From positions 1-20,857 of the IMG/VR virus record IMGVR_UViG_3300027906_000188: a stretch of DNA of 20,857 bases. One strand, given 5' to 3'. Under the pieces are notes generated by a model. It was not told where the DNA came from and ran no database searches. It was given only the letters and a program-made list of their open reading frames with translations. The position numbers were made by a program, and so were the translations under genes. Origin of the DNA: a virus. This document shows positions 1 through 20,857 of the stretch, piece after piece. Position 1 is the first letter of the stretch, and every line of letters begins with the position of its first letter.

Positions 1-1
1 C

Positions 2-2728
2 TTTACTGGTAGTGTTTCTATTGGTAAGACATTAACATATGAAGATGTAAAGAATGTAGATTCAATTGGAGTTGTTACTGCTAGGACTGGAGTTAAAGTA
101 ACTGGTGGTGATTTCACAGTTGGTACAGCAATCACTGCTAGTTCTGTAACTGGTAACGTAACTAATGATGTAGGGATAACAACTTATAGTGGTTCTGCTG
201 TATGGTTTAAGGGTGCGACTGCCAATAAGGATATGTATTGGAGTCATTCTTCTGGTGCTACTGTCTATAAAGACAATGCCCAGATTTTGATGGGAGATTC
301 GTCAGACTTACAATTAAAACATGACGGTACAAATAGTTACTTAAATAACAGTACTGGACAATTACGAATAGCTGCAGCTGCGGTAAGAATTAATAATGCA
401 GCTAGTAGTGAGTCGATGATATCAGCTGATGAAAATGGATCCGTTGAATTATACTATAATAATTCAAAGAAATTAGAAACCACTAATACGGGAGTGAAGA
501 TTAATAATTCTTCTACTACTGATATGCTTTTATTAGATGTTAGTGGAACTAATTTTGCAAAGATAGGACATAATTCTGCAGGTGGAGTAGCAGTATTAGA
601 TGTAAGAAGTGAAGGACATACAAGGTTCTTGACTGGTGGAAATTCTGAAAGACTTCGCATCGACTCAAGTGGAAGATTATTAACTTCAGGACAAACAACA
701 TCCGTTGCCGATGCAAGTAATTTACATGCTCACATACAATCTCATAGTGCAGATGGTAATGCTTTAAGTCTTGGTAGATATTCAGCTAATGCTTATGATC
801 CCTATATAAGTTTTTTCAAGAGTCGAAACGCTACGATAGGTAGTAATGGGACTATAGTTCAAGACGGTGATACTCTTGGAACCTTCAATTTTTATGGTGC
901 AACTGGGAGTGCATGGGATCATGCTGCATATCTCCAAGTAAAAGTAGACGGAACGCCTGGTGCTAGTAATGATATGCCTGTTGAATTTACATGGCATAAT
1001 CAAGCAGATGGACAACAACATCCTGCTCATACTATGTCTCTTAGAGCAAATGGAGACTTAGAAGTTAAAACTGGAAATTTAGGTCTGGGTATTTCTGCTG
1101 TCCCACAAGACTCAGGTGCCAAAACTCTTCATATACATCACCCAACTTCTGGTAATCCTGCTAGAGCACATCTTCGCCTTACGACTGGAACTTCTGGAAG
1201 TGCTGCCTCTAATGGTGCTTTATTAGGACTAGATTATAGCAATAATTTATATCTTTATAACCATGAAAATGGAGAGTTAAGAGTTGGTACTAATGATACT
1301 GAAAAACTTCGCATCTCATCAACTGGTGTTGTACAAATACAAGATAGTACTGGCAGTACGCAAGGTAATGCTCAATTATTAGTCCGTAAAGGTGTTGGTG
1401 GTGGTGCTACTCCAGAAACAGTCACCAGAACAAATTCTTATATGCATTTAGGTGGTACTGAATGGGGAGCTAATGCAGCTGGAGTCTATGCATTATCTTT
1501 TGGATATACTAATGGTACAGTTGGTACTTATGTTCCAGCTTACATTGCATTTAAAGAAACTACAACCAGTAGTTATACTAGGGGAGATTTAGTTTTTGGT
1601 ATTAAAGCTGGAACTAGTGATGTTGCCACTACAGAAAGAATGCGTATCAATTCAAGTGGGCAAGTTTGGATCGGAAGTCATGCTCAGTATGGGCCAAACG
1701 CTTATAACCTAGCGGATAGTGGTGTCGCTATTACTGCCGCAGGAGAAAATGTTTTAAAAGTACTTGATTCTACCTCTTATGCAGCAGATGTTGGAGGAGC
1801 CATTCTTATGGGTGGTAACTATAGATCATCAAATGATACACAACCATTTGTAGAATTAAAATCTTTCAAAGAAAATGCGACAGATGCTAATTACGCTTAT
1901 GGTTTCAAAATAAGTACTTCAGCAAATGGTCAAAGCATTACAGAAAGACTTCGCATTTCATCAGGTGGAAAAGTAACTATAAATCCATATAACACATTTC
2001 ACAGTCCTACTCATCAACCTACACTCACATTATCTAACGAATCAGAATCTAATTTATATCAAGGTGGTAAATGGTCACACGCTGCGATAGGTCTTCATAA
2101 CACCACGCATACTGCAAATGGTGGTTCTAAGTCTCAGATTGTCTTTGGTTATCTTCCTCGTGCTGGTGGTTATAATTTTGAATTCGGTGCTGCATATATT
2201 GGTGCAACTTCTGTCAGTCAATCTGGTGCAGGTAAAGTAGATTTAGTATTCGGAACAAAAGATGCTACCAGTGATACTCAACCAACAGAAAGACTTCGCA
2301 TCACATCTGCTGGACACGTAACAACACCATCACAACCATCATTTGCTTGCTATAGAAATCAATCTGTTTGGAATGTGAATAATGCTGTCATGCAGTTTAA
2401 TACGACAAGACATAATACAGGTAATCATTATAATACTTCTAATGGTAAATTTACTGCACCTGTAGCTGGATCATATCAATTTAATTTTTTCTCAATTTAT
2501 AGAGGTAATCATACAAGTGCTCATGTTTACATTCGGAAAAATGGTAGTAGTATAAATGGTGGTTATGTACATTTTACATTTTACGATTTAGGTAATAATT
2601 GGGACAATGTTTCATTTAGTACAGTGCTTTATTTGGCTAAAGATGATTATGTAGAGATGTACAGTCCTAATAATATTGATTGGCATGGTAATGGTTGGCA
2701 ATGTTGGAGTGGTTATCTACTAGGATAA
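2..2728 (+). CDS. Long modular tail fibre, 5'-truncated by window, C1q-like tip
   Basis: The frame is open from base 2 with no start codon of its own; the ATG at 233 is internal, because the upstream residues (IGKTLTYEDVKN...GVVTAR) match a module in the fibre at 3389. The 908 visible residues are repetitive and rich in Gly, Ser, Asn and Thr. A module ending in T-E-R-L-R-I-x-S-x-G-x-V recurs five times; the DNA core GAAAGACTTCGCAT or a close variant starts at 647, 1301, 1634, 1943 and 2288. HDGTNS...TGQLRI near residue 110 is shared with the second fibre. The last ~130 residues (from about 2335) resemble a C1q/TNF-like jelly roll: FTAPVAGSYQF, then YLAKDDYVEM and a final WSGYLLG. Such tips often bind receptors. 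Inferred role: a structural adhesin for host attachment. The fibre assignment is strong, the receptor unknown. Confidence 0.88.
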   Translation, partial: FTGSVSIGKTLTYEDVKNVDSIGVVTARTGVKVTGGDFTVGTAITASSVTGNVTNDVGITTYSGSAVWFKGATANKDMYWSHSSGATVYKDNAQILMGDSSDLQLKHDGTNSYLNNSTGQLRIAAAAVRINNAASSESMISADENGSVELYYNNSKKLETTNTGVKINNSSTTDMLLLDVSGTNFAKIGHNSAGGVAVLDVRSEGHTRFLTGGNSERLRIDSSGRLLTSGQTTSVADASNLHAHIQSHSADGNALSLGRYSANAYDPYISFFKSRNATIGSNGTIVQDGDTLGTFNFYGATGSAWDHAAYLQVKVDGTPGASNDMPVEFTWHNQADGQQHPAHTMSLRANGDLEVKTGNLGLGISAVPQDSGAKTLHIHHPTSGNPARAHLRLTTGTSGSAASNGALLGLDYSNNLYLYNHENGELRVGTNDTEKLRISSTGVVQIQDSTGSTQGNAQLLVRKGVGGGATPETVTRTNSYMHLGGTEWGANAAGVYALSFGYTNGTVGTYVPAYIAFKETTTSSYTRGDLVFGIKAGTSDVATTERMRINSSGQVWIGSHAQYGPNAYNLADSGVAITAAGENVLKVLDSTSYAADVGGAILMGGNYRSSNDTQPFVELKSFKENATDANYAYGFKISTSANGQSITERLRISSGGKVTINPYNTFHSPTHQPTLTLSNESESNLYQGGKWSHAAIGLHNTTHTANGGSKSQIVFGYLPRAGGYNFEFGAAYIGATSVSQSGAGKVDLVFGTKDATSDTQPTERLRITSAGHVTTPSQPSFACYRNQSVWNVNNAVMQFNTTRHNTGNHYNTSNGKFTAPVAGSYQFNFFSIYRGNHTSAHVYIRKNGSSINGGYVHFTFYDLGNNWDNVSFSTVLYLAKDDYVEMYSPNNIDWHGNGWQCWSGYLLG
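13..45 (+). repeat. 33-bp direct repeat shared with second fibre gene, copy 1
   Basis: These 33 bases are identical to 4996-5028 in the second fibre gene; flanking similarity runs from base 1 to about base 90. Both copies encode SIGKTLTYED in the same frame. The match lies inside a protein module common to both fibres, so it reflects a duplicated or exchanged fibre segment. Confidence 0.85.
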
Positions 2729-2731
2729 ATA
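2724..2731 (+). promoter_or_regulatory. Possible T4-type late promoter (GATAAATA)
   Basis: GATAAATA fits the NATAAATA late-promoter pattern of T4-like cyanophages. It overlaps the stop codon of the first fibre gene and lies 20 bases before the ATG at 2752. T4-type late promoters need only this -10 type element. The motif is short and AT-rich, so a chance match is possible; its position just before a gene start supports it. Confidence 0.45.
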
Positions 2732-2751
2732 ATCAAAAGACTTTTAAAATA

Positions 2752-3018
2752 ATGCATACAAGTTACACAGTAGAAATAACTATAGGTGAGTTTAAGGCAC
2801 TTCAAACTGTAATGGTTGACCAAAAAGAGTGGATTACAAATGCAATCAAAAATCGTGCGAGAATTGCATCGGATGATATTGTGAAGGAATATACTGCTTT
2901 CAAAATTAATAAAGGTGAAGCAGTAACTGCAATTGGAACCACTGCTGTAATTGAGGCAGCATATGCTGAAGGTGTTGTTTCTATTCTTACAGATGCACCC
3001 CCTCCATCACTTGAATAG
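2752..3018 (+). CDS. Small hypothetical protein between fibre genes
   Basis: This 88-residue protein has no family I recognise. I chose the ATG at 2752 rather than the in-frame ATG at 2695, because the latter lies inside the upstream fibre gene and a late-type box (2724-2731) sits between them. The sequence starts MHTSYTVEITIGEFKALQ, has a charged, probably helical middle (KEWITNAIKNRARIASDDIVKEY) and ends in a Pro-rich tail (APPPSLE). It has no signal peptide or membrane segment. Its place between two fibres and the late-type box suggest a virion or fibre-related protein, but that rests on context alone. Confidence 0.65.
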   Translation: MHTSYTVEITIGEFKALQTVMVDQKEWITNAIKNRARIASDDIVKEYTAFKINKGEAVTAIGTTAVIEAAYAEGVVSILTDAPPPSLE

Positions 3019-3042
3019 TCAGTAATACGGATAATACAACAC

Positions 3043-3071
3043 TTGACATTCAAAAAAACTTACTATATAAT
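3043..3071 (+). promoter_or_regulatory. Consensus sigma-70 promoter (TTGACA-17-TATAAT)
   Basis: TTGACA at 3043-3048 and TATAAT at 3066-3071 are both perfect consensus hexamers with the optimal 17-base spacer. The predicted transcript starts near 3078, about 20 bases before the ATG at 3099. This should be read by the unmodified host RNA polymerase, which is unexpected in the middle of a late fibre cluster. Confidence 0.85.
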
Positions 3072-3098
3072 GAAGTCAATTAAATTTTTCATATAGAA

Positions 3099-3338
3099 AT
3101 GGCACTTACTGAACAGCAGAATCATCTTAAGCAGGTTGTTGAGCAACAGAAGAATCTTGTCGCTGAGATTCAGTCTTTGAATGCACAGGTTGAGAACAAA
3201 AGAAATATGGCAACCAAGCTTCAAGGAATTGCTGAGTACCTAGACGGACTTGGTGTTAAACTTCCTGAACCAGAAGCAGAAGCAGAAGGTGAAGCACCTG
3301 CAGCAGCAGAGACAGAAGTAGTAGCACCAGAAGCATAA
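3099..3338 (+). CDS. Small acidic coiled-coil protein
   Basis: This 79-residue protein has two parts. Residues 1-50 are a predicted coiled coil rich in Gln, Glu, Leu and Val (EQQNHLKQVVEQQKNLVAEI). The last ~25 residues are a low-complexity acidic Glu/Ala/Pro tail. There is no enzyme motif or membrane segment. It stands alone between two fibre genes behind a perfect sigma-70 promoter, so it may be made early, unlike its neighbours. The ribosome binding site is weak. A coiled coil could serve as an oligomerisation or assembly factor, but no function can be assigned. The call as a real gene is strong because promoter, start and length agree. Confidence 0.75.
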   Translation: MALTEQQNHLKQVVEQQKNLVAEIQSLNAQVENKRNMATKLQGIAEYLDGLGVKLPEPEAEAEGEAPAAAETEVVAPEA

Positions 3339-3360
3339 AAAACATCAGGGGTTGTGCACT

Positions 3361-3368
3361 AATAAATA
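3361..3368 (+). promoter_or_regulatory. Possible T4-type late promoter (AATAAATA)
   Basis: AATAAATA fits NATAAATA and lies 20 bases before the ATG of the second fibre, the same distance as the box before the gene at 2752. A TATAAT at 3385-3390 overlaps the ATG and is too far downstream to drive this gene. Confidence 0.5.
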
Positions 3369-3388
3369 ACTAAAAAATTAGTGTTATA

Positions 3389-6300
3389 ATGGCAATAGAT
3401 TTTCCAGGCAGCCCCTCGACAGGTCAAAGGCATAGTCATAACAATACAACCTGGGAATGGGACGGTTCTTCTTGGAATCGTATTACCATTGACTTGAGTA
3501 CTACTGATGCAACCACAGTCGTTGGATTAGCAGTAACTCAGTTTGTTAGAAGAGATGACGACAATATAATAACTGGTGTAACTACATTCATTGGTAATGG
3601 TTATACTGGTGTAGGAAACACTGTTCTAATAGTGGAAGGGGATGCTCGTGTCACGGGTGTCCTTTCTGTTGGTCAGGGTTCTGTATCAATTAATGAGAGA
3701 GATATATACGCAGTTGGTGTTGTAACAGGTGCAAACTTTAAGACTGGAACAACTAACGTACATAATGTTGGTGTAGAAGCAGCAGGAATTAATGTACTAG
3801 GTGCAGACACACCAATAGGTACAGGAGCAACAGTATATAATAGTGGTTTAATTGTAAGTAAGTCAGGAGCAGAATATCAAGGTGTCGTTACTGCAACAGA
3901 TAATCTTAATATTGTTACTGATAATAAGAAATTGCAAGTTGGAGCTGGGCAAGATTTAACCCTATATCATGACGGAAATAATAGTATTATAAAAAATGTT
4001 ACAGGTAATTTATATCTAAATGCAAATAATACACAAGCTGGCATATTATTAGTTGGATCTACAGGTGCGGTAACTTTATCTCATGGGGGTAATCTTAAGT
4101 TTGAAACTGAGGCAACTGGAGCTAAAGTCACTGGTGATTTAAATGTAACTGGACATATAGATGTAGCAGACAATGTAAGATTAAAACTTGGTACTCATGA
4201 TGATATTAATATCTATCATGATGGTACAAATTCATTCTTCGAAAATACAGGTGGACATCTTACAATACAGAATGATGTTGCAGGTGGAAATTTATATCTT
4301 AAAGGAAAGTCTGGAGAACATAGTATAATTTGTAATAGAGACGGGGCCGTTGAGATCTACCATGATAATGCAAAGAAGCTAGAAAGCACTAGCGGTGGAA
4401 TAAATGTTACTGGTAAGGCAATTATAGATGCTATAGATGTAACTGAGTTATCAAATGGTGCTACAACTAACGGTATCTTTCTTAATGCTGGTGATACTGG
4501 AGCAGGTAATAGACCTTATCTAGATATAAAAGGTGCTGGTTCTAGTGCGTTATCTGCTAAAGCAATAAAGATTTTCTACAATAATGGTTCTAATGAATCC
4601 TTCTTTGTTGATTATGAAGGAAATATTTCTGGAAGGGATATTAATGGAACTGGTGATTTAACTCTTACATCAACTGATGCTGGAAGTGCTGCTGGCCCAG
4701 AATTTAAACTCTATAGAAACAGTGCTTCACCTGCTGACGCAGATTACATTGGTCAATTAAAATTTGCTGGAGAAAGTGATACGGGTGTAGAGAGAAATTA
4801 TGCAAAGATAACAGGTAAGATATTAGATGCAAGTAACGGAACTGAAGATGGTATTCTTGAGTTTGCACATATTAAAGCAGGTTCACAAACAATCACAGGT
4901 AGATGGAGAAGTGATAGTTTACAATTATTAAATGGTACATCTTTAACTGTTGCTGGAACTTCAGAGTTTACAGGTGATGCTACCTTTAATGGTAATGTTT
5001 CTATTGGTAAGACATTAACATATGAAGACGTTAAGAATATAGATTCCGTTGGTGTTGTAACAGCAAGATCTGGTTTTGAAGTTACGTCTGGTACATTTAA
5101 AGCAAATAGTCAAGTAGGTGCTGCTGGTTCAGTTCTTTCTACTACTGGTTCTGGAATACATTGGGTATCACCATTAACAGGACCACAAGGTGCTCAAGGA
5201 CATCAAGGAGTTCAAGGTGCTCAAGGACATCAAGGACATCAAGGTGTTCAGGGTGCTCAAGGACATCAGGGTGTGCAAGGTGCTCAAGGAAGACAAGGTG
5301 CTGCTGGTGTTGCTGGTGCTCAAGGTGCTCAAGGTGCTACGGGTTCTAGTGGTGGTACTGGAGCACAAGGACATCAAGGAGTCCAAGGTGCTACAGGTTC
5401 TGGTGGATCAACAGGTTCTACTGGTGCTCAAGGACATCAAGGAGTCCAAGGTGCTACAGGTTCTGGTGGATCAACAGGTTCTACTGGTGCTCAAGGACAT
5501 CAAGGAGTTCAAGGTGCTGTAGGAGTATCAGTATCTAATAATGGAGACAATAGAGTAATAACTGGTGGTAGTGGAACCAATTTAAATGGTGAATCAACTT
5601 TAACTTATGATGGAACCACTTTCACCGTTCATGGGATGCAGATTCAAGATGCTGGACGAACGAATAACTTAAAATTTAAAGGTGGGACAGGTACAGATGT
5701 AGGACTTACTTTGTATAACTCAAGTAATACTTGGGTTGCTCAGATGTATGGAACGTCTTCAGGATATTATGGATTCTTAAATGCTAACTGGAACAGCTGG
5801 GATATAAAGAAGCAAGTTAATGGTCAAATGACACTACGAATTGGTAGTACTGAACAAACGGTTTGGCATTCAGGTAATTTTCCCTTTGATACATATTTAA
5901 ATCAGGGAGTCAAAAGTACTTCCAGTCCTACTTTTGTCAATGTTTACGCTAATGACTGGCTTAGAAATAACAATTCAGGAGAGGGTTTATACAACGAAAC
6001 ATCTCAAGGCCACTTTTATCAAGCAGGTGATAACTATTGGCATCTCAACGGTAAAAGCAGCGTAACAAATGGAGCTTTAATTCTTTATGGTGGTCATAAT
6101 AGTTCTCAAGGACATGCAACAGGTCGAAAGGGGTATCTTTATTGGGATTCAAGCGGGTTTGGACTGTTAGATAGTACGGGAAGTTGGGCTTTCAGAACTG
6201 ACGGTACTAATACACATATGGCAAGAGGTCATGTAAATGTTAGTAATAATGTAATCTGTGGTAATTGGTATTACAATAATGCTTCAGGGGAAGGATTATA

Positions 6301-6751
6301 TAACTCTGCGACTACTCAACATTGGTATTCCGATAGTGATGATTATTGGAACTTAGGGGGTGGAACTGGTGCTAATGGCATTATCTTCAGAGATGAACAC
6401 GGTGGAACGATTAGAGGATATTGCTACGCTAATAATAGTAATCAGATAGGATTTTTAAACTCAGGTGGTTCTTGGGCTTTTGCCGTTAATGGATCTACTA
6501 ATGTTATTACTTATCTTGATTTCATTCCTAGTACTGGTGGTAGTAAAGACTTAGGGAGTTCAAGCAATCGTTGGAGAACCATATATGTAAACGATTTAGA
6601 GTTATCAAATGAATCAAAGAAAGATGAAGGTGGTAATGATGTTGATGGAACTTGGGGTAATTGGACGCTCCAAGAAGGAGAAGGGGATATTTTTATGATA
6701 AATAATCGTAATGGTAAAAAGTATAAAATCGCTTTACAGGAGGTGAGTTAA
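3389..6751 (+). CDS. Collagen-like modular tail fibre
   Basis: This 1120-residue protein begins MAIDFPGSPSTGQRHSHNN...WEWDGSSWNR, an N-terminus I recognise from cyanophage fibres. Residues ~190-330 carry YHDGxNS...TGxLxI modules also found in the first fibre. Residues ~598-714 are 39 uninterrupted Gly-X-Y triplets, a collagen-like triple helix. Gln fills 24 of 39 Y positions and there is only one Pro. Residues ~865-1060 hold two copies of a ~100-residue module (EGLYNETSQGHFY and EGLYNSATTQHWY). The C-terminus contains DLGSSSNRWRTIYVNDLELS and ends GTWGNWTLQEGEGD...KKYKIALQEVS, typical of cyanophage fibre ends. It overlaps the next start by one base. A trimeric structural fibre for host contact is well supported; which tail position it occupies is not visible. 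Confidence 0.88.
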   Translation: MAIDFPGSPSTGQRHSHNNTTWEWDGSSWNRITIDLSTTDATTVVGLAVTQFVRRDDDNIITGVTTFIGNGYTGVGNTVLIVEGDARVTGVLSVGQGSVSINERDIYAVGVVTGANFKTGTTNVHNVGVEAAGINVLGADTPIGTGATVYNSGLIVSKSGAEYQGVVTATDNLNIVTDNKKLQVGAGQDLTLYHDGNNSIIKNVTGNLYLNANNTQAGILLVGSTGAVTLSHGGNLKFETEATGAKVTGDLNVTGHIDVADNVRLKLGTHDDINIYHDGTNSFFENTGGHLTIQNDVAGGNLYLKGKSGEHSIICNRDGAVEIYHDNAKKLESTSGGINVTGKAIIDAIDVTELSNGATTNGIFLNAGDTGAGNRPYLDIKGAGSSALSAKAIKIFYNNGSNESFFVDYEGNISGRDINGTGDLTLTSTDAGSAAGPEFKLYRNSASPADADYIGQLKFAGESDTGVERNYAKITGKILDASNGTEDGILEFAHIKAGSQTITGRWRSDSLQLLNGTSLTVAGTSEFTGDATFNGNVSIGKTLTYEDVKNIDSVGVVTARSGFEVTSGTFKANSQVGAAGSVLSTTGSGIHWVSPLTGPQGAQGHQGVQGAQGHQGHQGVQGAQGHQGVQGAQGRQGAAGVAGAQGAQGATGSSGGTGAQGHQGVQGATGSGGSTGSTGAQGHQGVQGATGSGGSTGSTGAQGHQGVQGAVGVSVSNNGDNRVITGGSGTNLNGESTLTYDGTTFTVHGMQIQDAGRTNNLKFKGGTGTDVGLTLYNSSNTWVAQMYGTSSGYYGFLNANWNSWDIKKQVNGQMTLRIGSTEQTVWHSGNFPFDTYLNQGVKSTSSPTFVNVYANDWLRNNNSGEGLYNETSQGHFYQAGDNYWHLNGKSSVTNGALILYGGHNSSQGHATGRKGYLYWDSSGFGLLDSTGSWAFRTDGTNTHMARGHVNVSNNVICGNWYYNNASGEGLYNSATTQHWYSDSDDYWNLGGGTGANGIIFRDEHGGTIRGYCYANNSNQIGFLNSGGSWAFAVNGSTNVITYLDFIPSTGGSKDLGSSSNRWRTIYVNDLELSNESKKDEGGNDVDGTWGNWTLQEGEGDIFMINNRNGKKYKIALQEVS
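4996..5028 (+). repeat. 33-bp direct repeat shared with first fibre gene, copy 2
   Basis: Identical to bases 13-45 and in the same coding frame (SIGKTLTYED). In this gene it comes about 150 bases before the collagen-like segment. Confidence 0.85.
5180..5530 (+). repeat. Collagen-like repeat region with 63-bp tandem units
   Basis: The region is 39 Gly-X-Y codon triplets built from GCT-CAA-GGA and CAT-CAA-GGA units. From 5360 a 63-base unit (GAQGHQGVQGATGSGGSTGST) is present in two near-identical copies, 5360-5422 and 5423-5485; a third copy, from 5486, breaks off after about 30 bases. The near-identity suggests recent slippage or unequal recombination, so copy number is likely to vary between isolates. 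The other long open frames here, on both strands, are by-products of the repeat. Confidence 0.9.
6738..6747 (+). promoter_or_regulatory. Strong Shine-Dalgarno site before the 6751 gene
   Basis: AGGAGGTGAG ends three bases before the ATG at 6751, giving 7 bases between AGGAGG and the start. It is the strongest such site in the window. It lies inside the end of the fibre gene, so the two genes are translationally coupled (TAATG overlap). Confidence 0.8.
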
Positions 6752-7089
6752 TGGCAGTTACAAAAACTTGGTCTGTTGTTGACCTAACAAGAGAAACATC
6801 CGATGATTACATTTGTTGGGTTCATTGGAAATTAACAGGAACAGAAGGAGATAAGACTGTTGAATCTACTGGTAAAACAAAACTTGAAAGACCTTCAAGC
6901 TTAGAAGATTATTCCTCTTTAACTGAAGAAAAAGTCCTTGGTTGGGTTAAAGCTAAGATCAATTCAGAATCTCCAGCAGTGCATGATGAAGAAACTGGGA
7001 AAACAGCCGTTGAAAGGTGGGAGGCAGTCATGGATAAAAAGATGGGTTGGCTTAATGCACCTGCCACTGCTACTGGTAAACCTTTTTAA
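6751..7089 (+). CDS. Small conserved protein following the fibre gene
   Basis: This 112-residue protein starts at the ATG that overlaps the fibre stop codon (TAATG) behind a strong Shine-Dalgarno site. It opens MAVTKTWSVVDLTRETSDDYICWVHWKLTGTEG, a likely beta-rich stretch, followed by a charged helical half with VLGWVKAKIN and AVERWEAVMDKKMGW. I recall similar short proteins next to cyanophage fibre genes but cannot name a family with certainty. There is no signal peptide, membrane segment or catalytic motif. Tight coupling to the fibre suggests a fibre-associated or minor structural protein, but this is inference. Confidence 0.75.
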   Translation: MAVTKTWSVVDLTRETSDDYICWVHWKLTGTEGDKTVESTGKTKLERPSSLEDYSSLTEEKVLGWVKAKINSESPAVHDEETGKTAVERWEAVMDKKMGWLNAPATATGKPF

Positions 7090-7123
7090 TTATGACTAAT
7101 TATTTACATCAAGGGTTAATATA

Positions 7124-7624
7124 ATGGCAGTAAATTATTCAGCTGGAGGCAATTCAAGTCAAGGTAGAGTCGTAAAGGTTCATAGAAATACTTATGGTTC
7201 TACGTTTAGTAGTACCAGCACCAATGCCAACATCTTCAATGATACAATTACTCCTACATCTTCTAGTATGTGGTTTGTAATAAATTGGAGAGTTGCAATG
7301 TCTCATAGTTACAATAATTCTAATTATGTTCAAATGTTAATAGGTGGTAGTGTAGTAGCTGGTAGAGGAGGAGGTTCTTATCAATCTTGTGGATCCTCTT
7401 ATTATAATGAGTCTTATGGTAGTGGTCATTTATTTAATGCAGGTTATTACATGTATACTGGACATTATACTCATATTACTTCTAATTCAAATGCATTCCA
7501 ATTTATATTAAGATCTAGGTCACAAGGTGGAACTCATTATGTAAATTATTCATGGGGTTATAATGATAACCAAAGAGGATATCCAATGTGCGAGTATCAC
7601 ATATTAGAAATGGAGGGATCTTAA
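7124..7624 (+). CDS. Ser/Gly/Tyr/Asn-rich small protein, possible fibre tip
   Basis: This 166-residue protein is rich in Ser, Gly, Tyr and Asn and poor in charge, with alternating polar and aromatic residues that suggest a beta fold. Examples are MSHSYNNSNYVQML and the GTHYVNYSWGYNDNQRGY stretch near the end. It starts MAVNYSAGGNSSQG behind AAGGG. Its stop overlaps the next start (TAATG). No family is recognised. Composition and position after the collagen-like fibre, just before a fibre-assembly gene, suggest a small adhesin or fibre tip that works with the chaperone-like protein encoded next. That role is inferred from context. Confidence 0.72.
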   Translation: MAVNYSAGGNSSQGRVVKVHRNTYGSTFSSTSTNANIFNDTITPTSSSMWFVINWRVAMSHSYNNSNYVQMLIGGSVVAGRGGGSYQSCGSSYYNESYGSGHLFNAGYYMYTGHYTHITSNSNAFQFILRSRSQGGTHYVNYSWGYNDNQRGYPMCEYHILEMEGS

Positions 7625-8007
7625 TGACTTATCCTATAGATGTTGCACTATCAGAATATTATGGAGAGTATAAATGGCGTATTGATGATCATGATTATGA
7701 TAAGTTGGATTGGGATTCAAGTAATTCAATATCAAAACCAACAAAATCTGATCTTGAAACTAAACTTGCTGCATTAAATGCGGCAGAACCTATGAAAAGA
7801 CTTAGGTATCGGAGAGATAAGTTACTTGAAGAATGTGATTGGAGAGTAACTAAAGCTGCTGATACTGGTGTTGCTTTATCGGATGATTGGAAAAATTATA
7901 GACAACAGTTAAGAGATCTTCCATCAACACAAAATCCAGTCATATCTCCTACAGAAAATGATAATATTGGTATTTCAAGTGTTACCTGGCCAACTAAACC
8001 TTCATAA
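7624..8007 (+). CDS. Tail fibre assembly protein (Phage_tail_APC-like)
   Basis: The 127-residue product is read from the ATG at 7624, which overlaps the upstream stop; an in-frame ATG at 7588 lies inside the previous gene. Its C-terminal half shows the pattern of tail fibre assembly/chaperone proteins of the Phage_tail_APC type: RLRYRRDKLLEECDW, then DDWKNYRQQLRDLPS and a final WPTKPS. In that family the core R-RRD-LL---DW...W--YRQ-LRD-P is the hallmark. The N-terminal ~55 residues (YGEYKWRIDDHDYDKLDW) are the variable part. Proteins of this kind help fibres fold or attach and are usually encoded just after their client, here probably the protein at 7124 or the fibre at 3389. Confidence 0.78.
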   Translation: MTYPIDVALSEYYGEYKWRIDDHDYDKLDWDSSNSISKPTKSDLETKLAALNAAEPMKRLRYRRDKLLEECDWRVTKAADTGVALSDDWKNYRQQLRDLPSTQNPVISPTENDNIGISSVTWPTKPS

Positions 8008-8018
8008 AAATTATTAAA

Positions 8019-8618
8019 GTGAAATTATCTTACAATGCGGTTCCATTCTTCCCAAGTATGGTTCATGAATTTAAAAATCTTAAATTTGATGATATAAAAA
8101 ATGACTTAATTGAATATGTATATAATGAAAGAGAAAATGATCCTGCAGGACAAGAGTTTTCAAATAGGGGTGGATGGCAATCCACACCATTCAAGATAAG
8201 TGATGAAAATAATACAATACATTCATACATATATGATTCTATTTCAAATTTTACAGTAGTTAATCAGGGTGTACGGATGTACATTGATGCGTGGATGAAT
8301 ATTAATCCTAAAGGTTCTTTTAATGAGAAACATACACATCCTGGTTGTGCTTTTGCTGGAACTATATGGATAAAGATTCCAGAAAATTCTGGTAATTTAT
8401 ATTTTTATTCTCCTTTTGGACATATTAGTAGTGATGAAATAATGTCATATGATTCAAATTTTTCAAATTCTTTTAATATACCTCATACAGCATTCACTAT
8501 ACCTGAAGAAGGTAAGATGTTAATTTTTCCGTCATATCTAGAACACTCTGTTGCAGAAAATAATTCAGATGAAGATAGAATTTCAATGTCATTTAATATA
8601 AAGATAGATAATAGTTGA
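8019..8618 (+). CDS. Putative 2OG-Fe(II) oxygenase (TIGR02466-like)
   Basis: This 199-residue protein starts at GTG 8019 with no clear ribosome binding site; the next in-frame ATG (8058) would remove the conserved-looking NAVPFFPSMVHEF opening. It resembles the small putative 2OG-Fe(II) oxygenases of the TIGR02466 type. It has an AWMNINPKGSFNEKHTHPG stretch with His105/His107 as candidate metal ligands, then a beta strand (AGTIWIKIP), GKMLIFPSYLEHSV with distal His176, and Arg187 as candidate 2-oxoglutarate ligand. These enzymes couple 2-oxoglutarate decarboxylation to hydroxylation; the substrate is not predictable. It opens the modification cassette directly after the fibre-assembly gene. 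An extended -10 promoter for the next gene begins right after its stop. Confidence 0.75.
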   Translation: MKLSYNAVPFFPSMVHEFKNLKFDDIKNDLIEYVYNERENDPAGQEFSNRGGWQSTPFKISDENNTIHSYIYDSISNFTVVNQGVRMYIDAWMNINPKGSFNEKHTHPGCAFAGTIWIKIPENSGNLYFYSPFGHISSDEIMSYDSNFSNSFNIPHTAFTIPEEGKMLIFPSYLEHSVAENNSDEDRISMSFNIKIDNS

Positions 8619-8623
8619 CACCA

Positions 8624-8633
8624 GTGCTATAAT
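8624..8633 (+). promoter_or_regulatory. Possible extended -10 promoter (GTGCTATAAT)
   Basis: GTGCTATAAT contains an extended -10 (TGCTATAAT) and recurs at 14282-14291, with a close variant at 14851-14860. It ends 23 bases before the ATG at 8657. A TTGACA at 8615-8620 is only 7 bases upstream and so cannot be its -35. TTGACA with TATTAT at 8636-8641 (15-base spacer) is a weaker alternative. It could make the 8657-12277 genes a separate transcript. Confidence 0.5.
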
Positions 8634-8656
8634 TATATTATGTGATAATAGATTGA

Positions 8657-9889
8657 ATGAAGTTCAGTATTATAACTCCTGCTCATAAGAAGACACCATA
8701 TATTAAAGAATTATATGATAGCATCGTTGCCCAGACATATGAGGATTGGGAATGGATTCTGTGGTTGAATAATGATATTCAGAAATCAGATTTAGATGAG
8801 AGTATATTAAATGATAATAGAGTTATTATTCATAGGACTGAAAGTAAATCAAAGAATGTAGGATATCATAAGCACTATGCTTTTCATGAAGGTAGTGGTG
8901 ATGTTCTAGTAGAAATAGATTCTGATGATTTAATTACATCAGATTGTCTTGAAGAATTGTATACAGCATACCAAGATCCTGAAGTAGGTTTTGCTTTCAG
9001 TGATGTTGTAATGTATCAGGATGATTTTGTCCCATACAATTCAGAACATGGATGGACACAATATCCTGAGAAGTATAAGTTTAGAGGTAAAGAATATACT
9101 GTAATGAACTCGTGGAAACCTACGAGTCAATCTCTTGCTTTCATATGGTATGCTCCAGATCATGTAAGGAGTTGGAGAAGAGATGTTTATAGAAGTGTTG
9201 GTGGACATGATAAAGAGTTAAGTATATGTGATGATCATGACTTAATGATTCGTACTTATCTTGTTGCTAAGATGCATCACGTTAAGAAACCTCTGTATAT
9301 TTACAGGGTGACTGGTGATAACACATGGTTAGAAAGGAATGAAGCAATACAAAGAATTACAGTTGAACTGTATAATAAGTATGCGTTCCAGTTAGCAGAG
9401 AAAGATGCTGATGATAGAGGATTAACTAAGGTTGATATTGGTGGTGGGTTGTATCCAAAACCAGGATATCTAACAATAGATCAAGAAGATGCTGATGTTA
9501 CATGGAATCTTGATGACGGTATACCTTTACCAGATAATAGTGTTGGTGTTCTTAATGCCAGTCACGTTATAGAGCATCTTAAAGACCCTATAAAGACGAT
9601 GCGTGAGATTCATAGGGTATTGGCACACGGTGGTTGGGCAATGATTGAAGTCCCTTCTACTGATGGTAGAGGAGCATGGCAAGACCCAACTCACGTTAGC
9701 TTCTGGAACGAACATAGTTTCTGGTACTATACTAATCGTGATAAGGCAGTATTCATTCGCAACAATGATATAAGATTCCAAACATATAGATTAGAGACAT
9801 GGGATTCAGCACCAATGATTCCAGTTGTTACTGCATGGTTGGTTGCAATTAAAGATGAAGAGAGGTTCCCAGGAGTACTTGGGATATGA
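8657..9889 (+). CDS. GT2 glycosyltransferase-methyltransferase fusion
   Basis: This 410-residue protein has two enzyme domains. Residues 1-240 are a family 2 (GT-A) glycosyltransferase: FSIITPAHKK start, DSIVAQTYEDWEWILW, a metal-binding D-S-D-D at 88-91 and an acidic CDDHDLMIR motif at 191-199. Residues ~257-410 resemble a class I SAM-dependent methyltransferase: DIGGGLYPKPGYLTID (motif I, acidic Asp275), then ASHVIEHLKDP and a helix-strand pair MREIHRVLAHGGWAMIEVP as in Methyltransf_11 proteins. Known activities would be sugar transfer from a nucleotide sugar plus methylation of the sugar or acceptor. It heads a coupled run of four genes (ATGA overlap at 9886). Cytoplasmic; acceptor unknown: host surface glycan, virion protein or phage DNA are all possible. 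Confidence 0.85.
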   Translation: MKFSIITPAHKKTPYIKELYDSIVAQTYEDWEWILWLNNDIQKSDLDESILNDNRVIIHRTESKSKNVGYHKHYAFHEGSGDVLVEIDSDDLITSDCLEELYTAYQDPEVGFAFSDVVMYQDDFVPYNSEHGWTQYPEKYKFRGKEYTVMNSWKPTSQSLAFIWYAPDHVRSWRRDVYRSVGGHDKELSICDDHDLMIRTYLVAKMHHVKKPLYIYRVTGDNTWLERNEAIQRITVELYNKYAFQLAEKDADDRGLTKVDIGGGLYPKPGYLTIDQEDADVTWNLDDGIPLPDNSVGVLNASHVIEHLKDPIKTMREIHRVLAHGGWAMIEVPSTDGRGAWQDPTHVSFWNEHSFWYYTNRDKAVFIRNNDIRFQTYRLETWDSAPMIPVVTAWLVAIKDEERFPGVLGI

Positions 9890-10602
9890 TTCCATATGAT
9901 CATTGGGTAATTGATAATTTCTTTCCAGTTGAAATGGCAAGACAATTATCTAAGGAGTTTCCTGATTATAATGAACCTGATTGGCACTGGTATAATAATC
10001 CATTAGAGAATAAGAAAGCAAAGAATCATTGGTATGAGTTTCCACCTTTTACCTATCAGATATTTGCTCATTTAAATTCTGCTGAGTTTCTAGAATCTAT
10101 TCGGGAGATTACTGGTATTCAAACTCTGTATCCTGATGTAGGATTGCATGGTGGTGGATGGCATATGCATTCTCGTGGTGGTAAATTAAATATACATCTT
10201 GATTATAATATTAATCCTAAACTAAATCTTCAACGTAAACTAAATCTAATTGTATATCTTACAGAGGATTGGGATACTTCATGGGGTGGTGGACTTGAAT
10301 TGTGGTCACATGATGATGAAAAAAATCTACCTTTAAATAGAGAGGTTGTCGTTGACAATATCTTTAATCGTGCTATACTATTTGACACAACACAGAACTC
10401 TTGGCACGGATTACCACAACCAATAACCTGTCCTGAAGGTGTATATAGAAAGAGCATTGCTGTTTATTATATGACAGACATTCCAGAGGATGCTAACCAA
10501 AGAAAGAGAGCATTGTATGCTCCTACAAAAGAACAAGAAAATGATTCAGATGTTCTGGATTTTATTAAAGAAAGGGTGACATGGAAAAGCAAACAAAAAT
10601 AG
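9886..10602 (+). CDS. 2OG-Fe(II) oxygenase
   Basis: This 238-residue protein starts at the ATGA overlapping the stop of the glycosyltransferase-methyltransferase gene. It has the 2OG-Fe(II) oxygenase jelly roll: GGKLNIHLDYN with H104-x-D106, a central strand KLNLIVYLTEDW, NSWHGLP with distal His174, and GVYRKSIAVYY with Arg188 for 2-oxoglutarate. It is a clear paralogue of the protein at 16703, sharing the GG(K)L-x-x-H-x-D-x-N-I, FNRA-x-(I/L)F and PEG motifs. The likely reaction is 2-oxoglutarate-dependent hydroxylation, with unknown substrate. Lying between two glycosyltransferases, it may modify a sugar or a protein residue that is then glycosylated. The next gene starts inside its last 22 bases. 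Confidence 0.87.
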   Translation: MIPYDHWVIDNFFPVEMARQLSKEFPDYNEPDWHWYNNPLENKKAKNHWYEFPPFTYQIFAHLNSAEFLESIREITGIQTLYPDVGLHGGGWHMHSRGGKLNIHLDYNINPKLNLQRKLNLIVYLTEDWDTSWGGGLELWSHDDEKNLPLNREVVVDNIFNRAILFDTTQNSWHGLPQPITCPEGVYRKSIAVYYMTDIPEDANQRKRALYAPTKEQENDSDVLDFIKERVTWKSKQK

Positions 10603-11699
10603 CAATGATAACGATGTTTAAGAATGAAGCATCGGTTATGGAGAGGATGCTTGAGTCTTGCTATAAGTACATTGATTATTATGTCATGCAGGATAATGGT
10701 TCTACTGATGGTACTGCTGATATTGTAACAGAGTTCTTTAAGGGTAAGGGTATACCAGGATTTGTATATGAAGTAGAAGAAGGATGGGTAAGTTTCGGAT
10801 GGAATAGAGATCATTTACTACAGACATGTCTTAAGACTGAACACGGATGTGATTGGGTACTCAAGATGGATTGTGATGAGTACCTAGAAGTCGATGATGA
10901 TTTTGATTGGACACCGATTAATGATACTTCCCATCAGAGTTTTCATATTACAGCAGTCAATCCTGGATGTATTTACTATCGTGCTTGGATGTGGAACGCA
11001 AAACTTCCTTGGCATTTTAAGCATGACTTAGCACATGAATGTATTGTATGTGATATAGAAGGAGTTGGTGAAGCATTTGAACGATATGATTTACCAAATG
11101 GTATAAGACATGTTGGAACTAATGATGGTGAAAGTTATACTGTTCCTACTAAGTATCTCTCTGATGCATTGAAGTTAGAGGAGAAACATATACGTGAGGG
11201 TGATTTGTTGACAGATACATATCACTTCTTTTATGTTGCAAAGAGTTATGATGATTGTTATAAGGCAGACATCTATCCACTTGAGAATCATTCAAAAGAG
11301 TATGCTAGAAGAGCACTTTTTTATTATGAGGAGTATATAAATCATACTCAGAACTATAGAGAGTTGGGGTATGCTCAGGGCATAAATGAGATGGCATACT
11401 TTAGTTTCTATGCTATGGGTGACATCTATAAACATCTTGGTGAGTATGAGAAGGCAATGGATTGTTGTGTGAGAGCACAGGATTTTTGTCCAGTTAGAAA
11501 TGAACATATAGTTTGTCTTGCAGAATGCTTTATGAACATGGGTGATTATATTTCTATGAAAGAACAGACTGAGAAATTGGTAGATGAGAATAGGAAGTTG
11601 CCATTTCCTGAGTATTATTTTCTAATTAATAATAATTTCTATCCAGATTCAGGAACCTATGGTAAATATCTTCATCAGGTTGCTTGTGAAAACACATGA
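10581..11699 (+). CDS. Family 2 glycosyltransferase with TPR-like C-terminus
   Basis: This 372-residue protein starts behind AAAGGGTG, overlapping the previous gene by 22 bases. Residues ~6-115 are a GT-A glycosyltransferase core: KIAMITMFKNEA, the nucleotide-sugar motif QDNGSTDGT at 37-45 and the metal motif DCDE at 97-100. HECI and DLPNGIRHVGT follow. Residues ~230-345 are helical with a TPR-like pair (AYFSFYAMGDIYKHLGEYEKAMDCCVRA and the following ECFMNMGDYISMKEQ helix), as in SPBc2-type GT2 proteins. TPR segments often bind protein, so a protein acceptor is plausible, though only inferred. It is coupled by ATGA to the next gene. Confidence 0.85.
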   Translation: MEKQTKIAMITMFKNEASVMERMLESCYKYIDYYVMQDNGSTDGTADIVTEFFKGKGIPGFVYEVEEGWVSFGWNRDHLLQTCLKTEHGCDWVLKMDCDEYLEVDDDFDWTPINDTSHQSFHITAVNPGCIYYRAWMWNAKLPWHFKHDLAHECIVCDIEGVGEAFERYDLPNGIRHVGTNDGESYTVPTKYLSDALKLEEKHIREGDLLTDTYHFFYVAKSYDDCYKADIYPLENHSKEYARRALFYYEEYINHTQNYRELGYAQGINEMAYFSFYAMGDIYKHLGEYEKAMDCCVRAQDFCPVRNEHIVCLAECFMNMGDYISMKEQTEKLVDENRKLPFPEYYFLINNNFYPDSGTYGKYLHQVACENT

Positions 11700-12277
11700 A
11701 ATTTATACCAGTAACATCAATCAATAGAGCAGCACAAAAAACAGTGTGGGTAGTTGATAATTTCTATACAGATCCTTATGCTGTTAGAGACTTTGCATTG
11801 AAGCAAGAGTTTAAAGAAGACTTACGATACTATAAAGGAAGACGTACTGAAGAACAGTTCTATGTACCAGGAACTAAAGAAGCATTTGAACGTATCATGG
11901 GTATCAAGATACGTGAATGGGAATCTCATGGTATGAATGGTAGGTTTCAGTATTGTGTTCCTGAAGATCCCATTGTGTATCATAATGATGGACAGACATG
12001 GGCAGCAATGATATATCTACATCCCAATCCAGCATATAGTTGTGGTACATCTCTTTATGCTACTAAGGATGGTGCTATGAGGACTAGTGATTCAAATTAT
12101 GAAGGTGCTTTTGATGGTGGATTCTATGATGGAACTAAGTTTGAGTTGGTAGATTCTATTGGTAATGTATTCAATAGACTGTTCATTTTTGATGCACAAC
12201 ATATACATGCAGCATCACAATATTTTGGAACCAACAAAGAAGACTCTAGACTATTCCAAATTTTCTTCTTTGATTGA
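11696..12277 (+). CDS. DUF6445-like putative oxygenase
   Basis: This 193-residue protein starts at an ATGA overlap with the glycosyltransferase. It opens with VWVVDNFYTDPYAVRDFAL, as seen in proteins I would place in DUF6445, a group related to 2OG-Fe(II) oxygenases. Candidate active-site residues are His96 and Asp98 in YHNDGQTWAAMIYL, His169 or His171 in FDAQHIHAAS, and Arg185 in SRLFQIFFFD. That order (HxD, distal H, R) matches the oxygenase fold, but the family has no settled reaction that I know. It ends the four-gene coupled run; 45 bases follow before the glutaredoxin gene. Confidence 0.75.
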   Translation: MKFIPVTSINRAAQKTVWVVDNFYTDPYAVRDFALKQEFKEDLRYYKGRRTEEQFYVPGTKEAFERIMGIKIREWESHGMNGRFQYCVPEDPIVYHNDGQTWAAMIYLHPNPAYSCGTSLYATKDGAMRTSDSNYEGAFDGGFYDGTKFELVDSIGNVFNRLFIFDAQHIHAASQYFGTNKEDSRLFQIFFFD

Positions 12278-12281
12278 TGTA

Positions 12282-12290
12282 TGATATAAT
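12282..12290 (+). promoter_or_regulatory. Possible extended -10 promoter before glutaredoxin
   Basis: TGATATAAT is an extended -10 element with no good -35 at 17 bases. It lies 32 bases before the ATG at 12323, in the only gap between the modification genes and glutaredoxin. A TATACT at 12311-12316 is closer to the start but also lacks a -35. Confidence 0.45.
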
Positions 12291-12322
12291 ACACATCTAA
12301 ATAATTTTTTTATACTAGATAC

Positions 12323-12562
12323 ATGCAGAATTTCACAGTCTATAGTAGAGAAGGATGCCCATATTGTGTTAAGATAAAAGAGGTGATGAAGTTAGCTAAC
12401 TTAAGTCATGTTGTCTACAATTTAGGTGAAGATTTTGATAGGGATGCTTTCTACGGACAGTTTGGAGAAGGTTCTACATTCCCTCAAGTGGTTTTGAATG
12501 GAGACAATCTTGGTGGATGTACTGACACCGTTAAATATCTAAAAGAAATGAGTATGGTTTAA
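12323..12562 (+). CDS. nrdC: Glutaredoxin (NrdC-like)
   Basis: This 79-residue protein is a complete small glutaredoxin with the dithiol active site Cys12-Pro-Tyr-Cys15, the cis-proline motif TFPQVVLNG and the glutathione-binding GGCTDTVKYL at the end. Phage glutaredoxins of this size (T4 NrdC is 87 residues) pass electrons from glutathione or thioredoxin reductase to ribonucleotide reductase and so support dNTP supply. ThyX further downstream serves the same purpose. No ribonucleotide reductase gene is in this window. The gene is short but full length, with no sign of decay. The symbol follows T4-like usage; the exact redox partner is not shown. Confidence 0.9.
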   Translation: MQNFTVYSREGCPYCVKIKEVMKLANLSHVVYNLGEDFDRDAFYGQFGEGSTFPQVVLNGDNLGGCTDTVKYLKEMSMV

Positions 12563-12591
12563 TTGACAAATGGAATATCGTAATGTATACT
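12563..12591 (+). promoter_or_regulatory. Sigma-70 promoter (TTGACA-17-TATACT)
   Basis: TTGACA at 12563-12568 and TATACT at 12586-12591 have a 17-base spacer. The -35 begins right after the glutaredoxin stop. Transcription should start near 12598, downstream of the ATG at 12583, so that ATG cannot be the start codon on this transcript. A late-type TATAAATA follows at 12603. Confidence 0.75.
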
Positions 12592-12602
12592 GAAGAGAAG
12601 TC

Positions 12603-12610
12603 TATAAATA
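12603..12610 (+). promoter_or_regulatory. Possible T4-type late promoter (TATAAATA)
   Basis: TATAAATA, preceded by C, matches the T4 late -10 exactly and sits 12 bases after the sigma-70 -10. If both work, the 12706 gene and those after it could be transcribed both early and late. The leader would be about 90 to 110 bases. Confidence 0.45.
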
Positions 12611-12705
12611 AAACCAAAGAACATATCAATCGTGGGGTTGAGTTCATACTAAACGGAGGTAAGAAAAAGCACACCAGCAAAACCATTACCATAGGAAGTA
12701 GAACA

Positions 12706-12933
12706 ATGACTCTCGACACAATTTTAGTTTTAGTATTACCAATATCTTTATTATTCTTTTTTGTTGGAGGATTAATAGGATGGGTAGCAAGAGACTACAT
12801 GATGAACTATCGAGAGATACCACGTCCACACCCAGAGATGTTTGATGAACTAGGCAATTTAGTTCCAGATGAAATCGTAGCATTTAGATTTGAAAACAAT
12901 TATGACGACAGCGAAGAAGACAACAACGACTAG
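12706..12933 (+). CDS. Small single-pass membrane protein
   Basis: From the ATG at 12706 this is a 75-residue protein. I prefer this start to the ATG at 12583 because the latter lies inside a sigma-70 promoter, AGGAAG precedes 12706, and no other in-frame ATG lies between. Residues 3-27 are one strongly hydrophobic segment (ILVLVLPISLLFFFVGGLIGW), followed by RDYMMNYREIPRPHPEMFDELGNLVPDE and an acidic tail (NNYDDSEEDNND). The likely topology is a short N-terminus, one membrane span and a cytoplasmic or periplasmic acidic domain. The function is unknown. Its last 32 or more bases overlap the next gene in another frame. Confidence 0.7.
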   Translation: MTLDTILVLVLPISLLFFFVGGLIGWVARDYMMNYREIPRPHPEMFDELGNLVPDEIVAFRFENNYDDSEEDNND

Positions 12934-13501
12934 GAAACCAAGAGTAGTTAAGAAAGCTGCTCCAATCCCTGAACTCCCAAGAAAACCTTTTGTATTTGAG
13001 GTACTTGATTTAGTATCAAAACAAAAGAGTAAGGCAAAGAAAATTGAGGTTCTAAGGAAGTATGATGAGTTTCATCTACGAACTATATTCTTATGGAACT
13101 TTGATACAGTAGTTGAATCTATGCTACCTGAAGGTGATGTTCCTTATCAATCATATGATGATCAGAATTCATACAGTGGAACTTTATCTACAAAGATGCA
13201 GGAAGATATTCGTGCCATGCATGAGACTGGTTCATTCTCTATGGGTGTATCAGATCAACAAGGTAGAACTACTATAAGAAGAGAGGTTAAGAACTTTTAT
13301 CACTTTGTTAAAGGTGGTAATGATGGTTTGAATAATATGCGTAGAGAGTCTATGTTTATTAATATACTTCAAGGACTTCATCCATTAGAAGCAGAAATCA
13401 TTTGTCTAGTTAAGGATAAGAAACTTTCTGATAAGTATAAGATTACTAGAGAGATTGTAGAGGAAGCATATCCAGACATATATTGGAGAGATAAACCATG
13501 A
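12902..13501 (+). CDS. DUF6433-like conserved phage protein
   Basis: Read from ATG 12902 the product has 199 residues (ATG 12890 would add four). It begins with a basic, low-complexity stretch (TTAKKTTTTRKPRVVKKAAP) and then a conserved-looking body: FVFEVLDLVSKQKSKAKKIEVLRKYDEFHLRTIFLWNFD, VPYQSYD and REVKNFYHFVKGG, ending with NILQGLHPLEAEIICLVKDKKL. I associate this pattern with DUF6433, found widely in T4-like phages and without known function. It overlaps the membrane-protein gene upstream and, by ATGA, the next gene. The gene call is firm; the family name is from memory. Confidence 0.8.
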   Translation: MTTAKKTTTTRKPRVVKKAAPIPELPRKPFVFEVLDLVSKQKSKAKKIEVLRKYDEFHLRTIFLWNFDTVVESMLPEGDVPYQSYDDQNSYSGTLSTKMQEDIRAMHETGSFSMGVSDQQGRTTIRREVKNFYHFVKGGNDGLNNMRRESMFINILQGLHPLEAEIICLVKDKKLSDKYKITREIVEEAYPDIYWRDKP

Positions 13502-13851
13502 CAGTCGCACAAGAAAAGGAATTAAAAAAACCTGAGAAGAAAGAACCAATATGGACAACTGAAGAGAGGCAAACCAGTAAAGAAAAGTATGGGTGTGAAG
13601 TTCTTATAGAGGATGGTTCTATTGAAGATGTCTCTATAAAAAAAGCACCTAGTGATTCTTATATCATTCGTTACTCTTATAAAGATAAGGAACGTATCGA
13701 TTTAACTAGAGGTTCAAGAGTAACTCTGTTTGATATGTACTGGGATAAGTTTAAGGGTGGTATAAAATCCATTGAGTATGGTATGGGTACAATCAAACCA
13801 AACCTCTGGGGTTATCAATCACCTGCTACCAAAAAGAAAAAGCGAAAGTAG
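13498..13851 (+). CDS. Conserved hypothetical protein, basic C-terminus
   Basis: This 117-residue protein starts at an ATGA overlap with the DUF6433-like gene, so the two are probably translated together. Residues 1-30 are charged and Lys/Glu-rich. The middle (SYIIRYSYKDKERIDLTRGSRVTLFDMYWDKFK) reads as beta strands plus a helix. GTIKPNLWGYQSP follows, then a terminal basic run KKKKRK. I do not recognise a family. The basic tail could bind nucleic acid, but that is a guess. It is the last gene before the regulatory island. Confidence 0.7.
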   Translation: MTVAQEKELKKPEKKEPIWTTEERQTSKEKYGCEVLIEDGSIEDVSIKKAPSDSYIIRYSYKDKERIDLTRGSRVTLFDMYWDKFKGGIKSIEYGMGTIKPNLWGYQSPATKKKKRK

Positions 13852-13960
13852 TTTCAAATATAACGCAAAAAAAACTCCGACATTTTTTTCGTATGTGAGG
13901 ATTTGTAACAATTTTGTAAACCTACTTGCATATATACTATACATGTGTTAGTATTAACAC
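13852..13960 (+). other. Non-coding leader region upstream of the tandem aptamers
   Basis: About 110 bases hold no convincing gene. It contains an A-run (13867-13874) and a T-run (13882-13889) around CTCCGAC, which could fold as a weak A-T hairpin. The most plausible promoter is TTGTAA (13914-13919), 18 bases, TATACA (13938-13943), which would start transcription just before the first aptamer. Confidence 0.6.
13914..13943 (+). promoter_or_regulatory. Possible sigma-70 promoter for the riboswitch leader
   Basis: TTGTAA and TATACA are separated by 18 bases; both hexamers are imperfect. Predicted initiation is near 13950, which places both aptamers entirely in the 5' leader of the 14089 gene. 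TATACT at 13933-13938 overlaps and is an alternative -10 with no good -35. Confidence 0.4.
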
Positions 13961-14012
13961 AATCGTTCATCCTGATACATTCAGGACGCAAGTAAGCCGA
14001 CTCGGAACGGAT
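13961..14012 (+). ncRNA. Glutamine riboswitch-like aptamer 1 (glnA/Downstream-peptide type)
   Basis: The segment matches the pattern I know for glutamine-binding glnA and Downstream-peptide RNAs of cyanobacteria and cyanophages. P1 is CGTTC (13964-13968) with GAACG (14005-14009). A hairpin CCTGA-TACAT-TCAGG follows (13971-13985), then the conserved ACGCAAGTAAGCCGA stretch leading into GGAACG. These aptamers bind L-glutamine and control downstream genes, and the Downstream-peptide class typically precedes short reading frames, as here. The identification is by eye; a covariance-model search would settle it. Confidence 0.8.
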
Positions 14013-14058
14013 TCGTTCATCTCTTTCGGGAGACGCAAAAGCCGACTAAAGGAACGGA
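14011..14058 (+). ncRNA. Glutamine riboswitch-like aptamer 2, in tandem
   Basis: This second copy begins immediately after the first. P1 is CGTTC (14014-14018) with GAACG (14052-14056). The hairpin is TCTC (14020-14023), loop TTTCGG, then GAGA (14030-14033). The conserved core ACGCAAAAGCCGACTAAAGGAACGG is slightly shorter than in copy 1. The sequences differ in the hairpin but keep the pairing, which supports selection on structure. It ends about 30 bases before the ATG at 14089. GGAG (14078-14081), the likely ribosome binding site, sits in the loop of a small CTTT/AAAG hairpin. Confidence 0.78.
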
Positions 14059-14088
14059 GTAAAATCCCTACTACTTTGGAGAAAGCCA

Positions 14089-14232
14089 ATGGCAAAAGTC
14101 ACTTATCGTGGACACGAATACGATACAAATGAGTATCGTAGAGCTCTTATCGAAGAGCATAACCAAGTAAGAAATCACGATCTAATGTATCGTGGTATCA
14201 AGGTTAGAAGCAAGGCAGTCCCTTGTTCTTAA
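14089..14232 (+). CDS. 47-residue YRG-motif peptide (DUF4278-like)
   Basis: A short basic peptide is read from ATG 14089 to TAA 14232, behind GGAG at 14078-14081. It has two Tyr-Arg-Gly motifs, TYRGHEYD (residues 5-12) and MYRGIKV (residues 33-39), as in DUF4278 proteins of cyanobacteria and their phages. An Arg/Glu-rich helix (EYRRALIEEHNQVRNH) lies between them. There is no signal or membrane segment. It is the only gene between the tandem glutamine aptamers and an intrinsic terminator, so it appears to form its own glutamine-controlled transcript. Glutamine control suggests a role in the nitrogen state of the infected cell, perhaps as a small regulator of a host enzyme. That function is inference. 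Confidence 0.8.
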   Translation: MAKVTYRGHEYDTNEYRRALIEEHNQVRNHDLMYRGIKVRSKAVPCS

Positions 14233-14255
14233 GTCCAAGAACTTAATATCAATTG

Positions 14256-14281
14256 AGGAGGGTTGTTACCCTCCTTTTTTT
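14256..14281 (+). terminator. Intrinsic terminator
   Basis: GGAGGGT (14257-14263), loop TGTT, ACCCTCC (14268-14274), then seven T residues (14275-14281). It is a GC-rich perfect stem, conspicuous in this AT-rich DNA, placed 24 bases after the stop of the 47-residue peptide gene. It ends the riboswitch-controlled transcript and shares bases with the promoter of the next gene. Confidence 0.92.
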
Positions 14282-14291
14282 GTGCTATAAT
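14263..14291 (+). promoter_or_regulatory. Promoter overlapping the terminator (TTGTTA-17-TATAAT)
   Basis: TTGTTA (14263-14268) lies in the loop and 3' arm of the terminator, followed by a 17-base spacer and an extended -10, TGCTATAAT (14283-14291). Initiation would fall near 14298, the first base of the next ATG. This predicts a leaderless or nearly leaderless mRNA. Confidence 0.65.
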
Positions 14292-14297
14292 AAAGAA

Positions 14298-14840
14298 ATG
14301 GAATTATTTAATAGTTGGCAATGGCAAAAGGGAGAAATTCCTGATGAGATATGTGATTATATTATTAATAATATAGATGATAATTTATATAAAAAAGGTG
14401 AAGTAGCAAATAGTAAGTTAAAGTCTGCAAGAAATGTAAATATACAAACCACTAATATCAATTGGATAAATGCATTACTTGGTGGTTATATAAGGTATGC
14501 TAATTCTAAAAATTTTAATTACAATTTATCGGATAATGATATAGAATCAGCACAGATTTCTAAGTATTCTGTAGGTGAATATTATGGTGAGCATATGGAT
14601 TTTGGAAAGGATGATAATCTAACAAGAAAGTTAAGTCTAACTGTTCAACTTTCGGATGAAAATGATTATGAAGGAGGGGATCTTATATTTTACACTGGTT
14701 CTAATAGAGAAAAATCTTCTAGAGGTAAAGGAAGTGTTATTGTTTTTGATAGTAGATTGTATCATGAAATAACTCCCGTCACTAAAGGTGTGAGATATTC
14801 TTTGGTTAAATGGTATCATGGAGATGTACCATTGAAATAA
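14298..14840 (+). CDS. Prolyl-4-hydroxylase-like 2OG-Fe(II) oxygenase
   Basis: The 180-residue product is read from ATG 14298; an earlier in-frame start at 14253 would run through the terminator. It resembles P4H/PKHD-type oxygenases: ISKYSVGEYYGEHMDFG with H99-x-D101, KLSLTVQLSDENDYEGGDLIFY, GSVIVFDSRLYHEITPV with distal His156, and GVRYSLVKWYHG with Arg166. All ligands for iron and 2-oxoglutarate are present. The known family reaction is hydroxylation of amino-acid side chains, often Pro, in proteins; the substrate here is unknown. Cyanophages commonly carry such genes. It has its own promoter and no visible ribosome binding site, consistent with a leaderless transcript. Confidence 0.87.
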   Translation: MELFNSWQWQKGEIPDEICDYIINNIDDNLYKKGEVANSKLKSARNVNIQTTNINWINALLGGYIRYANSKNFNYNLSDNDIESAQISKYSVGEYYGEHMDFGKDDNLTRKLSLTVQLSDENDYEGGDLIFYTGSNREKSSRGKGSVIVFDSRLYHEITPVTKGVRYSLVKWYHGDVPLK

Positions 14841-14860
14841 TTATAAGTATGTGCTATACT
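14832..14860 (+). promoter_or_regulatory. Sigma-70 promoter (TTGAAA-17-TATACT) for the thyX pair
   Basis: TTGAAA (14832-14837) and TATACT (14855-14860) are 17 bases apart, with an extended TG two bases before the -10. The -35 overlaps the end of the upstream oxygenase gene. Transcription from about 14867 gives a short leader with AGGA just before the ATG at 14886. Confidence 0.75.
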
Positions 14861-14885
14861 ATATGAAATGAAAATTTTCTAGGAT

Positions 14886-15047
14886 ATGGAGACTGGTAGA
14901 GCAAAACGTCTTGTTAAAATGCTTGAGAGATTACTCAAGCAAGATCATCTTTATAGTGACGAGGAAATTAAAACCATCAAGGCACAACTTAGAGTAGTTA
15001 AAGAAGAACTTGCTCAATTAAAAGTATCAAAAGGATTTGGTAAATGA
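14886..15047 (+). CDS. Small coiled-coil protein upstream of thyX
   Basis: A 53-residue protein is read from ATG 14886, with AGGA just upstream, to TGA 15047, overlapping the thyX start as ATGA. It is almost entirely helical and charged: RAKRLVKMLERLLKQDHLYSDEE, then IKTIKAQLRVVKEELAQLK, with leucine/valine spacing typical of a two-helix coiled coil. No family is recognised. The promoter just upstream and the coupled thyX downstream support it as a real gene. Any functional link to ThyX is only suggested by the overlap. Confidence 0.78.
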   Translation: METGRAKRLVKMLERLLKQDHLYSDEEIKTIKAQLRVVKEELAQLKVSKGFGK

Positions 15048-15676
15048 ACGTAAAACTTGTAAGCATTACTCCTGATGCGGAGCAACTCATGGCATACATT
15101 GCCAGAGTATCTAACCCATCTAATCAGGACAATGAAAAGTATGCAGGACTATTAAAGTATTGCATCAAGCATAATCATTGGAGTGTCTTTGAGCAGTCTA
15201 CTATGACTCTTGAGATTGAGACTACTCGTGCTATTGCTGCACAGATATTACGTCATAGAAGTTTCACATTCCAAGAGTTCTCTCAAAGGTATGCTGCTAG
15301 TACTGCACTTGGTGATATTCCATTGCCAGAATTGAGAAGGCAGGATACAAAGAACCGTCAGAATTCTACTGATGATTTGGAACCTAAGTTAGTTGAGTCA
15401 CTCAACAGACAGATGGATACATTGTTTAGTTCTTCTCTAGCACTTTACAATCAGATGCTTGAGGATGGTGTTGCTAAAGAGTGTGCTAGAATGGTACTAC
15501 CTTTATGTACTCCTACCAGAATCTATATGACTGGTTCATGTCGTTCTTGGATACACTATATCAATCTACGTTCTGCACATGGTACTCAGAAAGAGCACAT
15601 GGTGATTGCAGAATCATGTAGGAAAGTGTTTACCGAACAGTTCCCTGCAGTCTCAGAAGCCCTTGATTGGCTATAA
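15044..15676 (+). CDS. thyX: Flavin-dependent thymidylate synthase
   Basis: This 210-residue protein is ThyX: it carries the signature R-H-R-x7-S (Arg70-His71-Arg72, Ser80, in RHRSFTFQEFSQRY) and later conserved stretches AKECARMVLPLCTPTRIYMTG and SWIHYINLRSAHGTQKEHMVIAE. ThyX makes dTMP from dUMP using methylenetetrahydrofolate, NADPH and FAD. Length is normal for the family. It replaces the unrelated ThyA-type enzyme of T4 and supplies dTTP for the AT-rich phage genome, in line with the glutaredoxin upstream. The start overlaps the small coiled-coil gene by ATGA. Confidence is high. Confidence 0.95.
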   Translation: MNVKLVSITPDAEQLMAYIARVSNPSNQDNEKYAGLLKYCIKHNHWSVFEQSTMTLEIETTRAIAAQILRHRSFTFQEFSQRYAASTALGDIPLPELRRQDTKNRQNSTDDLEPKLVESLNRQMDTLFSSSLALYNQMLEDGVAKECARMVLPLCTPTRIYMTGSCRSWIHYINLRSAHGTQKEHMVIAESCRKVFTEQFPAVSEALDWL

Positions 15677-15679
15677 ATA
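15672..15679 (+). promoter_or_regulatory. T4-type late promoter (TATAAATA)
   Basis: CTATAAATA matches the T4-like late promoter exactly. It begins at the thyX stop and lies 22 bases before the ATG at 15701. It is the best late box in the window and implies that the 15701 gene, and perhaps phoH after it, is expressed late. Confidence 0.65.
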
Positions 15680-15700
15680 TCTTTACATTATTTAATTATT

Positions 15701-15949
15701 ATGGCAACATATCCTGTTAGAAATACGAATACTGGTGAAACAAAAGAAGTGTTTATGAGTGTTCATGACTGGGATCAGTGGAAAAAAGATAATCCAGATT
15801 GGTTTAGAGACTTTTCAGATCCAAGTACATGTCCTGGTGTAGGAGAAGTAGGAGAATGGAAAGATAAGTTAGTTAAATCTAAACCTGGATGGAATGAAGT
15901 ATTAGACAGAGCATCAAGACAACCAGGAGCTACGGTTAAGAAAATCTAA
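15701..15949 (+). CDS. Small FmdB-like/conserved cyanophage protein
   Basis: This 82-residue protein opens MATYPVRNTNTGETKEVFMSVHDWDQWKKDNPDWFRDF and ends EVGEWKDKLVKSKPGWNEVLDRASRQPG. I recall similar short proteins next to phoH in cyanophages, sometimes labelled FmdB-like regulators, with the same W-K-x-x-NP(D)W and PGW---L motifs. The zinc-ribbon cysteines of true FmdB proteins are absent; only one Cys is present. Function is unknown. It follows an exact late-type promoter and overlaps phoH by one base (TAATG), so the two are probably co-translated. Confidence 0.75.
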   Translation: MATYPVRNTNTGETKEVFMSVHDWDQWKKDNPDWFRDFSDPSTCPGVGEVGEWKDKLVKSKPGWNEVLDRASRQPGATVKKI

Positions 15950-16701
15950 TGCCAAGAAAAAAGAAAGTAGAACAACCTATTGGGGTTGGATTGACTACTA
16001 AACAAAGGAGGAGAAAGAAACCTCTTAGTGCAGGTTATCTTCTTGATATCGAACCAATAACTGACAATCAAAAAGTTTTATTTGATTCTTATAAAGCAGA
16101 TAAACATCTTGTTGCTTATGGTGCAGCAGGTACAGGTAAAACTTTTGTTACCTTATATAATGCACTTAAGGATGTATTGGATGATCATACACCCTATGAA
16201 AGAATCTATATTGTACGTTCACTAGTTGCTACTAGGGAAATAGGATTTCTTCCTGGTGATTATGAGGACAAGTCTGACATATATCAGGTGCCTTATAAGC
16301 ACATGGTAAAGTACATGTTTCAGATGCCATCTGATGCAGACTTTGAAATGTTATATGGAAATCTTAAGTCACAGGATACAATTAAGTTTTGGAGTACTTC
16401 ATTCTTAAGAGGTACTACTCTTGACAATGCTATTGTTATTGTTGATGAGTTCCAGAATTTAAACTTCCATGAACTTGATAGTATAATGACAAGGGTTGGA
16501 GAGAATAGTAAGATAATGTTCTGTGGTGATGCCAGTCAGACAGACTTGCAGAAAACAAATGATAGGAATGGTATCGTAGACTTCATGAACATCTTGCGTA
16601 AAATGCAATCCTTTGATATAATAGAGTTTAGTGTTGATGACATAGTTCGTTCAGGACTTGTTAAAGAATACATTATTGCTAAGCTAGACTCTGGTTTATA
16701 A
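15949..16701 (+). CDS. phoH: PhoH-like ATPase
   Basis: This 250-residue protein has a PhoH-type P-loop ATPase domain: Walker A GAAGTGKT at 58-65, YIVRSLVATREIGFLPGD, Walker B AIVIVDEFQN with Asp166-Glu167, and a sensor stretch KIMFCGDASQTDL. The first ~30 residues are basic (PRKKK, KQRRRKKP). PhoH proteins are ATPases induced by phosphate starvation in bacteria, and phoH is one of the most common auxiliary genes of marine phages; its role in infection is unclear, with RNA or nucleotide metabolism proposed. No pho box is evident nearby; the closest regulatory signal is the late box before the 15701 gene. Confidence 0.93.
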   Translation: MPRKKKVEQPIGVGLTTKQRRRKKPLSAGYLLDIEPITDNQKVLFDSYKADKHLVAYGAAGTGKTFVTLYNALKDVLDDHTPYERIYIVRSLVATREIGFLPGDYEDKSDIYQVPYKHMVKYMFQMPSDADFEMLYGNLKSQDTIKFWSTSFLRGTTLDNAIVIVDEFQNLNFHELDSIMTRVGENSKIMFCGDASQTDLQKTNDRNGIVDFMNILRKMQSFDIIEFSVDDIVRSGLVKEYIIAKLDSGL

Positions 16702-16702
16702 T

Positions 16703-17428
16703 ATGCAAATCTTTAGTGATTATGATCAGGGAAAGAAGTTAAACTTTAATTACTTAAAGTCTAAACCCTTCCCTCATATAGTTTTAGATAACTTTATTAA
16801 TCCTGCTGCTGCAATGCAGTGCTTTAATGAATTAAAATCTACAAACTATTGGCAGACTGAAGATTCTAATAATGCATATATGGCAGCACATCAAGTGAGT
16901 AAGTGGTTTACTCCTTGGGATGCTCAGAGTACAGAACAACTTAAGTACCAAGTTCCCACAGTTCATAATACTATTCAGTATTTTAACTCTAAGTTATTTC
17001 TTTCATATCTTGAGGAATTAACTGGTATCAAAGGGTTGATGGGAGACCCAGGTTTCTCAGGTGGTGGAGCACACAAGATAAGAACGGGTGGTAAGTTATC
17101 ATTACATGTTGACTTTAACATTCATTCTGAGACAAAACGTTTCAGAGTTCTTAATCTTCTTCTTTATCTTAATCCTCAATGGGAGGAAGAGTGGGAAGGT
17201 GCATTAGAATTATGGGATTTAGACAATAAGAAACTAACTGATAAGATATATCCTATCTTTAACAGAGCAGTTATCTTTACCCTGTCTGATAAATCAGTTC
17301 ATGGACATCCCGTTCCCTTAAAAACACCAGAAGGAATTGAAAGATATTCTTTAGCACTTTATTATTACATTGAAGAACCCAACCAAGAATATTATGAAAG
17401 GAACTCAGTTGTCTGGCATGAACTTTAA
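16703..17428 (+). CDS. 2OG-Fe(II) oxygenase, paralogue of the 9886 protein
   Basis: This 241-residue protein starts one base after the phoH stop. Active-site residues are clear: GGKLSLHVDFNIH with H135-x-D137, VLNLLLYLNPQWEEEWEGALELW, FNRAVIFTLSDKSVHGHP with distal His200, and GIERYSLALYYY with Arg214. It shares order and several motifs with the protein at 9886, so one probably arose by duplication or both came from a common phage pool. The reaction is presumably 2-oxoglutarate-dependent hydroxylation; the substrate is unknown. Being located between phoH and DNA-replication genes, it may act on a different target from the copy inside the glycosyltransferase cassette. Confidence 0.87.
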   Translation: MQIFSDYDQGKKLNFNYLKSKPFPHIVLDNFINPAAAMQCFNELKSTNYWQTEDSNNAYMAAHQVSKWFTPWDAQSTEQLKYQVPTVHNTIQYFNSKLFLSYLEELTGIKGLMGDPGFSGGGAHKIRTGGKLSLHVDFNIHSETKRFRVLNLLLYLNPQWEEEWEGALELWDLDNKKLTDKIYPIFNRAVIFTLSDKSVHGHPVPLKTPEGIERYSLALYYYIEEPNQEYYERNSVVWHEL

Positions 17429-18104
17429 ACACATTGATTTGGATCTAAAACCTCTTGAAAGAGAGCACATAGATGGAGTCAGGTACTATAAAATTCCTAA
17501 TGAAGAAGAACTTATTAAGATGGTGTCTATTACTTCGGTAACAAGTCACTTTAATAAAGAAATCTTTATTAACTGGAGAAAGAGAGTAGGTAATGAGAAG
17601 GCAGATAAGATCACGAAAGCGGCTACAACCCGTGGGACTGACATGCATACTCTTACTGAACATTATCTAAAGAATGATAAGGAACTGCCTGAAGTTCCAC
17701 CTATTTCTGATTTCTTATTCAAGATTGCTAAACCTAAACTGAACCTGATAAATAATATATACGCTCTGGAAGGACCGCTATATAGTAAGCAATTGGGAGT
17801 TGCTGGAACCGTTGATTGTATTGCAGAATATGATGGCGAGTTAGCGATAATAGATTTTAAGACATCTAAGAAACCTAAACCACGGGAGTGGATTGAACAT
17901 TACTTTGTTCAAGCAATGGCATATGGTTGTATGCTATATGAAATGAAGAACATTCCCATTAAAAAATTAGTCATTATAATGGCATGTGAAAACGGAGAAT
18001 GCGTAGTCTATGAAGAAAACGACAAAGCAAAATACATCAAACTCCTTAGTGAATACATTAGGAAATTTGTTGGAGATAAACTGGAGCTCTATGGAACCGA
18101 CTAA
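17418..18104 (+). CDS. PD-(D/E)XK exonuclease, MGME1-like
   Basis: The 228-residue product is read from ATG 17418 (MNFKHIDLDL), which overlaps the oxygenase stop by 11 bases; AAAGGA lies upstream, and in-frame ATGs at 17370 and 17394 lie inside the previous gene. The RecB-like nuclease motifs are visible: RGTDMH (His77), ALEGPLY (Glu118), GTVDCIAEY (Asp133), IIDFKTSK (Asp146, Lys148) and the QAMAYG helix. This resembles mitochondrial MGME1, an enzyme that trims single-stranded DNA ends. In T4-like cyanophages it is encoded beside replication genes and probably processes DNA ends in replication or recombination, or degrades host DNA. Its last bases overlap the gp33 start. Confidence 0.85.
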   Translation: MNFKHIDLDLKPLEREHIDGVRYYKIPNEEELIKMVSITSVTSHFNKEIFINWRKRVGNEKADKITKAATTRGTDMHTLTEHYLKNDKELPEVPPISDFLFKIAKPKLNLINNIYALEGPLYSKQLGVAGTVDCIAEYDGELAIIDFKTSKKPKPREWIEHYFVQAMAYGCMLYEMKNIPIKKLVIIMACENGECVVYEENDKAKYIKLLSEYIRKFVGDKLELYGTD

Positions 18105-18351
18105 AGAATTAGAACAAGCAATAGAGAGTAAGTTTTTAACTCCTCAGAAATTTGCTATGGAAATCGAAAAGATTGTTGCTAATGATGAACTCAATTACAT
18201 TGATGCCATCTTACACTATTGCGAAAAGAACAGTCTTGAGGTAGAATCAATAACGAAACTTATATCAAAACCTTTGAAGGAAAGATTGAAGTGGGATGCT
18301 ACCCGTCTTAACTTTATGAAGAGAACTTCGAGGGCGAAACTTCCTATTTAA
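18091..18351 (+). CDS. 33: Late promoter coactivator gp33
   Basis: The 86-residue product is read from ATG 18091, preceded by GGAG and overlapping the exonuclease gene by 14 bases; the longer frame from 18010 would lie mostly inside that gene. The body FAMEIEKIVANDELNYIDAILHYCEKNSLEVESITKLIS follows the pattern of T4 gp33 (FIIEKMVEEFGMSYLEATTAFLEENS). The family role is to bridge host RNA polymerase, the gp55 late sigma factor and the sliding clamp, coupling late transcription to replication. It is shorter than T4 gp33, mainly at the N-terminus. The order gp33-gp59-(DUF1825)-gp32 mirrors the T4 33-59-32 block. Its presence supports the late boxes found here; gp55 is not in this window. Confidence 0.85.
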   Translation: MEPTKELEQAIESKFLTPQKFAMEIEKIVANDELNYIDAILHYCEKNSLEVESITKLISKPLKERLKWDATRLNFMKRTSRAKLPI

Positions 18352-18950
18352 TGAAGGTGACACCGTTCGAAACCTATCAAACTTATCTCTCAATGAAAAG
18401 TCATTTTACTAATCGTAAGTATGACTTTTTTAAGTATGGTGGTAAGTCTCGTGCTACTATGGCATCCTTTAATAAACGAAAGGATAAGTATTGGTTCGAG
18501 AAAACTTCTAGAAAATACTCTGACAAAGAAGTATTAAATTTTTTATTATCTAATTTTGTATCAGCAAACAACCCAGAAAACCTATGGATTGGAGAAATAA
18601 TAAATTCTGGCGAAAGAACTTACGCAGAATGGATGAAACGTCAACAGAGTTTGACTTACTTATTCAAAGAACAGTCAAACGAATTACTGTCCAACAAAAA
18701 ATTGAACGAAGTATTCGATTGCTCAAACAACAAGCATCCAATAGTTCTAAAAAAGTATCTGGGTGGAGAGATAAGTTTAGAAACGTTTATGATACTGGAA
18801 AAAGTCTTTTCTTTCGTAAAAAACTTTGATAAAAAACTAAAAGATCCTGTATGGGAAACCGTAAGTTTGAAGATAAAGAAGTATACTCCCTTCATAAATA
18901 TTAATGTGTTCCCTTATAAAAAAATTCTAAGAGAGATGATCAATGACTGA
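18351..18950 (+). CDS. 59: DNA helicase loader gp59
   Basis: This 199-residue protein starts at TAATG, overlapping the gp33 stop by one base. It aligns by eye with T4 gp59 (217 residues): TYQTYLSMKSHFTNRKYDFFKYGGK versus YKLYLMIKQHMNGKYDVIKYN, then RKDKYWFEKTSRKYSDKEVLNFLLSNFVSA and NLWIGEI. The C-terminal half has YLGGEISLETFMILEKVFSF, like the T4 ISFETFILLDSFL segment. gp59 binds forked DNA and gp32 and loads the replicative helicase gp41. Its place between gp33 and gp32 is the expected T4 context. It overlaps the DUF1825 gene by 8 bases. Confidence 0.9.
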   Translation: MKVTPFETYQTYLSMKSHFTNRKYDFFKYGGKSRATMASFNKRKDKYWFEKTSRKYSDKEVLNFLLSNFVSANNPENLWIGEIINSGERTYAEWMKRQQSLTYLFKEQSNELLSNKKLNEVFDCSNNKHPIVLKKYLGGEISLETFMILEKVFSFVKNFDKKLKDPVWETVSLKIKKYTPFININVFPYKKILREMIND

Positions 18951-19272
18951 TTTTTTTGATTCTGAAATAGTACAAGATGAGTTACGTGAAATTAATAAAC
19001 TACAAGAATTTGTCTATGGAGATTTGTATGAATTTCCTAATCTTTCTCATGAAGATAAGAAAGAACACATTGATAAACTAAGTGAACTATTAGAAAGACA
19101 ACGTGTGATGTACACACGACTGTCTCTTTCAGAGGATGACGAAGCGAAAAAATTAAAGGAACAGTTGCAACAATCAGTTCTGGCTATGGGTTTTCCCAAG
19201 GGCACTGATATAAATGTACTATTCAGTGGCATGACTCAGACAATTGAAAAACTGAGACAGTATGTTGACTAA
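18943..19272 (+). CDS. DUF1825 family protein
   Basis: This 109-residue protein begins MTDFFDSEIVQDELREINKLQ, very close to the FFDSEIVQ opening of DUF1825 proteins, which are nearly universal in cyanobacteria. The rest fits that family: a helical bundle with KKEHIDKLSELLERQRVMYTRLSLSEDDEAKKLKEQLQ, then FSGMTQTIEKLRQYVD at the end. Function is unknown in both host and phage. It is inserted between gp59 and gp32 and overlaps gp59 by 8 bases, so it is likely made with replication proteins. It is a good marker for a cyanobacterial host; capture from a host is a reasonable inference. Confidence 0.85.
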   Translation: MTDFFDSEIVQDELREINKLQEFVYGDLYEFPNLSHEDKKEHIDKLSELLERQRVMYTRLSLSEDDEAKKLKEQLQQSVLAMGFPKGTDINVLFSGMTQTIEKLRQYVD

Positions 19273-19293
19273 TATCTAAATCTTTGTTATAAT
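19265..19293 (+). promoter_or_regulatory. Sigma-70 promoter (TTGACT-17-TATAAT) for gp32
   Basis: TTGACT (19265-19270) overlaps the DUF1825 stop and is followed by 17 bases and a perfect TATAAT (19288-19293). Initiation near 19300 gives a leader of about 35 bases with GAGGT (19324-19328) 7 bases before the ATG at 19336. This lets gp32 be made in larger amounts than its upstream neighbours. Confidence 0.85.
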
Positions 19294-19335
19294 AAAACCA
19301 ATCCAATTAAATCTAACTTAATCCGAGGTAACTAA

Positions 19336-20229
19336 ATGTCGTTTGCTAATCTTAAAAAGCAATCTAAACTTGGCTCTCTTACCGCTAAACTGGTAAAGGA
19401 AGTTGAGAAACTCAACACTAATGGCGGTTCAGATGAACGCCTATGGAAACTGGATGTAGACAAAAGCGGTAATGGATATGCCGTTATTCGTTTCCTACCT
19501 GCTCCTAACGGTGAGGATCTACCGTTTGTAAAACTATATTCTCATGCCTTTCAAGGTACTGGTGGATGGTATATTGAAAACTCTTTGACTACATTAGGAC
19601 AGAAAGATCCTGTATCAGAGTTCAATACACAACTCTGGAACAACGGCACTGATGCTGGTAAAGAGACTGCTCGTAAGCAGAAGCGTAAGCTTACATACAT
19701 CAGTAACATCTATGTCGTGAAGGATCCAGCAAATCCTGAGAACGAAGGTAAAGTATTCTTATACAAGTATGGTAAGAAAATCTTTGACAAACTAACTGCA
19801 GCAATGCAACCTGAGTTTGAGGATGAAACTGCAATTGATCCATTTGATTTCTGGCAAGGTGCTAACTTCAAGTTGAAGGCAAAGAACGTTGCTGGTTACA
19901 GAAACTATGATTCTTCTGAGTTCACTGCTCAATCTCCAGTATTGGATGATGATGATGCACTTGAAGCACTATGGAAGAAAGAGTTCTCTCTTGCAGAACT
20001 AGTTGCTGCAGATCAGTTCAAGTCTTATGAAGATTTGAAGAAGCGTCTTGGATATGTTCTTGGTAACAAGGCACGTCCTGCTGAAGATGAATCTTTTGAG
20101 GATGAAAGTGAAGGACGTGGTTCTGCAGAGCAAGTTGTTGCTGCTGCGACTGCACCTACACCAACACCTGCTGCATCTGAAGAAGATGATGATGCACTAT
20201 CCTACTTTGCTAAGTTAGCAGAGGAGTAA
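19336..20229 (+). CDS. 32: Single-stranded DNA-binding protein gp32
   Basis: This 297-residue protein has the layout of T4-like gp32: a basic N-terminal region for cooperativity (SFANLKKQSKLGSLTAKLVKEVEKL), an OB-fold core (WKLDVDKSGNGYAVIRFLPAP, LYSHAFQGTGGWYIENSLTTLGQKDPVSEFNTQLW) and an acidic C-terminal tail (ASEEDDDALSYFAKLAEE) that binds other replication proteins. T4 gp32 is 301 residues. The usual zinc site is not obvious: the region after KKRKLTYISNIYVVKDP lacks the Cys cluster of T4 gp32 and the protein contains no Cys at all. It coats single-stranded DNA in replication, recombination and repair. It has its own sigma-70 promoter and ends 2 bases from the convergent gp53 gene. Confidence 0.93.
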   Translation: MSFANLKKQSKLGSLTAKLVKEVEKLNTNGGSDERLWKLDVDKSGNGYAVIRFLPAPNGEDLPFVKLYSHAFQGTGGWYIENSLTTLGQKDPVSEFNTQLWNNGTDAGKETARKQKRKLTYISNIYVVKDPANPENEGKVFLYKYGKKIFDKLTAAMQPEFEDETAIDPFDFWQGANFKLKAKNVAGYRNYDSSEFTAQSPVLDDDDALEALWKKEFSLAELVAADQFKSYEDLKKRLGYVLGNKARPAEDESFEDESEGRGSAEQVVAAATAPTPTPAASEEDDDALSYFAKLAEE

Positions 20230-20231
20230 TA

Positions 20232-20857
20232 TTAAGGGGAAGTATTTCTAGTATTTTCCGTTTCAGCTAGTCTTCTATTAACAAACTGGGAGGACTTATC
20301 GTAATGCATGATGTTTCTCATATCATTCATGTATTGCTGTAAGTACTCCTTTTTTAGTACATATATACTTCTCTTCTCTTCGTTCAATTCTACTTCATAT
20401 TCGTAGTTTGAAACTCCTACTACTGGTGCAGGATTTATATCTGCATATGTTGCAGAATCTGGATTTATCATTGTAAATGTAGAGTCTACTCTCTTACCAG
20501 CAGGAAGTATTACTCTACCTTTAGAGTCTTTAACTAATGTTGTTTCGTAATGATGTATATTATTCAAGTCTAATCCATATTTACTTTCTGCAAATCTATA
20601 GATGTCTCTTGATGATAGAGGCCACTCATTATGTACGTTAATAATACCAGCAGTTAATAATACAACCCAATCCAAATCTGCAACACCATAAAGTTCTTCT
20701 GCTACTGTATCTGGTCTAGCACCATCAGAAATTTGATACTTATTAAACAGAGTGAAAACATTCTGTAAATCATCACGAAGTTTAACTCTTCTAAAAAGAT
20801 TCTTAACTCTTACGTATGAACGTGAAGAGTTTTTTGTTTTTAATGGGGACTGATAGT
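20232..20857 (-). CDS. 53: Baseplate wedge subunit gp53, 5'-truncated by window
   Basis: On the minus strand the frame is open from the window end (20857) to TAA at 20232-20234, about 207 residues; the TTG near 20675 is internal, as the upstream residues continue the match. It resembles T4 gp53: ARPDTVAEELYGVADLDWVVLLTAGI corresponds to RPEELANAIYGNPQLYWVLLMCN, and the end (LKKEYLQQYMNDMRNIM) matches the T4 C-terminus. gp53 is a wedge protein of the baseplate and is needed to assemble the tail. It is the only minus-strand gene here, and it converges on gp32 with 2 bases between. The true start lies outside the window. Confidence 0.85.
   Translation of the reverse strand, partial: YQSPLKTKNSSRSYVRVKNLFRRVKLRDDLQNVFTLFNKYQISDGARPDTVAEELYGVADLDWVVLLTAGIINVHNEWPLSSRDIYRFAESKYGLDLNNIHHYETTLVKDSKGRVILPAGKRVDSTFTMINPDSATYADINPAPVVGVSNYEYEVELNEEKRSIYVLKKEYLQQYMNDMRNIMHYDKSSQFVNRRLAETENTRNTSP

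Follow-up and report, generated by a model that had tools for sequence, protein, structure and literature searches.

The window, a 20,857-nt stretch of DNA from a cyanobacterial virus, carries a block of fibre genes followed by a cassette of enzyme genes; all features described here lie on the plus strand. The first gene (2–2728), whose 5' end lies beyond the contig, encodes a fibre protein with a C-terminal C1q domain (Pfam C1q, E 6.1e-12), a possible co-substrate of the enzymes. It is followed by a gene for a long tail fibre with a collagen-like domain (3389–6751), the proposed substrate. This fibre matches Pfam Collagen (E 5.1e-15; 55.4 bits versus a cutoff of 27.2), and a repeat count gave 39 consecutive, uninterrupted Gly-X-Y triplets at residues 598–714 (5180–5530). 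A tail-fibre assembly chaperone, Phage_tail_APC (7618–8007; Pfam E 1.1e-13, PHROG 4912 E 2.2e-16), completes the block, and two small genes sit between it and the collagen-containing fibre. The original prediction had placed the cassette directly after two long fibres and a chaperone, and all three were found. The collagen-like repeat had gone unmentioned there.

In the 39 triplets, position Y is occupied by Gln in 62% and by Thr in 21% of cases. The triplets hold 0 Lys, 0 Pro at Y and 1 Pro at X, and the collagen domain contains no Cys. Classical collagen chemistry does not fit a repeat with a single Pro and without Lys. Prolyl-4-hydroxylation was rejected on the lack of Pro at Y, and lysyl hydroxylation–glycosylation of the animal or mimivirus type on the lack of Lys. 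Across cassette phages, Lys and Pro make up 0.2–0.6% and 0.7–2.8% of Y positions, respectively; Pro at X reaches 12–15% in relatives, versus 1/39 in the window.

The cassette begins with a TIGR02466/2OG-FeII_Oxy_5 oxygenase (8019–8618). Next come GT2MT, a family-2 glycosyltransferase fused to a SAM methyltransferase (8657–9889); a 2OG-FeII_Oxy_3, prolyl-4-hydroxylase-like oxygenase (9886–10602); GT2TPR, a GT-A glycosyltransferase with a C-terminal TPR region (10581–11699); and a DUF6445-type 2OG-Fe(II) oxygenase (11696–12277). All five genes are intact in an ORF check, and ORF calls and domain searches agree with the domains and overlaps originally predicted. A 38-base gap separates the first two genes, and the last four overlap successively by 4, 22 and 4 bases. 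In deduplicated related contigs, the intergenic gap was at most 10 bases in 60/61 GT2TPR–DUF6445 pairs, 21/21 GT2MT–2OG pairs and 48/57 2OG–GT2TPR pairs. Because the overlaps recur in these contigs, they exceed what chance would give, and coupling is kept although gene order varies.

The TIGR02466 gene stands apart from this pattern. It forms at most five adjacency pairs in related contigs, its GC content is 29% versus 34–36% for the other four genes, and in the nearest relative (L010) other genes occupy its place. The predicted five-gene grouping thus holds for a four-gene core: conservation extends to the last four genes, and the first is accessory. Within the core, the 2OG-FeII_Oxy_3 gene is missing from some relatives. 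The T4-late-promoter motif TATAAATA occurs twice in the window, versus 3.2 matches expected. A PADLOC search for defence systems returned a generic Cas-associated 2OG match and nothing else, and a defence reading was rejected on that basis.

Domain and motif evidence supports the three oxygenase assignments. The first protein matches 2OG-FeII_Oxy_5 (5e-21) and exceeds the TIGR02466 cutoff. The third matches 2OG-FeII_Oxy_3 (2e-15; 57.9 bits, cutoff 27), and its H104xD106, H174 and R188 are present in 72/72 homologues. The fifth matches DUF6445 (1.4e-8), a family named by no paper in our search of the open-access literature. Its H96xD98, H171 and R185, invariant among 54 homologues, form a putative iron triad and 2OG-binding residue. 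An AlphaFold2 model of this protein (pLDDT 90.9) has a double-stranded beta-helix fold, aligning with OGFOD1 (VIA Z 13.8, 161 residues, rmsd 3.3), a Pseudomonas P4H (Z 13.6) and PHD2 (Z 13.3). By predicted fold and HxD...H...R motif, then, the DUF6445 gene belongs to the 2OG-Fe(II) oxygenase superfamily. Fusions of DUF6445 to GT2TPR occur in 28 contig clusters. Two PHROG annotations, ‘minor coat protein’ (phrog_1644) for the DUF6445 protein and ‘DNA endonuclease V’ (phrog_274) for the oxygenases, were rejected, as domains and fold are those of 2OG oxygenases.

Both glycosyltransferases retain the expected acidic motifs. GT2MT matches Glycos_transf_2 (1e-14; 55.1 bits, cutoff 23.3) and Methyltransf_11 (6e-9; 36.8 bits, cutoff 21.2), and D88/D90/D91, D260-GGG and D275 are conserved across 82 homologues. 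GT2TPR matches Glyco_tranf_2_4 and Glycos_transf_2 (about 1e-6) and TPR (2e-5); it has a GT-A fold with a DxD-type motif, D97xD99E100, invariant among homologues. The best Foldseek matches of its AlphaFold2 model (pLDDT 95) were SunS and ThuS (E 3e-14, TM 0.6, over most of the length), and its profile matches among solved glycosyltransferase domains included GmaR, ThuS and SunS. In modelled fold and in architecture, GT2TPR resembles polypeptide glycosyltransferases, and a protein acceptor is predicted.

In the window, the collagen-containing fibre stands 1.9 kb upstream of the four-gene core, and we analyzed other phages for the same association. Among GT2MT records of at least 60 kb, 11/12 have at least 12 consecutive GXX triplets (one positive being a single match), versus 0/17 T4-like cyanophage records lacking GT2MT (Fisher 3e-7); the phage contigs share kinship, and the control phages and run-length thresholds were our choice. 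Of 52 phage clusters that encode both GT2MT and GT2TPR and extend at least 1.5 kb upstream, 28 had a collagen-like ORF within 6 kb; clusters with the oxygenase gene only gave 0/18. A flank-gene scan meant as a matched control reached 19 loci, which is too few. Thus, in environmental phage contigs, the four-gene core accompanies collagen-like fibres. The cultured phage S-CRM01 also has both GT2MT and collagen repeats, and in DSL-LC02 a different set (a glycosyltransferase, an FkbM methyltransferase and DUF6445) directly adjoins a collagen-like fibre gene.

The association is not strict in either direction. Roughly one in two cassette fragments from phages lacks a collagen repeat within 6 kb, and a single 72 kb record lacks one altogether. 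Cassettes away from fibres, which the original prediction had named as evidence against itself, do occur in one lineage, although its longest records have collagen repeats elsewhere. Conversely, most collagen-like phage proteins have no cassette (115/120 sampled loci).

Bacterial homologues of GT2MT show the same association. These are 35–50% identical to the phage enzyme, occur in Bacteroidota, Chlorobi, Planctomycetes, Proteobacteria and Actinobacteria, and are single-copy in 16/17 genomes. A collagen-like run was present within 10 kb in 13/17 loci, versus 0/61 control methyltransferase-only loci in the same search (Fisher 1e-11). The runs comprise 22–164 triplets and mostly lie in the adjacent gene; Mucilaginibacter flavidus, an isolate, has the enzyme together with collagen-like genes. 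Enzyme-linked repeats are also alike in composition, with Gln at ∼52–53% of Y positions in bacteria and phages, compared with 15% for random viral repeats and 19% for control repeats of Bacteroidota. No relatives of the cassette oxygenases were detected within 10 kb of the bacterial GT2MT homologues beside collagen genes, so hydroxylation need not precede glycosylation and methylation, the order that the original prediction had proposed. Scanning bacterial genomes for GT2TPR gave 60 pattern matches, of which 0 were confirmed.

These data, which concern association and fold, suggest that the genes at 8657–12277 probably form a modification system dedicated to collagen-like tail fibres. The original prediction had offered fibres, host surface glycan and DNA as targets. 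Decoration of the collagen-like fibre is the most likely, because GT2MT relatives adjoin collagen-like genes in many unrelated bacteria. The fibre as target is well supported by the phage and bacterial associations, from which we infer the substrate itself. GT2TPR would bind the fibre polypeptide through its TPR region and attach the first sugar to Gly-X-Y side chains. GT2MT would add a further sugar and then a methyl cap, and the 2OG-FeII_Oxy_3 and DUF6445 oxygenases would hydroxylate the polypeptide or its sugar. The fibre might gain stiffness, protection or antigenic variability. Within this model, the first-acting enzyme, the residue that carries the sugar, the identity of that sugar and the gain for the phage are inferred. 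More tentatively, GT2MT may mark a collagen-glycosylation pathway of phages and scattered bacteria, unrelated to LH/GLT25D and targeting a residue that is neither Lys nor Pro. Judging from repeat composition, candidates are Y-position Thr or, without precedent, Gln.

Alternatively, the enzymes could remodel host LPS or O-antigen during infection, for instance against superinfection, with the nearby fibres reflecting a host-interaction island. Host-recognition glycosyltransferases of related myophages are so interpreted in passages of PMC7029224. DUF6445 lies within LPS-type nucleotide-sugar/glycosyltransferase clusters in S-SSM7 and Sf-FS3, phages without GXX repeats, and UDP-galactopyranose mutase is present in 7/96 cassette clusters. 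However, the window's cassette has no genes for nucleotide-sugar synthesis, lipid-linked initiation, a flippase or a polymerase, which makes a host glycan less likely. The bacterial collagen-like neighbours and the architecture of GT2TPR also argue against this alternative, and we consider it unlikely. Less probable still is that the collagen-like fibres are bystanders in a structural island and that the enzymes act on virion proteins of another kind, for example small baseplate proteins or the fibre with the C1q tip. Besides the C1q fibre gene, the block does contain several small genes associated with fibres, and in S-WAM2 DUF6445 and a TIGR02466-type oxygenase follow tail fibre genes, yet there is no GXX repeat. 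But the bacterial homologues indicate collagen-like proteins specifically, and their partners' Gly-X-Y composition is shifted in the same direction as in phages.

A 2OG oxygenase with a glycosyltransferase is also an established logic of DNA base modification, as in the TET/JBP pathway. Hydroxylation then glycosylation of phage DNA bases is nonetheless highly improbable and was rejected as the main reading: the oxygenases are of 2OG-FeII_Oxy_3, TIGR02466 and DUF6445 types with no TET/JBP-family match, the DUF6445 fold is close to protein hydroxylases, bacterial GT2MT homologues adjoin collagen-like genes, and, according to a review, there is no evidence that cyanomyoviruses have glycosylated DNA (PMC2984593).

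Cyanophage host-recognition regions often encode glycosyltransferases and 2OG oxygenases, which are usually assigned to host LPS or repair. If fibre modification is correct, the collagen-like fibres of the phage itself are what a recurrent set of these enzymes modifies, and GT2MT would be a sequence marker of modified collagen-like proteins across bacteria. The cassette could also yield enzymes for modified recombinant collagen.

The original prediction knew of no described system of exactly this composition, and our search of open-access papers likewise found no description of a collagen-linked cassette of this kind. Pelagi- and cyanomyophages offer the same genomic setting, with glycosyltransferases of the host-recognition cluster beside tail fibres; the authors inferred O-antigen alteration, and the PMC7029224 passages describe no collagen-linked module. 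Mimivirus has collagen-like proteins plus its own oxygenase and glycosyltransferase activities, the lysyl hydroxylase-glucosyltransferase L230 and R699 (PMC9546862). The window shares this combination, here known from genes. However, the mimivirus enzymes are reportedly homologous to the animal LH/GLT25D enzymes acting on hydroxylysine, whereas the window has GT2-type glycosyltransferases, a fused methyltransferase and a Lys-free repeat with a single Pro. Like GT2TPR, GmaR of Listeria has a TPR region after its glycosyltransferase domain, for which a role in holding the protein substrate has been proposed (PMC9638930). GmaR differs in having an additional linker and antirepressor domain and in glycosylating flagellin. 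SunS and ThuS are peptide S-glycosyltransferases acting on cysteine of bacteriocins. Their fold is like that of the GT2TPR model, yet identity is about 11–14%, and the window's collagen domain lacks their acceptor residue. BclA-type bacterial collagen-like proteins form surface filaments of Gly-X-Y repeats whose O-glycans include methylated sugars. At the level of general description, these glycosylated filaments resemble the modified fibre proposed here.

The 20,857-base window spans an entire viral record. It is of a T4-like cyanophage type: its right half shares the gene order ThyX-PhoH-exonuclease-gp59-gp32 with Synechococcus phage S-CRM01. The five cassette genes (8019–12277) are intact and all in one direction, domain searches bore out the domains originally assigned to them, and the final four overlap by 4, 22 and 4 bases, as predicted. 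Upstream lie genes for a C1q-tipped fibre (2–2728) and a 1120-residue fibre (3389–6751), then a pair of small genes and the gene for a tail-fibre assembly chaperone (Phage_tail_APC, 7618–8007). Absent from the original prediction is a run of 39 consecutive Gly-X-Y triplets in the second fibre (5180–5530; Pfam Collagen, E 5.1e-15). We use 'collagen-like' for Gly-X-Y repeats read from sequence; repeats alone are no proof of a triple helix. In animals, C1q domains come after collagen stretches, unlike the window, where the two are found on neighbouring fibre genes.

Directly 3' of the cassette is a glutaredoxin gene (12323–12562), kept in most cyanophage relatives, including at the same position in S-CRM01. 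In total, the window encodes five oxygenases within 21 kb. One of PKHD/YbiX type (14253–14840; PHROG 61, GC 29%) has relatives in another phage lineage (loci L185, L190 and L174) directly 5' of the cassette oxygenase, adjoining long collagen-like fibres. A 2OG-FeII_Oxy_3 oxygenase (16703–17428) sits directly 3' of PhoH, a position kept in many relatives. PHROG families 274 and 1644 are named 'DNA endonuclease V' and 'minor coat protein', as in RefSeq cyanophage annotation, yet match 2OG oxygenases of the window (9886–12277).

Scanning IMG/VR with four of the cassette proteins gave 220 loci, and further loci were fetched later; near-duplicates were collapsed by shared 25-mers, the contigs still being related to one another. 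Among them, a recurrent unit was seen: the GT2-methyltransferase fusion (GT2MT; 8657–9889 in the window), a 2OG-FeII_Oxy_3 oxygenase (9886–10602; missing in some), a glycosyltransferase with C-terminal TPR (GT2TPR; 10581–11699) and DUF6445 (11696–12277). Hence the last four genes of the predicted five-gene cassette hold together, but the TIGR02466 gene (8019–8618) falls outside the unit: in the closely related L010, that place is taken by two different genes. Overlapping or nearly touching genes were found for GT2TPR-DUF6445 (60/61), GT2MT-oxygenase (21/21), oxygenase-GT2TPR (48/57) and DUF6445-GT2MT (26/27), and this tight spacing persists even where gene order differs. GT2TPR is joined to DUF6445 in a single polypeptide in 28 contig clusters; several such fusions bear an N-terminal extension, which in one contig (L148) is a methyltransferase domain.

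A collagen-like ORF lay within 6 kb in 28 of the 52 clusters with GT2MT, GT2TPR and at least 1.5 kb of upstream sequence, and in none of the 18 with the oxygenase only. Because contig fragments hide distant fibres, we also searched whole records for 12 consecutive GGN(7) units. Eleven of the 12 GT2MT records of at least 60 kb matched, one by a single site only, versus 0 of 17 T4-like cyanophage records without GT2MT (Fisher p 3e-7), the control phages being picked by us and mostly marine. A stricter count, with the single-site record as negative and with DSL-LC02 and S-SCSM2R (phages carrying a different cassette plus collagen repeats) as controls, gave p 8e-5. The cassette is not required for viral collagen-like genes, as 115 of 120 sampled lacked it. 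Nor is the DUF6445 family limited to collagen, for members are also present in LPS-type clusters of phages that have no collagen repeats.

Bacterial loci provide the strongest evidence for the collagen link. A genome profile scan found full-length GT2MT fusions with 35–50% identity in Bacteroidota, Chlorobi, Planctomycetes, several Proteobacteria and Actinobacteria; the fusion is rare, with a frequency of about 1% across the genomes of three groups sampled, and single-copy in 16 of 17 genomes. Runs of 22–164 Gly-X-Y triplets lay within 10 kb of 13 of the 17 fusion loci, mostly in an adjacent gene (12 is the safe count, as the run in locus L394 is on the strand opposite a long ORF). No run of 15 triplets was present at any of 61 control loci from the same search that matched only the methyltransferase part or part of the fusion (Fisher p 1e-11). 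The two Mucilaginibacter loci are related, as are the two from Betaproteobacteria, so independent cases are slightly fewer. Locus L461, a fusion match that turned up afterwards, likewise has a collagen-like gene next to it. As background, a run of 20 anywhere in the genome was present in 16 of 198 Bacteroidota genomes. No relatives of the phage oxygenases were detected at the bacterial fusion loci, which suggests that GT2MT is independent of these enzymes. In Planctomycete genomes, GT2TPR is weakly matched (E 1e-9 to 3e-11) a few kb from the fusion (L391 9143; L395 3345).

In DSL-LC02, a different enzyme set directly adjoins a collagen-like fibre gene, annotated as a mannosyltransferase, a TPR-FkbM methyltransferase-radical SAM protein and DUF6445. 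The second of these, a radical SAM/SPASM protein (9827–11980 of its contig, L002), lies between the putative mannosyltransferase and DUF6445. In S-SCSM2R, a candidate glycosyltransferase is placed in a similar way, and there is a TPR-DUF6445 fusion. That such enzymes have come together separately beside collagen-like fibres speaks for a function directed at the fibre. Synechococcus phage S-CREM1 (L377 1–4781) carries a head-to-tail row of seven annotated 2OG-Fe(II) oxygenases, one a DUF6445 relative, together with a JmjC gene.

In the window repeat, the X position is mostly Ala, Val, His or Ser, and the Y position mostly Gln (62%) or Thr (21%). Its single Pro and lack of Lys rule out classical prolyl or lysyl chemistry as the main one. 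Gln at Y had a median of 0.53 in GT2MT-linked phage repeats (random viral repeats, 0.15; p 3e-11) and of 0.52 in GT2MT-linked bacterial repeats (Bacteroidota controls, 0.19; p 3e-5). This enrichment makes Gln or Thr candidate acceptors, although Gln may merely be a favoured structural residue. UDP-galactopyranose mutase is encoded directly 5' of GT2TPR in 7 of 96 clusters (e.g. L024 11230–12255, L051 3663–4688 and L126 7824–8855), suggesting galactofuranose as one donor in mutase-bearing phages; the window has no such gene.

Computation established the domains, gene coupling, fusion and association with collagen-like genes. The cassette most likely glycosylates, methylates and hydroxylates the fibre polypeptide. 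Here we infer substrate, order of steps, linkage and benefit: GT2TPR would glycosylate the polypeptide, GT2MT would then lengthen the glycan and methylate, and the two coupled oxygenases would hydroxylate polypeptide or sugar. The DUF6445 model (pLDDT 90.9) gave 2OG oxygenases, mostly protein-acting, as top structural matches, namely OGFOD1 (Z 13.8), Pseudomonas prolyl-4-hydroxylase (13.6) and PHD2 (13.3), and its H96, D98, H171 and R185 are invariant across 54 homologues. The GT2MT profile matches glycosyltransferase domains from TarS, chondroitin synthase and GalT1. Both the acidic motifs of the GT domains and the motifs of the methyltransferase are conserved. For GT2TPR (pLDDT 95), the top six Foldseek matches were all to the peptide S-glycosyltransferases SunS or ThuS (E 3e-14 to 6e-13), with a drop to E 3e-7 at the seventh. 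The GT2TPR profile also matches GmaR (E 1.6e-10), a flagellin glycosyltransferase that, like GT2TPR, combines a glycosyltransferase with a TPR region, in GmaR proposed to hold the protein substrate.

Follow-up and report, generated by a model that had tools for sequence, protein, structure and literature searches.

Two touching copies of a glutamine-riboswitch-like sequence in a phage leader raise the question of whether they constitute two riboswitches or one. We investigated such a locus in the window, by which we mean the whole 20.9-kb stretch of DNA analysed, a fragment of a T4-like marine cyanophage as judged from its gene content (the marker genes are those for tail fibres, 2OG-Fe(II) oxygenases, thyX, PhoH, a gp59-type helicase loader and an ssDNA-binding protein). 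The leader with the element follows a gene whose last position is 13851 and precedes a gene of 47 codons that starts at 14089. Behind the tail-fibre genes, PHROG matches to 2OG-Fe(II) oxygenase or 'DNA endonuclease V' are found for several genes at positions 8019-12277 and 14253-17428, among which lie one methyltransferase-like and one glycosyltransferase-like gene.

The sequence-only reading had proposed two glutamine aptamers in direct tandem, with common outer stems and with hairpins of different sequence but preserved pairing. Two copies of CGTTCA-hairpin-ACGCAA...GCCGAC...GGAACG are indeed present, at 13964-14009 and 14014-14056. The CGTTC/GAACG stem strands lie at 13964-13968/14005-14009 in copy 1 and at 14014-14018/14052-14056 in copy 2, and the hairpins are UCCUGA/UCAGGA and UCUCU-UUCG-GGAGA, respectively. 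P1 CGUUC/GAACG, the P2 hairpin and J2/3 CGNA of the type-I glutamine riboswitch (glnA, RF01739) are all found in the window. The covariance-model search suggested with that reading gave a divided answer. At the Rfam gathering thresholds (35 bits for RF01739 and 33 bits for RF01704, the Glutamine-II or Downstream-peptide model) the window had no match, but below the thresholds each copy was the top match of its region: copy 2 (14012-14060) scored 32.0 bits with RF01739, and copy 1 (13961-14016) scored 30.6 bits with RF01704 and 27.0 bits with RF01739. RF01739 searched alone gave E = 4.1e-7 and 9.6e-6 for the two copies (within this record), and the same locus passes its cut-off of 35 in the relatives AG-345-P14 (37.8), P-TIM68 (35.4) and P-SSM2 (35.1). 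Since both copies are the best sub-threshold matches and relatives pass the cut-off at the same locus, the presence of the copies is confirmed. The two-copy signal is not chance, and the proposed kinship with glutamine riboswitches holds. So does the placement in a phage leader, which here stands in front of a nitrogen-linked DUF4278-type gene.

We conclude that the segment is quite probably one interleaved double glutamine riboswitch, located at the start of an early phage mRNA and controlling a DUF4278-type peptide. The features of the unit are as follows.

13926-13954, plus strand: sigma70-like early promoter (TTGCAT, 17 nt, TAGTAT), with a predicted RNA start at about 13961
13964-13968, plus strand: P1 5' strand, CGUUC of copy 1, pairing with 14052-14056 according to RNAalifold on relatives, the minimum free energy (MFE) fold of the window and linchpin covariation
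13970-13986, plus strand: outer-pocket P2 hairpin, UCCUGA/UCAGGA with loop UACAU, with compensatory changes in all five pairs counted
13987-13994, plus strand: outer J2/3 CGC, with linchpin base C13989 (partner G14057) and the AGUA half of loop E (13991-13994)
13995-14002, plus strand: P3 5' strand AGCCGACU, pairing with 14040-14047
14005-14018, plus strand: inner-pocket P1', hairpin GAACG-GAUU-CGUUC, formed by the copy 1 3' stem and the copy 2 5' stem
14020-14033, plus strand: inner-pocket P2 hairpin, UCUCU-UUCG-GGAGA, whose loop is a whole ORF in most relatives
14034-14038, plus strand: inner-pocket J2/3 CGCAA, with linchpin base C14036 (partner G14010)
14040-14057, plus strand: P3 3' strand (14040-14047), AAA half of loop E (14048-14050), G14051, P1 3' strand GAACG (14052-14056) and linchpin base G14057
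14074-14081, plus strand: putative switching segment CUUUGG-AG, of which 14074-14079 can pair with 14046-14051 (CUAAAG)
14089-14232, plus strand: gene for a DUF4278-like 47-aa peptide (MAKVTYRGHEYDTNEYRR...), phrog_5049
14255-14283, plus strand: intrinsic terminator

In the proposed fold, the outer pocket would have the canonical type-I strand order. Its P1 would be formed by CGUUC of copy 1 and GAACG of copy 2, followed by P2 of copy 1, J2/3 with the linchpin base, and then loop E atop a P3 helix that joins the two copies. The hairpin loop of this P3 would be replaced by a second, circularly permuted pocket, consisting of the GAACG/CGUUC hairpin of the touching stems (P1'), P2 and J2/3 of copy 2, and a linchpin of its own. 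Because the inner pocket has no loop E, its ability to bind a ligand is uncertain.

We then collected relatives by pattern scans of IMG/VR and from phage records, obtaining at least 183 cores in at least 182 loci, the window included. The core pattern was CG(C/G)AAGTA-a-CGGAACG-(3 to 6 nt)-CGTTCA...CGNA(A/C)-a'-(G/A)AAGGAACG, where a and a' are the putative P3 strands. The relatives were selected by exact P1 patterns, which hide P1 variation. Percentages describe the matches listed; kinship among the relatives inflates raw counts, and the tree-based figures are the conservative ones. Three scans for natural variants of the P1 strand, made in search of P1 covariation, returned 0, 0 and 1 match, the last being unrelated. 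P1 therefore shows no covariation, as its strands are invariant by the search pattern and practically so in nature too. The loop of the P1' hairpin is 3-6 nt long in all of the at least 183 cores, while the search pattern allowed 2-8. When genome contigs were scanned with the core pattern, almost every match looked accidental, save one on a Prochlorococcus single-cell contig (L250, CABZLA010000036.1). This contig, probably phage DNA in the sorted cell, carries the double element in full, each of its P2 loops holding a gene. The core occurs, via that contig, in 1/151 Prochlorococcus-group genomes and is absent from the other 150, whereas RF01739 matches are found in 57/151 genomes of the wider family; the double form therefore looks phage-specific.

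The distribution of loop E points to one structure formed by the two copies. In about 180 related phage loci the type-I loop E is split: copy 1 has only the AGUA half and copy 2 only the GAA ((G/A)AA) half, so that AGUA/RAA on a P3 is present only across the copies and within neither of them. Where a phage carries a single type-I aptamer (L032, L049, L055 and others), the two halves flank the P3 hairpin of that same aptamer. The a and a' strands are complementary in many different forms (AGTCG/CGACT, ATTCG/CGAAT, AGTCA/TGACT, GGACGG/CCGCCC, AGCCGACG/CGCCGACT and GGCTAACG/CGTTGAGCT). Over 35 distinct strand pairs, the inter-copy P3 pairing score is 13.64, compared to 9.64 (sd 0.43) with shuffled partners (0/5000). 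In the alignments with the P2 loops cut out, 17 cells are changed on both sides for the inter-copy P3 and none for the intra-copy alternative. On a tree of the short downstream peptides, the P3 end pair changed concordantly in 8/8 independent pairs (p 0.008). RNAalifold, unaided, proposes the whole nested fold for the class with a 5-bp P3, where this fold is 99.3% paired (A2 alignment). For the 8-bp class, to which the window belongs, it recovers the outer P1 and the inner hairpin and misses P3, which has A.C/A.A mismatches there. In a degenerate element (L115:2899-3230), J2/3 of copy 2 is gone, yet an inter-copy P3 of 8 bp survives together with the inner hairpin. When the window segment is folded to its MFE with no constraint, the inner hairpin and the outer P1 already form. 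ViennaRNA, however, prefers a non-nested fold: calculated without ligand or loop-E terms, the nested fold lies on average 7.9 kcal/mol above the free minimum.

The linchpin pair provides a further test of the strand connections. In the solved structure of type I, glutamine sits between two J2/3 bases, G22 and G23, the latter of which inserts into P1 to form a ligand-dependent pair with C60 (PMC11477058); covariation of this one-pair pseudoknot has been noted (PMC7657543, PMC12510878). Here, G23 corresponds to N of CGNA and C60 to the base after GAACG. The partner bases were free in our search patterns and parser, and the copy 1 position was limited to C or G by the parser. The outer linchpin, between the copy 1 J2/3 base and the base after the copy 2 GAACG, is complementary in 174/174 of the loci listed (141 C-G and 33 G-C), and on the peptide tree it changed concordantly in 5/5 supported independent pairs (p 0.06). 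Between this copy 1 base and the one that follows the GAACG of copy 1 itself there is no covariation (31 cases of G/G). The inner linchpin, between the copy 2 base and the base after the copy 1 GAACG, is complementary in 172/174, with G-U counted (168 C-G, 2 G-C and 2 G-U). As the linchpins pair across the copies, two pockets appear to be assembled from strands of both copies. In single aptamers of picocyanobacterial hosts, the J2/3 linchpin base is G and its partner C in 6/6. These host-family aptamers (L348, L349, L353, L354, L356, L359) have P1 CGUUG/CAACG and a G-C linchpin, and those of phages have CGUUC/GAACG and mostly C-G.

P3, P2 and the linchpins are thus supported by comparison among relatives. 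In the window itself, P3 has 6/8 standard pairs and two A.C mismatches, and both linchpins are C-G, fitting either topology; its assignment to the interleaved form therefore comes from homology with the relatives.

These results bear on how tandem glutamine riboswitches have been read in the literature. A paper of 2010 already noted glnA RNAs in tandem (PMC2864571), and in 2022, 157 doublets and 4 triplets were classed as pseudo-cooperative, with cases having ORFs in between set aside (PMC9481103). On this reading, the window would hold two independent type-I (or type-II plus type-I) aptamers, each with its own P1, and would respond pseudo-cooperatively. Each copy alone does match an Rfam glutamine model, CGUUC/GAACG can form within each copy, and AG-CCGA-CU could give a 2-bp P3 inside a copy. 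However, the linchpin and P3 covary between the copies and not within them, half of loop E is missing from each copy, and 12/32 aligned relatives have lost the P3 end pair within a copy but retain the one between copies. We consider this explanation improbable. On the same grounds, the earlier idea of two self-standing aptamers, each closed by an outer stem of its own, is not supported. Because P3, loop E and the linchpin all form between the copies, a sharper response through two independent aptamers is the wrong model; both pockets belong to a single fold.

A two-state switch, in which the four identical stem strands exchange between nested and side-by-side folds, with P1 formed as in type I or type II and the balance shifted by glutamine, also has a low probability in our view. 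All four stem strands are mutually complementary and invariant, and the type-II model, with P1 pseudoknotted with P3, gives the best score for copy 1. Yet both linchpins are explained by the nested state only, and the side-by-side state has no supporting covariation. A type-II pseudoknot, with the P1 3' strand in the P3 loop, is a possible alternative state, and the linchpin covariation favours the nested fold over it. Finally, a decayed or repurposed riboswitch, retained as a protein-binding or RNA-stability element after loss of glutamine sensing, is very improbable: the Rfam scores are under the cut-off and the J2/3 linchpin G is replaced by C, but this change is always compensated, about 180 loci retain J2/3, loop E and the pairing of P2, and the DUF4278 target is conserved.

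We then investigated the transcription unit that the interleaved element heads. The promoter ends 9 nt upstream of the first CGTTC, and a TTGNNN-16..18-TANNNT site is found 4-14 nt upstream of the element in 153/177 relatives, compared to 2.2% in shuffled flanks. With the promoter just upstream, in the relatives as well, the RNA should start almost at the first stem. The terminator at 14255-14283 makes promoter, riboswitch and peptide gene a self-contained unit of about 320 nt. The window peptide scores 23.9 bits with DUF4278 (PF14105), below the Pfam gathering score of 25.3; its homologues in P-TIM68 and P-SSM7 pass, with 26.0 and 30.3 bits. A YRG/DUF4278-type peptide is encoded downstream of the element in 163/164 relatives, usually 29-40 nt after the last stem strand, so that comparison supports the target gene as it does the promoter. 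In P-TIM40 (L008:1459-1653), a manA RNA (141.7 bits) directly follows the DUF4278 gene and precedes talC. In cyanobacteria, DUF4278 genes are the main targets of glutamine riboswitches, and expression is raised by glutamine with both riboswitch types (PMC6316151). DUF4278 corresponds to the N-terminal region of IF17, an inactivating factor (inhibitor) of glutamine synthetase (PMC6316151). The phage peptide may act on host glutamine synthetase.

How glutamine, the presumed ligand, would control this gene is suggested by the sequence around the ribosome-binding site. Without glutamine, the loop-E strand CURAAG would pair with CUUYAG/CUUUGG at the ribosome-binding site. With glutamine, which would stabilise both pockets and the shared P3, this strand would be held in P3 and loop E, the site would be free and the peptide would be made. 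The two strands are complementary in about 100/148 distinct leaders, and 47/148 have no CUUYAG/CUUUGG-type segment. CUUCAG was found with GAAG in 22/22 and with AAAG in 0/34 (p 5.5e-5). In the window, the helix 14046-14051/14074-14079 would cover part of the ribosome-binding site GGAG (14078-14081), and this overlap fits an ON switch. The predicted accessibility of the ribosome site, however, did not differ between the two states (mean 0.26 vs 0.27). ON polarity, as for the cyanobacterial glutamine riboswitches, would be our expectation. Since the pockets would stand back to back on one shared P3, a ligand at one should favour the fold required by the other, and two ligands might be bound cooperatively.

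We found that the P2 hairpins of many relatives contain genes. The loop of the copy 2 P2 is a whole ORF in S-SSM7, P-SSM7, S-SSM4, S-SSM5, P-RSM1, P-TIM40, ACG-2014b and P-SSM2, and the loop of the outer-pocket P2 (13970-13986 in the window) can hold a gene as well; in P-HM1 and P-RSM4 both loops are whole ORFs. In cultured phages these ORFs are mostly annotated as ordinary hypothetical proteins. Embedded genes occur in L005, L007-L009, L011-L015 and about 95 IMG/VR loci. Among the 172 resolved elements listed, 66 have no ORF, 70 have one in copy 2 only, 20 in copy 1 only and 16 in both; among the matches listed by the core-based scan, 67/79 resolved loci have at least one. The window represents the minimal form, with no embedded genes. 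Nearly all copy 2 ORFs have their ATG 3-5 nt downstream of CGTTCA; in copy 1 the distance is 4-7 nt. Of the copy 2 ORFs, 80/86 stop with the U(G/A)A of the P3/loop-E border, and 17/36 copy 1 ORFs stop with the UAA of CGCAAGUAA. The P2 stem is kept across 140-220 nt of ORF, with compensatory changes: the mean contiguous stem is 5.1 and 6.0 bp, compared to 3.8 and 4.2 with shuffled arms (0/2000 for both). In 52/59 distinct copy 2 arm pairs, the A of the start codon lies inside the stem. The embedded genes are under purifying selection, with a pooled dN/dS of 0.20 (copy 1) and 0.21 (copy 2) and pN < pS in every pair. They belong to phrog_504, phrog_6471 and phrog_13397, and their proteins have an N-terminal hydrophobic stretch, with two invariant Cys in the aligned phrog_504-like set. 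The predicted structure of an embedded phrog_504 protein has two helices (pLDDT 78), and a PDB search with it gave no significant match.

Ligand-stabilised P2 stems would in these relatives enclose complete genes that start at or in the stem and stop in or beside loop E. We tentatively suggest a gene-bearing switch with two reciprocal outputs, a reading to which we give somewhat less than even weight: glutamine would switch on the DUF4278 peptide and switch off the embedded proteins, while the sensor would in turn be unfolded when an embedded gene is translated. In two loci the loop of the inner GAACG/CGUUC hairpin is expanded (gaps of 549 nt in L065 and 44 nt in L038). The L065 insert ends in a stretch that may be the tail of an HNH-type homing endonuclease, and that of L038 looks like a shortened remnant; a mobile element inside the riboswitch is possible.

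In the open-access papers searched, neither the interleaved fold nor genes placed within aptamer hairpins are described. Should the phage form prove to be a single interleaved double pocket, the class of 'tandem' elements as a whole would have to be re-read, and nature would here have turned a duplicated aptamer into a dimer with circular permutation and a shared helix. Genes embedded in such hairpins would newly couple RNA sensing with translation. The element also offers a testable route by which abundant marine phages could sense the glutamine of their host and respond by making a peptide akin to the IF17 N-terminus.

Among known systems, the element resembles the type-I glnA RNA (RF01739) in P1 CGUUC/GAACG, P2, J2/3 CGNA, loop E AGUA/GAA and the linchpin pair, as well as in its DUF4278 target and cyanobacterial or marine context. 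It differs in that another pocket, circularly permuted, replaces the hairpin loop of P3, the linchpin is mostly C-G instead of G-C, and the P2 loops carry genes in relatives. With Glutamine-II (RF01704), the best model for copy 1, it shares a short downstream peptide gene and the CGCA junction; unlike that RNA, which has one pocket with P1 pseudoknotted into P3, it has the P3 3' strand behind the whole second copy. Like the glycine riboswitch, it has two homologous pockets and one expression platform. The aptamers of the glycine riboswitch are complete and touch by tertiary contacts, whereas each pocket here would be built from strands of both copies. Glutamine riboswitches have been published in T4-like cyanophages and other marine phages (PMC9964418, PMC9602691, PMC9004378), and those of S-CREM1, Melnitz and AG-345-P14 (PMC9964418, PMC9004378) share the phage setting and the RNA family with our element; they are reported as riboswitch-scan matches, and the available text of these reports describes neither interleaving nor embedded genes. 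Other phage contigs carry single type-I aptamers before a different gene (L032, L049, L055, L066, L085), mostly directly after a TATAAATA-like (T4-late-like) box. A further precedent is that of the tandem glutamine doublets (PMC9481103, PMC2864571), which likewise have two copies in one leader; the present loci and the published doublets are probably overlapping sets. In the available part of PMC9481103, however, the doublets are described as two complete pseudo-cooperative riboswitches, with no shared helix reported, whereas the copies studied here appear to share one P3.

Follow-up and report, generated by a model that had tools for sequence, protein, structure and literature searches.

A predicted composite glutamine aptamer upstream of a stand-alone DUF4278 gene in a marine cyanophage

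The closest described systems to the locus reported here are the glutamine riboswitches of cyanobacteria. The type-1 riboswitch (Rfam RF01739), as found in Synechocystis gifB, is built from a CGUUC/GAACG P1, a P2 hairpin, an AAGUA core, a P3 helix and the element RAAGGAACG; it lies upstream of a DUF4278 gene, and a translational ON mechanism has been proposed for it. The type-2 motif (RF01704, Downstream-peptide), exemplified by the Yfr6 leader, is found 5' of short ORFs in marine picocyanobacteria. According to the available portions of PMC6316151, DUF4278 genes are the main associates of cyanobacterial glutamine aptamers, and DUF4278 forms the N-terminus of the glutamine-synthetase inactivating factor IF17 (GifB), where it is disposable for IF17 function, yet promotes stability. 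The same portions present Prochlorococcus PMM1846, known here from its description in a review, as a 7-kDa stand-alone DUF4278 protein with a glutamine riboswitch in its 5' UTR and an NtcA motif in its promoter. Among phages, glutamine riboswitches in T4-like cyanophages have been mentioned in print (available excerpts of PMC9602691 and PMC9964418), and AG-345-P14, whose homologue is H3 in our set, has been named as having one (PMC9004378). More generally, cyanophage genomes are known to contain NtcA sites (excerpts of PMC3037559).

The window analyzed here is the whole 20,857-nucleotide stretch of IMG/VR record IMGVR_UViG_3300027906_000188, and it comes from a marine cyanophage. Its gene of interest is of a known kind, since the pairing of a riboswitch with DUF4278 is already established in cyanobacteria; the phage member is new. 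The gene is delimited by the following features.

14089-14232, plus strand: coding sequence of a 47-residue DUF4278 protein, phrog_5049 (ORF list, Pfam and phrog match).
14078-14081, plus strand: Shine-Dalgarno GGAG, seven bases 5' of the ATG at 14089 (from the sequence).
14255-14276, plus strand: intrinsic terminator-like stem-loop of 9 pairs, then a T run (terminator scan).

The ORF has an ATG start and 47 codons, and no other gene lies between the glutamine-aptamer sequence and the terminator. A preliminary description of this DNA had presented it as the sole gene in that interval and as a dedicated, separately terminated gene under glutamine-aptamer control, and our analysis bears this out: the ORF is real, with homologues of this short type in 60 phage records (tblastn), an aptamer on its 5' side and the terminator on its 3' side. 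The same description spoke of a small basic peptide with two YRG motifs, in agreement with the computed pI of 9.4 and with motifs at residues 6-8 and 34-36. The 5' neighbor is a phrog_485 gene ending at 13851, and the gene is followed by genes for a 2OG-Fe(II) oxygenase, ThyX and PhoH, in that order. The oxygenase gene (14301-14840; PF13640, E 2.4e-16) comes directly after the terminator. Elsewhere in the window, positions 3389-6751 are occupied by a large tail-fibre-like ORF with a collagen-like stretch and GAQGHQG-type repeats.

Residues 4-37 of the protein match Pfam DUF4278 (PF14105) with 23.9 bits (E 5.5e-5), a score that does not reach the curated cut-off of 25.3, and on this basis we file the protein as a divergent DUF4278 relative instead of a cut-off member. 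A relative with the same arrangement scores 28.8 bits against PF14105; the window protein itself matches phrog_5049 at 2e-18, and 45 of the 46 phage relatives in an alignment match DUF4278 with E no greater than 0.01. The paired YRG motifs (Y6 R7 G8 and Y34 R35 G36) are invariant in all 46 aligned sequences. Judged by these comparisons, the phage protein is a stand-alone DUF4278, with almost nothing outside that domain. In this it resembles PMM1846, and differs from it, as that protein is described, in being phage-borne, in being shorter (47 residues) and in having a degenerate NtcA box. A sequence search of the PDB returned no relative of the 47-residue protein (best E 1.2, unrelated), and a structure model (pLDDT 71, pTM 0.33) that suggests a beta hairpin, a helix and strands was too weak for a fold search.

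The leader upstream of the gene resembles both described aptamer types. In a 451-base search whose matches had E between 1e-5 and 9e-4, the Glutamine-II model (RF01704) matched 13961-14016 with 30.6 bits, a segment on which the glnA model (RF01739) scored 27.0 bits, and RF01739 matched 14012-14060 with 32.0 bits. The window thus has no Rfam match at gathering, which stands at 33 for RF01704 and 35 for RF01739. Some relatives do pass: L003 (35.4), L004 (37.8) and L019 (35.9) lie above the RF01739 score, and L004 (33.0) and L013 (33.1) reach that of RF01704. The first half of the leader holds the core CGCAAGUA, without RAAG before GGAACG, and the second half holds RAAGGAACG, without GUA after CGCAA.

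These halves had been described as tandem aptamers, a point on which we differ: covariation in 251 distinct leaders indicates that they are probably not two independent copies and form one composite aptamer. Its P1 would consist of the first 5' strand and the last 3' strand, its P3 would be common to both halves, and the inner hairpin and second P2 would make up a permuted second junction. The predicted elements are as follows.

13964-13968, plus strand: outer P1 5' strand CGUUC (Rfam matches; paired by RNAalifold with 14052-14056).
13970-13986, plus strand: P2a hairpin, the first ORF slot in relatives and a hairpin only in the window (first pair UA, AU, CG or GC in 42 of 42 relatives).
13987-13994, plus strand: core CGCAAGUA (invariant in the 42-leader alignment).
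13995-14002, plus strand: 5' strand of the shared P3, AGCCGACU (covariation between halves; partner 14040-14047).
14005-14018, plus strand: inner hairpin GAACG-GAUU-CGUUC, the inner, permuted P1 (RNAalifold; compensated variant).
14020-14033, plus strand: P2b hairpin, the second ORF slot in relatives and a hairpin only in the window (ORF here in 194 of 251 leaders).
14040-14047, plus strand: 3' strand of the shared P3, AGCCGACU (covariation between halves).
14052-14056, plus strand: outer P1 3' strand GAACG (Rfam matches; paired by RNAalifold with 13964-13968).

Applied to 42 leaders without an ORF, RNAalifold joined the outermost strands, first CGUUC and last GAACG, to each other and, between them, the middle GAACG to the middle CGUUC. 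The helix that separates the composite from tandem aptamers is P3: in it, the first-half stretch that follows GUA pairs with the second-half stretch that precedes RAAGG, for example as AGUCG:CGACU, AGUCA:UGACU, AAUCG:CGAUU or GGUCG:CGACU. Over the 32 distinct segment pairs of the 251 leaders, the summed duplex energy of this cross-half P3 was 137.7 against a shuffled mean of 98.5, a value reached by 0 of 2000 shuffles; an earlier pass over 29 pairs had given 123.9 against 93.8, again with 0 of 2000 shuffles as high. The long-range pair between alignment columns 70 and 116 is UA in 19, AU in 12 and GC in 2 of 33 rows and unpaired in none, and at the same position the AGCCGAC-type leaders have T/A in 82 cases, A/T in 19, G/C in 2 and other letters in 3. 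Two other P3 positions are often unpaired (33 of 42 and 19 of 35) because the long type, the window included, has A-C mismatches; P3 of the window itself has 6 of 8 standard pairs and two A-C mismatches. In S-N03, the Rfam type-1 model aligned across the whole composite with 31.6 bits, with 52 bases inserted in P3.

The composite has the P1, P2, P3 order and the conserved core of RF01739, and covariation supports our reading of the RNA as a novel form of glutamine riboswitch. It departs from RF01739 in that P3 is opened around a permuted second junction, in the sub-gathering score of the window and in the use of the P2 loops of relatives as ORF slots. The likeness of the first half to type 2 (30.6 bits) falls below gathering, and the shared P3 and the type-1 order fit the phage RNA better. 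If the composite fold is correct, it is an aptamer architecture that Rfam models render as two partial matches or miss. In the open-licence literature that we searched, we met neither the composite fold nor P2-framed protein genes.

We also asked how such a leader might act on the gene. Two elements form the candidate expression platform.

14046-14051, plus strand: CUAAAG, joiner of P3 and P1 in the aptamer and alternative partner of the Shine-Dalgarno side (covariation).
14074-14079, plus strand: CUUUGG, which would form the 3' side of the OFF helix and includes the first GG of the Shine-Dalgarno (fold and covariation).

They are paired with each other in the minimum-energy fold of the window. 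Both elements are present in 216 of the 248 leaders that have a DUF4278 start. When the core letter is A the partner is U in all 85 leaders and C in none; when it is G the partner is C in 64 of 131 and U in 67 (Fisher 4e-18, relatedness ignored). Stratifying by protein type and by ORF presence, we found no A-C case among the 216 leaders. In a tree-aware version of the test, about 6.3 of 11 independent pairs changed together and none oppositely (median p 0.03). This covarying helix between the aptamer core and the Shine-Dalgarno side is likely the OFF state. Folding calculations support it weakly: its probability averages 0.36 in 50 leaders without an ORF, and predicted Shine-Dalgarno openness goes from 0.40 to 0.43 when P1 is closed, with the expected direction in 31 of the 50. 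Constraints on P1 alone, as forced P1 states, gave no rise in Shine-Dalgarno access. A different candidate platform, a short GGN..NCC hairpin following P1, was dropped because its first strand lacks a local CC-side 3-pair partner in several leaders, for example GGAUUAAAACCCC.

Signals for separate transcription were sought on both sides of the gene, and those upstream of the aptamer are these.

13926-13931 and 13949-13954, plus strand: -35-like TTGCAT and TAGTAT with a 17-base spacer (family promoter position).
13944-13961, plus strand: palindrome TGTGTTAGTATTAACACA over the -10 position (family-wide symmetry count).

The family promoter consensus is TTGACT-17-TATAAT, with TTGACT in 109 and TTGACA in 28 of 207 upstream regions and a spacer of 17 in 157. 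Its -10 element ends 7-9 bases before CGUUC (CGTTC in DNA) in 179 of the 207 distinct upstreams. The window copy is weak (7 of 12), and the pair was not listed by the scan that gave the terminator at 14255-14276. Of 202 distinct upstream regions, 158 have palindrome arms of at least 6 bases, compared with 50 of 1010 shuffled sequences. The symmetry is kept while the letters change, as in GTGTTA..TAACAC, GGTCTATAATAGACC and GGTATGCTAACATACC. In 96 of the 207 upstreams an NtcA box, GTAN8TAC, stands 44-62 bases ahead of the aptamer, against a shuffled mean of 1.7 (at most 6 in 200 shuffles); eight other spacers gave 0-9 and eight other triplets 0-5. The window lacks GTAN8TAC and has a degenerate box. 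On the 3' side, a terminator-like site within 150 bases of the gene was found in 189 of the 212 leaders with enough sequence, with 3 more cut, compared with 2 of 600 shuffles.

Many relatives of the window carry an ORF inside the aptamer. We classified 251 of the 255 composite-pattern matches, counting each leader sequence once: 51 have no nested ORF, 170 have one in P2b only, 24 in both P2a and P2b and 5 in P2a only, and 1 is long without an ORF. Nested ORFs are thus present in 199 of the 251 leaders, at P2b in 194 and at P2a in 29, with two in 24. Neither P2 loop of the window holds one. The ORFs are about 50-70 codons long and lie in the P2 loop, with the start codon usually in the stem, at the 5' strand of P2, and the stop at the opposite P2 strand or in the aptamer core. 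Among 101 leaders examined earlier, the P2b ORF stopped at one fixed place in the core in 94 leaders, immediately ahead of the core in 4 and elsewhere in 3. Leaders with a P2a ORF (L029, L034, L041, L015 and 25 others) often have the stop in the 3' strand of P2a or as the UAA of AAGUAA in the core.

The P2 strands pair across these ORFs: although 138-203 bases apart, they form 400 contiguous pairs in 69 distinct combinations against 316.9, and 0 of 10,000 shuffles matched the pairing of strands with their own partners. P2a stems that hold an ORF are weaker, with 3 contiguous pairs in 12 of 29. The ORFs themselves are under coding constraint (pN/pS 0.36, with pN below pS in 28 of 28 disjoint pairs). 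Their products match phrog_504, phrog_13397 or phrog_6471, families with no assigned function, or nothing, and relatives of phrog_13397 occur in either slot (P2a in L045, P2b in L131). Genome annotations of isolates list them as small hypothetical genes immediately 5' of the DUF4278 gene. The nested proteins are acidic (pI 5.1 or less in 72 of 75 non-redundant sequences), and the DUF4278 proteins are basic (pI above 8 in 71 of 76, one of the 76 being a misread start). A model of a nested protein (pLDDT 76, pTM 0.53) suggests a helical hairpin with a cysteine near each end and was, like that of the DUF4278 protein, too weak to search with. In a tree of 134 DUF4278 genes, poorly resolved with its 141 columns for 134 rows, the P2b ORF comes or goes at least 24 times, and supported branches force 11 of these changes. 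The five rows nearest to the window all have a P2b ORF, and for this reason we believe that the window has probably lost its own.

For a translated ORF inside an aptamer we found one experimental precedent, uMetE2 in the metE B12 riboswitch of M. tuberculosis, which according to excerpts of PMC11260477 is translated and alters expression of the downstream gene; excerpts of PMC12810186 describe a uORF downstream of Mbox. As given there, uMetE2 is a short ORF with a TTG start in one leader, whereas most of the phage relatives encode conserved proteins of about 50-70 codons, framed by P2, in up to two slots. We can imagine that T4-like cyanophages use the glutamine riboswitch as a gene chassis, although we would stop a little short of calling this probable. 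The junctions would be fused via the shared P3 and the P2 loops would be interchangeable slots; in many leaders ligand binding and ribosome transit would exclude each other, and glutamine would pick either the acidic nested protein or the basic DUF4278 protein from one message, with the window as a stripped form. Given the composite fold, nested ORFs would make the coupling of ligand sensing and ribosome transit testable in one small RNA. The arrangement also provides an annotated home for the orphan phage families phrog_504, 13397, 6471, 5049 and 545.

The locus as a whole is best explained, in our view, as a phage regulatory gene with transcription of its own. A sigma-70 promoter of the host type, with an NtcA box in many relatives, would start the message at or near the aptamer, and the leader would fold as one composite type-1 glutamine aptamer, with outer P1, P2a, core and P3 around a permuted second junction. 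With no ligand, CUAAAG and CUUUGG would pair and cover the Shine-Dalgarno; glutamine would keep CUAAAG and GAACG in the aptamer, leaving the Shine-Dalgarno free and DUF4278 translation ON. The gene, its family, the terminator, the composite base pairing and the covariation of the OFF helix are supported by sequence; glutamine binding, the ON direction and the protein target we infer. This explanation, composite aptamer and OFF-helix translational switch together, seems to us fairly probable.

Two independent tandem aptamers, one type-2-like and one type-1-like, acting cooperatively on the peptide would agree with the two separate Rfam matches in the window and with the tandem glnA RNAs reported in the available part of PMC2864571. 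The P1 and P2 of such a structure pair in nearly all relatives (95.9% of cells, P3 left aside), a high count, given that P1 shows no variation and that both models include P2. P1 strands, being nearly invariant, cannot separate the two models, one variant lineage aside. This lineage, the only one with P1 strand variants (L162 is unplaced), appears to comprise L142, L294 and L300, which have CAACG..CGUUG in the middle and unchanged outer strands and so retain all 10 of the composite pairs but 8 of the 10 tandem ones; L287, cut upstream and represented by its inner part only, has the same inner 5' strand CAACG. The local P3 stems of the tandem structure fail in nearly half of the informative leaders (outer pair unpaired in 15 of 34 and 14 of 33), whereas the cross-half P3 covaries, and each core half is complete only in the composite, RAAG and GUA being split between the halves. 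Without ligand, moreover, 48 of 49 leaders favor a hairpin between the halves to tandem P1s imposed on the fold. We find the tandem arrangement unlikely. To a similar degree we doubt that the RNA fold was kept while glutamine binding was lost, or that another ligand or ribosome transit through nested ORFs is sensed, which would place the peptide outside nitrogen control. The core CGCAAGUA in place of the Rfam consensus CGGAAGUA, the sub-gathering score of the window and the disturbance that ribosomes would cause where ORFs are nested in the aptamer all speak for this reading, but relatives L003, L004 and L019 exceed the gathering score, and the association with DUF4278 and NtcA boxes is conserved.

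A further alternative concerns the function of the protein: on the model of IF7/IF17, it might inhibit host glutamine synthetase directly. The preliminary description had pointed, as an analogy, to the small nitrogen proteins under glutamine-riboswitch control in cyanobacteria, and had suggested that the peptide could act on a host nitrogen enzyme. The analogy is right and becomes more specific, the peptide being a DUF4278 protein, the main associate of those riboswitches in the available portions of PMC6316151. The same source places DUF4278 at the IF17 N-terminus and discusses riboswitch-controlled PMM1846 as a possible inactivating factor, and the phage protein is basic and arginine-rich, all of which would suit an inhibitor. 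But the enzyme-inhibitor reading loses its main support because the IF17 N-terminus is reported there as disposable. By the IF17 layout in those portions, the inhibitory C-terminal part is absent from the 47 residues of the phage protein, and there is no room for it because the protein is almost all DUF4278 (residues 4-37). The sequence search of the PDB, too, gave no relative of it. We consider direct inhibition of glutamine synthetase quite improbable. Our leading, still tentative, suggestion is a host-derived small adaptor that, at high glutamine, would modulate a partner from nitrogen assimilation or of the PII type. At issue is the role of the lone DUF4278 domain, which cyanophages commonly carry with nitrogen-type control signals of its own.

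The DUF4278 gene is common in T4-like cyanophages, usually with its own promoter and terminator. Besides the 60 records with the short type, a 55-residue type has homologues in 375 phage records (tblastn), possibly overlapping with those 60; relatives of PhoH in 492 records, phages of other hosts included, serve as a rough denominator. Isolates carry the gene in one of two places, between nrdB and talC or, as in the window, 5' of thyX and phoH. All 18 phage representatives drawn from the 60 short-type records have the DUF4278 ORF downstream of the leader, which is short in 4 and holds a nested ORF in 14.

The locus was recovered from three starting points, whose sets (picked by aptamer, by DUF4278 protein and by nested protein) share contigs and are not independent samples. 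A pattern of the 3' part of the first aptamer plus the junction picked at least 120 IMG/VR loci. Among the 120 matches listed, 117 have the second aptamer half, and 114 of those 117 have the YRG ORF directly 3', the other 3 hitting a contig end; again among the matches listed, 30 have a short second P2 and 87 a long insert with an ORF, and the remaining 3 are two short ones with a variant core and one at a contig end. When the DUF4278 protein alone served to choose 80 loci, a regular expression matched the paired aptamer sequence in 71 (43 with a nested ORF, 28 without); 2 more have a one-base core variant recognized by eye (L173, L208), and the other 7 are cut by contig ends. The nested protein picked 80 loci, all of which lie between aptamer halves: 76 are exact, 3 have the changed inner strand of the CAACG lineage and 1 a changed core. 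Two contigs with the cyanophage locus are filed under other organisms, L141 in a MAG named Euryarchaeota and L142 in one named Saprospiraceae, presumably through contamination or mis-binning. In L010 (2703-2897, 141.7 bits) and L013 (2669-2854, 188 bits), a manA RNA lies directly 3' of the DUF4278 gene, before talC.
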